The notes beneath the pieces are model-generated. The model saw only the letters and a list, made by a program, of their open reading frames with translations. It was not told the DNA's origin and did no database searches. A stretch of 58,530 nucleotides of DNA from positions 1-58,530 of the forward strand of contig PNMF01000002.1 of the NCBI GenBank assembly GCA_013823485.1, written 5' to 3'. This DNA is from Comamonadaceae bacterium (GTDB lineage: Bacteria; Pseudomonadota; Gammaproteobacteria; Burkholderiales; Burkholderiaceae_C). Made by a program: the position numbers and the translations under genes. Shown piece after piece: positions 1 to 58,530 of the stretch (its first letter is position 1; every line of letters begins with the position of its first letter).

Positions 1-407
1 GGCATGTAGACGCGGCCGTCACGCACCCGGCCCCGGCGCACGGTGGCCATGTAGAAGTCGTCCATTTCCTTGAAGCAGGCGGCCTTCTTGGCCACGTCGG
101 CCAGACCGGTGCAGTCGCCGTCGAACTTGCGCAGGTCGGGGGCGATGCCGCCCGAGATGGCCTCCAGCCCGTGGCAGCGGGCGCAGTTCTGGTTGTAGGC
201 CGAGGTGCCGATGCGCAGCGCCTCCTTGTGGGCCGGACCGGTGCTGTAGGGGTTGGCATCCAGCCATTTGCTGCCGAGCTGCGGCAGGGTGCTGGTGTCG
301 ACCGCCTGGGGCGTGACATCGCCGTGGGCCCAGGCGTTCTGCAGGGCCAGCCCCAGGAGGGCAGCGGTCAGGCCTCGCAGCAGGCGGGAAGGGGTAAGGG
401 CGTTCAT
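1..407 (-). CDS. pedF: Cytochrome c-550, PedF type (3' end cut by window)
   Basis: Periplasmic c-type cytochrome expected to take electrons from a PQQ alcohol dehydrogenase. The ATG at 407-405 is followed by a signal peptide (leucine/alanine-rich, ending near NAWA) and the mature start HGDVTPQ, which I recall as typical of the PedF family. One haem site, CARCH, is encoded at 171-185. The reading frame runs off the left edge after about 135 residues, so the C-terminus with the axial Met is not visible. It is divergent from the sigma-54 activator at 696, with its own -24/-12 element 60 nt upstream. Family assignment rests on recall plus the haem motif and PQQ context. Confidence 0.8.
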   Translation of the reverse strand, partial: MNALTPSRLLRGLTAALLGLALQNAWAHGDVTPQAVDTSTLPQLGSKWLDANPYSTGPAHKEALRIGTSAYNQNCARCHGLEAISGGIAPDLRKFDGDCTGLADVAKKAACFKEMDDFYMATVRRGRVRDGRVYM

Positions 408-466
408 GGGGTGGGGTCTCCGGACGTTCTGACGAGAAAGAAGAAAACGGTCTGACCGGCCCGGGC

Positions 467-482
467 TGCAAGAAGCAGGCCA
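467..482 (-). promoter_or_regulatory. Sigma-54 (-24/-12) promoter for the cytochrome c-550 gene
   Basis: Minus-strand reading is TGGCCTGCTTCTTGCA. The GG and GC dinucleotides have the required 10-nt spacing and both conserved cores (TGGC, TTGCA) are exact. The predicted transcript start is near 456, about 50 nt before the ATG. Confidence 0.7.
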
Positions 483-566
483 CCACCCGGACGTTTCAGG
501 CTGGTTCAGATCGACCCCGACACCCCGCCTTGGGTGTTCCAAATTGCACCACCCGACTGCTCGCAA

Positions 567-583
567 CACGGACCGTCTCCGTG
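567..583. promoter_or_regulatory. Inverted repeat between divergent sigma-54 promoters
   Basis: CACGGA and TCCGTG are perfect 6-bp arms around a 5-nt spacer. The right arm overlaps the -24 box of the promoter at 582 and lies about 100 bp upstream of the cytochrome promoter. It could serve as an activator or autoregulatory site. No binding evidence exists. Confidence 0.4.
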
Positions 584-597
584 GCCGACTCCTTGCT
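582..597 (+). promoter_or_regulatory. Sigma-54 promoter for the activator gene
   Basis: TGGCCGACTCCTTGCT has exact TGGC and TTGCT cores with GG-N10-GC spacing. Predicted start is near 608, 88 nt before the first ATG at 696 and about 200 nt before the ATG at 807. Confidence 0.65.
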
Positions 598-695
598 ACA
601 CCCTGATCACGAGGGAAATGACATCAAAACGTGACAGCCTGCTCCATACCGGGATTGCCCGTGTTGATGGCTGACACACTTATGAAGAGAATGAC

Positions 696-3035
696 ATGAG
701 CAAAAGCGACCAGGAGTCCCGGCACAGGGACGCTGCCACACCGGCAGACGACGAGCGCTGGGTGGGGGACTACTGGGGTGGTCTGCCACCGGAACCAGGA
801 GACCACATGAGCGCAGCCATCCACCCGCACACAGGGAGCCGTGCGGCCGGGACGGGGGTTGACCACCGCCCGGCAGGGCCGGTTGCGGCCGCACAGCCCG
901 GTCCGGAGGCGGCCGAACTGATCGACCAGTCCCACCGCCGCTCGCAGGCCTTCGGCATCGCCGCCCACGACGAACCCGACTTCTCCAGCCCGCGCAAGGG
1001 CGACTTCAGCGATGTGCTGGCCGAGAACCGGTTCCTGTTCCAGCACGCCGCTCCGGTCATGGAGACGCTCTACGACCAGATCGTCAACACCCACAGCATG
1101 GTGCTGCTGACCTCGGCCAAGGGCATGGTGCTGCATTCGCTGGGCGACACGGATTTTCTGGAGAAGGCCTCGCGCGTGGCGCTCATGCCCGGCATGGACT
1201 GGTCGGAGCGCACCAAGGGCACCAACGCCATCGGCACCGCCCTGACCGAGGAAGAAGCCCTCACTGTCCACGGCAGCCAGCACTACCTGGACGCCAACAA
1301 GTTCCTGACCTGCTCGGCTTCGCCCATCTTCGACCCGTATGGCCAGGTGATCGGCGCACTCGACGTGACCGGCGACCACCGCAGCTACCACCAGCACACG
1401 CTGGCGCTGGTGCGGATGTCGGCCCAGATGATCGAGAACCACATGTTTGCGGACATCTTCCCGCAGGCCATCCGCATCCACTTCCACACCCGCTCGGAAT
1501 TCCTGGGCACGCTGGTGGAGGGCATTGCGGTGTTCTCGCAGGAAGGCCGGTTCCTGTCGGCCAACCGCAGCGCGCAGTTCCAGTTCGGTCTGCCCTTCAC
1601 CGCCCTGAAGGCCCACACCTTCTCGTCGCTCTTCGGCATTCCGGTGTCGGCCCTGATCGACCTGTTCAGCGGCGCCATGACCAACCCCCAGCAGCTGGTC
1701 ATGCACAACGGGGTGTCGGTCTGGTGCCGGGCCCGCATCAAGGCCACGCAGCCCTGGTCGGCCAGCGCCACCGGCGCACCGGCTCAGGCGGCACCGCAAC
1801 CGGTCTCGCCGACGGCACCCCAGGGCAACGCTTCCAACACCTCCAACGCTGCAAGCTCTGCCACCGACACCGCTGCCACGCCGCAGGCCACAGCGGCCAC
1901 TTCGCAGACCACCGCTGCCGCCAGCCCGGCGCGCAAGGCGCAGTTTTCATCGCTGCAGTACCTCAACACCGGCGACCCGCAGCTGGCCTCGGTCATCCAC
2001 AAGCTGCGCATGGTGTCGGGCCGCGACATCCCGGTGATGATCCTGGGCGAGACCGGCACCGGCAAGGACCTGCTGGCCCAGGCCATCCACGGCGACTCGC
2101 CGCGCCACGCCCAGCCCTTCGTGTCGGTGAACTGCGCTTCCATCCCCGAGACGCTGATCGAGTCGGAACTGTTCGGCTACGAGGAAGGCGCCTTCACCGG
2201 CGCCCGCAAGAAGGGCGCCATCGGCAAGATCCAGCAGGCCCACGGCGGCACCCTGTTCCTGGACGAGATCGGCGACATGCCCAAGCACCTGCAGGCGCGG
2301 CTGCTGCGGGTGCTGCAGGAGCGCAAGGTGAGTCCGCTGGGCGCCGGCAAGGAGGTCGACGTGGACGTGGCCGTGGTGTGTGCCACCCACAAGAACCTCA
2401 AGGACATGATTGCCCGCGGCGACTTCCGCGAAGACCTGTACTACCGCCTCAACGGCCTGGTGGTGCGGCTGCCGGCGCTGCGCGAACGCACCGACTTTGA
2501 ACTGGTGGTGCGCAAGATCCTGGGCACCCTGTGCGAGAACGGCCGTGAGATCGGCATTGCACCCGACGTGATGGCGCTGTTCCAGCGCTACCCCTGGCCG
2601 GGCAACTTCCGGCAGCTGCACAACCTGCTGCGCACCGCGGTGGTCATGGTGGGCTGCGAAGGCATGATCTGCCGCGACCACCTGCCCGACGACTTCCTGG
2701 AGGAGCTGGCGCAGATCGGCACCGAGGTTGCTGCAACGGCGGCCCCGGCCACCTCGGCCGCCTCGGTCTCCGGCACCGCGACAACCGCCGCGCGCGCAGC
2801 ACCTGAAGCGCCGTACCCGACGTCGCCGGTGGCGGCTGCCAGCCCCGAAGCCGTGCCGGACACCCGCCCCGCCAGCCCGGAAGTGCACAGCCTGCAGGAC
2901 GTGGCCCTGCAGGCCATGGCGCAGATGCTGCGGCTGCACAAGGGCAATGTGTCGGCAGCGGCCAAGGCGCTGGGCGTGTCGCGCAACACCATCTACCGCA
3001 AGAAGGACCTGCTACCGCCCGACCTGCTCAACTGA
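696..3035 (+). CDS. Sigma-54-dependent transcriptional activator (GAF, AAA+, Fis-type HTH)
   Basis: Enhancer-binding activator of the AcoR/BmoR type, 779 aa from the first ATG. A GAF-like sensor occupies roughly residues 90-230. The AAA+ domain has Walker A GETGTGKD near 451, the sigma-54-contacting GAFTGA loop near 500 and Walker [10 protein letters not shown] Fis-type helix-turn-helix ([10 protein letters not shown]) ends the protein. Two long Ala/Thr/Pro-rich linkers flank the AAA+ domain. ATG 807 has a good AGGAG 5 nt upstream and may be the real start (742 aa). The gene sits between two PQQ-related loci and divergent from the cytochrome gene, so it is the obvious regulator of the island. 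Its 3' end overlaps the convergent gene by 24 bp. Confidence 0.9.
797..801 (+). promoter_or_regulatory. Internal Shine-Dalgarno supporting the ATG at 807
   Basis: AGGAG lies 5 nt before an in-frame ATG 37 codons into the activator. The upstream ATG at 696 has only a weaker AAGAGAA. The true start is unresolved, and both could be used. Confidence 0.5.
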
Positions 3036-4046
3036 GGCGGGCGGGGCCGGCGCGGCCCCGGGTGCGGTGGCCTGGTCCATCCACACCGGCTCCAGTTCGC
3101 GCCAGGCCCGCTGGGTGTTGAAGCCCTGGCGCTCGGCGAAACCGGCCCAGCCGGCCCACTCGTCCAGCCTGACCGCCTGCAGCTCGCCAGCGTGCCGGCC
3201 GGCGTCCATGGCGGCCAGCACCCGGCTGCGCAGCGTCTGCAGGTAGAGCTGCGTGGCGTCCAGCAGACCGGCATCGCCCACCCGGGAGCCCACCACCCGA
3301 AGCGGCTGAAGCCGCTGCAGCCGGTCCAGCGCAGCCAGCCACTGCTCCACGCTGCCCTGGGCCAGCTCCGGCAGGCGCCCCCCATAAGCCAGGCCACCGG
3401 CCCACAACACGCGGTGCTGCGGCATCCACAGCACCAGATCGCTGGCGGTGTGGCCCTGTTCGCGATCCAGCACCTGCAAGGTCAGGCGTCCGACGCGCAG
3501 CGCGTCACCGGGCTGCAGCCGGACACCGGGCCAGACGATGGTGGTGCCCGCCATGGCCGCGTCGCCGGCCCGCTGGGTGAGCGACTGCAGGCAGTCGGGG
3601 CAGCGGGCCACCATGGCCTCGCGGGTGCCGGCATCGGCGGCGATCGGCAGGTCGGCAAACGCCGCATTGGCCAGCACGTTTTCGGCATGGGCATGGGTGT
3701 TCACCACCTGCACCACCCGCGCCTTGAACCGGCACCGGATCGAGGCCCGCACCCGCAGGCCGTGCTGCAGGCCGGGCCCGGGGTCGATGACCAGCGCCTC
3801 GCCGCTGTCGACCACGACCGAGGTCGGCGCCACATGGCCCGCATTGGCCGGCGACACCTCTTCATTCGCGCCCTCCCACACCCACACGCCGGGGGCCAGT
3901 TCGCGCCAGGGCACCGGCTCGGCCCGGTCACACGGCGGAGCCGCCACCGGCCCGGCCTGGGCCTTGAACGCCAGCAGCAACGACAGCAGCAACGACAGCA
4001 GCAACGACAGCAGGGGCAGCCTGCCCCACCACCGCACCGCCCTCAT
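3012..4046 (-). CDS. Quinoprotein relay system MBL-fold hydrolase (degenerate metal motif)
   Basis: Exported metallo-beta-lactamase-fold protein, 344 aa, of the type found beside PQQ alcohol dehydrogenases (annotated elsewhere as quinoprotein relay system zinc metallohydrolase). The signal peptide has a repetitive Ser-Leu-Leu-Leu core. The usual HxHxDH site reads HAHAEN here, so the Asp and last His are replaced, and later metal-binding positions (WAGGLA, VVGSRV) also look altered. QGHTASDL keeps one His. Zinc binding may be lost or changed. The ATG overlaps the stop of the upstream hydrolase gene (ATGA), so the two are co-transcribed. The end overlaps the convergent activator gene. Confidence 0.75.
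   Translation of the reverse strand: MRAVRWWGRLPLLSLLLSLLLSLLLAFKAQAGPVAAPPCDRAEPVPWRELAPGVWVWEGANEEVSPANAGHVAPTSVVVDSGEALVIDPGPGLQHGLRVRASIRCRFKARVVQVVNTHAHAENVLANAAFADLPIAADAGTREAMVARCPDCLQSLTQRAGDAAMAGTTIVWPGVRLQPGDALRVGRLTLQVLDREQGHTASDLVLWMPQHRVLWAGGLAYGGRLPELAQGSVEQWLAALDRLQRLQPLRVVGSRVGDAGLLDATQLYLQTLRSRVLAAMDAGRHAGELQAVRLDEWAGWAGFAERQGFNTQRAWRELEPVWMDQATAPGAAPAPPASVEQVGR
3973..4013 (-). repeat. 12-bp tandem repeat inside a signal-peptide coding region
   Basis: Three perfect copies of AGCAGCAACGAC plus 5 nt of a fourth (plus-strand reading). Each unit encodes Ser-Leu-Leu-Leu in the hydrophobic core of the signal peptide. Gain or loss of a unit keeps the frame but changes core length by four residues. 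Confidence 0.9.
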
Positions 4047-5236
4047 GCGGACCCCGCCGCGGCCGCTGCCGGCAGGGGTGCGCGCACCGCCCGGCGCAGC
4101 GCGGCCAGCGTGGCCGGCTCGTGCCCGAGATGCCCGGCAAGCGTCAGGCTCAGCTGCACAGGGCCGCCGTGGCGCGCCCCCAAGGCGGCCCAGCGTCGGC
4201 TGTTGGCCGGCGGGCAGACCGCATCGAAGGCGCCGTGCACCCAGTGCACCGGCACGCCCCGCTGCGCGAGCACGACGACAGCGCGGTCCAGCGCACCGGC
4301 ACGCACACCGGCCCGGCCCTGCAGCACCGCCGCCTGAACCCGGAATTTCTGCCAGGCGGCACGGTCGCTGCGCTGGCGCTGCGGCCGGTCCAGCAGGGCC
4401 TGCGCGCGGCGCCAGCGGCGCTGCAGGCCGGCCACCTCACGGGCCATCCCGTTCGCCATGGCGTTCGTCTGGGCCGCACCCGCAGCCCGGGCATGGCGCA
4501 GGCTGCGGCGCATGCCGTGCAGGGCCAGCACCTGCTCGCGCAGGGCCCAGCCGCGCCAGGCGCGCACCGATGCAACAGACGGTGTTGCAGATTGAAGCAA
4601 CCGCCCGAGATGGGACAGCGCCTGGACCGTGGTGTGCGCGTCCCGCACCGGTCCGGCGCGACCGACGTTGCCGGCCGGCCTCAGGGTTTTCCCAGGGCGC
4701 GTGGACGGCACCAGCACGTTGTCGAGTTCGCGCCGGGTGAGCGCGAAGGCACCCCGGAGCACCAGCCGCTGCACCCTGTCGGTGTAAGTAGCCGCATACA
4801 GCAGGGCCAGCACCGTGCCCCATGAGCCGGCCAGCACCGACCAGCGCTGCACCCCCAGGTGCCGGCGCAGGGCTTCCAGCTCGGACACCAGCGTGGCCGC
4901 GGTCTGCGAGGCGGTGGCGCCGCGCGGGCGCGACTTTCCGGTGCCGCGCTGGTCCGGCATGAAGGCCTGCTGCGAACCCGGATCGATGGCCTGCCAGAGG
5001 CCCGGGTTGCCGCCGGTGCCGGGGCCGCCGTGGATGACCAGCCAGGCCTCGCCCTCCGGGTTTCCCCGCACACGCCAGGCCAGGCGTACGCCACTGCGCA
5101 GCGTCAGCTGCCCCGCGTTCAACCCCACAGGCGGGTGGGACGTCACCGATGCGACCGGCCGGGCGCTTGAGGTGGCATCAATATTGCGGTACATGTTCGG
5201 GTCTGGCAGCAGTTCGGTTGCCGGATCAGCAGACAT
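4043..5236 (-). CDS. Alpha/beta hydrolase, proline iminopeptidase-like
   Basis: Alpha/beta-hydrolase fold of the prolyl aminopeptidase type. It has the oxyanion motif HGGPGTGGNPG, a DQRGTGKS stretch, nucleophile elbow GSWG, Asp in GAFDAVCP and His in AGHLG. No clear signal peptide is visible, so it is probably cytoplasmic. Its stop overlaps the start of the quinoprotein-relay MBL gene. ATG 5236 gives 397 aa; ATG 5194 and GTG 5146 are alternatives, and none has a convincing ribosome binding site. The 5' part overlaps the pqqA promoter region, which favours a shorter product. The substrate is unknown; it could be an ester or lactone made during alcohol oxidation, but that is a guess. Confidence 0.75.
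   Translation of the reverse strand: MSADPATELLPDPNMYRNIDATSSARPVASVTSHPPVGLNAGQLTLRSGVRLAWRVRGNPEGEAWLVIHGGPGTGGNPGLWQAIDPGSQQAFMPDQRGTGKSRPRGATASQTAATLVSELEALRRHLGVQRWSVLAGSWGTVLALLYAATYTDRVQRLVLRGAFALTRRELDNVLVPSTRPGKTLRPAGNVGRAGPVRDAHTTVQALSHLGRLLQSATPSVASVRAWRGWALREQVLALHGMRRSLRHARAAGAAQTNAMANGMAREVAGLQRRWRRAQALLDRPQRQRSDRAAWQKFRVQAAVLQGRAGVRAGALDRAVVVLAQRGVPVHWVHGAFDAVCPPANSRRWAALGARHGGPVQLSLTLAGHLGHEPATLAALRRAVRAPLPAAAAAGSA
5173..5188 (+). promoter_or_regulatory. Sigma-54 promoter for the pqqABCDE operon
   Basis: TGGCATCAATATTGCG has exact TGGCA and TTGC cores with GG-N10-GC spacing. Predicted start is near 5199, leaving a leader of about 69 nt before pqqA. It lies inside the 5' coding region of the divergent hydrolase as drawn. 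Confidence 0.6.
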
Positions 5237-5267
5237 GTTTCATGCCAACCCACTCAGGAGACTGAAG

Positions 5268-5342
5268 ATGCAATGGACGACCCCCGCCTTCACCGACATG
5301 CGTTTCGGTTTTGAAATCACGATGTACATCGCCAACCGCTGA
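5268..5342 (+). CDS. pqqA: PqqA, PQQ precursor peptide
   Basis: The 24-residue peptide supplies the Glu and Tyr that become PQQ. It contains the family core EITMY with Glu16 and Tyr20 at the standard spacing (E-x-x-x-Y), preceded by the usual WTTPAFTDMRFGFE context. AGGAG sits 7 nt before the ATG. The gene is followed by a strong hairpin terminator before pqqB, the common arrangement that lets pqqA be transcribed in excess over the enzymes. It is too short for most automated ORF calls. Confidence 0.97.
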   Translation: MQWTTPAFTDMRFGFEITMYIANR

Positions 5343-5363
5343 TTGCGGGCGTTGATATCGGAG

Positions 5364-5393
5364 GCGCACGGGTGCAAACGCGTGCGCTTTTTT
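5364..5393 (+). terminator. Rho-independent terminator/attenuator between pqqA and pqqB
   Basis: A 7-bp perfect stem (GCGCACG / CGTGCGC, 5364-5370 and 5381-5387) with a 10-nt loop is followed directly by six T. Partial read-through would give high pqqA and lower pqqBCDE expression. Confidence 0.85.
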
Positions 5394-5450
5394 GTTGCCT
5401 GAGCGGGTCCCTTGCATGGGCCCATTCTGACCGTTGTTCTGACTGCTGAC

Positions 5451-6368
5451 ATGCGCATCCGGGTACTGGGTTCTTCGGCCGGCGGGGGCTTCCCCCAATG
5501 GAACTGCAACTGCGCCAACTGCGCCGGCGTGCGGGCCGGCACACTGAACGCGAGGCCCCGCACGCAGTCGTCGATTGCGGTCACGGCCGACGGCACCGAC
5601 TGGCTGCTGGTGAATGCATCGCCCGATGTGCTGCAGCAGATCCGTGACAACCCCGAACTGCAACCGGCCCGCGCAGTGCGCGACACCGGCATTGCCGCCG
5701 TGCTGCTGATGGACGCCCAGATCGACCATGTCACCGGCCTGTTGATGCTGCGCGAACGCAGCACGCCGCTGCCGCTGCTGGCCACTCCCGAGGTGCTCTC
5801 CGACATCTCGAACGGTTTCCCCATCACACGCATCCTGTCGCATTACTGCGGCATGGCGGCCACCGAACTGCCCATCGACGGCTCTGCGCTGCCGGTGCCC
5901 GGTCTGCCCGGCGTCCAGGTGCAGACCGTGGCCCTGGCCTCGCAACCGCCCCCGTATTCCCCTTTCCGCGGCAGGCCGCGCCCCGGCGACAACGTGGGCC
6001 TGCTGCTGAGCAACCCGGCCACCGGCGCACGGGTCTTTTATGCGCCCGGCCTGGGCGCGGTGTCGGACGAGCTGCTGGCCCTCATGGCCGGCTGCAGCGT
6101 GGTGCTGGTGGACGGCACCTTCTGGACCGAGGACGAAATGATCCGTAACGGCCTGTCGAAAAAACCGGCCGCCGAAATGGGCCACCTGCCGCAGAGCGGG
6201 CCGGGCGGCATGGTGGAGGTGCTGGACCGGCTGCCGGCCACGGTGCGCAAGATCCTCATCCACATCAACAACACCAACCCCATGCTGGTCGAAGACTCGC
6301 CCGAGCGCGCGCTGCTCACGCAGCACGGCATCGAGGTGGCCTTCGACGGCATGGACATCGCTTTCTGA
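5451..6368 (+). CDS. pqqB: PqqB, PQQ biosynthesis MBL-fold oxygenase
   Basis: Cytoplasmic metallo-beta-lactamase-fold protein of PQQ synthesis, thought to hydroxylate the tyrosine ring of the precursor. The 305 aa match the usual family length. The N-terminus [19 protein letters not shown] is diagnostic, with NCNCANC cysteines. ATG 5451 is chosen because it aligns with other PqqB starts; an in-frame ATG at 5412 would add 13 residues inside the post-terminator leader. The gene ends 13 nt before pqqC. Confidence 0.96.
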
Positions 6369-6381
6369 CATCCGACCGTTC

Positions 6382-7113
6382 ATGGACATCGCCCGCACCC
6401 CCCTGCCCGACCCGTCGCTGCCGCCCTGGAGCCGCGAGGAGTTCGAGGCACAGCTGCGCGCCAAGGGGCGCGCGTACCACATCCACCACCCGTTCAATGT
6501 CCGCATGAACTCGGGCGGCTGCACGCCCGACGAGCTGCGTTGCTGGGTGGCCAACCGCTTTTATTACCAGATCTGCATCCCGCGCAAGGACGCTGCCGTG
6601 CTGGCCAACATGCCGGACCGAGAGCACCGCCGCCTGTGGGTCGAGCGCATCCTTGACCACGACGGCCACGGCGACTTCGAGGGATCGAACGCCGGCGGCA
6701 TCGAGGCCTGGACCCGGCTGGGCGAGGCAGTGGGCATCTCGCGCGAGCAGCTGTGGTCGCTGCAGGGCGTGGTGCCGGCGGTGCGCTTTGCCTGCGACGC
6801 CTATGTGAACTTCGCGGCCAGCGCGCCGTGGCAGGAAGCGGTGTGCTCATCGCTCACCGAAATGTTCGCGCCCCAGATCCACAAGGACCGGCTGGCCACC
6901 TGGCCCACCCACTACCCGTGGATCGACGCCGATGGCCTGAGCTACTTCCGCAAGCGCATTCCGCTGGCCGGCCGCGACGTCGACCACGGCCTGCGTGTGA
7001 CGCTCGACCACTTCACCACGCGTGCGGCCCAGCACCGCGCGCTCGACATCCTGCAGTTCAAGCTCGACATCCTCTGGACCATGCTCGACGCCATCGAGAA
7101 GGCGTGCCAATGA
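6382..7113 (+). CDS. pqqC: PqqC, pyrroloquinoline-quinone synthase
   Basis: Cofactor-free oxidase that performs the last ring closure and oxidation to PQQ. It is 243 aa, a normal length, all-helical TenA/PqqC fold. Recognisable blocks are [13 protein letters not shown] near the N-terminus, the ANRFYYQ segment and the [13 protein letters not shown] region. The TGA overlaps the ATG of pqqD (ATGA at 7110-7113), so the two are translationally coupled. Confidence 0.97.
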
Positions 7114-7406
7114 CCATGACTGAACCGACCGAAACGACCGATCTCGCCGATCTGCCCGAACGGCCCCGCCTGTCCCGCCGCTTCCGCCTGCAATACGAAG
7201 AAGCGCAGATGCGCCATGTGCTGCTCTACCCCGAGGGCATGGTGCAGCTCAACGACACCGCCGCCGAGATCCTGAAGCGCTGCAAGGGCGAACACACGCT
7301 CGACGAGATCGTGGCCGATCTGGAAGCCGCCTTCCGCGTGCAGGGCATCGGCCCGCAGGTGCGCCACCTGCTCGAAGAGGGCGTGCGCCGTGGCTGGATC
7401 GAGTGA
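7110..7406 (+). CDS. pqqD: PqqD, peptide chaperone for PqqA
   Basis: Small (98 aa) RiPP recognition element protein that binds PqqA and presents it to PqqE. It has the typical PqqD sequence from [16 protein letters not shown], then [18 protein letters not shown] and a helical end. It overlaps pqqC by 4 nt and ends 4 nt before pqqE. It is a separate polypeptide here, not fused to pqqC as in some methylotrophs. Confidence 0.95.
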
Positions 7407-7410
7407 GGTC

Positions 7411-8544
7411 ATGAACCTCGCGGACCGCCCCGTCGGACAGCCGCTGTGGCTGCTGGCCGAGCTCACCTACAAGTGCCCGCTGCACTGCGTGTTCTGCTAC
7501 AACCCGACGCAGCATGCGCAGGTGACGAACGAGCTGACCACCGCGCAGTGGGTCGACGTGATGCAGCAGGCGCGCAAGCTGGGCGCGGCCCAGCTGGGGT
7601 TCTCCGGCGGCGAGCCGCTGCTGCGCGACGACCTGGAAGAGCTGGTGACCGAGGCGCACCGCCTGGGCTACTACACCAACCTCATCACCTCCGGCGTCGG
7701 CCTGACCGAGGCCCGCGCCCAGCGCCTCAAGGACGCCGGGCTGGACCATGTGCAGCTCTCGTTCCAGGACAGCACCCGCGAGCTGAACGACTTCCTGAGC
7801 CACACCAAGACCTTCGAGCTGAAGCAGAAGGTGGCGCGCATCATCAAGCAGCACGACTGGCCGATGGTGCTCAACTGCGTGCTGCACCGGCACAACCTGC
7901 CGCATGTGGACAAGATCATCGAGATGGCGCTGGCCCTGGACGCCGAATACCTGGAACTGGCCAATACCCAGTACTACGGCTGGGCCTGGGTCAACCGCGA
8001 CCAGCTCATGCCCACGCGTGAACAGCTGCAGGAAGCCGAAGCCGTGGTCAACCGTTACCGCGACAAGATCGGCAACCGCTGCCGCCTGCTCTTCGTGGTG
8101 CCCGACTATTTCGAGGAACGCCCCAAGGCCTGCATGAACGGCTGGGGCGCGGTGTTCCTCTCGGTTGCGCCCGACGGCCTGGCCATGCCGTGCCACAACG
8201 CGCGCAACCTGCCCGGACTGGACCTGCCCAACGTCACCAGCACGCCGCTGGCCGACATCTGGCGCAAGAGCCAGGCCTTCAACGCCTACCGCGGCGAAGA
8301 CTGGATGCAGGAGCCCTGCCGCAGCTGCGACGAGCGCCACAAGGACTTCGGCGGCTGCCGCTGCCAGGCGTTCCAGATCGTCGGCGACGCCGCCGCCACC
8401 GACCCGGTGTGCAGCAAGAGCCCGCACCACGGGCAGGTGGTGAAGCTGGTGCAGCAGGCGCCCGCACGGCGCGAGATACCCATCGTCTTCCGCAGCGACG
8501 CGAACTCGCGCGACCTGCACCCCACGCCGGCGGACGCACCTTGA
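7411..8544 (+). CDS. pqqE: PqqE, radical SAM PqqA glutamate-tyrosine cross-linking enzyme
   Basis: Radical SAM enzyme that joins Glu and Tyr of PqqA. The radical SAM cluster motif CPLHCVFC is near residue 23, followed by GGEPLLR. The C-terminal SPASM domain carries further cysteines (CMNGWG, PCHNARNL, CRSCDERHKDFGGCRC, VCSKSP). ATG 7411 is preceded by GAGTGAGG; an in-frame GTG at 7390 would overlap pqqD and is less likely. It is 377 aa, a normal family length. The last codon overlaps a possible TTG start of the downstream channel-like gene (TTGA). Confidence 0.97.
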   Translation: MNLADRPVGQPLWLLAELTYKCPLHCVFCYNPTQHAQVTNELTTAQWVDVMQQARKLGAAQLGFSGGEPLLRDDLEELVTEAHRLGYYTNLITSGVGLTEARAQRLKDAGLDHVQLSFQDSTRELNDFLSHTKTFELKQKVARIIKQHDWPMVLNCVLHRHNLPHVDKIIEMALALDAEYLELANTQYYGWAWVNRDQLMPTREQLQEAEAVVNRYRDKIGNRCRLLFVVPDYFEERPKACMNGWGAVFLSVAPDGLAMPCHNARNLPGLDLPNVTSTPLADIWRKSQAFNAYRGEDWMQEPCRSCDERHKDFGGCRCQAFQIVGDAAATDPVCSKSPHHGQVVKLVQQAPARREIPIVFRSDANSRDLHPTPADAP

Positions 8545-9314
8545 ACAGCACCGCCCACCATCGCATGCTGGGTGCAGCGGTGGTGCACCGGTTGCCAGGC
8601 CTGCAGCGCAGCCCGTTTGCGCTGGAGCGGGCCGAGAACGGTCTGTTCCTGCTCTGGCTGGCCTGGATGGGCGTGCTGCTGCTGGCCACCTTCCTGCTGT
8701 GGCGGGCCGGGGCCTGGCACCGGCTGGTGGCCGCCGACCCCACCTTCCTCACCGTGGTCATCACCCTGCTGTTCTTCGGCTGCTCGCTGTGGGCCGGCCG
8801 CCGGGCCTGGGTGCTGGGGCAGCAGCGGCAGCAGCTCGATGTGTGGATCGCGCAGGGCGCACCCAGCGGCGCGGGGCCCGACTGGGCCGAGGAATACCGG
8901 CGCGGTTGCGCGGCCCCGGGGGCCGACCGCAGCACCTGGATGCAGGTGCTGGGCGAGCGGGCCCATGGCCCGCACGAGATGGCCTGGTGGCTCAACGGCA
9001 TACAGCTCAAGCTCGGCCTGCTGGGCAAGGTGATCGGGTTCTCGATCCTGGCGCTGCAGCTGGGCGACATGCAGAGCTTCGATGCCAGCCAGTCCAGCCA
9101 GCTGCTCAAGAGCCTCACCGGTGGCCTGGGCATCGCCCTGCTGACCACCGTGACCGGCCTCACCGGCAACATCCTGCTGGGGCTGCAGCTGATGCGGCTG
9201 GACCGCTTTGCCGACGCGCTGGTGGCCGACACCCTGGCCAGCGCCGACCACCCGGCCCCGAACACACCCGCCACCACCGGAGCAGCGCATGGCCATCGGC
9301 CGCCCGGTGCGTGA
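8541..9314 (+). CDS. MotA/TolQ/ExbB-like proton channel protein
   Basis: Inner-membrane protein of about 257 aa with four hydrophobic segments. Two lie close together near residues 36-95 and two after a cytoplasmic loop near 160-220. The last pair, including GGLGIALLTTVTGLTGN, matches the conserved TM pair of the MotA/TolQ/ExbB family. Such proteins form proton-driven stators that energise envelope processes. TTG 8541 overlaps the pqqE stop; ATG 8565 is the alternative and neither has a strong ribosome site. It overlaps the next gene by 26 nt. Adjacency to pqqE is notable: I know of no described ExbB-type partner for PQQ synthesis. The specific function is unknown. Confidence 0.75.
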   Translation: MNSTAHHRMLGAAVVHRLPGLQRSPFALERAENGLFLLWLAWMGVLLLATFLLWRAGAWHRLVAADPTFLTVVITLLFFGCSLWAGRRAWVLGQQRQQLDVWIAQGAPSGAGPDWAEEYRRGCAAPGADRSTWMQVLGERAHGPHEMAWWLNGIQLKLGLLGKVIGFSILALQLGDMQSFDASQSSQLLKSLTGGLGIALLTTVTGLTGNILLGLQLMRLDRFADALVADTLASADHPAPNTPATTGAAHGHRPPGA

Positions 9315-9900
9315 CACCGAGACCGACCCGTTCTACGACATGTTGTTCAACATGTTGATCGCGTTCGTCTTCTGCTTCGTCATCGCCCTGCTGGCCTTCA
9401 ACCCCAAGTCGCGCAAGGCCGGCGACATTCCGGCCAAGGCCGAATTCATCATCACCATCAGCTGGCCCGACGGCAACCCGAACGACATCGACGCCTGGGT
9501 CAACGAGCCCAGCGGCAAGACCCTGTGGTTCCGCCAGCGCGACGCCGGCCTGCTGCACCTCGACCGCGACGACCGGGGTGAGAAGAACAGCAGCGTGCTG
9601 GTGAACGGCCGTGTGGTGAGCAGCCCGATCCGCCAGGAGATCGTCACCGTGCGCGGCATCGCGCCCGGCGAGTACGTGGTGAATGCCCACTACTACGACA
9701 GCCGCGACCAGCAGCCGGTGGACGTGTCGGTGAGCGTGGTCAAGGTGAACCCGGAGGCGCAGATCGTCTTCACCGGCACGCAGCAGATTCCCCGCAAGGG
9801 CGACGAACGCACCCTGGTCCGTTTCACGCTGGACGACAGCGGCAGCGTGACCGACCTCAACACCCGGCCGCTGACCATCGTGCAGCGCACCGGCCTGTGA
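9289..9900 (+). CDS. ExbD-like membrane anchor with YfaP-like periplasmic domain
   Basis: 203 aa with one transmembrane segment near residues 20-37. Just before it, YDMLFNMLIAF resembles the ExbD/TolR helix and keeps an Asp (Asp17) where ExbD carries its proton-binding Asp. The rest is a periplasmic beta-rich domain. Its DIDAWVNEPSGKTLWF segment resembles, by recall, the DxDLHVxxPxGE pattern of YfaP/DUF2135 domains. It is not the usual short ExbD periplasmic domain, so this looks like a domain swap. ATG 9289 has CGGAG upstream and overlaps the channel gene by 26 nt. It probably pairs with that gene as a stator complex; the role is unproven. Confidence 0.65.
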   Translation: MAIGRPVRDTETDPFYDMLFNMLIAFVFCFVIALLAFNPKSRKAGDIPAKAEFIITISWPDGNPNDIDAWVNEPSGKTLWFRQRDAGLLHLDRDDRGEKNSSVLVNGRVVSSPIRQEIVTVRGIAPGEYVVNAHYYDSRDQQPVDVSVSVVKVNPEAQIVFTGTQQIPRKGDERTLVRFTLDDSGSVTDLNTRPLTIVQRTGL

Positions 9901-9931
9901 CCCCCATGACATTTCCCTCGGGCACCGCGCC

Positions 9932-10456
9932 ATGATCCCTGCCGTCTCTTCCCAGCTGCTCCTGCTGGTGATCGTGTATGCCCTGCTGGCCTTCCTGTTG
10001 CTGGTGCTGTGCCTGGCCACCCGCTGGCGCTGGTGGGTCAAGGCCGGCGGCGTGGTGCTGGTGAGTGGGTTCTACCTGCTGGCCCACGGCACCTTCCTGG
10101 GGCTGGCCGGCTGGCCCAGCGACGACCGCCTGCCCGAACGCTTCGTGCTGCTGGCCGCCGTGTTCGACGAACCGAGCCCCGCGCGCGGCCATGCGGGGGC
10201 CATCTACATCTGGGTCAACCCCATGAAGGACAACCAGCCGCTGGCCATGCCGCGGGTGCACCGCCTGCCGTACGAGAAGGACCTGCACCGCATCCTGGGC
10301 GACGGCATCAAGAAGGCGCGCGACGGCAACACCCAGATGGGCAGCACCGAACCCCTCCGGGGCCAGGGCGGCTTTTCGTGGCTGCGCCCGCCCGGCAACG
10401 ACAAGCTGCAGATCAAGCTGAGCGATCTGCCGCGCGCCCAGCTCCCCGAAAAATGA
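9932..10456 (+). CDS. Conserved membrane protein of the pqq-linked module, unknown function
   Basis: 174 aa with two N-terminal transmembrane helices (about residues 8-30 and 37-60) and a soluble C-terminal domain that has no motif I recognise. It starts 31 nt after the ExbD-like gene, and its stop overlaps the lipoprotein ATG (ATGA), so it belongs to the same transcript. The soluble domain contains GAIYIWVNPMKDNQP and ends with a basic/polar tail. It may be an accessory subunit of the channel complex; no function is assigned. Confidence 0.55.
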   Translation: MIPAVSSQLLLLVIVYALLAFLLLVLCLATRWRWWVKAGGVVLVSGFYLLAHGTFLGLAGWPSDDRLPERFVLLAAVFDEPSPARGHAGAIYIWVNPMKDNQPLAMPRVHRLPYEKDLHRILGDGIKKARDGNTQMGSTEPLRGQGGFSWLRPPGNDKLQIKLSDLPRAQLPEK

Positions 10457-11160
10457 TGACCCGCCGCACTGCTGCAGGCGCAGCGCTCCTGCTGCTCACC
10501 GCCACCCTCCTGACCGGCTGCGGCAAGGCCGATCTCGGGCCGGTGTGGTTCCCGCTGAAGGAAGGCGGCTCCATCACCTACGCCATCACCCAGACCGGCG
10601 AGGAAGCGCCGGCGCCCGAAGAGTGGACCCTGAGGGTGACCGCCCCCGCCACGCTGGACCAGGTGCCGGTGGCGGTGCGCCACCATTCGCTCGGGGTGAG
10701 CTACTACCTGCGGCACGACGGACAGGGCCTGCGTCGCATGGCCACGCGCATGGACATCGACGACGAACCCACGCCCGAGAAGGAGCCGCTGTGGGTGCTC
10801 AAGGCGCCCTACACCGTGGGCACCGAATGGACCACGCCCACCGTGCCCTACCTGATCCTGCGCAAGAACGAACACCCGCGCGAACTGCGCTACAGCCACC
10901 GCGCGCTGATGCAGTGGCGCATCGAGGCGGTGGACGACACCGTCACCACCCCCAGCGGCACCCACAGCCCCTGCCTGCGGGTGGTGGGCCGCGCCGAACT
11001 CAACCTCTATACCGATCCGGTCAACGGCTTCAGCAACGTGCCCCTGATCAGCCGCGAGTGGTACTGCCAGGGCGTGGGGCTGGTGAAGTTCGAGCGCGAG
11101 GAAAAGGTGCCGCCGGGGTTCCTGAGCGGGGGCACGCTGAAGGCGGAGGCGGTGCGTTAG
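10453..11160 (+). CDS. Lipoprotein of the pqq-linked module, unknown function
   Basis: 235 aa with a clear lipoprotein signal: basic start MMTRR, hydrophobic core and lipobox LTGC with the acylated Cys near residue 22. The mature part is beta-rich with no recognised domain; two later cysteines (SPCLRV and WYCQG) could form a disulfide. It is translationally coupled to the preceding membrane protein. No outer-membrane-avoidance Asp follows the Cys (it is CGK), so outer-membrane sorting is likely by the usual +2 rule. It could form the outer-membrane end of a channel-ExbD complex, but this is inference. Confidence 0.65.
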   Translation: MMTRRTAAGAALLLLTATLLTGCGKADLGPVWFPLKEGGSITYAITQTGEEAPAPEEWTLRVTAPATLDQVPVAVRHHSLGVSYYLRHDGQGLRRMATRMDIDDEPTPEKEPLWVLKAPYTVGTEWTTPTVPYLILRKNEHPRELRYSHRALMQWRIEAVDDTVTTPSGTHSPCLRVVGRAELNLYTDPVNGFSNVPLISREWYCQGVGLVKFEREEKVPPGFLSGGTLKAEAVR

Positions 11161-11214
11161 GGGGAATTAGCCAGAACGGCTATTTATCCGCCACAGCTAA
11201 TTCGCCCTAAACGC
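11154..11214. terminator. Long AT-rich inverted repeat between convergent genes
   Basis: Arms 11154-11171 and 11196-11214 match over 18-19 nt, with one unpaired base and one mismatch, around a 24-nt loop. The loop plus arm holds a second small dyad (TAGCC-N5-GGCTA). The lipoprotein stop codon TAG lies inside the left arm. There is no T-tract. A bidirectional terminator or mobile palindromic element both fit. Confidence 0.5.
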
Positions 11215-11265
11215 AGCAGGAGCCGCTGGTCGGCCGAAACAGCACAAGCTTCCATCAGCGGTACA

Positions 11266-11829
11266 TCACCGCCCCGCCTCGATCCGTATCTGCGTGATCC
11301 AGCGCACCCCCGGCGCAAAGTCGTCCCGGTCGGCCGGGCCGTACAAAGGTTCGTCCGGCCGGTCCGGCGGCACGCCGAGGCGGTTGAGGTCGATGGCCTG
11401 GGGCTCGCCGACCAGGGCGCTGCCCTCTTCCCGCAGCTTGAACACCATGCCGTTCCAGAGCTTGGCGCCGTATTCGCGCGGCTGCTTGTAAAAGAACAGC
11501 AGGTGGTGCTCCAGCCAGGCGAAGTCGCCCGGCTTGACACGGGTCGGGCCGGCGTACGGGTAGGGCACGAAGCAGGTGATCTCGGGCTCGGCCGGCAGGC
11601 ACTTGAACTCGCGCATCGACAGGAAGTGGTCGCGCATGATGGCCGGGTCCACGCCGACCTTGAAGCCGGCGCCGCCCTGCGGCTGCGCCGTGAATTCGAC
11701 CCGGCCGATGGCGGTGCGCGCGCCGTCGCGGGTCACGGCCACCAGGGTCTTGGTGCCGCTGTAGTCAAAGGCCTGCGCACCGCCACAGACCCCCATCAGG
11801 GCCGTGGCCAGCAGCAGGCCCGCTCTCAT
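11266..11829 (-). CDS. Secreted protein of the PQQ alcohol dehydrogenase operon, unknown function
   Basis: 187 aa with a signal peptide ending near GGAQA. The mature protein has two cysteines (FKCLP and ITCFV), aromatic-rich segments such as FAWLEHHLLFFYK, and no domain I recognise. Its ATG overlaps the stop of the preceding cytochrome c gene (ATGA), placing it third in the dehydrogenase-cytochrome operon. It probably works in the periplasm with the dehydrogenase or its cytochrome, for example in assembly. That role is inferred only from position. Confidence 0.6.
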   Translation of the reverse strand: MRAGLLLATALMGVCGGAQAFDYSGTKTLVAVTRDGARTAIGRVEFTAQPQGGAGFKVGVDPAIMRDHFLSMREFKCLPAEPEITCFVPYPYAGPTRVKPGDFAWLEHHLLFFYKQPREYGAKLWNGMVFKLREEGSALVGEPQAIDLNRLGVPPDRPDEPLYGPADRDDFAPGVRWITQIRIEAGR

Positions 11830-12158
11830 GGCTTGATGGTCAGCACCCAGGCCGACAGCAGCTTGAGGTCGGCCTGACCCAGGCTGGCATGCGGCGGCAT
11901 GGGAATGCGGCCGTACTTGCCCTTGGAGCCGTTCTGGATCGACTGCGCCAGGGTGGCGGCGGCGTCTTTGTCGCCGGCGTATTTCTCGGCAATGGTGGCA
12001 AAGGCCGGGCCCACCACCTTCTCGCCATTGGCATGGCAGGAGTAACAGCCGCTGGCCTTGGCCAGCTCGACGGCGGCGGCCGCGTCCAGGGCATGGGCGG
12101 GCGCGCTCAGCATCGCGGCGGCCCCGAGTGCGGCGGACAGGAAAAGGGGGAAACGCAT
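11826..12158 (-). CDS. Small periplasmic cytochrome c (class I)
   Basis: About 110 aa with a signal peptide (cleavage near APAHA) and one haem site, CYSCH. A later Met in RIPMPPHASL is a candidate axial ligand, as in cytochromes c-551. It follows the PQQ alcohol dehydrogenase by 61 nt and is therefore a likely direct electron acceptor. ATG 12158 is chosen; an ATG at 12167 adds three residues and has GGA upstream. The gap to the dehydrogenase includes a run of eight A/T. It overlaps the next gene by 4 nt. Confidence 0.85.
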   Translation of the reverse strand: MRFPLFLSAALGAAAMLSAPAHALDAAAAVELAKASGCYSCHANGEKVVGPAFATIAEKYAGDKDAAATLAQSIQNGSKGKYGRIPMPPHASLGQADLKLLSAWVLTIKP

Positions 12159-12219
12159 GTGATTCATCCGAAAAAAAAGGGTGGCGGGCTTGCGCCGCGC
12201 CACCCCTCACCCACACAAC

Positions 12220-13941
12220 TTACTTCATGAGCTTGAAGGTCCAGACGGAACCGCCCTGCTCCAGGAAATTCACCTTCTTGGCGACTTCACCGCCCCACAG
12301 GGGAACGGCGCCACCCCAGCCGGAGACCACGCTGACGTACTGCTCGCCGTCCTGCATCCAGGTGATGGGCGGAGCCACCACGCCGGAGCCGGTCTGGAAC
12401 TGCCACACCACCTTGCCGGTCTTGGCATCGGCGGCCTTCAGGAAGCCCTCGGGCGTGCCCCAGAACACCAGGTCGCCGGCGGTCAGCACACCACCCCACA
12501 GCGGAGCGCTGTTCTTGACCTCCCAGGCCACCTTGCCGGTCTTCGGATCGATGGCGCGCAGCGAACCGATGTGGTCGTCAAACAGCGGCTTTATGGTGAA
12601 GCCGGCACCCAGGAAGGCCGCGCCTTTCTTGTAGGTGATGGGCTCGTTCCAGATCTCCATGCCCCATTCGTTGGTCGGCACGTAGAACAGGCCGGTCTTC
12701 GGGCTGTAGGCCATGGGCATCTGGTTCTTGCCGCCCAGGAAGCCCGGTGCCGAGAACACGCTCTTGCCCTTGGTGCCGTCGCCACCGGCGGCGGTCGGGT
12801 CGCCGGGGCGGTTGTCGTCCACGAAGTTCGGGCGGCCGGTCTTGAGGTCGATGCCGGTGGCCCAGGTCACCTTCTTCACGAACGGGAAGGCGTTGACCAG
12901 CTTGCCGGTGGTGGCGTCGTTCACATAGAAGAAGCCGTTGCGGTCGGCCTTGGCGCCCATGCGCTTGCCGTCCATGTCGAAGGTGACGAACTCGTTCACG
13001 CCGTCATAGTCCCAGCCGTCGTTCGGGGTGTTCTGGTAGTGCCAGACGATCTTGCCGGTCTTGACGTCGATGGCCACGGTGGAGGCCGAGTACAGGTTGT
13101 CGCCCTTGCGCACGTGGCTGTTCCACGGGCCCGGGTTGCCGGTGCCGAAGTAGGCCAGGCCGGTCTTGGGGTCGTAGGTGCCGCCAAGCCAGGTGGCCGC
13201 GCCGCCGGTCTTCCAGGTCTCACCCGGCCACGATGCGTTGGTGGTGCCGGAGATGCCGTTTTCCTTGCCGTCCTTGTAGCCCATGTGGCCCTCGACGACC
13301 GGACGGGTCCAGACCATCTTGCCGGTCTTGGGGTCGCGCGCTTCGACGCGGCCGATCACGCCGAACTCGCCGCCGGACACGCCGGTCAGCAGCAGGCCTT
13401 CAGCGATCAGCGGGGCAGCGGTGTAGCTGTAGCCGGCGGAGTAGTCGTCGATCTTCTCGCGCCACACCACCTTGCCGGTGTTCTGATCCAGGGCCACCAG
13501 CTGGGCGTCCAGGGTGCCGAAGATCACCAGGTTGTCGTAGAGCGCTGCGCCACGGTTGATCACGTCGCAGCAGGGCATGATGCCTTCGGGCAAGCGGTGC
13601 TCGTACTTCCACAGCTTCTGGCCGGTCTTGGCGTCCACCGCGTAGATGCGCGAGTAGGAGGCGGTGACGAACATCTTGCCGTTGTGCACCAGCGGCTGGC
13701 TCTGCTGGCCGCGCTGCTTCTCGCCGCCGAACGACATGGACCACACCGGCACCAGCTTGTTGATCGACTTGGCGTTGATGTTGTTGAGCGTGGAATGGCG
13801 TTGGCCCTGGGTGCCCAGGCCCCAGCTCAGCACGTTGTCGGGGGTGTTCGCGTCGTTGGCGATCATGGCGTCGGTGACGCCCTGGGCGCTCACCTGGGCG
13901 GTGGCGGCCAGCATCAACAGGCTCAATAGGGTGCGTTTCAC
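12220..13941 (-). CDS. PQQ-dependent alcohol dehydrogenase, lanthanide-type signature
   Basis: Periplasmic quinoprotein of the methanol/ethanol dehydrogenase family (573 aa, signal peptide ending near VSAQ). It is an eight-bladed propeller with repeated DxKTGKxxW segments. Adjacent cysteines Cys124-Cys125 (MPCCD) form the vicinal disulfide over PQQ. The active-site segment reads GWDYDG (Asp311-Tyr312-Asp313). An Asp two residues after the catalytic Asp is the established mark of XoxF/ExaF/PedH lanthanide enzymes; calcium enzymes have Ala or Ser there. The GTG start has AGGAG 8 nt upstream. A strong sigma-54 promoter and upstream palindrome precede it. Substrate range cannot be read from sequence; a C2 or longer or aromatic alcohol is more likely than methanol. 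Confidence 0.93.
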
Positions 13942-14046
13942 GGTCGGTCTCCTGCTCTTTGGGGGTTGATGGCGGCGACCACGCCCCTGCGCAGCCGCTG
14001 GTGACACCCCGACCCCTTCGGTCCTTGGGTTGCACGCAGTCCCAGG

Positions 14047-14062
14047 GGCAACATCTGTGCCA
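14047..14062 (-). promoter_or_regulatory. Sigma-54 promoter for the PQQ alcohol dehydrogenase operon
   Basis: Minus-strand TGGCACAGATGTTGCC matches TGGCAC-N5-TTGC exactly with correct spacing. Predicted start is near 14036, about 95 nt before the GTG. This is one of the best matches in the window. Confidence 0.8.
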
Positions 14063-14075
14063 GCCGCCGCCCCCC

Positions 14076-14108
14076 GAAAAACCCTCGTGAAAACCCCTAG
14101 AAAACCCC
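14076..14108 (-). promoter_or_regulatory. Three tandem GGGGTTTTC boxes upstream of the dehydrogenase promoter
   Basis: Plus-strand copies are GAAAAACCC (14076), GAAAACCCC (14089) and GAAAACCCC (14100), spaced 13 and 11 nt, about one helical turn. They sit just upstream of the -24 box. The spacing suggests a regulator binding on one DNA face. A related palindrome occurs at 45639. Confidence 0.5.
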
Positions 14109-14136
14109 TCCGTCGACGGCCCACACCCGCCGCCTG

Positions 14137-14176
14137 GAACAGTGCCGGGCGGGGGCACTGTTCATCAACTGTTCAT
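14137..14176. promoter_or_regulatory. Upstream activating sequence of the dehydrogenase promoter
   Basis: Perfect 10-bp arms GAACAGTGCC (14137-14146) and GGCACTGTTC (14154-14163) surround a 7-nt spacer. A direct repeat of ACTGTTCAT follows at 14168, 11 nt after the first. The site is about 90 bp upstream of the -24/-12 promoter, the normal place for an enhancer-binding activator. The rest of the 307-bp gap (13942-14248) shows no ORF. Confidence 0.65.
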
Positions 14177-14248
14177 GCGTGTTCAGAAATGAATCAGTGC
14201 CCGGTGCAACAGTCCTGAACCGCGCAGTTCAAGGCTGCGACGCCGGGC

Positions 14249-15211
14249 TCAGCGCGACCGCAGCGCCTGCTGTTCGAAGCGCGGGTACCACTGGGTCAGG
14301 CTGCGGTGCAGCTCGGCCGGCTGGGCGGCCCAGCGGGCAAAGCGCGGCGGCACCGGGGTGCGCAGCAGCTCGCTCAGGTCGACCCCGCGCTCGGCGCTCT
14401 CGCGCATGAGGGTGGTCATCCAGCGCAGCCAGTCGCGGGTCTGCTGCAGGCCGGACAGGCCGATGTGCACCGGACCGTGGCTGGGCACCACGGTGCGGAA
14501 CCGGCCCTGGGCATGCCAGCGCTCCAGCTGGTCCAGGCTGGCCAGCCAGGCGTCGAAGTCGGCATGCGGCGTGGTGGGCACCCGGTCGGCAAACACCAGC
14601 CCGCCGGCATACAGCACGCCGGTGGTGGCATCCAGCAGCACCAGGTCGTCGGCGGTGTGGCCGCTCAGGCGGTGCAGCTCCAGCGTGTGCCCACCGAGGC
14701 GCAGCGTCTGGGGCAGGCGGGCCGGGTCGATCGCCTCGGTGGACGGGGTGGACTCGGTGCCCCTCATCCAGTCGCCACACAGCCGGTACAGGTTGTCGGC
14801 ATAGGCCCGGCCCTCGGCCTGCATGCCGGCGATGCTGCCGGACAGCGCCGCCGTGGGCACGCCGGCCCAGGCCTGGTGGCCGAAGAAATAGTCGGGGTGC
14901 AGGTTCAGGCTCAGCACCCGCTTCACCGGCTGCGGCGTGGCGCGGGCCACCGCCTGCCGCTGCTGTTCGCCGTACAGGCGCGAAGGGCCGGTGTTGATCA
15001 CCCAGGTGCCCTCGGGCGTGGCGATGAAGGCGGTGTTGATGATGTTGCAGCCGTTGGCGCGGCTGAAGTCGTCCACCGCGCCCTCGATCACCCAGGTGTC
15101 GGCCGCCAGTTGCCGCGGCTGCAGGCGGTAGTCGGGCAGGGTGAGGCCGGTCTGGGCCTGGGCCAGCCCGGCCAGCAATGCCAGGCCCAGCACCCCGGTG
15201 CGCAGCCTCAT
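14249..15211 (-). CDS. Quinoprotein relay system MBL-fold hydrolase (second copy)
   Basis: Exported metallo-beta-lactamase-fold protein, 320 aa, signal peptide ending near GLAQA. The canonical HxHxDH motif reads NLHPDYFFGH, so the first His is gone and the last is displaced. SGHTADDL and PSHGPVH retain later histidines. It is more conserved in the C-terminal half than the copy at 3012. The ATG overlaps the SoxYZ-like carrier stop (ATGA), placing it last in the transporter-carrier operon. These hydrolases recur beside PQQ alcohol dehydrogenases and SoxYZ-like carriers; a scavenging or relay role for reactive products is proposed in family annotation but not proven here. Confidence 0.78.
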   Translation of the reverse strand: MRLRTGVLGLALLAGLAQAQTGLTLPDYRLQPRQLAADTWVIEGAVDDFSRANGCNIINTAFIATPEGTWVINTGPSRLYGEQQRQAVARATPQPVKRVLSLNLHPDYFFGHQAWAGVPTAALSGSIAGMQAEGRAYADNLYRLCGDWMRGTESTPSTEAIDPARLPQTLRLGGHTLELHRLSGHTADDLVLLDATTGVLYAGGLVFADRVPTTPHADFDAWLASLDQLERWHAQGRFRTVVPSHGPVHIGLSGLQQTRDWLRWMTTLMRESAERGVDLSELLRTPVPPRFARWAAQPAELHRSLTQWYPRFEQQALRSR

Positions 15212-16011
15212 GCCGACACCTCGGCCCGGATGCGGTTGCCGTTGTTGTCGCGACCGTGCAGCAGCCAGGTGCCCGCCGCCTCGCGTGGCAGCTCCAGCGT
15301 GAGCAGCGGGTTCTCCGACACCGGCTCGTGCAGCGCCAGCCGCAGCCAGGGCTGGCCGCCGGCGTCGTCGAGCTGCAGTTGCTCGATGTAGAAGGCCGGC
15401 ACCCCGGCCACCAGCCCTGTGTCCATCGGGTGCATCACGCGCAGGCGCAGGCGGCGGCTGCCCTCGATGGCATTCGGGAACACGCGGGCCTGCACCTGGT
15501 TCAGGGTGCGGCTCCAGGAGCCGTCGGCCCGGGTGGCGCCGGGCACGGTGCAGCCACCGCCCGCGGCCTGCACCCAGGTGCTGCCCACATGCCATTGACC
15601 GTCGCGCGTGCGCACCATGGCCCGCACCGGCGAAGCCTGCTCCATGCGGATGCGGAACGCCAGCACCGGCAGGGCCCGCAGCGGCTCGTAGGTCAGTACC
15701 TCGCGCACCGGGTTGCGGTCCACCACCACCTGTATCCGGTCCACCCCGCCACCGGTGCCGGCCAGCGCGCGGGCGTCGACCTGCAGCGGCACGTTCATGG
15801 CGTCGTCGGCAAAGGTCGGGCCGCGCACCACCACCTCGGGTGCAAAACGCATCGGCGCCTGCCCGAGGTATTGCTTGCGCAAGGTGGGCCACTGCATGGA
15901 ACCCAGCGGGTCACCGCCGGTGAGCTCGTCGCTGGCGTGCACGCCGCTGGCCAGCATCACGCTGCCGAGCAGCAGGTGGCGGCGGTTCAGGCGATCCGGT
16001 TGACTCGTCAT
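15208..16011 (-). CDS. Quinoprotein dehydrogenase-associated SoxYZ-like carrier
   Basis: 267 aa with a twin-arginine-type leader (LNRRHLLLGSVM). It resembles SoxY and SoxZ fused in one chain. The N-terminal half carries AAGGGCTVPGA, matching the swinging Cys arm of SoxY (GGCGG type) but here internal rather than C-terminal. The C-terminal half is a SoxZ-like immunoglobulin domain (LVAGVPAFYIEQL ... WLLHGRDNNG). SoxYZ carries intermediates on its Cys; here the cargo may be an aldehyde or acyl product of alcohol oxidation. ATG 16011 has GAGGA about 9 nt upstream. It is coupled to the MBL hydrolase downstream. Confidence 0.85.
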   Translation of the reverse strand: MTSQPDRLNRRHLLLGSVMLASGVHASDELTGGDPLGSMQWPTLRKQYLGQAPMRFAPEVVVRGPTFADDAMNVPLQVDARALAGTGGGVDRIQVVVDRNPVREVLTYEPLRALPVLAFRIRMEQASPVRAMVRTRDGQWHVGSTWVQAAGGGCTVPGATRADGSWSRTLNQVQARVFPNAIEGSRRLRLRVMHPMDTGLVAGVPAFYIEQLQLDDAGGQPWLRLALHEPVSENPLLTLELPREAAGTWLLHGRDNNGNRIRAEVSA

Positions 16012-16021
16012 GGCGTTGTCC

Positions 16022-16861
16022 TCAGCCCCCGCCTTTCTGGCGGATGAAGCCGCGCTGCGGGTCGTAGCCCCACAACGCGAGCGCAAAGAAGGCGGCGCCG
16101 CAGCCCAGCACCACCGCCCACGACAGGGCGTTGAGCTGGCCGTACATGGCAAACCGCATGGCCTCCACCGCATGGGTGAAGGGGTTGAACTCGGCCAGCC
16201 GCAGCAGCCAGACCGCGCCCGATTCCTCCAGCTTCCACAGCGGGTAGAGCGCCGGGCTGATGAAGAACATGGGGAAGATCACGAAATTCATGGTGCCGGC
16301 AAAGTTCTCCAGCTGCTTCACATACACCGACAGCATCAGACCCAGCGCGGCCAGCAGGGCTGCACCGGCGGTCATGCCCAGCAGCAGGCCGGGCAGGTGC
16401 AGCAGCGGAATGTCCACACCGAAGGCCCACGCGATCAGCAGGAACACCACCATCTGCAGCACCGACAGCACGGTGCTGGCCAGCAGCTTGAAGCCCAGCA
16501 GCCAGCCGCGCGCCAGCGGTGCGGTGAGCAGCAGGCGCATGACGCCCATCTCGCGGTCATACACCATGGAGAGCGAGCTCTGCATGCCGTTGAACAGCGC
16601 CACCATGCCCAGCAGGCCGGGCACCATGTAAACCTTGTATTCGATGTAGGTCTCGTAGGGCGGGATGATGGCCACGCCGAACACGTTGTGGAACCCGGCC
16701 GAGAACACCACGAACCACAACAGCGGCCGCACCAGGGCCGAACCCAGCCGCGACGGCTGGCGGATGAAGCGCCCGATCTCCCGGCCCACCACGGCGCGCA
16801 GGGCGCGCAGCAGGTGCAGGCCCAGCGACGGGCGGGGAAGGGCCAGGTCGACCGGACTCAT
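16022..16861 (-). CDS. ABC-2 type permease, PQQ alcohol dehydrogenase-associated
   Basis: Integral membrane permease, 279 aa, with about six helices and the ABC-2 signature region (LFNGMQSSLSMVYDREMGVMR, then PLARGWLLGFK). It resembles PedC-type exporter permeases that sit next to PQQ alcohol dehydrogenases. ATG 16861 overlaps the stop of the binding-protein gene (ATGA); an in-frame ATG at 16873 would add four residues. It probably pairs with the ATPase encoded at 19228 on the opposite strand, because no other ABC-2-type ATPase is near. ABC-2 systems usually export, so pairing with a binding protein is unusual. Confidence 0.85.
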   Translation of the reverse strand: MSPVDLALPRPSLGLHLLRALRAVVGREIGRFIRQPSRLGSALVRPLLWFVVFSAGFHNVFGVAIIPPYETYIEYKVYMVPGLLGMVALFNGMQSSLSMVYDREMGVMRLLLTAPLARGWLLGFKLLASTVLSVLQMVVFLLIAWAFGVDIPLLHLPGLLLGMTAGAALLAALGLMLSVYVKQLENFAGTMNFVIFPMFFISPALYPLWKLEESGAVWLLRLAEFNPFTHAVEAMRFAMYGQLNALSWAVVLGCGAAFFALALWGYDPQRGFIRQKGGG

Positions 16862-18084
16862 CGTGCCTTGCATGCGGTCTCCGCTTCATCGACGCCCAGG
16901 GTGTCGAGCACTTCCTTGGGGTGCAGCACCCCGTCCAGCGGGGCCACACCGGCCACGCCGTCGCCGTGCGCCACGAACAGCGGCTGGCGCAGCTGGCCGT
17001 CCCAGGCGCGGAAGCTCAGGCGCGGTCCCTTGAAGCCGTCGATGTAGCTCTGTCCGGTGCGCAGCCGCTGGATGTGCTGGGCCACCGGTGCACGGGGCGC
17101 GTCCACCAGCGCGGCGGCCACCGCCTTGGCGGCCGCCCACGCGGCCCAGTCGTGGCCGAGCATGGGGCGGTTTTCCTGCCTGGCAAAGCGCCGGGTGAGC
17201 TGCGGGCCGCCGTTGCGCTCCCACTGCGGATGCCAGGGCTGCACGGTCAGGCCATTGGCGCCCACCACCGGCCGCGGCCATTGGGTGGCATAGGGCAGCA
17301 GGCGGGCGAACTCGCCGTTGGCGTCCATGACGGCCACCACCTCGTGCTCGCGTTCGCCGGTGAGCAGGCGGGTGTTGGCGAGGTCGCGGTCGCGCGGGTC
17401 TCCGGTGAGCTTGAAGGGCTTCTGTTGCGTCACCTTCAGGCCGTAGCGGCGGGCGCTGCGCTGGAAGGTCTCGGTCTGCAGCGCGTCGGCGGGTTCGGGC
17501 CCGTTGAGCAGCAGCACCTTGCGCCAGTTGCGCGCCGCCAGGTACTGGGCCAGCGCGTCCGACAGCATGGCCCGGCTGGGGTAGGTGTGCAGCAGGTGCG
17601 GGGCGCACTGGGCGCCGCGCAGGCCGTCGTGGTCCAGCCCGGCGTTGATGACCAGCGCGCCGCCCAGGGCGGCCGGTGCGGCCTGCACCAGCTGGCGCAG
17701 CAGCGGCTCGGGCAGGTCGGCCACGATGTGCTGCACCCTGGCCGCCTTGAGCTCGGCCAGCGCCTTGGGCAGGCCGGCGGCGTCGTTGATGAGCAGCTCG
17801 CGCACCGGCATCTCCACACCGGCGGCCTCGAGCTCGAAGGCCGAGTCCTCGGCACCCAGCTTCACACCGTCGATGGCCCGACCGGCCGGGTGCCCGGGGT
17901 AGGCGCGCTCCATGCGGCGGTTGGCGTAACGGGGGTCGTCGGACAGGCCGATGACCGCCAGCGGCACGGTGACCGGCTTGCCGGCGGCCTGCGCCTGTGC
18001 CTGCACCGGCTGCGGAACGAGAGCGAGTGCGAGACCCGACATCAGGGTCGCGCAGAAGAGGGACAACAACAGGGGTGAAGGCAT
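16858..18084 (-). CDS. ABC transporter substrate-binding protein, PQQ alcohol dehydrogenase system
   Basis: Periplasmic binding protein of the branched-chain amino-acid (LivJ-like) fold, about 408 aa, of the type recurrently linked to PQQ alcohol dehydrogenases. The signal peptide ends near VQAQA. Segments such as YANRRMERAYPGHPAGRAIDGVKLG are typical of this subgroup. ATG 18084 is favoured over ATG 18099 because the sigma-54 promoter at 18113-18128 predicts transcription from about 18102, which leaves no room for a leader before 18099. Its stop overlaps the permease start. A much longer open frame extends upstream but lies over a divergent gene and is not used. Confidence 0.85.
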   Translation of the reverse strand: MPSPLLLSLFCATLMSGLALALVPQPVQAQAQAAGKPVTVPLAVIGLSDDPRYANRRMERAYPGHPAGRAIDGVKLGAEDSAFELEAAGVEMPVRELLINDAAGLPKALAELKAARVQHIVADLPEPLLRQLVQAAPAALGGALVINAGLDHDGLRGAQCAPHLLHTYPSRAMLSDALAQYLAARNWRKVLLLNGPEPADALQTETFQRSARRYGLKVTQQKPFKLTGDPRDRDLANTRLLTGEREHEVVAVMDANGEFARLLPYATQWPRPVVGANGLTVQPWHPQWERNGGPQLTRRFARQENRPMLGHDWAAWAAAKAVAAALVDAPRAPVAQHIQRLRTGQSYIDGFKGPRLSFRAWDGQLRQPLFVAHGDGVAGVAPLDGVLHPKEVLDTLGVDEAETACKAR

Positions 18085-18112
18085 CGGAAGCACACGCATG
18101 GACAGGGTCGGC

Positions 18113-18128
18113 AGCAAATTCGGTGCCA
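18113..18128 (-). promoter_or_regulatory. Sigma-54 promoter for the binding protein-permease-carrier-hydrolase operon
   Basis: Minus-strand TGGCACCGAATTTGCT differs from the consensus TGGCACG-N4-TTGCW at one position. Predicted start is near 18102, giving a very short leader of about 18 nt to ATG 18084. Confidence 0.75.
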
Positions 18129-18135
18129 GCGAACC

Positions 18136-18151
18136 GGGAACGGAAATTGCA
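18136..18151 (+). promoter_or_regulatory. Probable sigma-54 promoter for the Bug protein-ATPase operon
   Basis: GGGAACGGAAATTGCA keeps GG-N10-GC and TTGCA but lacks the first T and the C of TGGC. It is back to back with the promoter at 18113, separated by 7 nt. Predicted start is near 18162, 56 nt before the ATG. Confidence 0.45.
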
Positions 18152-18217
18152 GTTCGATGTTCAGCGTGCCAGCGTGCGTCGCATCTCCCTGTAAACCCTG
18201 AGACAAGCCCCGCCCGC

Positions 18218-19227
18218 ATGAACCCTCCCCTGCCCTCCCGCCGCCGCTGCCTGGCCTGGGCCGTGGCCGCCGCTGCGGCGGGCCATCTGCCGACGGCGGC
18301 TGCACGCAGCGCCGCCCCCTTCCCGAGCCGTCCGATCCAGCTCATCGTGCCGTGGCCGGCCGGTGGTGCCACCGACCTGACGCTGCGGGTGCTGTGCGAA
18401 GAAGTGCAGCCCCTGCTCGGCCAGCCGGTGGTGGTGATCAACAAGCCGGGGGCCGGCGGCACCCAGGTGGCCCCCCTGCTCAAGCTCGCCGAGCCCGACG
18501 GCCACACCATCGGCCAGGTGCCGGTGACCGTGTACCGCCACGCGCTGATGAACCCGGTGCCCTGGGACCCGGTGGCCGACCTGAGCCCGATCGTGCAGGT
18601 CTCGGGCGTGACCTTCGGCGTGCTGGTGCCCACCGCCAGCCCGCTCAGGAACTGGAGCGACCTGATCGCCTGGGCGCTGGCCCGGCCGGGCGAACTCATC
18701 GTCGGCAGCACCGGCATCGGCACCACCGCCCACCTGGCCATGGAAGACCTGCTCATGCGCCACGGCATCCGGTATGTGCACGTGCCGTACCGGGGCACCG
18801 CCGACCAGATGCTGGCCGTGGCCGGCGCACAGGTGATGGCGGGCGTGAACTCCACCGGTTTCGTGCCCTGGCTGGAACAGGGCAAGGTGCGGCTGCTGGC
18901 CACCTTCGATGCGGCGCGCAACCCGCGCTGGCCCGATGTGCCCACGCTGCGCGAGCTCGGTTACGAGCACGCGGTGCACAGCTCGCCCTGGGGCCTGGCC
19001 GCGCCACGCGGCACACCGGCCGAGGTGGTGCAGCGCCTGCACGACAGCTTTGCCCGTGCCATGACCGGCGAGCGCCATCTGCGCGAGCTGGCCCGTTACG
19101 ATCAGACGCTGGAATACCTCAACACCCGGGACTACCGGCAGGCCCTGATCGAGACGGTGGAGCGCGAACGGCGCCTGCTGGCCCGCATGAACCTGCTGGC
19201 CCGACCCGCCAGTGCGCCCTCTGGTTC

Positions 19228-19231
<4 letters not shown>
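18218..19231 (+). CDS. Bug/TctC-family periplasmic binding protein
   Basis: 337 aa tripartite tricarboxylate transporter receptor (Bug) protein with an arginine-rich, Tat-like leader (SRRRCLAWA). It shows family segments RPIQLIVPWPAGGATDLTLR, NKPGAGGTQVA and VPYRGTADQM. Bug proteins bind carboxylates or small amides in the periplasm. No TctA/TctB membrane partner is nearby. Its stop overlaps the ABC ATPase start (ATGA), an unusual pairing that ties it to the PQQ-associated ABC system. It is divergent from the LivJ-like binding protein gene. Confidence 0.88.
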
Positions 19232-19986
<755 letters not shown>

Positions 19987-19987
19987 C

Positions 19988-20371
19988 ATGACCACCCCGC
20001 GTTCCGTCACCCTGCCGGGCGACATCACCCTGGCCTGGATGGAGGCCTTCAACGCCGGATCGGTGTCCGGCATCACCGGGCTGTACGACCCGCAGGCGGT
20101 GCTCTGGGGCACCACCGCGACCGACCTGATCGACACCCCGGCCGGCCTGATCGCGTACTTCGAACGCGTGCTGGCCCTGCAGCCGGCGCCCAGCGTCAAG
20201 CTCGGGCCCAACCGCCTGCGCGTGCTCGACGACATGGCCCTGGTCAGCGGACACTACGAACTGCAGCTCGGCCACCAGCGCCTGCCGGCGCGTTACAGCA
20301 TGGCGCTCAAGCGCAGCGCCGGCCGCTGGCTGATCGTCGACCACCACTCCTCGCTGCTGCCCGCCAGCTGA
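19988..20371 (+). CDS. SnoaL/NTF2-like small protein
   Basis: 127 aa protein of the NTF2-like (SnoaL/DUF4440) fold. The N-terminal helix WMEAFNAGSVSGITGLYDPQAVLWGT and the closing strand GRWLIVDHHSS are characteristic. Members bind small molecules or act as isomerases or hydrolases. It starts 1 nt after the ATPase stop and so belongs to the same transcript. No signal peptide is seen. It converges on the acyl-CoA synthetase gene, leaving an 11-nt gap. Confidence 0.75.
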   Translation: MTTPRSVTLPGDITLAWMEAFNAGSVSGITGLYDPQAVLWGTTATDLIDTPAGLIAYFERVLALQPAPSVKLGPNRLRVLDDMALVSGHYELQLGHQRLPARYSMALKRSAGRWLIVDHHSSLLPAS

Positions 20372-20382
20372 GGCCCGCCGGC

Positions 20383-21909
20383 TCAGACCCGCTGGCGCAG
20401 CTCGGTCTTGAGCACCTTGCCGTAGTGGTTCTTGGGCAGGGCATCGAGCACCACATAGCGCTTGGGCCGCTTGAAGCGCGCCATCTGCGCCAGGCAGTGG
20501 GCGTCCAGCGCGGCCACATCGGGGTTGGTACCGGGCAGACCGACCACGAAGGCCACCACCACCTCGCCCCATTCGGCATCGGGCGCGCCGACCACCGCCA
20601 CCTCGGCCACGCCGGGCGCGGTCAGCAGCACCTCCTCCACTTCGCGCGGGTAGATGTTGCTGCCGCCGCTGATGATGAGGTCCTTGCTGCGGTCCTTCAG
20701 GGTCAGAAAGCCGTCGGCGTCCAGCACGCCCATGTCGCCGGTGTGCAGCCAACCGTCGCGCACCGTGGCGGCGGTGGCCTCGGGGTTGCGCCAATAACCG
20801 GCCATGACCGTGTCGCCCTTGACCAGCACCTCGCCCAGTTCACCGGCCGGCAGCGGCCGGCCCTGCGCGTCGGCCACGCGCACCTGCACCGGCGTCTGCG
20901 CCACGCCGACCGAGGCGATGCGCTCAGCCCAGCGCGGGTGGTCCACATCGGCCAGCATGGCGCGCGACAGGGCGGTGATGGTCATGGGCGTTTCGCCCTG
21001 GCCGTAGATCTGCACGAAGCGCGGCCCCATGACCTCCAGCGCACGGCGGATGTCGGCCGCATACATGGGCGCGCCGCCGTAGACGATGGTCTTGAAGCTG
21101 CGCGCCGCGTCCGTCGGCGCCAGGCCCTCGGCCTGCGCCTGCTCCACCAGCCGGCGCACGATGGTGGGCGCCGCAAAGGTGGTCAGCGGGCCGTGGTGGC
21201 GGCCCAGGGCGAACATCTCGGCCGGGTCCACGCCGCCCGACTCGGGCACCACGTGGCGGGCACCGGCCATGAGGTGCGGCACCGCGTACAGACCGGCGCC
21301 GTGCGAGAGCGGCGCGGCATAGAGCATGGCGTCGTGCGGGTCGACCGGGTCGACATCGATGCCGTAGGTCAGGCCCATGGTCATGAGGTTGCGGTGGGTC
21401 AGCACCACGCCCTTGGGCCGGCCGGTGGTGCCGCTGGTGTAGAACAGCCAGGCCGGGTGGTCCGGGTCGGCATCGAACGGCTCGGGCAGCACGGTGCCGG
21501 GCGCGGCCTCGGCGAGCAGTGCGTCGGCCTGCGGGCTGTCCACATCGATCTGCACCGACACGCCCGCCAGCGGGCCGGTGGCCACGTCGGCGCTGGTGAA
21601 GGCCCAGGCCGCTTCGGCATTGCCGGCGATCCAGTCCACCTCGCGCGGGTGCAGCTTGGCGTTCACCGGCACCGCCACCAGCCCGGCCCACCACAGCCCC
21701 CAGAGCAGCTCCAGGTAACGCGGGTGGTTGCGCAGGAACAGCAGCACCCGGTCGCCGGGTTGCAGGCCGGCTTCGCGCAGGCGCATGGACAGCGCAGCAC
21801 TGCGCGCAGCCCACATGCCGTGGGTCGCCCACGGCTTGGGGCCTGAAAAGATGGCGGGAGTGTCCGGGCGGAGCTGCGCCTGGCGCAGCAGCAGGTGGGC
21901 AAGGCTCAT
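20383..21909 (-). CDS. Acyl-CoA synthetase (AMP-binding)
   Basis: 508 aa adenylate-forming ligase that activates a carboxylic acid to its CoA thioester. Core motif A5-type YTSGTTGRPKGV is near residue 160, with YGQGETPM, the TGD-containing DGWLHTGDMG and the hinge DRSKDLIISGGSNIYP. The C-terminal catalytic Lys lies in NHYGKVLKTELR. ATG 21909 matches the family start; upstream in-frame codons overlap the neighbouring gap. It could activate the acid produced from alcohol or aldehyde oxidation, but the chain specificity cannot be read. It sits 53 nt after the ABC importer ATPase gene and may share its transcript. Confidence 0.9.
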   Translation of the reverse strand: MSLAHLLLRQAQLRPDTPAIFSGPKPWATHGMWAARSAALSMRLREAGLQPGDRVLLFLRNHPRYLELLWGLWWAGLVAVPVNAKLHPREVDWIAGNAEAAWAFTSADVATGPLAGVSVQIDVDSPQADALLAEAAPGTVLPEPFDADPDHPAWLFYTSGTTGRPKGVVLTHRNLMTMGLTYGIDVDPVDPHDAMLYAAPLSHGAGLYAVPHLMAGARHVVPESGGVDPAEMFALGRHHGPLTTFAAPTIVRRLVEQAQAEGLAPTDAARSFKTIVYGGAPMYAADIRRALEVMGPRFVQIYGQGETPMTITALSRAMLADVDHPRWAERIASVGVAQTPVQVRVADAQGRPLPAGELGEVLVKGDTVMAGYWRNPEATAATVRDGWLHTGDMGVLDADGFLTLKDRSKDLIISGGSNIYPREVEEVLLTAPGVAEVAVVGAPDAEWGEVVVAFVVGLPGTNPDVAALDAHCLAQMARFKRPKRYVVLDALPKNHYGKVLKTELRQRV

Positions 21910-21962
21910 GGGGCGGCAGTGTGTCACGCGGCGGTTGGCACCGCTGTCGCCGGAGCGGCCGG

Positions 21963-22727
21963 TCAACCCGGCAGGAACACCGGTGCAGCGCCCGGGCCGG
22001 TCGCCACTTCGCGCACCGGCGCACCGTACAGGGCCTGCAGGTGGGCGGCATCCACCACTTCGCGCACCGGGCCGCCGGCCAGCACCCGGCCCTCGCGCAG
22101 CAGCACGGCACGGTGGGCCACGCGCAGCGCCTGGTTCGGATCGTGGGTGGTGAACAGCACCGCCAGCCCGCGAGCGGCCAGCGTGTCGATGGCGCGCAGC
22201 ACCACGCCCTGGTTGCCGAAGTCCAGGCTGGCGGTGGGTTCGTCCAGCAGCACCGCCTGCGGCTGCTGCGCCAGCGCGCGGGCGATCAGCACCAGCTGGC
22301 GCTCGCCGCCGCTCATGCGGTGCACCGAGCGGTCGGCCAGGTGTTCCATGCCGACCTGCTGCAGGGCCTGCAGCGCCATCTCGCGGTCACGCGTGCCGGG
22401 TCGGCCCAGCAGACCCAGGTGGGCGGTGCGCCCCAGCATGACCATCTGCAGGGCGCTCAGGCCGAAGGTGCTGACCTGGCCCTGCGGCACATAGCCCAGC
22501 GCCCGTGCGCGCTCGGGCAGCGGCCAGGTCGAGAGGTCGCGCCCGTGCAGCCGGACCTGCCCGGCCTGCGGCGGCAGCAGGCCCAGCAGGGTCTTGAGCC
22601 AGGTGGTCTTGCCGCTGCCGTTGGGGCCGAGCAGGGCCAGCACCTCGCCCGGCGCCACGGCCAGGGTCAGGCCCTGCCCCACCGGGTGGCCGGGGTAGCC
22701 GATGGCCAGGTTGACAGCGTCCAGCAC
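21963..22727 (-). CDS. ABC ATPase of a FecE/BtuD/MolC-type importer
   Basis: 254 aa ATPase of class II importers (metal-chelate, cobalamin, molybdate). It has Walker [10 protein letters not shown], the Q-loop GYVPQGQ, signature MSGGERQL, Walker [12 protein letters not shown] and switch HDPNQALR. The GTG start at 22727 is 1 nt after the permease stop. It completes a binding protein-permease-ATPase set read from 24823 to 21963. Because these genes follow tungstate-uptake genes in the same direction, an oxyanion such as molybdate or tungstate is as likely a cargo as an iron chelate. Confidence 0.88.
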
Positions 22728-22728
22728 C

Positions 22729-23745
22729 TCAGCCCCAGCCTGCCTGCGAACGGCGCAGCAGCACGATGAAGAACGGCGAGCCGACCAGCGCGGTCAGGAT
22801 GCCGAGCGGGATCTCGACCGGCGCCAGCGTGCGGGCCAGCGTGTCGATGAACAGCAGGAAGCCGCCACCCAGGCAGGCACAGGCCGGCAGCAGCCGCACA
22901 AAGGAAGGCCCGACCAGAAACCGCGCCAGGTGCGGCACCACCAGCCCGACCCAGCCCACGATGCCGGCCGCCGCCACGCTGGCCGACGTCACCAGCGTGG
23001 CCGCCATGACGATGGCGGCGCGCAGCACCACGGTGCGGGCCCCCAGCGCGCGGGCCTCTTCGTCGGGCAGGGACATCACGTCCAGCCGCCAGCGCAGCGC
23101 CAGCAGCAGCGCGGTGCCCACACCCACCGGCACCAGCAGCGCCGGCAGGTCGGCCGCGTGCGCGGCGGCCAGGCTGCCCAGCAGCCAGAAGGTCATGGCC
23201 GGGAGCTGGTTGTAGGGGTCGGCCAGGCTCTTGACCAGCCCGATGCCGGCCCCCAGCAAAGAGCCCACCACCACACCGGCCAGCAGCAGCACCAGCACCG
23301 GATCGCCGTGCCGCACCCGGCTGCCCACCAGGTAGACCAGCGCCACCGCCAGCAGGCCGCCGGCGAACGCCGCCGCCTGAATGCCCAGCAGCCCGATGGA
23401 GGCATAAATGCCCAGCACTGCGCCGAGGGCCGAGCCGGCCGACGCGCCCAGGATGTCGGGCGAAACCAGCGGGTTGCGGAACAACCCCTGGAAGGCGGCC
23501 CCGGCCAGCGCCAGCGCAGCGCCCACCGCCACCGCCGCCAGCACACGCGGGCCGCGGATCTGCCACAGCACCGTCTGCAGGGCTTCGCTGCCCTGTCCGG
23601 TGAGGCTGGCCAGCAGGTCCAGCGGGCTCACCGCCGTGCGGCCCACACACAGGGCCAGCAGCACCATGAGCAGCAGCACCAGCACGGCCCAGGCGCCACC
23701 GCCGCGCAGGCCGCCACCCTCCACCGCGCGCCAGGGGGTTGCCAT
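22729..23745 (-). CDS. FecCD/BtuC/MolB-type ABC permease
   Basis: 338 aa permease with about nine to ten helices of the FecCD family. It shows RGPRVLAAVAVGAALALAGAAFQGLFRNPL and VGLVVPHLARFLVG-type blocks, the latter carrying the conserved coupling region. ATG 23745 is 2 nt from the binding-protein stop at 23747, and its own stop is 1 nt from the ATPase start, so all three are co-translated. It is the membrane part of a class II metal or metallo-anion importer. Confidence 0.9.
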   Translation of the reverse strand: MATPWRAVEGGGLRGGGAWAVLVLLLMVLLALCVGRTAVSPLDLLASLTGQGSEALQTVLWQIRGPRVLAAVAVGAALALAGAAFQGLFRNPLVSPDILGASAGSALGAVLGIYASIGLLGIQAAAFAGGLLAVALVYLVGSRVRHGDPVLVLLLAGVVVGSLLGAGIGLVKSLADPYNQLPAMTFWLLGSLAAAHAADLPALLVPVGVGTALLLALRWRLDVMSLPDEEARALGARTVVLRAAIVMAATLVTSASVAAAGIVGWVGLVVPHLARFLVGPSFVRLLPACACLGGGFLLFIDTLARTLAPVEIPLGILTALVGSPFFIVLLRRSQAGWG

Positions 23746-23746
23746 G

Positions 23747-24823
23747 TCAGTCGCGTCCGGCCAGCACCCGCTGCACCTGGGCCGGACTCAGGTCCACCTG
23801 GTAGAACAGGCGGTAGAAGTCGCGCGCGATGGTGCGCAGGTCCTCCGGGAACTGCGCCGGCAGCGCCTTCTGGCCGATCCACCACAGGCCGGGCAGCCGG
23901 TTCACACCGGGCGGGAAATCGACCCAGCCGAACGGCAGCTTGGGAGAGAGGTGCACGCGGCCGGTCTTCACCGCGCTCACGCTGCGCCACAGCGGGTTGT
24001 TGCGCACCGACTGCGCGAAGGTCTGGTCGATGGTGATGATCACCTCGGGGTCCCAGGCCAGCACCTGCTCCAGCGGCACCCGCGCCAGCCCGCCCTGCAG
24101 GCCCTGCGCCACATGGCCCAGGCCCATGGCGTCGAACATTTCCACATTGATGGAGCCGCCCAGCCCGGTCTCCAGGCCCAGCGGCCCGCGCGCAAAGTAG
24201 ACCCGCGGCCGCTGCTCGCGCGGCACCCGGGCCACCCGCTCGCGCACGGTGCGCAGGGTGGTCTCGGCGTAGCGGGCCAGCGCCTCGGCGCGGGCGGTGC
24301 GGCCGGTCAGCCGCCCGAGGATGCGGTAGCTGTCGGCCACGGCCTCCAGCCGGCCATCCAGCAGCGCGTAGGGAATGCGGGTCTGCGACTGCACCCGGTC
24401 GGCCAGCTCCACGAAGGTGGGCCGCACCGAGCCGGTGTCGACGATCAGGTCGGGCTGCAGGCCGATGACGGTTTCCAGGTTGGCGCTGTTGCCCCGCCCG
24501 GTGAGCCGCCCGATCTCGGGCCGGCTGCCCACACCGGGCAGCAGGAACTCGATTTCCTCAGGCCGGTTGGCGCGCGGCCAGCCCAGCAGGGCATCGGGCG
24601 CCAGTGTGTAGACGGCAATGGCCGCCGGTGGCCCGGCCGGGAAGATGCGCCGCACCCGGGCCGGGGCCGGCACCGGCCGCCCGGCGCTGTCGGTCACCGG
24701 CTGCGGGCGTTCGGTCGGCGTGGTCTCGGTCTGTGCCCAGGCGGGCAACGCCGGCGTCAGGGCCAGTGCAGCGCCGGCCTGCAACCAGCGGCGGCGACCC
24801 GGCTCAGGGTGCGCCGAAGCCAT
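23747..24823 (-). CDS. Class II ABC importer substrate-binding protein (FecB/BtuF/MolA-like)
   Basis: About 358 aa helical-backbone periplasmic binding protein. The N-terminus has a twin-arginine-like leader, GRRRWLQAGAALAL, so Tat export is likely. The early VTDSAGR-type segment and PDALLGWPR, LQPDLIVDTGS and DFPPGVNRLPGLWW segments fit the FecB/MolA group. ATG 24823 overlaps the upstream ModA-like gene by 20 nt; TTG 24832 would add three residues. The ligand could be a chelate or an oxyanion, and the neighbouring tungstate genes favour the latter. Confidence 0.82.
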   Translation of the reverse strand: MASAHPEPGRRRWLQAGAALALTPALPAWAQTETTPTERPQPVTDSAGRPVPAPARVRRIFPAGPPAAIAVYTLAPDALLGWPRANRPEEIEFLLPGVGSRPEIGRLTGRGNSANLETVIGLQPDLIVDTGSVRPTFVELADRVQSQTRIPYALLDGRLEAVADSYRILGRLTGRTARAEALARYAETTLRTVRERVARVPREQRPRVYFARGPLGLETGLGGSINVEMFDAMGLGHVAQGLQGGLARVPLEQVLAWDPEVIITIDQTFAQSVRNNPLWRSVSAVKTGRVHLSPKLPFGWVDFPPGVNRLPGLWWIGQKALPAQFPEDLRTIARDFYRLFYQVDLSPAQVQRVLAGRD

Positions 24824-25691
24824 ACCGGGCAAACACCGCCTGGGCCGGCGGCTGCAACAAGGCCTGTGCGAAAGCGGCCGCTGCGGGGGGCGCGTCGCGC
24901 TTCACGGTGAGGCCATAGGCGGCACCGACCTGCAGCGACGGCGGCACCGCCACCACCTTCAGGCGCGGCAGCTGGCGCTGCGCGGCCACAGCATTGGTGC
25001 AGTAGGTCAGGAAGACATCGGCCTGGCGCTGATCCATCACCCATTCGTAGGTGCCGCGGCCGGCTGGCGGGCGCGGCGAGTTCGGCCCGCCGGTGAGCTG
25101 CAGCGCCTTGCGGTCCAGCGTGGCATAGGCGCCGGGCTGCAGCGCATCGGCGCGGCGGAACAGCTCCCAGGCGTAGTCACCCGACGGATCGGCCTTGGGC
25201 GTGGAGGTGCCCAGCTTCACCTTCGGATCGAGCAGCGTGGCCAGCAGCTGCTGCGGCGTGGTGGACACCTCGGCCTGGGTCAGGGCGCAGAGGCTGTTGC
25301 GCACGAACACCTGCGGCGCCTGCCAGCCGCCACCGGCGGCCAGCCGCTGCGGATGCTGGGTGTCGGCCGAGGCGAACACCTGCGCTGCCTCGCCCTTCTC
25401 GATGCGCTCGCGCAGCAGCCCCGAAGCCGCAAACGTGAGCTGCAGCTTCTGGCCGGTGCGCGCCTCGTGATCGCGCGCGATGTCGGTCAGCACCTCGCGC
25501 AGGCTGCCGGCGGCGTAAACGGAAACGGGTTCAGCAGACATCGGCGGTGCGGCATATGGCGACGACGAGGCACACCCGGCGAGCAGGAGGGGAAGCCCCA
25601 TCCAGAACGCCACGGATCGGGCTCCGCCCGTCCGTCGGCGTTGCCCCCTTGAGGGGGTGACGCGCCGAAGGCGCGGCGCGGGGGTGGTCAT
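24804..25691 (-). CDS. ModA-like molybdate/tungstate-binding lipoprotein
   Basis: Periplasmic oxyanion-binding protein of the ModA type: VSVYAAGSLREVLTD, FAASGLLRERIEKGE and VFASADTQHPQRL are family blocks. A lipobox-like LLLAGC precedes the mature domain. ATG 25691 overlaps the tupA stop (ATGA) but its first 25 or so residues are encoded by a palindromic repeat. GTG 25613 or ATG 25601 could therefore be the real start. No cognate ModB/ModC genes are present; it may donate to TupBC or to the class II importer. A distinctive Cys segment, FLTYCTNA, lies in the ligand-domain half. Confidence 0.8.
   Translation of the reverse strand: MTTPAPRLRRVTPSRGQRRRTGGARSVAFWMGLPLLLAGCASSSPYAAPPMSAEPVSVYAAGSLREVLTDIARDHEARTGQKLQLTFAASGLLRERIEKGEAAQVFASADTQHPQRLAAGGGWQAPQVFVRNSLCALTQAEVSTTPQQLLATLLDPKVKLGTSTPKADPSGDYAWELFRRADALQPGAYATLDRKALQLTGGPNSPRPPAGRGTYEWVMDQRQADVFLTYCTNAVAAQRQLPRLKVVAVPPSLQVGAAYGLTVKRDAPPAAAAFAQALLQPPAQAVFARYGFGAP
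25641..25687. repeat. REP-like palindromic element at the tupA/modA-like junction
   Basis: Two adjacent hairpins: CCCCC-TTGA-GGGGG (25644-25657) and CGCGCC-GAA-GGCGCG (25661-25675), followed by a G-rich tail. The layout resembles intergenic elements that I recall being repeated in Comamonadaceae genomes. It could terminate or stabilise the tupBCA part of the transcript. Only one copy is in this window. Confidence 0.6.
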
Positions 25692-26509
25692 TTCGAATTC
25701 GGGAAGAAGAGCTGTTCGCCACCGATCTTGTAGGCCGCGATGGATGCCTGACCGGCCGGGCCGGTGACCCAGTCGACAAACTTCTGGCCTTCGGCGGTCT
25801 TGACCTGCGGGTGCTTGGCGGCGCTCACCAGCATCACGCCGTACTGGTTGAACAGTCGCTTGTCGCCCTCCACCAGGATGGCCAGATCGGCGCGGTTCTT
25901 GAAGTTCAGCCAGGTGCCACGGTCGGCCAGCACATAGGCGCCCTGGGCGGCGCTGGCCGCGATGTTCAGGGCCGGGCCCATGCCGCAGCCACATTCCTTG
26001 TAGCCGCTGCCCTTGTTCGCATCGGTGTCGGTCATCTTCCAGAAGCGCAGTTCGGCGGCGTGGGTGCCGCTCTTGTCGCCGCGCGAGATGAAGGGCGCGT
26101 TGGCGGTGGCCACCTTTTTCAGTGCGGCCACGATGTCGCTGCCCTTGGTGCCGGCCGGGTCGGCCTTGGGGCCGATCAGCACGAAGTCGTTGTACATGAC
26201 CTCCTGGCGCCTGGCCGCAAAGCCGTCGGCCACGAACTTCTCTTCGGCCACCTTGTCGTGCACGAACAGCACATCGGCATCACCCCGGCGGGCCATGTCG
26301 ATGGCCTGACCGGTGCCCAGGGCCACCACCTTCACGTCGATGCCGGTGGCCTTCTTGAAATCGGGCAGCAGGTGGCCGAACAGGCCCGATTGCTCGGTGG
26401 AGGTGGTGGACGCGATCACGATGCTGGCCTGGGCCAGCGCCGCTGCGCTGCCCAGCAGGGCGGAGGTGCCGACGACGGCAGCGATGACGAGTTGCTTGAA
26501 ACGGATCAC
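25688..26509 (-). CDS. tupA: TupA, tungstate ABC transporter substrate-binding protein
   Basis: 273 aa periplasmic tungstate-binding protein. After a signal peptide (ending AALAQA) comes the diagnostic TTSTEQSGLFGHLLP segment, then LGTGQAIDMARRGDADVLFVHD and RGDKSGTHAAEL, all typical of TupA. The GTG start at 26509 has AAGGAG 9 nt upstream and overlaps the ATPase stop (GTGA). It delivers tungstate to TupBC for tungsten- or molybdenum-cofactor enzymes, none of which is in this window. Confidence 0.92.
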   Translation of the reverse strand: MIRFKQLVIAAVVGTSALLGSAAALAQASIVIASTTSTEQSGLFGHLLPDFKKATGIDVKVVALGTGQAIDMARRGDADVLFVHDKVAEEKFVADGFAARRQEVMYNDFVLIGPKADPAGTKGSDIVAALKKVATANAPFISRGDKSGTHAAELRFWKMTDTDANKGSGYKECGCGMGPALNIAASAAQGAYVLADRGTWLNFKNRADLAILVEGDKRLFNQYGVMLVSAAKHPQVKTAEGQKFVDWVTGPAGQASIAAYKIGGEQLFFPNSK

Positions 26510-27282
26510 AGGGCTTCTCCTTGAACAAAAAGATGGGCCTGCGGGCAGGTGGCGCGCAGGAGGTCGTGGTTGAAAAAATCGTGCACCGGCAGGTCGGCCA
26601 GCAGCCGCCCCTGCTCCAGGTAGACCACGCGGCTGGCCAGGCGCTTGACCTGACCGAGGTTGTGGCTGCTGAACACCAGCGTGGGCGCGCGCCCGCTGGC
26701 GGTGGTGGCCTGGGTGAAGGCGGCGATCAGGGCTTCGACCTCGCGCTTGGCGTGCGGGTCGAGGCTGGCGGTGGGCTCGTCGAGCAGCCAGACATCGGGC
26801 TGCAGGGCCCAGGCGCGGGCCAGCGCCAGCCGCTGCTGCTGCCCGCCGGAAAGCGCGCGGGCGTTGCGGTCGGCGATGTCGGCCAGTTCCACCTTGGCCA
26901 GCGCCTGCAGGGCCCGCGCGCGGGTCTCGCGCCAGGGCACGCCCTGCATCCACAGCCCCAGCGCGATGTTGCGGCGCGCACTCAGGCGCAGCATGTGCGG
27001 CCGCTGGAACAGCATGGCCACCTGGCGCTGGTCGGGTGTGTGGATTTCGCCGGCCGCCACCGGCTGCAGCCGGTGCAGCGTGCGCAGCAGGGTGCTCTTG
27101 CCGCTGCCGTTGGCTCCCACCAGCGCCACCCGCTCGCCCTCGGCGATGCGCAGGAAGATGTGGTCGAGCGCCGGGCGCCGGCCCGCCGAGCCGAGCTGCA
27201 CCCGGACCCCGCGCAGGTCGAAACACACCGGGGGTACGGCCGAGGCAGCGGCCTGGGCCAGGTCCTGGGGCATGGCCTTCAT
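26506..27282 (-). CDS. tupC: TupC, tungstate ABC transporter ATPase
   Basis: 258 aa ABC ATPase with Walker A GANGSGKST, Q-loop MLFQRPHM, signature LSGGQQQR, Walker [11 protein letters not shown] and switch SSHNLGQ. It is wedged between the TupB and TupA genes with 4-nt overlaps at both ends, so it is assigned to tungstate transport by context. It has an additional N-terminal stretch of about 20 residues before the ABC domain. Confidence 0.9.
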   Translation of the reverse strand: MKAMPQDLAQAAASAVPPVCFDLRGVRVQLGSAGRRPALDHIFLRIAEGERVALVGANGSGKSTLLRTLHRLQPVAAGEIHTPDQRQVAMLFQRPHMLRLSARRNIALGLWMQGVPWRETRARALQALAKVELADIADRNARALSGGQQQRLALARAWALQPDVWLLDEPTASLDPHAKREVEALIAAFTQATTASGRAPTLVFSSHNLGQVKRLASRVVYLEQGRLLADLPVHDFFNHDLLRATCPQAHLFVQGEAL

Positions 27283-28007
27283 GCCGGCACCGCCAGCGGC
27301 ATCAGGCCGTCGGCCCGCTCGCGCCAGCGGCGCAGCGCCGACACCAGCGCATTGAGCAGCAGCACCACCGTCATCAGCACCAGCCCCAGACCGAGCGCCA
27401 GCGGCAGGTCGCCCTTGCTGGTTTCCAGGGCGATGGCGGTGGTCATGACGCGGGTGAAACCCTCGATGTTGCCGCCCACGATCATGACCGCACCCACCTC
27501 GGAAATGGCGCGGCCGAAGGCGGTGATCAGCACGGTCAGCAGCGCATAACGCTCGTCCCAGGCCAGCAGCAGGCTGCGCAGGCCGGTGCCCGCGCCCAGC
27601 GAGCGCAGCTGCTCGCCGTGCTGGCGCTCCGCGTCTTCCACCGCCTGCCGGGTGAGCGCCGTCACCAGCGGCAGCACCAGCACCGCCTGGGCCAGCACCA
27701 TGGCCTGGAAGCTGAACAGCCAGCCCAGAAAGCCCAGCGGCCCGGAGCGCGACAGCAGCAGATAGATCACCAGACCGACCACCACCGCCGGCACCGCCAG
27801 AAAGGTGTTGAGCACGGTCAGCACCGTGTCGCGGCCGCGGAAGCGCACCACCCCCAGCCAGGCGCCCAGCACGATGCCGGCGCTGCAGGCCAGCAGGCAG
27901 GCCGTGGCGCTGACGGCCAGCGACCGCAGGACCACCGTCCAGAGCACCGGGTCGCCGGAAAGGATGAGGCCGAACGCCGTGCTGACGCTGCCCGTGAAGC
28001 TGTTCAT
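27279..28007 (-). CDS. tupB: TupB, tungstate ABC transporter permease
   Basis: 242 aa permease with about five helices. The coupling loop EQLRSLGAGTG and the AFGRAISEVGAVMIVGGNI segment are the marks of TupB/WtpB permeases. It is the first gene of a seven-gene minus-strand operon. The ATG at 28007 lies 117 nt from the divergent regulator start, and this gap holds the likely operator. Confidence 0.92.
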   Translation of the reverse strand: MNSFTGSVSTAFGLILSGDPVLWTVVLRSLAVSATACLLACSAGIVLGAWLGVVRFRGRDTVLTVLNTFLAVPAVVVGLVIYLLLSRSGPLGFLGWLFSFQAMVLAQAVLVLPLVTALTRQAVEDAERQHGEQLRSLGAGTGLRSLLLAWDERYALLTVLITAFGRAISEVGAVMIVGGNIEGFTRVMTTAIALETSKGDLPLALGLGLVLMTVVLLLNALVSALRRWRERADGLMPLAVPA

Positions 28008-28060
28008 GTTGCGGCGCAGCTTAATCGGGCGCGGGCGCGTTGCAGCTACGTGGATTCGCG

Positions 28061-28080
28061 GTATGAAGTCATCAACATAC
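28061..28080. promoter_or_regulatory. Candidate ModE/TupR-type operator between tupB and its regulator
   Basis: GTATG and CATAC arms are separated by 10 nt in the 117-bp divergent gap. Flanking CGCG and CGTTAC extend a loose dyad similar in shape to ModE-family sites. The support is weak because the arms are only 5 bp. Confidence 0.35.
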
Positions 28081-28124
28081 GTTACCGGGTACCCCCAACA
28101 CCGCTTGATGCACACTGCACAGCC

Positions 28125-29240
28125 ATGCGAAGCATCGAGCTCTCCTACACCATCGGCCAACCCCGCAGCGCCGGCCCCGGCGCGTCTGCCTTGCTGCGCA
28201 ATCCCATGATGGATGTGCTGCACGCGGTGCGCACCCAGGGCTCGATATCGGCAGCCGCGCGCAGCATCGGCCTGTCGTACCGGCATGTGTGGGGACAGTT
28301 GCGGGACTGGGAGGTCGAGCTCGGTCAGCCCCTGATCTTCTGGGAGCGCGGGCAGGCTGCGCGCCTCACGCCCTTCGGTGAACGGCTGCTGACGGCAGAG
28401 CGGCTGGCGCAGGCGCGGCTGGGTCCGCAGCTGGAGCACCTGCGGGCCGAGATCGAGCGTGCCTTTGCCCGCGTGCTCGACGGCGAGGGCGAGACCGACG
28501 CCGGCCAGCAGGACCTGATCACCCTGTACGCCAGCCACGACCTCGCCCTGTCGGTGCTGCAGGAACACACCGCCCAGGCCAGCGACCGGCTGCACCTGGA
28601 CATCCGCTTCTGCGGCAGCGTGGACGCCATCCGGGCGCTCAACGAAGGCCGCTGTTCGCTGGCCGCTTTCCACACCCAGCCGTTCGCGGCCGCCGGCAGC
28701 CTGAGCGCCCGCACCTACCGGCCCATGCTCAAGCCGGGCCTGCACAAGATCATCGGGTTCGCCCGGCGCTCGCAGGGCCTGATAGTCGCCCCGGGCAACC
28801 CGCTGCGGCTGCGCGACATGGACGACGTGGCCCGGCTGCAGGCCCGGTTCGTGAACCGGGCGCTGGGCACCGGCACCCGCCTGCTGGTCGACGAGCTGCT
28901 GTTGCAGTCACAGCTGCTGGAGGCCGATGTGGACGGCTACCACCGCACCGAAGGCTCGCACGCTGCGGTGGCCATGGCGGTGGTCGGCGGCACGGCCGAT
29001 GTGGGCGTGGGCACCGAATACGCCGCGCGCCAGCACGGGCTGGACTTCATTCCGCTGGTGCAGGAGCGTTACCTGCTGGTGTGCCTGAAGACCTCGCTGG
29101 AAACCCCGGCCATGCAGCGGCTGCTGCAGCACCTGACCAGCGCGGCCTGGGCGCAGCGCCTGCTCACCCTGCCCGGCTACGCGCCGGACCACTGCGGCGA
29201 GGTCGCCTCCATGAAGCGCCTGCTGCCCTGGTGGACCTGA
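28125..29240 (+). CDS. ModE/TupR-type transcriptional regulator with PBP-like sensor domain
   Basis: 371 aa. The N-terminal winged HTH (about residues 25-110) is ModE/LysR-like, with SISAAARSIGLSYRHVW as recognition region. The C-terminal 230 residues form a periplasmic-binding-protein-like domain (LYASHDLALSVL, VNRALGTGTRLLVDE, EGSHAAVAMAVVGGTADVGVG). That domain is related to those that bind molybdate or tungstate in TupR/ModE-like one-component regulators. Divergent transcription from tupBCA makes it the probable tungstate-responsive regulator of that operon. Whether it represses or activates is not visible. Confidence 0.82.
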   Translation: MRSIELSYTIGQPRSAGPGASALLRNPMMDVLHAVRTQGSISAAARSIGLSYRHVWGQLRDWEVELGQPLIFWERGQAARLTPFGERLLTAERLAQARLGPQLEHLRAEIERAFARVLDGEGETDAGQQDLITLYASHDLALSVLQEHTAQASDRLHLDIRFCGSVDAIRALNEGRCSLAAFHTQPFAAAGSLSARTYRPMLKPGLHKIIGFARRSQGLIVAPGNPLRLRDMDDVARLQARFVNRALGTGTRLLVDELLLQSQLLEADVDGYHRTEGSHAAVAMAVVGGTADVGVGTEYAARQHGLDFIPLVQERYLLVCLKTSLETPAMQRLLQHLTSAAWAQRLLTLPGYAPDHCGEVASMKRLLPWWT

Positions 29241-29264
29241 AATCGGCGCGCCGGGCCGCACTGG

Positions 29265-30302
29265 TCAGAAGGCTTCCTCCTCGGCCTCCAGGTAGGCCAG
29301 GCTGATGTATTTGCCGATGTTGTTCTCGAAGCCCTGCATGCCCGCAGCGCGGCTGGCCACCCGCGGGTCGCGCAGCACGGCGGCGCGGGCGGCCTCCATG
29401 GTGGCGCCGTCCTTCACCGCCTGCACACAGGGCTCGTAGATGCCGGCCATGAAGGCGCCGTAGTCCTTCAGCAGCTCTCTGGAATGCAGCCCGTGGCCCG
29501 GCAGCCAGACCTGCTCGCCGGCGGCCTTCTGCAGCGCCGCGTAGTACCGGAAGGTGCCGACATACGAGCCCTCGTCCATGTTGGCGATGCGGTTGTTCAT
29601 GGCCACATCGCCCACATAGGTCACCCGGTCCTGCACCACCTCCATGCACAGGTCGGACGGGGTGTGGGCGGTGCCGTAGTGGTGCAGCCGGATCTGCACG
29701 TCGCCATAGTCGAACGACTGTCCGTGCTCCACCGTGCGGTTGGGCACCACCACCTGCGTGCCCAGCGTGGCGCCCTGGGTCCAGCGCTCCATCATGCTGC
29801 GCCAGCCGCTGCCCTCGGTGCCGGCGATCTGTTCGCGCGTGTGCGCCAGGGCATGGATCGGCAGGTCGCGGCCGAAGGCGTTCACGAAGGCGTGGTTGCC
29901 CAGCCAGTGATCGCCGTGGTAGTGGCTGTTGAAGATGGCCACCACCGGCTGCGGCGTGACGGTGCGGATCATGCGGATCGCCATTTCGCCGATCTGCAGC
30001 GAGCAGCCGGAGTCGAGCATGACCACGCCGCGCTGCGTCACCACGAACACGATGTTGGCCATCAGGCCCTGGTTGGCGGCGGTGGGGAAACCGTCGCGCG
30101 CGTGGATCAGCCAGACATGCTCGGACACCCGCTGCGGCGGCACGTCCGGCACCTTCGGACCGGCCATGAAGTCGTGCGCCTGCTGGGCGAACAGCCGCAC
30201 CTCGGGCACGGCCGACAGGCCCAGGGCGCCCAGCGCCGACCCGCCGGCCAGGCTCAGGAAGCGGCGACGCGGCGGCAGGGCAGGAGGAAGGATCGGGGGC
30301 AT
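29265..30302 (-). CDS. Tat-exported MBL-fold metallo-hydrolase with intact zinc site
   Basis: 345 aa metallo-beta-lactamase-fold protein with a twin-arginine-type leader (PPRRRFLSLAGGSALG). The zinc site is complete: HYHGDH near residue 137, His in GTAHTPSD, Asp in YVGDVAMN and His in LPGHGLHS. It resembles hydrolases linked to quinoprotein systems, but the substrate is unknown. It is the third MBL-fold protein in the first 31 kb besides PqqB, and the only exported one with all ligands. GGAG lies about 5 nt before the ATG, directly next to a perfect palindrome. Confidence 0.82.
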   Translation of the reverse strand: MPPILPPALPPRRRFLSLAGGSALGALGLSAVPEVRLFAQQAHDFMAGPKVPDVPPQRVSEHVWLIHARDGFPTAANQGLMANIVFVVTQRGVVMLDSGCSLQIGEMAIRMIRTVTPQPVVAIFNSHYHGDHWLGNHAFVNAFGRDLPIHALAHTREQIAGTEGSGWRSMMERWTQGATLGTQVVVPNRTVEHGQSFDYGDVQIRLHHYGTAHTPSDLCMEVVQDRVTYVGDVAMNNRIANMDEGSYVGTFRYYAALQKAAGEQVWLPGHGLHSRELLKDYGAFMAGIYEPCVQAVKDGATMEAARAAVLRDPRVASRAAGMQGFENNIGKYISLAYLEAEEEAF

Positions 30303-30310
30303 GGCGTCTC

Positions 30311-30336
30311 CATCAATAAGTGATTGCTTATTGATG
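30311..30336. promoter_or_regulatory. Perfect AT-rich palindrome before the Tat-MBL gene
   Basis: CATCAATAAG and CTTATTGATG are exact 10-bp arms with a 6-nt spacer. The dyad fills most of the 36-nt gap between the coaBC stop and the MBL ATG, and its edge touches the Shine-Dalgarno. An operator for a TetR/MarR-type repressor or an RNA hairpin are both possible. No such repressor gene is adjacent. Confidence 0.6.
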
Positions 30337-30338
30337 GA

Positions 30339-31547
30339 TCATAGCCGGCGAGCGATCTCTCCCACCAGTTGCCGCGCCAGGCTGAGCTTGTCGGCCCGGG
30401 GCAGCTCGGTGCTGCCCTGCGCGTCGACCAGCAGCAGGGCGTTGTCGTCGCGGCCGAAGGTGTCGGGGCCGATGTTGCCCACCAGCAGCGGCACGCCCTT
30501 GCGTTCGCGCTTGGCCTGGGCATGGGCCAGCAGGTCGTGGCTTTCGGCGGCAAAGCCCACGCAGTAGAGCGCGCCGTTGCGCGCACGCTCGCTGGCGGCC
30601 ACGCCGGCCAGGATGTCGGGGTTCTCGACGAACGCCAGCGTGGGGACCGCGCCCGAACCGTCTTTCTTGATCTTCTGGTCGGCGGCGCTGGCTGGCCGCC
30701 AGTCGGCCACGGCGGCGGCCGACACGAACACATCGGCCTGCGGCACGGCAGCCTGCACGGCGGCCTGCATCTCCAGGGCCGACTTCACGTCGATGCGGCG
30801 CACACCGCGGGGCGTGGGCAGACCGACCGGGCCGGCCACCAGCGTGACCTCGGCACCGGCTTCGTGCGCGGCGCGGGCAATGGCAAAACCCATCTTGCCG
30901 CTGGAGAGGTTGGTCAGGCCCCGCACCGGGTCGATGGCCTCGAAGGTCGGGCCGGCGCTCACCAGCAGATGGCGACCCTGGAGCGGCTTCGGCTGGAAGT
31001 GGCGCTGCACTTCATAGAGCAGCTCTTCGGGTTCGAGCATGCGGCCGTCACCGGTCTCGCCGCAGGCCTGGTCGCCCGCGCCCACGCCCAGCACCACGGC
31101 GCCGTCGGCCTGCAGCTGCGCCACGTTGCGCTGCGTGGCCGGGTGGGCCCACATCTCGCGGTTCATGGCCGGGGCCAGCAGCAGCGGCACCCGCTCGATC
31201 GGCCGGGCCAGGCACAGCAGCGAAAGCAGGTCGTCGGCGCGGCCCTGCGCCAGCCGGGCCATGAAATCGGCGCTGGCCGGCGCCACCACCACCGCATCGG
31301 CCTCGCGGCCCAGGTTGATGTGCGGCATGTGGTTGGGCTGGCGTTCGTCCCACTGGTCGGTGTACACCGGCCGGCCGGAAAGCGCCTGCATCGTGGCCAC
31401 GGTGATGAAGCGGGTGGCCGACTCGGTCATGACCACCTGCACGGTGGCACCGGCCTTGGTCAGGCCACGGCAGAACTCGGCGGCCTTGTAGCAGGCGATA
31501 CCGCCCGAAAGGCCCAGAACCACGTGTTTTCCACTCAGATCGTTCAT
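30339..31547 (-). CDS. coaBC: CoaBC, phosphopantothenoylcysteine decarboxylase/phosphopantothenate-cysteine ligase
   Basis: 402 aa bifunctional coenzyme A biosynthesis enzyme. The N-terminal flavoprotein decarboxylase half has GLSGGIACYKA, the PHINLG and PASADFMARLAQG segments, and a GETGDGRM substrate clamp. The C-terminal CTP-dependent ligase half has SAGPTFEAIDPVR, the dimer motif NLSSGKMGFA and SAAAVADWRP. The length is normal. It is divergent from pyrG, whose product CTP is used by the ligase half. A -10-like hexamer 7 nt upstream suggests a nearly leaderless mRNA. Confidence 0.96.
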   Translation of the reverse strand: MNDLSGKHVVLGLSGGIACYKAAEFCRGLTKAGATVQVVMTESATRFITVATMQALSGRPVYTDQWDERQPNHMPHINLGREADAVVVAPASADFMARLAQGRADDLLSLLCLARPIERVPLLLAPAMNREMWAHPATQRNVAQLQADGAVVLGVGAGDQACGETGDGRMLEPEELLYEVQRHFQPKPLQGRHLLVSAGPTFEAIDPVRGLTNLSSGKMGFAIARAAHEAGAEVTLVAGPVGLPTPRGVRRIDVKSALEMQAAVQAAVPQADVFVSAAAVADWRPASAADQKIKKDGSGAVPTLAFVENPDILAGVAASERARNGALYCVGFAAESHDLLAHAQAKRERKGVPLLVGNIGPDTFGRDDNALLLVDAQGSTELPRADKLSLARQLVGEIARRL

Positions 31548-31554
31548 GCCGCGC

Positions 31555-31560
31555 AATGTA
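31555..31560 (-). promoter_or_regulatory. -10-like hexamer close to the coaBC start
   Basis: Minus-strand TACATT ends 7 nt before the coaBC ATG, implying transcription from about the first codon. Confidence 0.4.
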
Positions 31561-31603
31561 GCAGGGGCGGTCCGGGGCGGGCAGGTGCCCTGGGGGCCCC
31601 CCC

Positions 31604-33297
<1,694 letters not shown>

Positions 33298-33313
33298 TGC
33301 CGGAGGCCAGCCC

Positions 33314-34171
33314 ATGAAGCTCTGCGGATTCGACGTCGGCCTGGACCGGCCCTTCTTCCTGATCGCAGGCCCCTGCGTCATCGAGTCCGAGCAGCTGCAG
33401 ATGGACGTGGCCGGCCAGCTGCGCGACATCACGGCGAAGCTGGGCATTCCGTTCATCTTCAAGAGCAGCTTCGACAAGGCCAACCGCAGCAGCGGCACCA
33501 GCTTCCGGGGCCCGGGCCGCGAGAAGGGCCTGGAGATCCTGGGTCGCATCCGCCGCGAGCTCGGCGTGCCGGTGCTGACCGACGTGCATTCCGAAGACGA
33601 CATTGCCGAGGCCGCCGCGGTGTGCGACGTGCTGCAGACCCCGGCCTTCCTGTGCCGCCAGACCGACTTCATCCACGCGGTGGCCCGCAGCGGCAAGCCG
33701 GTGAACATCAAGAAGGGGCAGTTCCTGGCGCCGCACGACATGAAGAACGTGATCGACAAGGCCCGCGCCGCCGCGCGCGAGGCGGGCCTGGACGAAGACC
33801 GCTTCATGGCCTGCGAACGCGGCGCCAGCTTCGGCTACAACAACCTGGTGAGCGACATGCGCTCGCTGGCCATCATGCGCGAGACCGCCGCCCCGGTGGT
33901 GTTCGACGCCACCCACAGCGTGCAGCTGCCCGGTGGCCAGGGCACCAGCAGCGGTGGCCAGCGCGAGATGGTGCCGGTGCTGGCCCGCGCCGCCGTGGCG
34001 GTGGGCGTGGCCGGCCTGTTCATGGAAACCCATCCCGACCCGGCCAAGGCCCTGTCCGACGGCCCCAACGCCGTGCCCCTGAAGCACATGCCGGCCCTGC
34101 TCGAGACCCTGATGGCCCTGGACGCCGTGACCAAGCGCAACGGCTTCCTGGAAAACGATTTCAACCACTGA
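33314..34171 (+). CDS. kdsA: KDO-8-phosphate synthase
   Basis: 285 aa cytoplasmic aldolase that joins arabinose-5-phosphate and phosphoenolpyruvate for lipopolysaccharide core synthesis. Diagnostic segments are [35 protein letters not shown] and [20 protein letters not shown]. It starts 16 nt after pyrG. The neighbouring enolase makes one of its substrates, phosphoenolpyruvate. Confidence 0.97.
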
Positions 34172-34184
34172 CCCACCGCCCACC

Positions 34185-35790
<1,606 letters not shown>

Positions 35791-35798
35791 ACCCGCCC

Positions 35799-36092
35799 AT
35801 GGCCAGCCGCCTCATCCCTGCCCTGCTGGTCGGCCTGCTGCTGATGCTGCACGCCCAGCTGTGGCTGGGCCGGGGCAGCGTGCCGCGGGTGGCCGAGATG
35901 AAGCGCGAGCTGGCCGCGCAGCTGGAAGCCAACGAACAGGCCGAGCAGCGCAACGACCAGATCGCCAGCGAGGTGCGCGACCTCCAGGAAGGTCTGGACA
36001 TGGTCGAGGAGCTGGCCCGCCAGGACCTCGGCATGGTGCGGCCCAACGAGATCTTCGTGCAGGTCGCGGTGCCGGGCCAGAAGCCGCGCTGA
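35799..36092 (+). CDS. ftsB: FtsB, cell division protein
   Basis: 97 aa bitopic membrane protein of the divisome (FtsQLB). One transmembrane helix (about residues 5-23) is followed by a coiled coil with regular hydrophobic spacing (VAEMKRELAAQLEANEQAEQ) and the conserved end LARQDLGMVRPNEIFVQV. Its place 8 nt after eno is typical of beta- and gammaproteobacteria. Confidence 0.93.
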   Translation: MASRLIPALLVGLLLMLHAQLWLGRGSVPRVAEMKRELAAQLEANEQAEQRNDQIASEVRDLQEGLDMVEELARQDLGMVRPNEIFVQVAVPGQKPR

Positions 36093-36098
36093 CGGTCC

Positions 36099-36788
36099 AT
36101 GGCCCGCCCGTTGGCCATGCTGGTGGCCCTGCTGGGCGGCGAGTCCAGCGGCAAGTCCACCCTCTCACTGGAACTGACCACAGCGCTGCAGGCCCACGGC
36201 CTGCGCGTGGCGCTGGTGCCCGAACACCTGCGGGCCTGGTGCACGGCCGCTGGCCGCGCGCCGCTGGCGCACGAGCAGGCAGACATCGCAGCCGAACAGG
36301 ACCGGCAGATCGCCACCGCCCTGCAGGGCGGGGCCGATGTGGTGGTGGCCGACACCACCGGCCTGGTGGTCGCGGCCTACAGCGCCCATTACTTTGCCGA
36401 CGACACGCTCTGGCCCGACGCTCTGCAGCGGCACCGCCGGGCCGATCTGACCCTGCTGATGGGGCTGGACCTGCCCTGGCAGCCCGACGGCCTGTTCCGC
36501 GACAGCCCGGCGGTGCGCGACGCCATCGACCGCCGGCTGCGCGGTGCGCTGCAGGGCGCGGGCCTGCCCTTCACCCCGGTCTACGGACGCGGGCCGCAGC
36601 GGCTGGCACAGGCCCTGCGGGCGGTGCAAGGCCGGATCGGATCGCGGTTGGACGTGCCGCTGATGGCCGCCGACGCGCTGCTGGAGCAGGGCAGCGGCCG
36701 CTGGAACTGCGACAACTGCAGCGACCCCGACTGCGAGCACCGGCTGTTCAGCGGCCTGGTGCGGCAGCGCCAGGCCGGAACGGACTGA
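36099..36788 (+). CDS. NadR/Ttd14-like P-loop ATPase/kinase
   Basis: 229 aa P-loop protein with Walker A GGESSGKST, a helical lid and VVVADTTGLVV as Walker B. The pattern resembles the nucleoside-kinase domain of NadR, but no nicotinamide mononucleotide adenylyltransferase domain is attached. The C-terminus carries a short cysteine cluster (WNCDNCSDPDCEH) that could bind a metal. It follows ftsB by 6 nt and converges on hslO. The substrate is unknown; a nicotinamide-riboside-type kinase is possible. Confidence 0.75.
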   Translation: MARPLAMLVALLGGESSGKSTLSLELTTALQAHGLRVALVPEHLRAWCTAAGRAPLAHEQADIAAEQDRQIATALQGGADVVVADTTGLVVAAYSAHYFADDTLWPDALQRHRRADLTLLMGLDLPWQPDGLFRDSPAVRDAIDRRLRGALQGAGLPFTPVYGRGPQRLAQALRAVQGRIGSRLDVPLMAADALLEQGSGRWNCDNCSDPDCEHRLFSGLVRQRQAGTD

Positions 36789-36795
36789 AGCCGGT

Positions 36796-37776
36796 TCAGT
36801 GGGTCTGGCGGTTGACCGGTGGCTGCTGGTCGGCCTGCAGGAACACCTGGGCCGCATCGACCGGATCAAAACGGTACTGGGCGCCGCAGAAGTCGCAGCC
36901 CACCTCGACCCCGCCCTGCTCGGCAATGATGGACTCCACCTCGTCGCGGCCCAGGCTGCGCAGCATGCTGCTGACCCGCTCGCGCGAGCAGGTGCAGGCA
37001 AAGCGCGGGCCCTGCTCGCCACTCAGCGGCTCGAAGCGGCGCACATCCTCTTCCCAGAACAGGCGGTGCAGGATGGTGTCGGCGTCCAGCGTGAGCAGCT
37101 CTTCGCGCTTCAGGCTGGCGGCCAGGATGGCGATGCGGTTGTAGTCCTCGTTGCGGCCGATGTGGTCCTCGTCGCTGCGGGCCACGCCGCTGCCGGCCAG
37201 GTTGGCCTCGCCCTGCAGCGGCAGGCGCTGGATCAGCAGGCCGGCGGCCACCTGGTCGTTGGCGGCCAGCACCAGCCGGGTGTCGAGCTGTTCGCTCTGC
37301 AGCATGTAGTGCTCGATCACCTCGCTGATGCGCTCCAGCTTCTCGTGGCGGTCGCCGAACAGCGGCACCACGCCCTGGTAGGGCTGCTGGCCCGGCAGGC
37401 GGTCCTTCGGGTCCAGCGTGATGGCGCAGCGCCCCTGGTTGGTGACGTTCACCATGTGCGAGAGCGGCGCGTCCGGCGCCACTTCGCCCATGACGGTGGC
37501 GGTGGACCGCAGGGCCAGATCGGGCTGCACCTCGGCCACGGCGAGCTTGACCGGGCCGTCGCCCATGATCTGCAGCGTGAGCGAGCCGTTGAACTTGATG
37601 TTGGCCTGCATGAGTGCGGCCGCGGCGGTCATTTCGCCCAGCAGCTCGGTGACGGCGGCGGGGTAACCGCCGGCTTCCGCGCGGCGGCGCAGGATGTCTT
37701 GCCAGGCGTCGGTCAGGCGGACCAGCATGCCGCGGACCGGCAGGCCTTCAAAAACGAATTTGTGGAGTTCGGACAC
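36796..37776 (-). CDS. hslO: Hsp33, redox-regulated chaperone
   Basis: 326 aa holdase activated by oxidation. The C-terminal zinc switch is present as FACTCS and VGCDFCG (CxC and CxxC), about 33 residues apart. The N-terminal part has FVFEGLPVRGMLVRL and the ERISEVIEHYMLQSEQL segment. A GTG start (37776) is used and has no strong Shine-Dalgarno. The 7-nt gap to the convergent ATPase gene leaves no separate terminator. Confidence 0.95.
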   Translation of the reverse strand: MSELHKFVFEGLPVRGMLVRLTDAWQDILRRRAEAGGYPAAVTELLGEMTAAAALMQANIKFNGSLTLQIMGDGPVKLAVAEVQPDLALRSTATVMGEVAPDAPLSHMVNVTNQGRCAITLDPKDRLPGQQPYQGVVPLFGDRHEKLERISEVIEHYMLQSEQLDTRLVLAANDQVAAGLLIQRLPLQGEANLAGSGVARSDEDHIGRNEDYNRIAILAASLKREELLTLDADTILHRLFWEEDVRRFEPLSGEQGPRFACTCSRERVSSMLRSLGRDEVESIIAEQGGVEVGCDFCGAQYRFDPVDAAQVFLQADQQPPVNRQTH

Positions 37777-37812
37777 GGGGGGCTTTCAGAGGGCAACGCG
37801 GGCAGGTCGGGG

Positions 37813-38337
37813 TCAGCCGATCTTTTTCAAGCCCTGGCGGTAACGGCGCGCGTTCTCGATGTAGTGCTCGGCGCTGCGGCGCAGGCCGGCGATCTGCTCG
37901 GGCGTGAGCGTCTTGATGGCGCGCGCCGGGCTGCCGATGATCATGGAGCCGTCCGGGAATTCCTTGCCCTCGGTCACCAGGGCGCCGGCGCCCACCAGGC
38001 AATGTTTGCCGATCTTCGCGCCATTGAGCACCACCGCGCCGATGCCGATGAGCGACTCGTCGCCGATGGTGCAGCCGTGCAGCATGACCTGGTGGCCCAC
38101 GGTCACATGGCGGCCGATGGTGAGCGGGAAACCCACATCGGCGTGCAGCACGCTGCCGTCCTGCACATTGCTGCCCTCGCCCACCGCGATGGTCTCGGTG
38201 TCGCCCCGGATGGTCACGCCGAACCAGACGCTGCTGTCCTCGGCCAGGGTCACGCTGCCCATGACCTGGGCGTTCTCGGCCACCCAGGCGCTGGCGGCGA
38301 GCTGGGGCGCGGTTCCGTCGAGTTCATAGATCGCCAT
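37813..38337 (-). CDS. Gamma-carbonic anhydrase family protein
   Basis: 174 aa left-handed beta-helix (hexapeptide repeat) protein of the YrdA/PaaY type. Metal-ligand histidines are in SVLHAD, HVTVGHQVMLHG, with the RGD turn and closing helix PEQIAGLRRSAEHY. GGAGG lies 5 nt upstream of the ATG. The group includes zinc or iron carbonic anhydrases and thioesterases; activity cannot be told from sequence. Confidence 0.9.
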   Translation of the reverse strand: MAIYELDGTAPQLAASAWVAENAQVMGSVTLAEDSSVWFGVTIRGDTETIAVGEGSNVQDGSVLHADVGFPLTIGRHVTVGHQVMLHGCTIGDESLIGIGAVVLNGAKIGKHCLVGAGALVTEGKEFPDGSMIIGSPARAIKTLTPEQIAGLRRSAEHYIENARRYRQGLKKIG

Positions 38338-38362
38338 GCGGTGCCTCCGGGGGTATGAAAAC

Positions 38363-38368
38363 TAGAAT
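38363..38368 (+). promoter_or_regulatory. -10-like hexamer next to the DUF455 gene
   Basis: TAGAAT ends 7 nt before ATG 38376, so transcription would begin at or next to that codon. It supports this ATG over ATG 38355. Confidence 0.4.
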
Positions 38369-38375
38369 TGTAGGG

Positions 38376-39236
38376 ATGGCCCACGACCCCACCGCCCACC
38401 CCGACAACGGCCTGCGCGCCGCTGCCCTTCAGGCCCTGCTGCTGGCCGACCCGGTGGCCAAGGTGGCGGCCACCCACGCGTTGTGGCAGCGGCTGGCCGG
38501 GCTGCACGAAGCCGGTGCAGCCGACGCGGTGCTGGCGCGCGAGGCGGGCCTGGCACTGACCGAATCGCCAGTGCCGCTGCCGGGCCGCCCGGAACAACCC
38601 CGGCTGGTGCCGCCGGCCGATGTGCCCCACCGCACGCCGTTCACACGCGAGGGGCTGGCCGCGCAGCTGCACGCCATTGCCCACATCGAGTTCAACGCCA
38701 TCAACCTGGCGCTGGACGCGGTCTGGCGCTTCGCCGGCATGCCGGCCGACTACTACCGCGACTGGCTGCGCGTGGCCGACGAGGAAGCGACGCATTTCGG
38801 CCTGCTGGCCGAGCACCTGGCCTCGCTGGGCCATGCCTATGGCGACTTCACCGCGCACGACGGCCTGTGGACCATGTGCGTGCGCACGCAGCACGACATC
38901 ACCGCCCGCATGGCCCTGGTGCCCCGCACGCTCGAAGCGAGGGGGCTGGACGCCACCCCGCTGATCCAGCGCCGGCTGCGCCAGGTGGGCACGCCCGAGG
39001 CGCTGCGGGCGGTGGACATCCTGGACATCATCCTGCGCGACGAGATCGGCCATGTCGCCATCGGCAACCGCTGGTACGGCTGGCTCTGTGCCCGGGACGG
39101 GCTTGACCCGCTCGCCCACTACCGGGTGCTGGCGCGCCAGCACGCCGCACCCCGGCCACGCCCGCCCTTCAATGACGCCGCACGGCGCGCCGCCGGCTTC
39201 TCGGATGCCGAGCTGGCCAGCCTGACCGAGATCTGA
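38376..39236 (+). CDS. DUF455 ferritin-like protein
   Basis: 286 aa helical protein of the ferritin-like DUF455 family. Candidate di-iron ligands are in AHIEFNAINLALDAVWRF, VADEEATHFGLL and LRDEIGHVAIG, giving the E/ExxH/E/ExxH-like spacing. The function is unknown; related proteins include MiaE-like hydroxylases. ATG 38355 would add seven residues, but the -10-like TAGAAT lies between the two starts. It is divergent from the carbonic anhydrase-like gene. Confidence 0.85.
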   Translation: MAHDPTAHPDNGLRAAALQALLLADPVAKVAATHALWQRLAGLHEAGAADAVLAREAGLALTESPVPLPGRPEQPRLVPPADVPHRTPFTREGLAAQLHAIAHIEFNAINLALDAVWRFAGMPADYYRDWLRVADEEATHFGLLAEHLASLGHAYGDFTAHDGLWTMCVRTQHDITARMALVPRTLEARGLDATPLIQRRLRQVGTPEALRAVDILDIILRDEIGHVAIGNRWYGWLCARDGLDPLAHYRVLARQHAAPRPRPPFNDAARRAAGFSDAELASLTEI

Positions 39237-39371
39237 GCCACACCCCGGCCTTCAAGGCAGGGGGTATTTCACATCCGGGGGTCCTGTTTCAACTTACCCC
39301 CACCCGTAATGCATCCAGATGGTGCAGATGGGCGTAGCATGGGCTGGACAAGGGAACGAGGCGAAGGAAAC

Positions 39372-40397
39372 ATGGCCAAAAGCGTCAGGCTCGACGAATA
39401 CCTCGGGCAGGCATTCGATCGCACCCCGGTCTCGATGATCGTGGTCAATCAGGCCGGAGAAATCACCCGCGCCAATCACCTGGCGGAAAAGACCTTTGGT
39501 TACGGCAGCGACGAGCTGATCGGCCAACGGGTCGAAGTGCTCGTGCCCGAGCGCTACCGGCATGCCCACCCGGGCTACCGCCAGGGCTTCCTGGCCGAGA
39601 CCTCGGCCCGGCCGATGGGCGCCGGGCGCGACCTGGCGGGGCGCCGCAAGGACGGCAGCGAATTCCCGGTGGAGATCGGCATCAATCCGGTGGAGACCGG
39701 CGAAGGCACCATGATCCTGTCGGTCATCCTGGACCTGTCGGAGCGCAAGCAGAGCGAGCGCCGCATCCAGGATGCCCTGGCCCAGAAGGACCTGCTGCTG
39801 CGCGAGGTGCACCACCGGGTCAAGAACAACCTGCAGGTGATCCACAGCCTGCTCGACCTGCAGGCCATGCGGCTGCAGGACCGCGACGTGGTCGATGCGC
39901 TGCGCGACAGCCAGAACCGGGTCCGGTCGATGTCGCTGATCCACCAGACCCTCTACCAGTCGGAGAGCGTGGCCCAGGTCGACTTCGCCCGCTTCCTGGA
40001 CGAACTGGTGCGCGGCCTGACCGATTCCTACCGATCGGTGGCCGGGCAGGTGCGGATCGGGGTCAAGGCCAGCGGCATCGCGCTGCCGATCAACGAGGCG
40101 ATTCCCTGCGGTCTCATCATCAACGAGCTGGTCAGCAATGCCCTCAAGCATGGCTTCACCGATGGCCGTGGCGGCCTGATCGAGGTTGCGATGAGCGAGC
40201 CCTCGCCCGGCGACATGGTGCTGGCGGTCAGCAACGACGGCGCCCCCATTGCGCACGACCAGAACCTGCTGCAGACCCAGACCCTGGGACTGCAGCTGGT
40301 GCACCTGCTCACCCGCCAGATCGGGGGCGTGCTGGACATCCACCGCAGCAACCCGGTGCGCTTCGAACTGCGCTTCCAGGTGGAGCCGGTGGCATGA
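39372..40397 (+). CDS. PAS-domain sensor histidine kinase (HisKA_2 type)
   Basis: 341 aa cytoplasmic kinase with no transmembrane segment. A PAS domain (residues about 10-125; FDRTPVSMIVVNQAGEIT) is followed by a HisKA_2 dimerisation domain with the phospho-acceptor in LREVHHRVKNNLQVIHSLL, and an ATPase domain with ELVSNALKHGF (N box). The start ATG 39372 has AAGGAA upstream; earlier in-frame codons lack one. The stop overlaps the next gene by 4 nt. The G boxes are short, as in this subfamily. The signal is unknown; PAS could sense redox or a ligand. Confidence 0.88.
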   Translation: MAKSVRLDEYLGQAFDRTPVSMIVVNQAGEITRANHLAEKTFGYGSDELIGQRVEVLVPERYRHAHPGYRQGFLAETSARPMGAGRDLAGRRKDGSEFPVEIGINPVETGEGTMILSVILDLSERKQSERRIQDALAQKDLLLREVHHRVKNNLQVIHSLLDLQAMRLQDRDVVDALRDSQNRVRSMSLIHQTLYQSESVAQVDFARFLDELVRGLTDSYRSVAGQVRIGVKASGIALPINEAIPCGLIINELVSNALKHGFTDGRGGLIEVAMSEPSPGDMVLAVSNDGAPIAHDQNLLQTQTLGLQLVHLLTRQIGGVLDIHRSNPVRFELRFQVEPVA

Positions 40398-41901
40398 GGA
40401 GTCCGGCGAAGATCCTGATCGTGGAGGACGAGGGCATCGTCGCCTTCAACCTGCAGCAGCGCCTGCAGCACATGGGTTACCAGGTGGCCGGTGTGGCCGA
40501 GTCGGGCCGGGAATGCCTCTCGCTGGTCGATGCGCAGCGACCCGATCTGGTGCTGATGGACATCCACATCAAGGGCGAGATGGACGGCATCGATGTCGCC
40601 GATGCCCTGGGTCAGCTGCCCCGTGGCGCGGTGCCGGTGATCTACCTCACCGCGTACTCGGAAGACGCCACCCTGGAGCGCGCCCGTCAGACCCATCCGT
40701 ACGGCTACCTGATCAAGCCGTTCTCGGAGCGCGAACTGCACGCCACCATCCAGATGGCGCTGGAGCGGCACCAGATGCAGCGCGCCTTCAGCGAGAACCA
40801 GCACCTGCTGGCGCAGGCCCTGCAGTCGGCCAACATGGGCAGCCTGGAGTGCGACCCGGAGGCCGGCACGGTGCGGACCGCCGGCGCCAGCGCACGCCGC
40901 CTCGGGGTGGCGGAACACGCTGCCGTGCCCCTGGCCAGGGTGCTGGAAGCCGTGGTCGATGAAGACCGCCCCGCCGTCACCCGCTGCCTGCTCGGCCGGG
41001 TGGCCGGCCGCTTCAGCCAGGAGTTCCGCACCCGGATGCCGGGCGAGGACCTGCGCTGGCTGCGCATGGACGGCGCCACCCTGGACGACGGGCGCACCAG
41101 CTGCGTGGTGCAGGACATCACCCAGGCCAAGCAAGCGGCGGAAGCCCTGCAGCTGGCGAACGAGGTGCTGGAGGCCCGGGTGCAGGAGCGCACCCGCGAG
41201 CTGCAGCAAAGCATGAAGGAGCTTGAAGCCTTCAACCACACGGTGGCGCACGACCTGCGCGCACCGCTGCGGGCGATCTCCGGCATGAGCCTGATCCTGA
41301 CCGAAGAACACGCCCCGGCGCTGGGCCAGGAAGGCGTGGCGATGCTGGACCGCATCACCACCTCGGTGCGCCACATGGGCAGCCTGATCGATGCGCTGCT
41401 CAACATGTCGCGGCTCTCCCGCCAGGACATCCGCCTCTCGCGGCTGGACCTGTCCGAACTGGCGCTGGAGGTGCTGAAGACCCTGCGCGATGCCGAGCCG
41501 CTGCGGGCCTGCGAGCTGCAGGTGCAGTCCGGCATCCGGGTGGTGGCCGATCTGGCGCTCATGCGCAGCGTGATGGACAACCTGCTGCGCAACGCCTGGA
41601 AGTTCAGCGGGCGCGAAGCGGTGATCCGCATCGAGGTGGGCAGCGAGACCCTGGACGGGGAAACCGTGCACTTCGTGCGCGACCACGGCTGCGGCTTCGA
41701 TTCGGCCAAGGCGTCGCGGCTGTTCGATCCGTTCTGCCGGCTGCACACCGAACGCGACTACGCCGGCACCGGCCTGGGTCTGAGCATCGTGCACCGCATC
41801 GTCACCCGCCACGGCGGGCGGGTGTGGGCCGAGAGCGCGCCCGGACAGGGGGCCACCTTCCGCTTCACGCTCGGACCGGCGCGCGGGAGCGACAATCGGG
41901 A

Positions 41902-41905
<4 letters not shown>
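40394..41905 (+). CDS. Response regulator-PAS-histidine kinase hybrid
   Basis: 503 aa fusion. An N-terminal receiver (about 1-125) has the acidic pocket ILIVEDE, phospho-acceptor Asp in LVLMDIHI, Thr in LTAYS and Lys in LIKPFSE. A PAS-like region (to about 250) and a coiled coil (EALQLANEVLEARVQERTREL) lead to a HisKA domain with FNHTVAHDLRAPLR and an HATPase with NLLRNAWKFSG, DHGCGFD and GTGLGLSIV. The receiver is at the N-terminus, so this kinase is probably the direct target of the upstream kinase. The two overlap by ATGA. No output DNA-binding domain is nearby. Confidence 0.9.
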
Positions 41906-43310
<1,405 letters not shown>

Positions 43311-43314
<4 letters not shown>

Positions 43315-43592
43315 ACGACAGCACCCTGAACCCCTCCGCCGCCCCTGCCCCGCAGGACAACCGACCCGCCCTGCCCGACCGCCTGAGCATCGACCCGCGC
43401 AGCCCGCACCATGTGGCCGCCGTGTTCGAGCACGACATCGGCATCGTCTTCAATGGCAAGGAACGCTTCGACGTGACCGAATACTGCGTCAGCGGCGGCT
43501 GGATCAAGGTGCCTTCGGGCAAGACGCTGGACCGCAAGGGCCAGCCGCTGCTGATCCAGCTCAAGGGCCGGGTCGAGGCCTTCTACAAGTAA
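43311..43592 (+). CDS. DUF3297 family protein
   Basis: 93 aa protein of the DUF3297 family: DRLSIDPRSPHHVAAVFEHD, IGIVFNGKERFDVTEYC and GWIKVPSGKTLDRKG are recognisable. It has sometimes been annotated as glutathione peroxidase without evidence. It overlaps dbpA by 4 nt (ATGA) and closes the four-gene coupled chain. The first 20 residues are Pro/Ala-rich and likely disordered. Confidence 0.85.
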
Positions 43593-43604
43593 GGCCCCGG
43601 GGCC
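43593..43604. terminator. Palindrome between convergent DUF3297 and xerD genes
   Basis: GGCCCCGGGGCC, a perfect 12-bp palindrome, fills the 15-nt gap between the two stops. It has no T-tract and too small a loop to be a standard terminator. A pause or protein-bound site is possible. Confidence 0.3.
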
Positions 43605-43607
43605 GCA

Positions 43608-44543
43608 TCACCCGCGCGGGTGGTGCCGCGCCACCAGCGTCTTGAGGCGCTCGCGCGCCACGTGGGTGTAGATGGTGGTGGTGGAAATGTCGGCATGCCC
43701 CAGCAGCAGCTGCACCGCCCGCAAATCCGCGCCGTGGTTGAGCAGGTGGGTGGCAAACGCATGGCGCAGCGTGTGCGGCGACAGGTGCACCGTGATGCCG
43801 GCCTGCTGCGCATAGCGGCGCACCAGCTGCCAGAACATCACCCGGGTCATGGCCTCGCCGGCCCGGGTGCCCCGCGAGGTCACGAACAGGTCGTCCCCGG
43901 CCTGGCCCGCGAGAATCGCCGGCCGGCCTTCCGCCAGCCAGCGCTGCAGCCACTGCCCGGCCACCTGACCGAACGGCACCAGCCGTTCCTTGTTGCCCTT
44001 GCCGGTGACCCGCAGCACCCCTTCCGACAACGACACATGCCAGGCCTTGAGCGTGACCAGCTCGCTCACCCGCAGGCCGCTGGCGTACATCAGCTCCAGC
44101 ATGGCGCGGTCGCGCAGGCCCAGCGGCGTGCCGGTGTCGGGCGCCGCCAGCAGGGCTTCGACCTGCGGCTCGGTCAGGGTCGAGGGCACGCGCAGCGCCT
44201 GCTTCGCGGGCATGAGGCGCAGCGTGGGGTCGGTGTCGATGAAGCGTTCGCGCAGGGCCCAGCGGAAGTAGCGCCGGAACACGGTGAGCCGCCGGTTGGC
44301 GGTGCTGGCCCGGGTCTGCGCGTGCCGGGCGGCAAAGTAGGCGTTGATGTCGGCTTCGGTGGTCTGCAGCAGGGGCTTGCCCTGCTGCGCCAGCCATTCA
44401 CCCAGCAGGACCAGGTCCCGCCGGTAGGCCTCCAGCGTGTTGCGCGAGAGGCCTTCCTCGAGCCAGAGGGCGTCGACGAAGGCCCCGGCCAGGTCCTGCG
44501 GACTGGCGAATGCGCCGGATGCGCCGCAGGCCTGGGGGGTCAT
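43608..44543 (-). CDS. xerD: XerD, site-specific tyrosine recombinase
   Basis: 311 aa recombinase that resolves chromosome dimers at dif together with XerC. The catalytic set is complete: Arg in SGLRVSEL, Lys in GKGNKERLVP, HxxR in SPHTLRHAF, His in LLGHADIS and Tyr in TTIYTHV. The N-terminal SAM-like domain covers residues about 15-105 (WLEEGLSRNTLEAYRRDL). Its ATG overlaps the stop of the upstream Bug gene by 1 nt. No dif site was seen nearby, so a chromosomal housekeeping role is more likely than an integrase. Confidence 0.92.
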   Translation of the reverse strand: MTPQACGASGAFASPQDLAGAFVDALWLEEGLSRNTLEAYRRDLVLLGEWLAQQGKPLLQTTEADINAYFAARHAQTRASTANRRLTVFRRYFRWALRERFIDTDPTLRLMPAKQALRVPSTLTEPQVEALLAAPDTGTPLGLRDRAMLELMYASGLRVSELVTLKAWHVSLSEGVLRVTGKGNKERLVPFGQVAGQWLQRWLAEGRPAILAGQAGDDLFVTSRGTRAGEAMTRVMFWQLVRRYAQQAGITVHLSPHTLRHAFATHLLNHGADLRAVQLLLGHADISTTTIYTHVARERLKTLVARHHPRG

Positions 44544-45523
44544 CAGTCGAGCTTGAGCTTCTGCTTGTCGACCACCTGCTTGTAGACGCCGAACTCGGCC
44601 TTGATCTGCTCGGCGAACTGGGCCGGGGTGTTGGCCACCACCAGCGAACCGGTGTCCTCGATGCGCTTCTTCACGGCCGGGTCGGCCACGGCCTGCAGGG
44701 CGGCGGCGTGGATCTTGTCGACCACGTCCTTGGGCATGCCCTTGGGGCCGATCAGGCCGTAATAGGCCATGCGGTTGACCGCCTCCAGACCGACTTCCTT
44801 GAAGGTCGGGACGTTGGGCATGGAAGCCACGCGCTCGGGTGCGGCCACCACGATGGCGATCAGACGGCCGTCGCGGATGAAGGGCAGCGCCGAGGGCAGG
44901 TTGTCAAAAATGATCGGCACCTGGCCGCCCACCGTGTCGTTCAGGGCCGGGCCGGCGCCACGGTACGGAATGTGGGTGATGAAGGTCCCGGTCAGGCTCT
45001 TGAACAGCTCGGTCTGCAGGTGGCCGATGCCGCCGGTGCCCGAGGTGGCGTAGCTGTACTTGCCGGGGCTCTTCTTGATCTCGGCCAGGAAGCCCTTGTA
45101 GTCGCGCGCCGGGAAGCTGGGGTGCACCGCGATCACGTTGGGGGTGGCCGCGATGTTGATGATCGGCGTGAAATCGGTGAGGGTGTTGTACGGAATCTTG
45201 GGGTTGATCGCCGGGTTGGCGGCCGTGGTGGACACGGTGGCCATGCCGATGATGTGGCCGTCCGCCACGGCACGTGCCAGCTCCGAGGCACCGACCACAC
45301 CGCCGCCACCGGCCTTGTTCTCGACGATCACCGACTGGCCCAGCGCCTTGCCCAGCGGTTCGGACATGACGCGGGCAATGATGTCGGTGGTGCCGCCCGG
45401 TGCAAACGGCACCTGCAGGCGGATCGGCTTGTTCGGGAAGGCCTGGGCCCAGACGGCGGCGCTCGGGGCGGCCAGGCCGGCCAGCAGGGCGGCGGTCGTC
45501 AGGACATGGCGTCGGTTCAGCAT
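44543..45523 (-). CDS. Bug/TctC-family periplasmic binding protein
   Basis: 326 aa Bug protein with a signal peptide (arginine pair near the start; cleavage near VWAQA). Family blocks are KPIRLQVPFAPGGTTDII, NKAGGGGVVGA, IPYRGAGPALNDTVGGQ and FDNLPSALP. ATG 45523 has GGAG 8 nt upstream. No TctAB membrane partner is adjacent, as is common for orphan Bug genes in Burkholderiales. It shares a 161-bp divergent promoter region with the AEC transporter. The ligand is unknown. Confidence 0.92.
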   Translation of the reverse strand: MLNRRHVLTTAALLAGLAAPSAAVWAQAFPNKPIRLQVPFAPGGTTDIIARVMSEPLGKALGQSVIVENKAGGGGVVGASELARAVADGHIIGMATVSTTAANPAINPKIPYNTLTDFTPIINIAATPNVIAVHPSFPARDYKGFLAEIKKSPGKYSYATSGTGGIGHLQTELFKSLTGTFITHIPYRGAGPALNDTVGGQVPIIFDNLPSALPFIRDGRLIAIVVAAPERVASMPNVPTFKEVGLEAVNRMAYYGLIGPKGMPKDVVDKIHAAALQAVADPAVKKRIEDTGSLVVANTPAQFAEQIKAEFGVYKQVVDKQKLKLD

Positions 45524-45638
45524 GAGAGGTCTCCAGTGGGTGGGTGTGAAAAGACGGCTGGCAACGTTGGCCGGCACGGATCGGGTGACCCCAGAATGTA
45601 CCAACCGGTTCCCGTATTCCGATCCGCAGGACCACCTA

Positions 45639-45652
45639 CGGGGAAAACCCCG
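45639..45652. promoter_or_regulatory. Perfect palindrome CGGGGAAAACCCCG in a divergent promoter region
   Basis: The 5-bp arms around AAAA lie in the 161-bp gap between the Bug gene and the AEC transporter. It contains the same GGGGTTTTC box found three times before the alcohol dehydrogenase. A shared regulator, for example a LuxR-type response regulator, is possible. Confidence 0.45.
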
Positions 45653-45672
45653 AGACGCCCCCGCGCAGCCGC

Positions 45673-45678
45673 TATGCT
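45673..45678 (+). promoter_or_regulatory. -10-like hexamer next to the AEC transporter start
   Basis: TATGCT ends 6 nt before the GTG start, implying a leaderless transcript. Confidence 0.35.
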
Positions 45679-45684
45679 CGCCCG

Positions 45685-46596
45685 GTGAACCACGCCCAGC
45701 TGCTCTTCCCCGACTTCGCGCTCATCCTGTGCGGCTTCCTGCTGTGCCGCTTCACCGCCCTGGACCGCAAGGTCTGGGAGCCGGTGGAGGCGCTGGTGTA
45801 CTACTTCCTGTTCCCGGTGCTGCTGTTCCAGGCCATCGTGCGGCATCCGCTGGACCTGGGGGCGGCCTCGCACCTCATGGGCGCCGGCGTCACGCTGGGC
45901 CTGTGCGGCATCGCGCTGGCCTATTCGCTGCCCTACTGGCCCTGGCTCGGGCGGCGGCTGGACACCCGGCTGCACGCGGCCAGCGCGCAGGTGGGCTTCC
46001 GGTTCAACTCCTTCATTGCGCTGGCCCTGGCCGACCGGCTCGCGGGCGCACAGGGGGTGCAGATGATCGCGGTGATCATCGGCGTGTGCGTGCCGCTGTT
46101 CAATGTGGCGGCGGTCTGGCCCATGGCCCGGCATGCCGGCCGCGGGTTCGTGCGCGAGCTGCTGCGCAACCCGCTGATCATCGGCACCACCAGCGGGCTG
46201 CTGTTCAACCTGCTGGGCGGCTCGATACCGGTGTGGCTGGAGCCCACGGTCACCCGCATCGGTCAGGCCTCGCTGGCCCTGGGGCTGATGGCCGCCGGCG
46301 CCGGCCTGCAGTTCGGCCTGCTGGCCAGCGCCAAGACGCTGGGCGGCCTGGTGCTGGCGGTGAAGCACCTGGGCATGCCGCTGATGGCCTTCGGCATCGC
46401 CCGGCTGTTCGGTCTGGACCCGCTGCAGACCACGGTGCTGCTCATGTTCTCGGCCGTGCCCACCGCCTCCAGCTGCTATGTGCTGGCGGCCCGCATGGGC
46501 TACAACGGCCCGTATGTGGCGGGGCTGGTCACGCTCTCGACCTTGCTGGGCATGGCCAGCCTGCCGCTGGCCCTGGGCGTGCTCGGCGGGCGCTGA
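45685..46596 (+). CDS. AEC family (auxin efflux carrier-like) transporter
   Basis: 303 aa inner-membrane transporter with about ten helices in two inverted halves. The N-terminus (LLFPDFALILCGFLLCRF) and the broken-helix segment near AVPTASSCYVLAARMGYN are typical of bacterial AEC proteins such as MleP/YfdV, which export malate, malonate or similar acids. A GTG start (45685) is used. It is divergent from a Bug binding protein, so both may handle the same carboxylate. Confidence 0.88.
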   Translation: MNHAQLLFPDFALILCGFLLCRFTALDRKVWEPVEALVYYFLFPVLLFQAIVRHPLDLGAASHLMGAGVTLGLCGIALAYSLPYWPWLGRRLDTRLHAASAQVGFRFNSFIALALADRLAGAQGVQMIAVIIGVCVPLFNVAAVWPMARHAGRGFVRELLRNPLIIGTTSGLLFNLLGGSIPVWLEPTVTRIGQASLALGLMAAGAGLQFGLLASAKTLGGLVLAVKHLGMPLMAFGIARLFGLDPLQTTVLLMFSAVPTASSCYVLAARMGYNGPYVAGLVTLSTLLGMASLPLALGVLGGR

Positions 46597-46604
46597 ACCC
46601 GAGG

Positions 46605-47249
46605 TCAGCGCGCGGTCACCAAGTCCATGCGGCGCTGCAGGCGCGCGGCCTCTGGGCCGTCGCCGGCCTGCAGTGCACGCTGGCGCTGCACGCCCAGCCA
46701 GGCCAGCAAGGGCCGGCGCCAGCCCTGGGCGGATGCGGTGTCGACCGCCTGTGCCACGTCGGCCGGCGTGATCTGGCCGGTCTGCAGCCGCACACCGGCC
46801 GCCACCAGCCGGGAGAACGGGTCGGCCACATCGGCCAGCGGCTGGCGCTGGGCCGGCGGCAGCAGGGCACGGTCGGCCTCGGTGGCCTGCCCTTTCAGGT
46901 AACGGGCATAGGCCTGGTCGGCCGGCGCGGCATCGGCGGCCAGCGGCTCGAAGGCCGGGCAATCGCCCGCTTGCAGCGCGGCGACCCGGGTGGCGCAGTG
47001 GTGCAGCTCGGCGCGCGCCAGCAGGGCCGGCTGGCCGGTGGATCGCAGTTCGCGGCGGACCCGCTGCATCTCGGCGTCGGCCACCCGCTCGTTGCCCTGC
47101 AGCCAGGCCTCGGCGGCGCGGTCCAGCGAGATGCGGGCGGCCATCTGCCAGTCGGGCGGTGGCGGGGTGCTGCTGCAGCCGGCCAGCAAGGTGGCCATCA
47201 GCCCGGCGGCCATCAACCCCGTAAACAGGCGGGCAGCGGTCCGGTTCAT
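46605..47249 (-). CDS. Lipoprotein of an Mla/Pqi-like operon, unknown function
   Basis: 214 aa lipoprotein with a clear lipobox (LLAGC) after a basic start. The mature part is helical and Ala/Leu-rich, suggesting a TPR-like or ABC-transport-auxiliary fold, but no domain is recognised. Its ATG overlaps the MlaD-family stop (ATGA). By position it takes the role of the PqiC/MlaB-type partner, linking the MCE protein to the outer membrane. This is inferred. Confidence 0.6.
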   Translation of the reverse strand: MNRTAARLFTGLMAAGLMATLLAGCSSTPPPPDWQMAARISLDRAAEAWLQGNERVADAEMQRVRRELRSTGQPALLARAELHHCATRVAALQAGDCPAFEPLAADAAPADQAYARYLKGQATEADRALLPPAQRQPLADVADPFSRLVAAGVRLQTGQITPADVAQAVDTASAQGWRRPLLAWLGVQRQRALQAGDGPEAARLQRRMDLVTAR

Positions 47250-48238
47250 GGCAGCTTCACCTCGGCATCGCGGGCAAAGGGCCAGCGGCGGTTCAGGTCG
47301 AGGATGAGGCCGTCGACCCGGCGCAGGCTGGCCTCCACCTCGGCGCGCAGGGCAGTCAGGTCGGTGGTGGCCTCGCGGGTGTTGGCGGCCACGCCCTGGG
47401 CTTCCACCAGCACCGCGTCGAGTTTCTGCAGGCTGCCCCGGGTGTCGGCCAGCAAGGCGTCGAGCTGGCGCACGGTGGCGCGAACATCACCCACCAGGCC
47501 GGCGGGCCGGCCGTCCGGGCCGGTGGGCTGGCCCTGGCCGAACACCTGCCGGTCGGCGTTGGCCACCAGCGAATCCAGCCGGGCCAGCAGCGCGTTGCTG
47601 CGCTCGATGGCCTGCAGCAGGCGGCGCGCGTCGGCCTCGTTGCCGGTGACCATGCCGGCCATGCCCTGCGGCCCGGCCAGGCGTCCGGTGGCCACCTCCA
47701 CATGGTCGAGCGAACGGGCCAGCGCGGCGTCGCTGCGGGTCAGGGCGTTCAGGTTGCCGAGCAGGTCGCGCACGGCGGCGGTGAGCTGGGGAATTTCGGC
47801 GGCGGCGTCGCCGCGCAGCACGCTGCGCTCGGCACCGTCGGGCAGGGGCGGGTCGTCCAGCACGCCGCTGTAGGCGCGCAGCCGGGTGCCGCCGACCAGG
47901 CTGCGTTCCAGCGTGAAGATGCTGGAGGTGCGCAGCCAGCGCGCGTCGGCCCGGGGCACGTCGACCAGGATGCGGGCGCGGCCGTCGTCGGCCAGTTCGA
48001 TGCGCGCCACCCGGCCGATGGCGAAGCCGGCAAAGGTCATGTCCATGCCGACCGACACGCCCTCGGAATCGTCGGCCACCAGCACCACGCGCTGGGTCGG
48101 CTCGAACACGCCCCGGGCGTGCAGCACATACGCCACCGAACCCAGCAGCAGGGTCAGCAGGAGGGCGATCAGCGCCCCCGCCTTGAAGGCGAGGTGGCGC
48201 ACCGGCGGGTCGGTATCGGGCGGCAGGACGGGGGTCAT
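47246..48238 (-). CDS. MlaD/MCE-family lipid transport protein
   Basis: 330 aa with one N-terminal transmembrane helix (about residues 20-40) and an MCE domain. The region from VFEPTQRVVLVADDSEGVSVGMDM to TFAGFAIGRVARIELADDGRARI is diagnostic. A long helical C-terminus with heptad character follows. MCE proteins form hexameric rings that move phospholipids between membranes. ATG 48238 is used; a TTG two codons earlier is less likely. It is co-transcribed with the permease upstream (19-nt gap). Confidence 0.88.
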   Translation of the reverse strand: MTPVLPPDTDPPVRHLAFKAGALIALLLTLLLGSVAYVLHARGVFEPTQRVVLVADDSEGVSVGMDMTFAGFAIGRVARIELADDGRARILVDVPRADARWLRTSSIFTLERSLVGGTRLRAYSGVLDDPPLPDGAERSVLRGDAAAEIPQLTAAVRDLLGNLNALTRSDAALARSLDHVEVATGRLAGPQGMAGMVTGNEADARRLLQAIERSNALLARLDSLVANADRQVFGQGQPTGPDGRPAGLVGDVRATVRQLDALLADTRGSLQKLDAVLVEAQGVAANTREATTDLTALRAEVEASLRRVDGLILDLNRRWPFARDAEVKLP

Positions 48239-48257
48239 GGGCAATGGGATGGAGGCG

Positions 48258-49070
48258 TCAGGCGTAGTTGCCCAGCAGGGAGCCGACCTCGATCAGCAGC
48301 AGCGCCGAGAACAGGCGCGCGAAGGAGGCCATGTCGCTCTGGCGGCGAAAGCGGCCGGCGGCGTCGGGGCGGGCAGCAGCGGCCAGCGGCACCACCGCCA
48401 CCGCCAGCGCGAACAGGCCGGTCTTGAGCGCAAAGATCAGGCCCACCGCCGGGCTGAAGATGCCGCCCACCGCATGGGTGTAGGCCGGCAGGCCCCACGG
48501 CGAGAAGCCGTAGACGGTGAGGTAGGCCAGCACCAGGGCGGTCACGCCGGCCAGCCCGGCCAGCAGCAGCACCGCCAGGCCGCTGGCCAGCGCGCGCGGA
48601 AACAGGGCCAGCGCCACGGCGGCGAGCGCGTCGGGGGCGTCGGGGGCGGTGGCCACCGGGCGGCGCCGGGCCAGCAGGGCACGCACCTGCTGGGCATCGG
48701 GCATGGCGTGGCGCAAAGCCACGAACAGCGCGGCATACAGCGGTATGAGTTCCAGCACCAGGGTCCGCACCAGCACCTCGATGGCGTATTGCGACAGGCC
48801 GTAGCTGGCGGCCGTGGCCACCACGATGCGGATCAGCACCAGGCTGACCAGCGCCGACAGCACCAGAAACCAGCTCAGCAGCGGCAAGGTGGCGCGCACC
48901 AGCTGGTGCATGACGGCCTGGCGGGTGTCCTGCCGCCGGTAGCTGGAAACCGACAGCGACAGCACCGCCATGAGTGCGCCGAGCCGGACCAGGTGCAGCA
49001 GGCCGCCGGCCAGCCGCAGCAGGCCCCGGCCGGCCGGCTGCGGATCGAACGGAAGGGGCAACCGGTCCAT
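48258..49070 (-). CDS. MlaE-family lipid ABC permease
   Basis: 270 aa permease with five to six helices. The segment SYGLSQYAIEVLVRTLVLELIPLYAALFVALR matches the MlaE/YrbE EL-P region. With the MlaD protein and lipoprotein it forms most of a phospholipid transporter, but no MlaF-type ATPase or MlaB STAS protein is adjacent. ATG 49070 is chosen; a -10-like TATCAT lies 7 nt upstream. The open frame extends further upstream across the divergent acyl-CoA synthetase promoter and is not used. Confidence 0.82.
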   Translation of the reverse strand: MDRLPLPFDPQPAGRGLLRLAGGLLHLVRLGALMAVLSLSVSSYRRQDTRQAVMHQLVRATLPLLSWFLVLSALVSLVLIRIVVATAASYGLSQYAIEVLVRTLVLELIPLYAALFVALRHAMPDAQQVRALLARRRPVATAPDAPDALAAVALALFPRALASGLAVLLLAGLAGVTALVLAYLTVYGFSPWGLPAYTHAVGGIFSPAVGLIFALKTGLFALAVAVVPLAAAARPDAAGRFRRQSDMASFARLFSALLLIEVGSLLGNYA

Positions 49071-49077
49071 GCGGCGG

Positions 49078-49083
49078 ATGATA
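49078..49083 (-). promoter_or_regulatory. -10-like hexamer next to the MlaE-like start
   Basis: Minus-strand TATCAT ends 7 nt before the ATG. The remaining 130 nt to the divergent synthetase ATG show no other feature. Confidence 0.4.
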
Positions 49084-49213
49084 GTGGCGGGCCGTGCAAC
49101 AGCCTGTAAGGCCTTGTGGAACGCCCCGAGGGCTGGTGAAAACGCGCATGGCCGAAAAGCCGTCCTGCGGGTCGAATTCAACGCCTGCACAGAACCTCAG
49201 GACCCGCCCCGCC

Positions 49214-50779
49214 ATGTCCCACCACCTCGACCCCGTGATCCGCCGCCAGACCATTGCCGACGCCCTGCACCGCACCGCCCTGCGCCTGCCCGACAAGACC
49301 GCCATCGTCTGCGGCGATGTGTGCTGGACCTATGCCGACTTCAATGCGCTGGTCACGCGGCTGGCGGCCGGGCTGGCGCACATCGGCGTGGCCGAGGGCG
49401 ACAAGGTGGCCGTGCTGGCCCGCAACTCGCACGCCTTTGCCGCCCTGCGCTTTGCCATTGCACGCCGGGGCGCGGTGCTGGTGCCGATCAACTTCATGCT
49501 CAAGGCCGACGAGGTGGCCTACATCCTGCGCCACGCCGGTGCCCGCACGCTGGCCACCGACAGCGGTCTGGCCGACCTGGCCCGGGCCGCAGCAGCGCTC
49601 GACACCCGGGTCGAGCAGTTCATCTGGATGCCGGGCGAAGACCCGACCGAACCGGTGGAGCGCATGCACCGCTTCGACCACCTCGCTGCCTGCGCCGACC
49701 CGCTGCCGCCGGTGCAGCTGGCCAGCACCGACCTGGCGCAGATCGTCTACACCAGCGGCACCGAGTCCAGCCCCAAGGGCGCCATGCTCACCCACGACGC
49801 GGTGCTGTGGCAGTACGTGAGCTGCGTCATCAATGCCGAGATCGCCGAGGCCGATGTGGCCCTGCACGCCCTGCCGCTGTACCACTGCGCCCAGCTCGAC
49901 GTGTTCTTCGGCCCGGCCATCTATGTGGGCAGCACCAACATCATCACCGGCAAGCCGGTGCCGGACCACCTGCTCAAGCTGCTGGAGCAGCACCGCATCA
50001 CCAGCTTCTTTGCGCCGCCCACGGTGTGGATCGGGCTGCTGCGCTCGCCGGCCTTCGACCCGGCCCGGCTGACCCGGCTGGCCAAGGGCTACTACGGCGC
50101 GTCCATCATGCCGGTGGAGGTGCTCAAGGAACTCGCCTCGCGACTGCCTTCGGTGCGGCTGTGGAACCTGTACGGACAGACCGAGATCGCGCCGCTGGCC
50201 ACCATGCTCGGCCCGCAGGACCAGCTGCGCAAGCCGGGCTCCTGCGGCAAGGCGGTGCTCAATGTCGAGACCCGGGTGGTGAACGACCAGATGGACGATG
50301 TGGCGGTGGGCGAGGTCGGCGAGATCGTGCACCGCTCGCCGCACCTGATGCTGGGCTACTTCAACGACCCCGAGCGAACCCGCGCGGCCTTCGAGGGCGA
50401 CTGGTTCCACAGCGGCGATCTGGCGGTGGTGGACGAGGAAGGCTTCATCACCGTGGTCGACCGCAAGAAGGACATGATCAAGACCGGCGGCGAGAACGTG
50501 GCCAGCCGCGAGGTCGAGGAAATGATCTACCGCCTGGGCGCGGTGAGCGAGGTGGCGGTGATCGGCCTGGCCGATCCGAAATGGGTCGAGGCGGTGACGG
50601 CGGTGATCGTGGTCAAGGCCGGTCAGCACCTCACCGAGGACGAGGTGATCGCGCACTGCAATGCCCACATGGCCTCGTTCAAGTCGCCCAAGCGCGTGGT
50701 GTTCACCGACGCCCTGCCCAAGAACCCCAGCGGCAAGCTGCTCAAGCGCGAGCTGCGGCTGCGTTACGCGCAGGCCTGA
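49214..50779 (+). CDS. Acyl-CoA synthetase (AMP-binding)
   Basis: 521 aa adenylate-forming ligase. Key motifs are YTSGTESSPKGAML, LYGQTEIAP, WFHSGDLAVVDEEG and the hinge DRKKDMIKTGGENVASREVE; the C-terminal catalytic Lys is in NPSGKLLKRELR. It resembles FadD13-type or feruloyl-like synthetases. The phosphate loop has Glu-Ser where Thr-Gly is usual (SGTESSPKG), a variant seen in this subgroup. Its 3' end overlaps the convergent queG by 38 bp. The substrate is not predictable. Confidence 0.9.
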   Translation: MSHHLDPVIRRQTIADALHRTALRLPDKTAIVCGDVCWTYADFNALVTRLAAGLAHIGVAEGDKVAVLARNSHAFAALRFAIARRGAVLVPINFMLKADEVAYILRHAGARTLATDSGLADLARAAAALDTRVEQFIWMPGEDPTEPVERMHRFDHLAACADPLPPVQLASTDLAQIVYTSGTESSPKGAMLTHDAVLWQYVSCVINAEIAEADVALHALPLYHCAQLDVFFGPAIYVGSTNIITGKPVPDHLLKLLEQHRITSFFAPPTVWIGLLRSPAFDPARLTRLAKGYYGASIMPVEVLKELASRLPSVRLWNLYGQTEIAPLATMLGPQDQLRKPGSCGKAVLNVETRVVNDQMDDVAVGEVGEIVHRSPHLMLGYFNDPERTRAAFEGDWFHSGDLAVVDEEGFITVVDRKKDMIKTGGENVASREVEEMIYRLGAVSEVAVIGLADPKWVEAVTAVIVVKAGQHLTEDEVIAHCNAHMASFKSPKRVVFTDALPKNPSGKLLKRELRLRYAQA

Positions 50780-51854
50780 GCGACCAGGCCACCTGCTCGC
50801 GCACCACCTCGCTGGGGTGGTCGGCCCAGGCCTGCAGCGCGGCGCGGGCGGCGTCGGCCTCGGCGGCCGGCAAGCCGGCATGCAGCGCGTTGCCCAGCGC
50901 CAGCGCGATGTTGCGCAGCCAGCGCGCATGGCCGATGCGGCGGATGGCGCTGCCCTCGGTGCGGCGCAGGAATTCGGCCTCGGTCCAGGCCATCAGTTCG
51001 GTGAGTGCGGAGCCGCCGAGCCCGGCGCGTTCGTCGAAGTCGGGCAGCGGCGAGCGTTGTGCGAACTTGTTCCAGGGGCAGACCAGCTGGCAGTCGTCGC
51101 AGCCGTAAATGCGGTTGCCCAGCAGCGGCCGCAGCTCGGTCGGTATAGGGCCGTCGTGTTCGATGGTCAGGTAGCTGATGCAGCGGCGCGCGTCCAGCCG
51201 GTACGGGGCGGTGATGGCCTGGGTGGGGCAGGCATCGATGCAGGCGCTGCAGCGGCCGCAGTGGTCGCTCACCGGCTCGGTGGGGGGCAGTGCCATGTCG
51301 GTGAAGATCTCGCCCAGGAAAAACATCGAGCCGGCTTCGCGGTCCAGCACCAGGGTGTGCTTGCCGCGCCAGCCCAGGCCGCTGCGGGTGGCCAGCTCGG
51401 CTTCCAGAACCGGGGCCGAATCGGTGAACACGCGGTGGCCAAAGGGGCCGATGTCGGCCGCCATGCGGTCGGCCAGCTTCTGCAGGCGCTGGCGGAACAC
51501 CTTGTGGTAGTCCCGGCCACGGGCATAGACCGAGATCACCGCTTCCCCGGGGCGCTGCAGCCGCTGCAGTTCGCGCCCGGTCCAGTCGGGCGGGGTGTCG
51601 GCCGGCAGGTAGTGCATGCGGGCGGTGATGACGCTCAGCGTGCCCGGCACCAGCTCGGCCGGACGGGCGCGGGTCAGGCCGTGGCGGGCCATGTAGTCCA
51701 TGCCGCCATGGCAGCCGGCCTCCAGCCAGGCCAGCAGGCCGGGCTCGGCCGAGCGCAGGTCGACACCCGTCACACCGATTTGGGAGAATGCGAGCTCTTG
51801 CCCCCAGGCGCGTATGCGGGAGACCAGTTGAGCGACATCCAGACCCGTGTTCAT
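50742..51854 (-). CDS. queG: QueG, epoxyqueuosine reductase
   Basis: 370 aa cobalamin-dependent enzyme for the last step of queuosine tRNA modification. Two [4Fe-4S] clusters are marked by CGRCSACIDACP and CDDCQLVCPWN. The central RDYHKVFRQRLQ and YGxDD region is typical. The C-terminal HEAT-like segment ends over the acyl-CoA synthetase gene (38-bp convergent overlap). The ATG at 51854 lies inside the 5' part of tsaE on the opposite strand. Confidence 0.95.
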   Translation of the reverse strand: MNTGLDVAQLVSRIRAWGQELAFSQIGVTGVDLRSAEPGLLAWLEAGCHGGMDYMARHGLTRARPAELVPGTLSVITARMHYLPADTPPDWTGRELQRLQRPGEAVISVYARGRDYHKVFRQRLQKLADRMAADIGPFGHRVFTDSAPVLEAELATRSGLGWRGKHTLVLDREAGSMFFLGEIFTDMALPPTEPVSDHCGRCSACIDACPTQAITAPYRLDARRCISYLTIEHDGPIPTELRPLLGNRIYGCDDCQLVCPWNKFAQRSPLPDFDERAGLGGSALTELMAWTEAEFLRRTEGSAIRRIGHARWLRNIALALGNALHAGLPAAEADAARAALQAWADHPSEVVREQVAWSLRPARNAAAARA

Positions 51855-52388
51855 GCGGCACCGATTGTAGGAAGCGGTGTCTGGCATGGCCGCTGGCCCC
51901 ACGAGGAGGCCACGCAAGCCTGCGCACAGCGGCTGGCGGCCTGCCCCGCCGTGGCCCATGCCACGCTGGCGTTGCAGGGCGATCTGGGTGCCGGCAAGAC
52001 CACCTTCGTGCGCCACCTGCTGCGGGCCCTGGGCGTGCGCGGACGCATCAAGAGCCCCACCTACGCAGTGGTCGAGCCGCACACCGCGATCGACTGTCCG
52101 CTCATGCCGCCGGGCGAGGCGCTGTCGATCTGGCACTTCGACTTCTACCGTTTCACCGACCCGCGCGAGTGGGAAGACGCCGGCTTCCGCGAACTTTTCG
52201 GGAGCCCCGGCCTCAAGCTGGTGGAATGGCCGGAGCGCGCCGCCGGTTTCATGCCCGCCCTCGATCTGACGCTGGACATCGACCCCGACCCCATGAACAC
52301 CGACCCCGAACACGACGGTTCGCGCCTGGTGCGCGCCACCGCCCACACACCGGCCGGGCAGCGGCTGCTGGAGGCCATCGCCGGATGA
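51828..52388 (+). CDS. tsaE: TsaE, tRNA threonylcarbamoyladenosine ATPase
   Basis: 186 aa P-loop ATPase that drives the TsaBD complex in t6A tRNA modification. It has Walker A GDLGAGKTT, SPTYAVVE and the HFDFYRF motif. No ATG lies before Walker A in frame. TTG 51828 is chosen because GGGAG precedes it by 7 nt; this makes the gene overlap the divergent queG start by 27 bp. Its stop overlaps amiC (ATGA), the usual tsaE-amiC arrangement. Confidence 0.9.
   Translation: MSDIQTRVHAAPIVGSGVWHGRWPHEEATQACAQRLAACPAVAHATLALQGDLGAGKTTFVRHLLRALGVRGRIKSPTYAVVEPHTAIDCPLMPPGEALSIWHFDFYRFTDPREWEDAGFRELFGSPGLKLVEWPERAAGFMPALDLTLDIDPDPMNTDPEHDGSRLVRATAHTPAGQRLLEAIAG
51864..51869 (-). promoter_or_regulatory. 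-10-like hexamer upstream of queG
   Basis: Minus-strand TACAAT ends 9 nt before the queG ATG and lies within tsaE coding sequence. It is preceded by CTTCC, the same context as the mutL hexamer at 57421. Confidence 0.45.
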
Positions 52389-53833
52389 CCCGCCTGCCCG
52401 ATTCCGCCCGGCGCAGCCTGCTCAAGGTCGGCTCGCTGGTGCTGCTGCTGGGGCCGCACCACATTGCGCGCGGGGCCAGCGTGCTGGCGGTGCGCATCTG
52501 GCCGGCCGACGACTACACCCGGGTGACCATCGAGTCCGATGCCAAGCTGGTCTCGCGCTCCAGCTTTGTGGACAACCCGCCCCGGCTGGCGGTGGACATC
52601 GAGGGCCTGGACCTGCTGCCCGGCCTGCGCGATCTGGTGGCCCAGCTGCGCTCGGACGACCCCAACATCGGCGGCATCCGGGTGGCGCAGTTCGCACCCA
52701 ACGTGGTGCGGCTGGTGATCGACCTCAAGCAGGCCATGAAGCCCGAGGTGTTCAACCTCGATCCGGTGGCGGCCTACCAGCACCGGCTGGTGCTGGACCT
52801 GCGGCCGGTCAACCCGCCCGACCCGCTGGAGCAGCTGATTGCGCAGCGCATGCGCGACCTCGATGAAGCCAGCGCCCGCGCCGCCCGCCTGCTCGGGCTG
52901 GAGACCCAGGGCAGCGGCGTGACCGTGACGCCCGAGACCGCCGGCCGTTCCGACCCGCTGGGCGACCTGATCGCCCGCCAGGACTCGCCCGGCGGCGCCA
53001 CACGCAGCCCCCCGCCGGCCCGCAGCGAACCCCCCGTGGCCGCCGCACCGGTGCCGCCCGCCAGCCGGCCCGCCGCACCCTCGGCCAAGGCCCGCGAACG
53101 CGCCCGCACCGAACGCCTGATCGTCATCGCCCTGGACCCCGGCCACGGCGGCGAAGACCCCGGTGCCATCGGCCCCGGCGGCACACACGAAAAAAAGGTG
53201 GTGCTGCAGATTGCGCAGAAGCTGCGCGACCGCATCAACGCCACCACCGTCAACGGCAACCCGATGCGCGCCTTCATGACCCGCGACGCCGACTTCTTCG
53301 TGCCGCTGCAGGTGCGGGTGGCCAAGGCACAGCGGGTGCAGGCCGACCTGTTCATCAGCATCCACGCCGACGCCTTCTACAGCCCCCGGCCGCAGGGCGC
53401 GAGCATCTATGCCCTGAGCACGCGGGGCGCCAGCAGCGCGACCGCGCGCTGGATGGCCAACAAGGAAAACGCCGCCGACCTGGTGGGCGGCATCAATGTG
53501 CGCTCGCAGGACGCGGCGGTGCAGCGTGCCCTGCTCGACATGAGCACCACCGCCCAGATCAACGACAGCCTCAAGCTCGGCAGCTCGATGCTGGGCGAGG
53601 TGAAACGGGTGGGCCGGCTGCACAAGCCCCGGGTCGAGCAGGCCAACTTTGCGGTGCTGCGCGCCCCCGACATTCCCAGCGTGCTGGTAGAGACCGCCTT
53701 CATCAGCAACCCCGACGAAGAAAAACGCCTGAACGACCCGAAGTACCAGAACGACCTGGCCGACGCCCTGATGCGCGGCATCGTCCGGTACTTTGAAGCC
53801 AACCCGCCGCTGGCGCGCAACCGCCAGATCTGA
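52385..53833 (+). CDS. amiC: AmiC-like N-acetylmuramoyl-L-alanine amidase
   Basis: 482 aa periplasmic zinc amidase that cuts septal peptidoglycan. A Tat-type leader (SARRSLLKVGSLVLLL) is followed by an AMIN targeting domain (about residues 30-145). A long Pro/Ala-rich linker leads to the Amidase_3 domain with DPGHGGEDPG (His ligand), HEKKVVL (Glu), SIHADAF (His) and ETAFISN (catalytic Glu). It is coupled to tsaE by a 4-nt overlap. Confidence 0.95.
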   Translation: MTRLPDSARRSLLKVGSLVLLLGPHHIARGASVLAVRIWPADDYTRVTIESDAKLVSRSSFVDNPPRLAVDIEGLDLLPGLRDLVAQLRSDDPNIGGIRVAQFAPNVVRLVIDLKQAMKPEVFNLDPVAAYQHRLVLDLRPVNPPDPLEQLIAQRMRDLDEASARAARLLGLETQGSGVTVTPETAGRSDPLGDLIARQDSPGGATRSPPPARSEPPVAAAPVPPASRPAAPSAKARERARTERLIVIALDPGHGGEDPGAIGPGGTHEKKVVLQIAQKLRDRINATTVNGNPMRAFMTRDADFFVPLQVRVAKAQRVQADLFISIHADAFYSPRPQGASIYALSTRGASSATARWMANKENAADLVGGINVRSQDAAVQRALLDMSTTAQINDSLKLGSSMLGEVKRVGRLHKPRVEQANFAVLRAPDIPSVLVETAFISNPDEEKRLNDPKYQNDLADALMRGIVRYFEANPPLARNRQI

Positions 53834-53859
53834 CCCCCGACCCTGCCCACTGACCCGAC

Positions 53860-54333
53860 ATGGCCCACCAATACACCGCCGACATCCTCTGGGAGCGCGG
53901 CGACCAGACCTTCACCGACAACCGCTACAGCCGCCGCCACACCATCCGCCTGGACGGCGGGCTGGAGGTGGCCGGCTCCTCATCGCCGCTGGTAGTGCCG
54001 CTGCCGTACTCCGACCCGGCCGCCATGGACCCGGAAGAGGCCTTCGTCGCCTCGCTCTCGAGCTGCCACATGCTGTGGTTCTTCTCCATTGCGGTGCGCG
54101 CCGGCTTCTGCGTCGACCGTTATGCCGACCATGCCGTGGGCGTGATGGCCGCCAACGAGAAGCGCAAGTTCTGGGTCTCGAAGGTCACGCTGCACCCCGC
54201 CGTCACCTTCTCGGGCCGGCAGCCCACCGCCGACGAGCTGGCCGACATGCACCACCTGGCCCACGAAGAATGCTTCATCGCCAATTCGGTGAAGACGCAG
54301 GTGGTGGTGGAGCCGCAGACCGCAGGAGCCTGA
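53860..54333 (+). CDS. OsmC/Ohr-family peroxiredoxin-like protein
   Basis: 157 aa OsmC-fold protein. The two reactive cysteines are in LSSCHMLWFF and HEECFIANS, with the FVASLSSC signature. It is likely a thiol-dependent hydroperoxide reductase for organic peroxides. It starts 26 nt after amiC and is followed 2 nt later by the GAF protein, probably as one transcript. Confidence 0.9.
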   Translation: MAHQYTADILWERGDQTFTDNRYSRRHTIRLDGGLEVAGSSSPLVVPLPYSDPAAMDPEEAFVASLSSCHMLWFFSIAVRAGFCVDRYADHAVGVMAANEKRKFWVSKVTLHPAVTFSGRQPTADELADMHHLAHEECFIANSVKTQVVVEPQTAGA

Positions 54334-54335
54334 CC

Positions 54336-54878
54336 ATGCCGCTGTCCCTCCACGACATGGGCTACGAGCCCGACGACCTGAAGGTGACCATCTCGGAGAT
54401 GCTGGTGGCCACCGCCGACCATTCCGACGAATCCCTGGACCGCAACATCACCGAGGTGCTGCGCACCCTGCGTGAACGCATGAAGATGGACGTGGTTTTC
54501 TGCTCGGAGTTTGTCGATGGCCAGCGCGTGTTCCGCCAGGTGGCGGCCGACGAAGCGCGACCGGTGATCAGCGCCGGCCAGTCGGACCGGCTCGAAGAGA
54601 GCTGGTGCCACCATGTGGTGGAAGGGCGGCTGCCCGGCTTCCTGCCGGACGCCTCGCAGCACCCGCTGTCACGGGCATTGGCGGCCTCGCTGCCGTTCGG
54701 CATCGGCACCCACATCAGCACACCCATCGTGCTGAGCAACGGTCAGGTTTACGGCACCCTGTGCAGCTTCACTTTCAGCCCGCAGGACAACCCGAACCCG
54801 GACGATCTGAAGACACTTCAGATGACGGCTCGCCTGACCGCCATGCGCATCGAGGCCGGACGGACGCCCACGGCCTGA
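54336..54878 (+). CDS. GAF-domain protein
   Basis: 180 aa, almost entirely a GAF domain (about residues 35-170; MDVVFCSEFVDGQRVFRQVA, WCHHVVEGRLPGF, HISTPIVLSNGQVYGTLCSF). No output domain is attached. A possible ligand-facing Cys lies in VVFCSEF and another in ESWCHH. AGGAG sits 9 nt before ATG 54336. The OsmC neighbour suggests redox or peroxide sensing, but this is inference. Confidence 0.82.
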   Translation: MPLSLHDMGYEPDDLKVTISEMLVATADHSDESLDRNITEVLRTLRERMKMDVVFCSEFVDGQRVFRQVAADEARPVISAGQSDRLEESWCHHVVEGRLPGFLPDASQHPLSRALAASLPFGIGTHISTPIVLSNGQVYGTLCSFTFSPQDNPNPDDLKTLQMTARLTAMRIEAGRTPTA

Positions 54879-54882
54879 GCCG

Positions 54883-55383
54883 TCACACCGGGTAGATCAG
54901 CGAGTTCAGCACCATCTCGCTGTCGTACACGCAACGCCGGTCCTGCAGCCGCAGGCCTTCGGGGGTGTGCACGAAGGCGTCGATGTAGCGGCCCACCTGG
55001 AACACCTCGCTGGTGCCGCCGGGCCGGGTGCGGAACACCGCATAGCTGGTTTCGGCCCGCACCGGATCGTCCGGCGTGCCGGCACCCGCCTGGGTGATGC
55101 GCGCGCAACCCACCACATGGCGGGTGTAGTAAGGCGCGTGGTAGATGGTGGTGGTGGCGCCGACCACGCGGTCGCGCATCATGGCCTGGCTTTCCAGGTG
55201 GATCAGGCACAGCGGCAGGCCACGGTCGAAGTTCTCGCGGCCCTGCACCCGGTAACGGGCATCGGCCAGGAACAGCTCGGGCCATTCGGCGAAGCGGCGG
55301 TCGTCCAGCACGGCAGCGTAGTCGGCATTGAAGGCGTCGATCTGCTGCCGCAGGGCCAGGGTCTCGGGGGTCGTCAACGGCAT
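54883..55383 (-). CDS. Aromatic-ring-hydroxylating dioxygenase beta subunit
   Basis: 166 aa small subunit of an alpha3beta3 Rieske oxygenase, with an NTF2-like fold (EWPELFLADARYRVQGRENFDRG and RRCVYDSEMVLNSLIYPV). It has a structural role. It lies 2 nt after the alpha-subunit gene stop and converges with the GAF gene (4-nt gap). Confidence 0.85.
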   Translation of the reverse strand: MPLTTPETLALRQQIDAFNADYAAVLDDRRFAEWPELFLADARYRVQGRENFDRGLPLCLIHLESQAMMRDRVVGATTTIYHAPYYTRHVVGCARITQAGAGTPDDPVRAETSYAVFRTRPGGTSEVFQVGRYIDAFVHTPEGLRLQDRRCVYDSEMVLNSLIYPV

Positions 55384-55385
55384 GG

Positions 55386-56732
55386 TCAGACCCCCATGGC
55401 ACGCCGCCAGTAGGCGTACATGGAGCGGATCAGGGTTTCGGTGACCATGTGCTCGGTGGGCGGACCGCCCACGTCGTCGGTCTTGCCGCCGAGCTCGACC
55501 AGGGTGGACCCGCCCTCGCCCCACTGGCGGAAACCGTCCTGGCTGAACTCGATCACCTCGCCGTCGTCGGCGCTCACGAAGCCGGCCGGGCCGAACAGGT
55601 TGGCCTGGCGCAGGCGGCGGGTGGTCATCTCCTCGGTGTCATCGGCAAAGCCGAAATGGGTCCAGACAAAGTCGAACTCGCCCGGGCCGCGCGGCACGAT
55701 GTGGCGGGTGGAGAGCGAGTTGACCTGCTGCTGCACGATCAGGCCGGGGAACAGGGTGATCATGGTCACGGTGGGCGTGATGGCGGTACCGGGGTTGGAC
55801 GGGTCGTCGATGGTCCACCAGGGCTCGGGCACCACATCGAGCAGGCGCGGGTCGCCGAGCTGCATGTCGGCCTTGAAGCTGGTCACGCCCTCGGTGACCG
55901 CCCGGTTGGCGCCGCCGTCGTTGCGGCGCGAGAGCATGACCGCGTGGCGGCCGTGCGTGTCCATCACCATGCGGCTTTTCTGGTCGGCACGCCACAGCCC
56001 GAAGGTGACGAACCAGGTGTGCAGCAGACCCGGGTGGTACGGGTCCTTGATGTTTTCCATCATCAGCTTCCAGTTGCCCGGAATGCGCTGGCGGTTGGTG
56101 CCCAGCAGGCGCAGTTCACGCCCCTGGAAGATGCGGTTCAGCCAGGGCATGACGCTGCTGCCCAGGTAGTCTTCCAGCGGCTCGGCGTCTTCGCTGAAGG
56201 TGGCGAACACCAGGCCGTGCAGCACCGCCACGCGCAGTTGGGTCAGGCCGTTCTTCGAGAGGTCGAAGTCGGCCGGCATACCGCCGTGCACGCATTCACC
56301 GTCGGGGCCGTCGGCCTTCACACCGTCCTTGAACGGCAGACCTGCCAGGTCGCCGTTGAGCTTGTAGGTCCACTGGTGGTAGGGGCAGACGAAGCTGCGC
56401 GCGTTGCCGGTCTGGCCGTCCATGGGCGGCTGGCAGAAACGCACGCCCCGGTGGGCGCAGCGGTTCTCGACCACGCGGATGCCGTGGTCGGTGTCGCGGT
56501 CGCGCGGGGCCACGCGGTCGCGCACCATGATCACCTGCCGTTCGCCGACCCAGCTCAGCTTGTAGTCACCGGTCTTGGGGATCTCGATGGCCAGGCCGAT
56601 GTAGTTCCAGTGCGGTCCGTAGAACAGCCGCTCCAGCTCCTGCTGGTAGAGCGACGGGTCGGTGTAGGCCCAGAAGGGGATGCGGCTGGTGCCCGGATCG
56701 GGCCAGCGGACGAGGGGTTGGGGTGCGTTCAT
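55386..56732 (-). CDS. Aromatic-ring-hydroxylating dioxygenase alpha subunit (Rieske)
   Basis: 448 aa catalytic subunit. The Rieske [2Fe-2S] site is CAH and CPYH, with 21 residues between the pairs instead of the usual 15-17, so there is a small insertion. The mononuclear iron site is in ENIKDPYHPGLLH (Asp, two His). It needs an electron-transfer reductase or ferredoxin, none of which is adjacent. The substrate is probably an aromatic acid or a related ring; sequence alone does not tell. ATG 56732 is 14 nt after the dedA stop, so both may be on one transcript. Confidence 0.9.
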   Translation of the reverse strand: MNAPQPLVRWPDPGTSRIPFWAYTDPSLYQQELERLFYGPHWNYIGLAIEIPKTGDYKLSWVGERQVIMVRDRVAPRDRDTDHGIRVVENRCAHRGVRFCQPPMDGQTGNARSFVCPYHQWTYKLNGDLAGLPFKDGVKADGPDGECVHGGMPADFDLSKNGLTQLRVAVLHGLVFATFSEDAEPLEDYLGSSVMPWLNRIFQGRELRLLGTNRQRIPGNWKLMMENIKDPYHPGLLHTWFVTFGLWRADQKSRMVMDTHGRHAVMLSRRNDGGANRAVTEGVTSFKADMQLGDPRLLDVVPEPWWTIDDPSNPGTAITPTVTMITLFPGLIVQQQVNSLSTRHIVPRGPGEFDFVWTHFGFADDTEEMTTRRLRQANLFGPAGFVSADDGEVIEFSQDGFRQWGEGGSTLVELGGKTDDVGGPPTEHMVTETLIRSMYAYWRRAMGV

Positions 56733-56745
56733 GTGGCCTCCGTTG

Positions 56746-57393
56746 TCAGGGGGTCGCCGGGCTCGTGCGGGCCTTCCAGGCGCCCCACAGCGCAATGATT
56801 CCCGGAATCAGGATGAGTGCCCAGATGATCTTGCTCAGGTTGGCCTTGACCCAGGGCAGGTTGCCGAACCAGTAACCGGCCAGCGTGAGGCCCACCACCC
56901 AGATGAGCGCGCCGATCACGTTGAAGGCGGTGAATCGGGTGCGGTTCATCTCGGCCACACCGGCCACGAAGGGCGCGAAGGTGCGGATGAAGGGCATGAA
57001 GCGCGCCAGGATGATGGTGATGCCCCCGTGGCGCTCGTAGAACGCGTGGGCCTGGTTGAAGGCGTTGCGGTTGAACAGCCGCGAGTTCTCCCACTGGAAC
57101 ACCTTCGGCCCGAAATGGCGGCCGATGGTGTAGTTGGTCTGGTCGCCCAGGATGGCGGCCGCCACCAGCAGGGCCATGACCAGCGGCAGGTTCATCAGCC
57201 CGGCGCCGCACAGCGTGCCCACCACGAACAGCAGCGAGTCGCCCGGCAGGAACGGCATGACCACCACGCCGGTCTCGGTGAAGATGATGAGGAACAGCAG
57301 CGCATACACCCAGGCGCCGTAGTTCTGCACAAAGGTCTGCAGATGCTGGTCCACATGCAGGATGAAATCGATCAGAAAGGTGATGAGCTCCAT
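56746..57393 (-). CDS. DedA family membrane protein
   Basis: 215 aa inner-membrane protein of the DedA/VTT family, with about five helices. It shows the conserved FTETGVVVMPFLPGDSLLF and RFMPFIRTFAPFVAGV segments, the latter with the functionally important Arg residues. Members are proposed lipid scramblases or flippases. A -10-like GATAAT lies 8 nt before the ATG. It is divergent from mutL with a 39-bp gap. Confidence 0.92.
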   Translation of the reverse strand: MELITFLIDFILHVDQHLQTFVQNYGAWVYALLFLIIFTETGVVVMPFLPGDSLLFVVGTLCGAGLMNLPLVMALLVAAAILGDQTNYTIGRHFGPKVFQWENSRLFNRNAFNQAHAFYERHGGITIILARFMPFIRTFAPFVAGVAEMNRTRFTAFNVIGALIWVVGLTLAGYWFGNLPWVKANLSKIIWALILIPGIIALWGAWKARTSPATP

Positions 57394-57401
57394 GGCCGGC
57401 G

Positions 57402-57407
57402 ATTATC
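57402..57407 (-). promoter_or_regulatory. -10-like hexamer next to the dedA start
   Basis: Minus-strand GATAAT, 8 nt before the dedA ATG, within the 39-bp gap to mutL. Confidence 0.4.
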
Positions 57408-57420
57408 GGCGCCGCCTTCC

Positions 57421-57426
57421 TACAAT
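57421..57426 (+). promoter_or_regulatory. -10-like hexamer next to the mutL start
   Basis: TACAAT ends 6 nt before the mutL ATG, so the predicted transcript begins at the start codon. Confidence 0.45.
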
Positions 57427-57432
57427 TTGCCG

Positions 57433-58530
57433 ATGACCCACCCGCCCACCGCCGCCCCCCGCCCGATCCGCGAGCTGCCCGACGAACTCATCAGCCAGAT
57501 TGCGGCCGGCGAGGTGGTGGAGCGGCCCGCCTCGGTGGTGCGCGAACTGGTGGACAACGCGCTGGACGCCGGCGCACGCCAGATCACGGTGCGGCTGCAG
57601 GCCGGCGGTGTCCGCCTGATCAGCGTGGAAGACGACGGCCACGGCATTCCCCGCCACGACCTGCCGCAGGCGCTCAAGCGCCATGCCACCAGCAAGATCG
57701 CCAGCCTGTCCGACCTGGAGTCGGTGGGCACCATGGGTTTCCGGGGCGAGGCCCTGGCCGCCATCGCCTCGGTCGCCGAGGTGTCGCTGCTGACCCGGGT
57801 CGACACCGACGGGGCTTCGCACGGCTGGCTGCTGGACGCCCGCAGCGGCGAGCTGGCGCCGACCGCCCGCCAGCGCGGCACCACGGTGGAGGTGCGCGAG
57901 CTGTTCTTTGCCACGCCGGCGCGGCGCAAGTTCCTCAAGACCGACGCCACCGAACTCGCGCACTGTGTCGAATCGGTGCGCCGCCATGCGCTGGCCCGGC
58001 CCGACGTGGGCTTTGCCATCTGGCACGACGGCCGCCTGGTGGCCCAGTGGCGAGCCGCCACCGGCGATCTGACCCGGACCGCACAGGACCCGCCGGACAC
58101 CTTGGCGGCATTGCGGCAGCGGCTGGCCGACGTGCTGGGCGGCGACTTCGTGGAACAGGCGGTGCCGGTGGCCTGGCCGGCCGAGCCGGGGCCCTCCACC
58201 GCGGTGCGGGTCTGGGGCCTGGCCGGCGTGCCCGACGCCGCCCGCTCGCGCGCCGACCTTCAATTCACCTATGTGAACGGCCGCTATGTGCGCGACAAGG
58301 TGATCCAGCACGCGGTGCGCAGCGCCTATGAAGACGTGCTGCACGGTCACCGGCACCCGGTGTTCGCGCTCTACATCGAACTCGACCCGACCCGTGTGGA
58401 TGTGAATGTGCACCCGACCAAGATCGAGGTGCGCTTCCGGGACAGCCGCGAGGTGCACCACGCGGTCCACCAGGGCATCAAGACGGCGCTGGCGGCGCCC
58501 CGCGCAGGGCAGGCGCCGGCCACCGCTGCC
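57433..58530 (+). CDS. mutL: MutL, DNA mismatch repair protein (3' end cut by window)
   Basis: GHKL ATPase that links MutS mismatch recognition to strand excision. The first 366 residues are present; the C-terminal dimerisation domain lies beyond the edge. The N-terminal signature ISQIAAGEVVERPASVV, the N box ELVDNALDAGA (catalytic Glu38, Asn42), DDGHGI, the GFRGEAL motif and the DVNVHPTKIEVRF segment are complete. No stop codon is reached. ATG 57433 matches the family start after a short Pro-rich leader. Confidence 0.96.
   Translation, partial: MTHPPTAAPRPIRELPDELISQIAAGEVVERPASVVRELVDNALDAGARQITVRLQAGGVRLISVEDDGHGIPRHDLPQALKRHATSKIASLSDLESVGTMGFRGEALAAIASVAEVSLLTRVDTDGASHGWLLDARSGELAPTARQRGTTVEVRELFFATPARRKFLKTDATELAHCVESVRRHALARPDVGFAIWHDGRLVAQWRAATGDLTRTAQDPPDTLAALRQRLADVLGGDFVEQAVPVAWPAEPGPSTAVRVWGLAGVPDAARSRADLQFTYVNGRYVRDKVIQHAVRSAYEDVLHGHRHPVFALYIELDPTRVDVNVHPTKIEVRFRDSREVHHAVHQGIKTALAAPRAGQAPATAA

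Follow-up and report, generated by a model that had tools for sequence, protein, structure and literature searches.

Among described systems the nearest to the locus reported here are ExbB-ExbD and TolQ-TolR, which belong to the 5:2 motor superfamily as its generic ion transporters; ExbB has two channel threonines (Thr148 and Thr181) and ExbD an essential Asp. TolQ-like proteins also occur with the vWA force transducers, uncharacterised motor-linked periplasmic proteins of which one family bears the Asp helix itself, as described in PMC12204202. For the loading of cofactors, precedents are the assisting role proposed for MxaJ, XoxJ and PedG (PMC12997753) and the insertion of metal by NorQD (PMC9976466). 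An additional Asp has been described as the lanthanide mark of PQQ alcohol dehydrogenases (PMC11996626, PMC5487730).

In the window, by which we mean the whole stretch of 58,530 nucleotides that was analysed, four genes designated Q, R, C and Lp follow pqqE. The features of this region are:

5412..6368, + strand, pqqB (TIGR02108, 402 bits, cut-off 245)
6382..7113, + strand, pqqC (TIGR02111, 321 bits, cut-off 240)
7110..7406, + strand, pqqD (TIGR03859, 87.5 bits, cut-off 46)
7390..8544, + strand, pqqE (TIGR02109, 535 bits, cut-off 381)
8541..9314, + strand, Q, MotA/TolQ/ExbB-like membrane protein (PF01618 below cut-off, hhalign, aligned columns)
9289..9900, + strand, R, one transmembrane helix with Asp17 and a periplasmic beta domain (DUF2135-like, borderline)
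9932..10456, + strand, C, two membrane-spanning helices plus a small alpha/beta domain in the periplasm, with GWP and PR motifs
10453..11160, + strand, Lp, lipoprotein, low-scoring DUF3108-like (lipobox LLTGC, then G)
12220..14064, - strand, PQQ-dependent alcohol dehydrogenase (TIGR03075, 756 bits, cut-off 480; motif WDYDGVNE, the lanthanide-type D-x-D)
14249..15220, - strand, quinoprotein relay system zinc metallohydrolase 1 (TIGR04558, 390 bits, cut-off 300)
15208..16047, - strand, quinoprotein dehydrogenase-associated SoxYZ-like carrier (TIGR04557, 226 bits, cut-off 140)
16022..16873, - strand, PedC-type alcohol ABC transporter permease (TIGR03861, 345 bits, cut-off 241)

Q, R, C and Lp are genuine, collinear and conserved genes. 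Q starts with TTG and overlaps the stop codon of pqqE (8542-8544). An earlier sequence-only reading had described overlapping stops and starts; this holds for three of the four junctions (pqqE/Q, Q/R by 26 nt, and C/Lp), but R and C are separated by 31 nt. That reading knew of no described system of this make-up, and no model of Pfam, NCBIfam, PHROGs or PADLOC supplied a name for the set. The PHROGs search gave weak matches only, all unnamed, and the PADLOC search of R, C and Lp gave none at E<=1.

Relatives were collected as the 80 nearest named loci (near loci), 8 further loci of the same genus and 32 distant loci. Q, R and C were found in the same order and on the same strand in 80/80 near, 8/8 same-genus and 26/32 distant loci, a constancy which shows that the arrangement is not due to chance. 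Lp directly followed C in 78/80, 8/8 and 6/32 loci, respectively.

Judged by profile comparison, Q is a remote relative of MotA, TolQ and ExbB. Its Pfam score against PF01618 was 15.5 bits, below the cut-off of 22.9, it was not among the PF01618 matches in its own genome, and the sequence search of solved structures returned no match for it. The channel gene first proposed here nevertheless holds at the profile level, since Q aligned with a TolQ/ExbB alignment over 74 columns (hhalign E 2.2e-8, probability 95%).

The AlphaFold model of R (mean pLDDT 78) shows a helix at residues 14-37 followed by ten strands. Asp17 (codon 9337-9339), which had been put forward as a candidate proton-binding residue, stands in register with the essential Asp of ExbD in an alignment that is itself not significant (hhalign E 0.13). 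It is conserved in 80/80 near and 28/32 distant relatives and absent from 4/32 distant loci and 10/14 loci of a phylum sample. Membership of R in the ExbD family was rejected because of this E value and because R had no match to PF02472 (ExbD/TolR); an ExbD-type periplasmic domain was not found. Thus, of the proposed ExbD-like helix joined to a YfaP/DUF2135-like domain, the helix Asp fits, but the likeness to DUF2135 is borderline: hhalign gave E 1.7e-4 and a probability of 50% against a set of only four DUF2135 rows, and Pfam gave no DUF2135 match. Sequence search of solved structures yielded two weak matches for R (E 0.03 and 0.3), and the fold search of its model against the PDB none at E<=0.001. 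R also matched five viral models at E<=0.001, one of them an uncharacterised protein from a Campylobacter phage and the other four without a name. Their TM-scores, taken by query length, were 0.33-0.39, and these matches were not used as evidence.

C had been read as a two-helix membrane protein, and its AlphaFold model (mean pLDDT 84) agrees, showing a pair of membrane helices together with a small alpha/beta domain. GWP and PR motifs are conserved in the C alignment, and no PDB structure matched the fold at E<=0.001. Lp resembles the Pfam family DUF3108_like below the cut-off (E 0.024 in the window, E 3.8e-5 in the relative L070). The residue after the lipobox Cys is used to judge whether a lipoprotein is destined for the outer membrane. 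While Lp has a lipobox, its description as an outer-membrane-type lipoprotein is not secure, because this residue, G in the window, is replaced by D in 11/78 relatives, and the search for a lipobox failed to find one in 7/78.

To what is the module linked? Within the flanks examined around each locus, to which all neighbour counts are limited, pqqE occurred in 17/80 near and 1/32 distant loci; it was directly upstream of Q in the window, in all 8 same-genus loci and in 14/80 near loci. A neighbourhood survey, which the sequence-only reading had proposed, therefore placed the homologues mostly away from pqqE, an outcome which that reading itself had named as contrary to its proposal. A PQQ dehydrogenase, pqqC or pqqE was present in the flanks of 54/80 near loci and the dehydrogenase itself in 50/80, with a WD[YF]DG motif, which contains the lanthanide-type Asp, in 44 of these 50 enzymes. 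Counting any quinoprotein marker the figure was 71/80, including nine loci with a PqqB-like gene only and six with a generic periplasmic binding protein only. That binding protein, common in the clusters and at first taken for MxaJ-like, matched no MxaJ/PedG model but only amino-acid binding proteins below cut-off, which slightly lowers the likelihood of the maturation role favoured below. Also against that role, nothing corresponding to ExbB, a lipoprotein or a membrane protein was matched in a review of the Pseudomonas ped genes. Among the 32 distant loci, quinoprotein markers accompanied 5/7 triads with Lp (downstream in six, on the other strand in one) and 0/25 without it; one of five distant triad-adjacent dehydrogenases, at L060, lacks a WD..GVN-type motif.

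The genomes give the same picture. A PQQ alcohol dehydrogenase (TIGR03075) was found in 48 of 49 carrier genomes and PqqE in only 32, so the module follows the use of PQQ and not its synthesis; the 17 carriers without PqqE mean that it is not restricted to PQQ-making genomes. The tight coupling to PQQ enzymes first suggested thus stands for dehydrogenases but not for PQQ synthesis, and what is supported is an ExbB/ExbD-related module of the inner membrane and the periplasm that includes a lipoprotein and is tied to PQQ enzymes. Help with inserting cofactor or metal stays plausible, whereas transport of newly made PQQ is disfavoured. In a class sample of 274 genomes (threshold for TIGR03075 E<=1e-60) the dehydrogenase was present in 23/31 carriers against 26/243 others, or, counted by family, in 16 of 20 against 20 of about 151 (Fisher 1.7e-9). 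This association may partly stem from common ancestry. In a tree of R the PQQ setting did not form a single clade and required 13 label changes, against a mean of 28.1 after shuffling (0/500 as low). The tree comprised 100 rows out of 193, after removal of rows more than 82% alike that shared a setting; it was rooted at the midpoint with long phage branches, and truncated contigs add false label changes. Because R is absent from 26 of the 49 genomes of the class sample that have a PQQ alcohol dehydrogenase, such enzymes can mature without the module. PqqE was present in 14/15 genomes whose triads neighbour YkuD, DUF302 or vWA genes, and in 2/9 whose triads lie in no recognised setting.

The reading which we favour, tentatively, is that Q-R-C represents a new stator-like family that was recruited with Lp to serve a periplasmic quinoprotein, most likely in dehydrogenase maturation. 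It starts from direct observations: gene order, homology, co-occurrence and the positions of the Asp and Lys residues (for the latter see below). Q-R-C would be an inner-membrane complex of a family related to ExbBD and TolQR. By homology, a ring of Q would surround a pair of R, perhaps as a 5:2 assembly, with C as a third membrane subunit. The R helix would carry the ion-binding Asp and hold the beta-domain head in the periplasm, and the complex might draw on an ion gradient. Partner genes would vary with the setting; in this lineage the complex would have been recruited together with Lp, which it may contact. The enzyme served would be an alcohol dehydrogenase of the periplasm that depends on PQQ and probably on a lanthanide, and the step served would lie downstream of PQQ synthesis, the loading of PQQ and metal into the apo-enzyme being the likeliest. 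We know of no energised machine for putting PQQ and a lanthanide into periplasmic dehydrogenases, and the four genes, which go with the dehydrogenase and not with PQQ synthesis, offer a direct genetic handle on this unsettled step.

The triad is more widespread than its PQQ settings. It occurs in gammaproteobacteria-class loci with L,D-transpeptidase and in tailed phages; the phage copies, like some of the chromosomal ones, lie outside any PQQ setting. The full triad was present in tailed phages at 44 of 55 viral loci found via R, including Rhizobium phages 16-3 (p038/p040/p042) and P10VF (P10VF_191-193), where the genes are annotated merely as numbered or hypothetical proteins. Compared with four phages only, the bacterial sets gave hhalign E values of 2e-10 for Q, 6e-45 for R and 5e-8 for C. 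Phage R keeps the Asp, and no Lp or PQQ genes were among the annotated neighbours of the phage triads.

Such breadth would suit a general envelope motor. In this rather less probable explanation, Q-R-C acts in a Tol-like manner on peptidoglycan or the outer membrane and the quinoprotein is not its target; here the complex would be co-expressed with alcohol oxidation as envelope protection, with Lp as an anchor. A single role would then fit all settings, including L,D-transpeptidase in 12/32 and a vWA gene in 11/32 distant loci (at L059 the vWA protein contains FHA as well). It would also accommodate the lipoprotein in the window and a gene for a trypsin/HtrA-like protease, which lies upstream of Q both in phages 16-3 and NV1.1.1 and, by eye, at L203. 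However, the strong co-occurrence with PQQ dehydrogenases, at both locus and genome level, speaks against it, as does the absence of any peptidoglycan-binding domain detectable in R with Pfam.

The phage triads also raise a second question, namely what purpose an ExbB/ExbD-like complex with a conserved Asp serves in tailed phages. It is conceivable, though we consider it unlikely, that Q-R-C is an undescribed separate motor branch common to phages and proteobacteria, possibly recruited by bacteria from phages, and coupled via the lipoprotein to lanthanide quinoproteins into which it mechanically inserts PQQ and metal. To our knowledge neither a phage-borne motor of the ExbB/ExbD-like kind nor a force-driven periplasmic cofactor-loading machine has been reported; if true, this would be the first of each.

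In the clade of the window the channel of Q departs from that of ExbB at one position. According to aligned columns, Lys163 of Q (codon 9027-9029) occupies the position of ExbB Thr148, which is Lys in 72/78 readable near relatives and 8/8 same-genus loci but Thr in 31/31 readable distant relatives. Q retains Thr202/Thr203, and the ExbB Thr181 position is Thr in 77/77 readable near loci, so that only one of the two ExbB channel threonines is present. The Lys may block ordinary proton passage, and because of this replacement the term proton motor, used in the sequence-only reading, is uncertain for the window clade although R keeps Asp17. In the extreme case Q-R of this clade would be non-conducting, a Lys ring pairing with the R Asp to give a scaffold or a switched channel. 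We regard this as improbable, given the invariant R Asp and Thr181 position in near loci and the unchanged gene order at the six near loci with Thr at the Thr148 position (L165, L169-L173).

A poor prospect, too, is that the complex energises uptake across the outer membrane, with PQQ or a lanthanide carrier entering by way of a receptor in the manner of ExbBD-TonB, perhaps with the involvement of a PqqB-like enzyme. E. coli PqqU is described as importing PQQ (PMC12124388), and the TonB-dependent receptor of L084, whose weak PqqU similarity falls far below the PqqU cut-off, has relatives in 20/80 near loci (19 without one weak match). The carriers without PqqE would also fit uptake, as would a PqqB-like gene, without pqqC, directly before Q in 9/80 near loci, four of them in PqqE-less genomes; the one such protein tested, of L145, exceeds the PqqB cut-off. 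Yet no such receptor was found in the flanks examined of 60/80 near loci, and PQQ-making carriers retain the module too. No TonB/TolA features were found in Q, R or C, and membership among the TonB/TolA transducers was rejected, the SHLS motif being present in none of 20 C, 27 Q and 32 R sequences. Finally, the position of pqqE directly before Q might suggest an exporter that carries freshly synthesised PQQ out of the cytoplasm into the periplasm, with a Lys ring that favours the anion. This is very improbable: the 17/49 carriers without PqqE led us to drop export as the main reading, and 17/38 PqqE-positive class genomes lack R.

How, then, does the module compare with known systems? It shares with ExbB-ExbD and TolQ-TolR the profile-level relationship of Q, an A subunit gene preceding the B subunit gene, the R helix Asp at the ExbD position and the Thr of the last channel helix. 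It differs in that Q stays under the PF01618 cut-off, R has no PF02472 match and a head unlike that of ExbD/TolR, a third subunit C is added, and the window clade has Lys at the Thr148 position. The head of the vWA force transducers is vWA, to which R has no match, and the section of PMC12204202 on them gives neither a C subunit nor a link to PQQ. In its channel helices Q bears a weak resemblance to ZorA of Zorya, with E values of 0.05-0.18 that fall far short of the NCBIfam cut-off, but it has 257 residues against 461-648 positions in the ZorA models; R has no match of the ZorB type, and Zorya membership was rejected. The genes of Rhizobium phages 16-3 and P10VF are homologous to all three subunits, but neither Lp nor PQQ genes are among their annotated neighbours. 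With the quinoprotein-associated genes (TIGR04557, TIGR04558, the PedF cytochrome and PedC) the module has gene neighbourhoods in common; those proteins are soluble or ABC-type, whereas Q-R-C is a predicted membrane complex.

The four genes that follow pqqB, pqqC, pqqD and pqqE in the window were arranged as listed here:

8541-9314: Q, a MotA/TolQ/ExbB-like membrane protein
9289-9900: R, an ExbD-like helix joined to a periplasmic beta domain, after Q
9932-10456: C, a two-helix membrane protein, 31 nt from R
10453-11160: Lp, a lipoprotein, after C

The sequence-only reading had described overlapping junctions throughout; three of the four do overlap, but R and C are separated. Downstream, on the opposite strand, lay genes for a PQQ alcohol dehydrogenase, quinoprotein relay metallohydrolase 1, a SoxYZ-like carrier and a PedC-type permease. 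A further protein of metallo-beta-lactamase fold (3012-4046, minus strand) was related to quinoprotein relay metallohydrolase, with a score below the cut-off. The assembly of the window consists of 218 contigs with a completeness of 88.8%, and the window is closely related to Hydrogenophaga sp. IBVHS2, whose R is 100% identical.

That the set after pqqE is real was borne out by its conservation. Q, R and C were collinear in all 80 near loci from a scan of GTDB genomes (the best 80 of 379 confirmed loci, mostly Burkholderiales as judged by title), in 8/8 same-genus loci and in 26 of 32 distant loci, the latter comprising 30 of the 33 class-sample places outside the genus and two from the relatives' set. 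Lp adjoined the triad in 78/80, 8/8 and 6/32 of these loci, respectively. Of 60 relatives, 20 had R, as did 31 of 274 class genomes; a profile search detected it in 16 of 398 phylum genomes. Two genomes of about 1 Mb (G200 and G313, loci L078 and L081) carried Q, R and a shorter, diverged C and lacked PqqE.

None of the four proteins matched a Pfam or NCBIfam family above cut-off; by this comparison the module has no family name, and its description as uncharacterised stands. The top match of the four proteins in PADLOC was only Q with ZorA (E 0.05), and in PHROGs only R with an unnamed family (E 4e-4). Profile comparison aligned Q (27 sequences) with TolQ/ExbB (14 sequences, drawn from relatives) across both channel helices at E 2.2e-8. 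The predicted model of R (mean pLDDT 78) has a helix at residues 14-37 followed by ten strands; the ExbD Asp motif aligned with R in register but non-significantly (E 0.13), and DUF2135 gave E 1.7e-4 with a probability of 50%. C was modelled as a small alpha/beta domain plus two helices (pLDDT 84). A PDB fold search with the R and C models returned no match at E<=0.001.

The gene settings of the triad differed between near and distant loci. Among the best 80 of 379 loci, 54 contained a PQQ dehydrogenase (50), pqqC (17) or pqqE (17). Any quinoprotein marker was found in 71, resting solely on a PqqB-like gene in nine and on a generic periplasmic binding protein in six; of the nine loci without a marker, six were shorter than 12.5 kb. 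A PedF-type cytochrome query, itself above the PedF cut-off, had matches in 44 of the 80. Immediately 5' of Q stood pqqE in 14/80 near and 8/8 same-genus loci, and a PqqB-like gene, with pqqC absent, in 9/80. In L145 the PqqB-like gene adjoining Q (8410-9342) passes the PqqB cut-off, and PqqE was not found in the genome. The distant loci held a YkuD L,D-transpeptidase (12/32), a DUF302 protein (12), a vWA protein (11) or quinoprotein markers (5). The vWA protein often comes after the triad, with the L,D-transpeptidase and DUF302 protein upstream; in L059 it also has an FHA domain (7079-8677, minus strand). Lp marks the quinoprotein setting of the triad, since a marker was present in 5/7 distant loci with Lp vs 0/25 without (Fisher 1e-4). 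Ten phylum-sample loci from one family of another class (f225) were set apart from the rest; a kinase/regulator pair adjoins Q-R-C in nine of them, and all ten genomes encode PqqE.

The module's link is to PQQ use rather than synthesis. In 49 carrier genomes from the near set (drawn from 50 of the best 80 of 379 loci, isolates chosen first), the PQQ-dependent alcohol dehydrogenase model TIGR03075 scored above cut-off in 48, so the proposed tie to PQQ enzymes holds for the dehydrogenase but less so for synthesis, with PqqE in only 32. The 17 carriers without PqqE include eight isolates (Limnohabitans, Rubrivivax, Curvibacter, Paucibacter, Pelomonas), the others being MAGs, in which absence is weaker evidence. 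One of the 17 is the L110 genome, whose probable counterpart G547 (completeness 100) likewise lacks PqqE. In the class sample PqqE exceeded its cut-off in 21/31 carriers vs 17/243 others (Fisher 5e-14), and TIGR03075 (E<=1e-60) was found in 23/31 vs 26/243 (Fisher 1e-13). Counted by family, PqqE occurred in 14/20 carrier families vs 14 of about 151 others and TIGR03075 in 16/20 vs 20 of about 151, the latter total being inferred from sequential family labels. PqqE was present in 18/18 carriers vs 3/18 others in the genus, and in 13/16 vs 58/382 in the phylum sample. None of these counts fully excludes an effect of shared ancestry. The extra Asp that marks lanthanide enzymes (PMC11996626, PMC5487730) lies in the motif WD[YF]DG, found in 44 of the 50 dehydrogenases beside the module in the near loci (best 80 of 379); four of the six in which it was not found lay at a locus or contig end. 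Four of five dehydrogenases at distant loci had WD[YF]DGVNE, the exception being that of L060.

The triad also occurs in phages. The R query found 27 phage records, all from Rhizobium or Sinorhizobium phages (34-37% identity among the 20 matches listed), and R of L203 as query found nine, phage 16-3 among them. In 16-3, P10VF, RHph_N3_19 and NV1.1.1, Q and C homologues stood beside R, and bacterial profiles searched against these four phages alone gave E-values of 2e-10 (Q), 6e-45 (R) and 5e-8 (C). The following triads of Rhizobium/Sinorhizobium phages are annotated as hypothetical or numbered proteins:

L204, 7259-9120: phage Q-R-C triad
L205, 7537-9041: phage Q-R-C triad
L206, 7646-9022: phage Q-R-C triad
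L207, 5579-8034: phage Q-R-C triad

A trypsin/HtrA-like protease gene lay 5' of Q in 16-3 and NV1.1.1 and was absent from that position in P10VF and RHph_N3_19. By eye, the chromosomal triad of L203 (8611-10602) lies in a prophage-like stretch with a trypsin-like protease upstream of Q and lysis-type genes. Through R, IMG/VR yielded 55 loci, mostly predicted viral contigs: 44 with the full triad, five with R and Q, five with R and C and one with R alone. Of the chromosomal rows in the R tree, 63 formed a single branch (99/98) and five (L082, L083, L085, L202, L203) sat among the phage rows, which fell on either side of the midpoint root. The module first proposed is thus real and unnamed but was drawn too narrowly, the triad being found in distant settings and phages as well.

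PMC12215075 names Thr148 and Thr181 of ExbB and the essential Asp of ExbD. In aligned columns the Thr148 position was Lys in 72 and Thr in six of 78 readable near loci (best 80 of 379), Lys in 8/8 same-genus loci, and Thr in 31/31 distant loci; in the window the Lys codon is at 9027-9029. Viral rows, which count P10VF and 16-3 twice (once per collection) and include near-identical contigs, had Thr in 39/54, Asn in 13 and Ala in two. The Thr181 position was Thr in 77/77 near (best 80 of 379), 8/8 same-genus, 31/31 distant and 53/54 viral rows. The Asp of R was retained in all near (80/80, best 80 of 379) and same-genus (8/8) loci, in 28/32 distant and 4/14 phylum-sample loci, and in 58/59 viral rows; it was replaced by Ala in L065, L067, L073 and L074 and by Val in the ten f225 loci (L192-L201). 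These four Ala loci have two C genes each, and in L065 and L192 a Lys lies four residues past the lost Asp. From these residues the Q-R-C family as a whole is likely to be ion-driven; this reading is least certain for the window clade, because of its Lys, and for the two other groups, because they lack the Asp.

Q, R and C would most likely form a stator-like complex whose partners differ by setting; in the window lineage these may be Lp and a periplasmic quinoprotein step. We favour maturation of the dehydrogenase as that step, because the module accompanies the enzyme in genomes both with and without PqqE. Proteins of the MxaJ/XoxJ/PedG type are proposed helpers in PQQ and metal insertion (PMC12997753), and NorQD provides a precedent for energised metal insertion (PMC9976466); model comparison did not confirm the cluster's periplasmic binding protein as of the former type. 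The main rival to maturation is a role in the envelope, since such a role would account for the triads in phages and beside L,D-transpeptidase genes as well. PQQ uptake ranks next, on account of the orphan PqqB-like genes and of TonB-dependent receptors in 20 of the best 80 of 379 loci, relatives of the one immediately 5' of Q in L084 (6383-8698), which has weak similarity to PqqU.

In the accessible open-access literature we found no paper that describes the Q-R-C triad or links a motor with PQQ genes. The available portions of PMC9389320 and PMC12505986 mention neither PQQ nor a phage-encoded motor, and the latter urges the study of uncharacterised homologues. As far as the accessible text of PMC12204202 goes, its vWA transducers are the nearest published relatives of the module, which is more general than first thought and has a phage branch.
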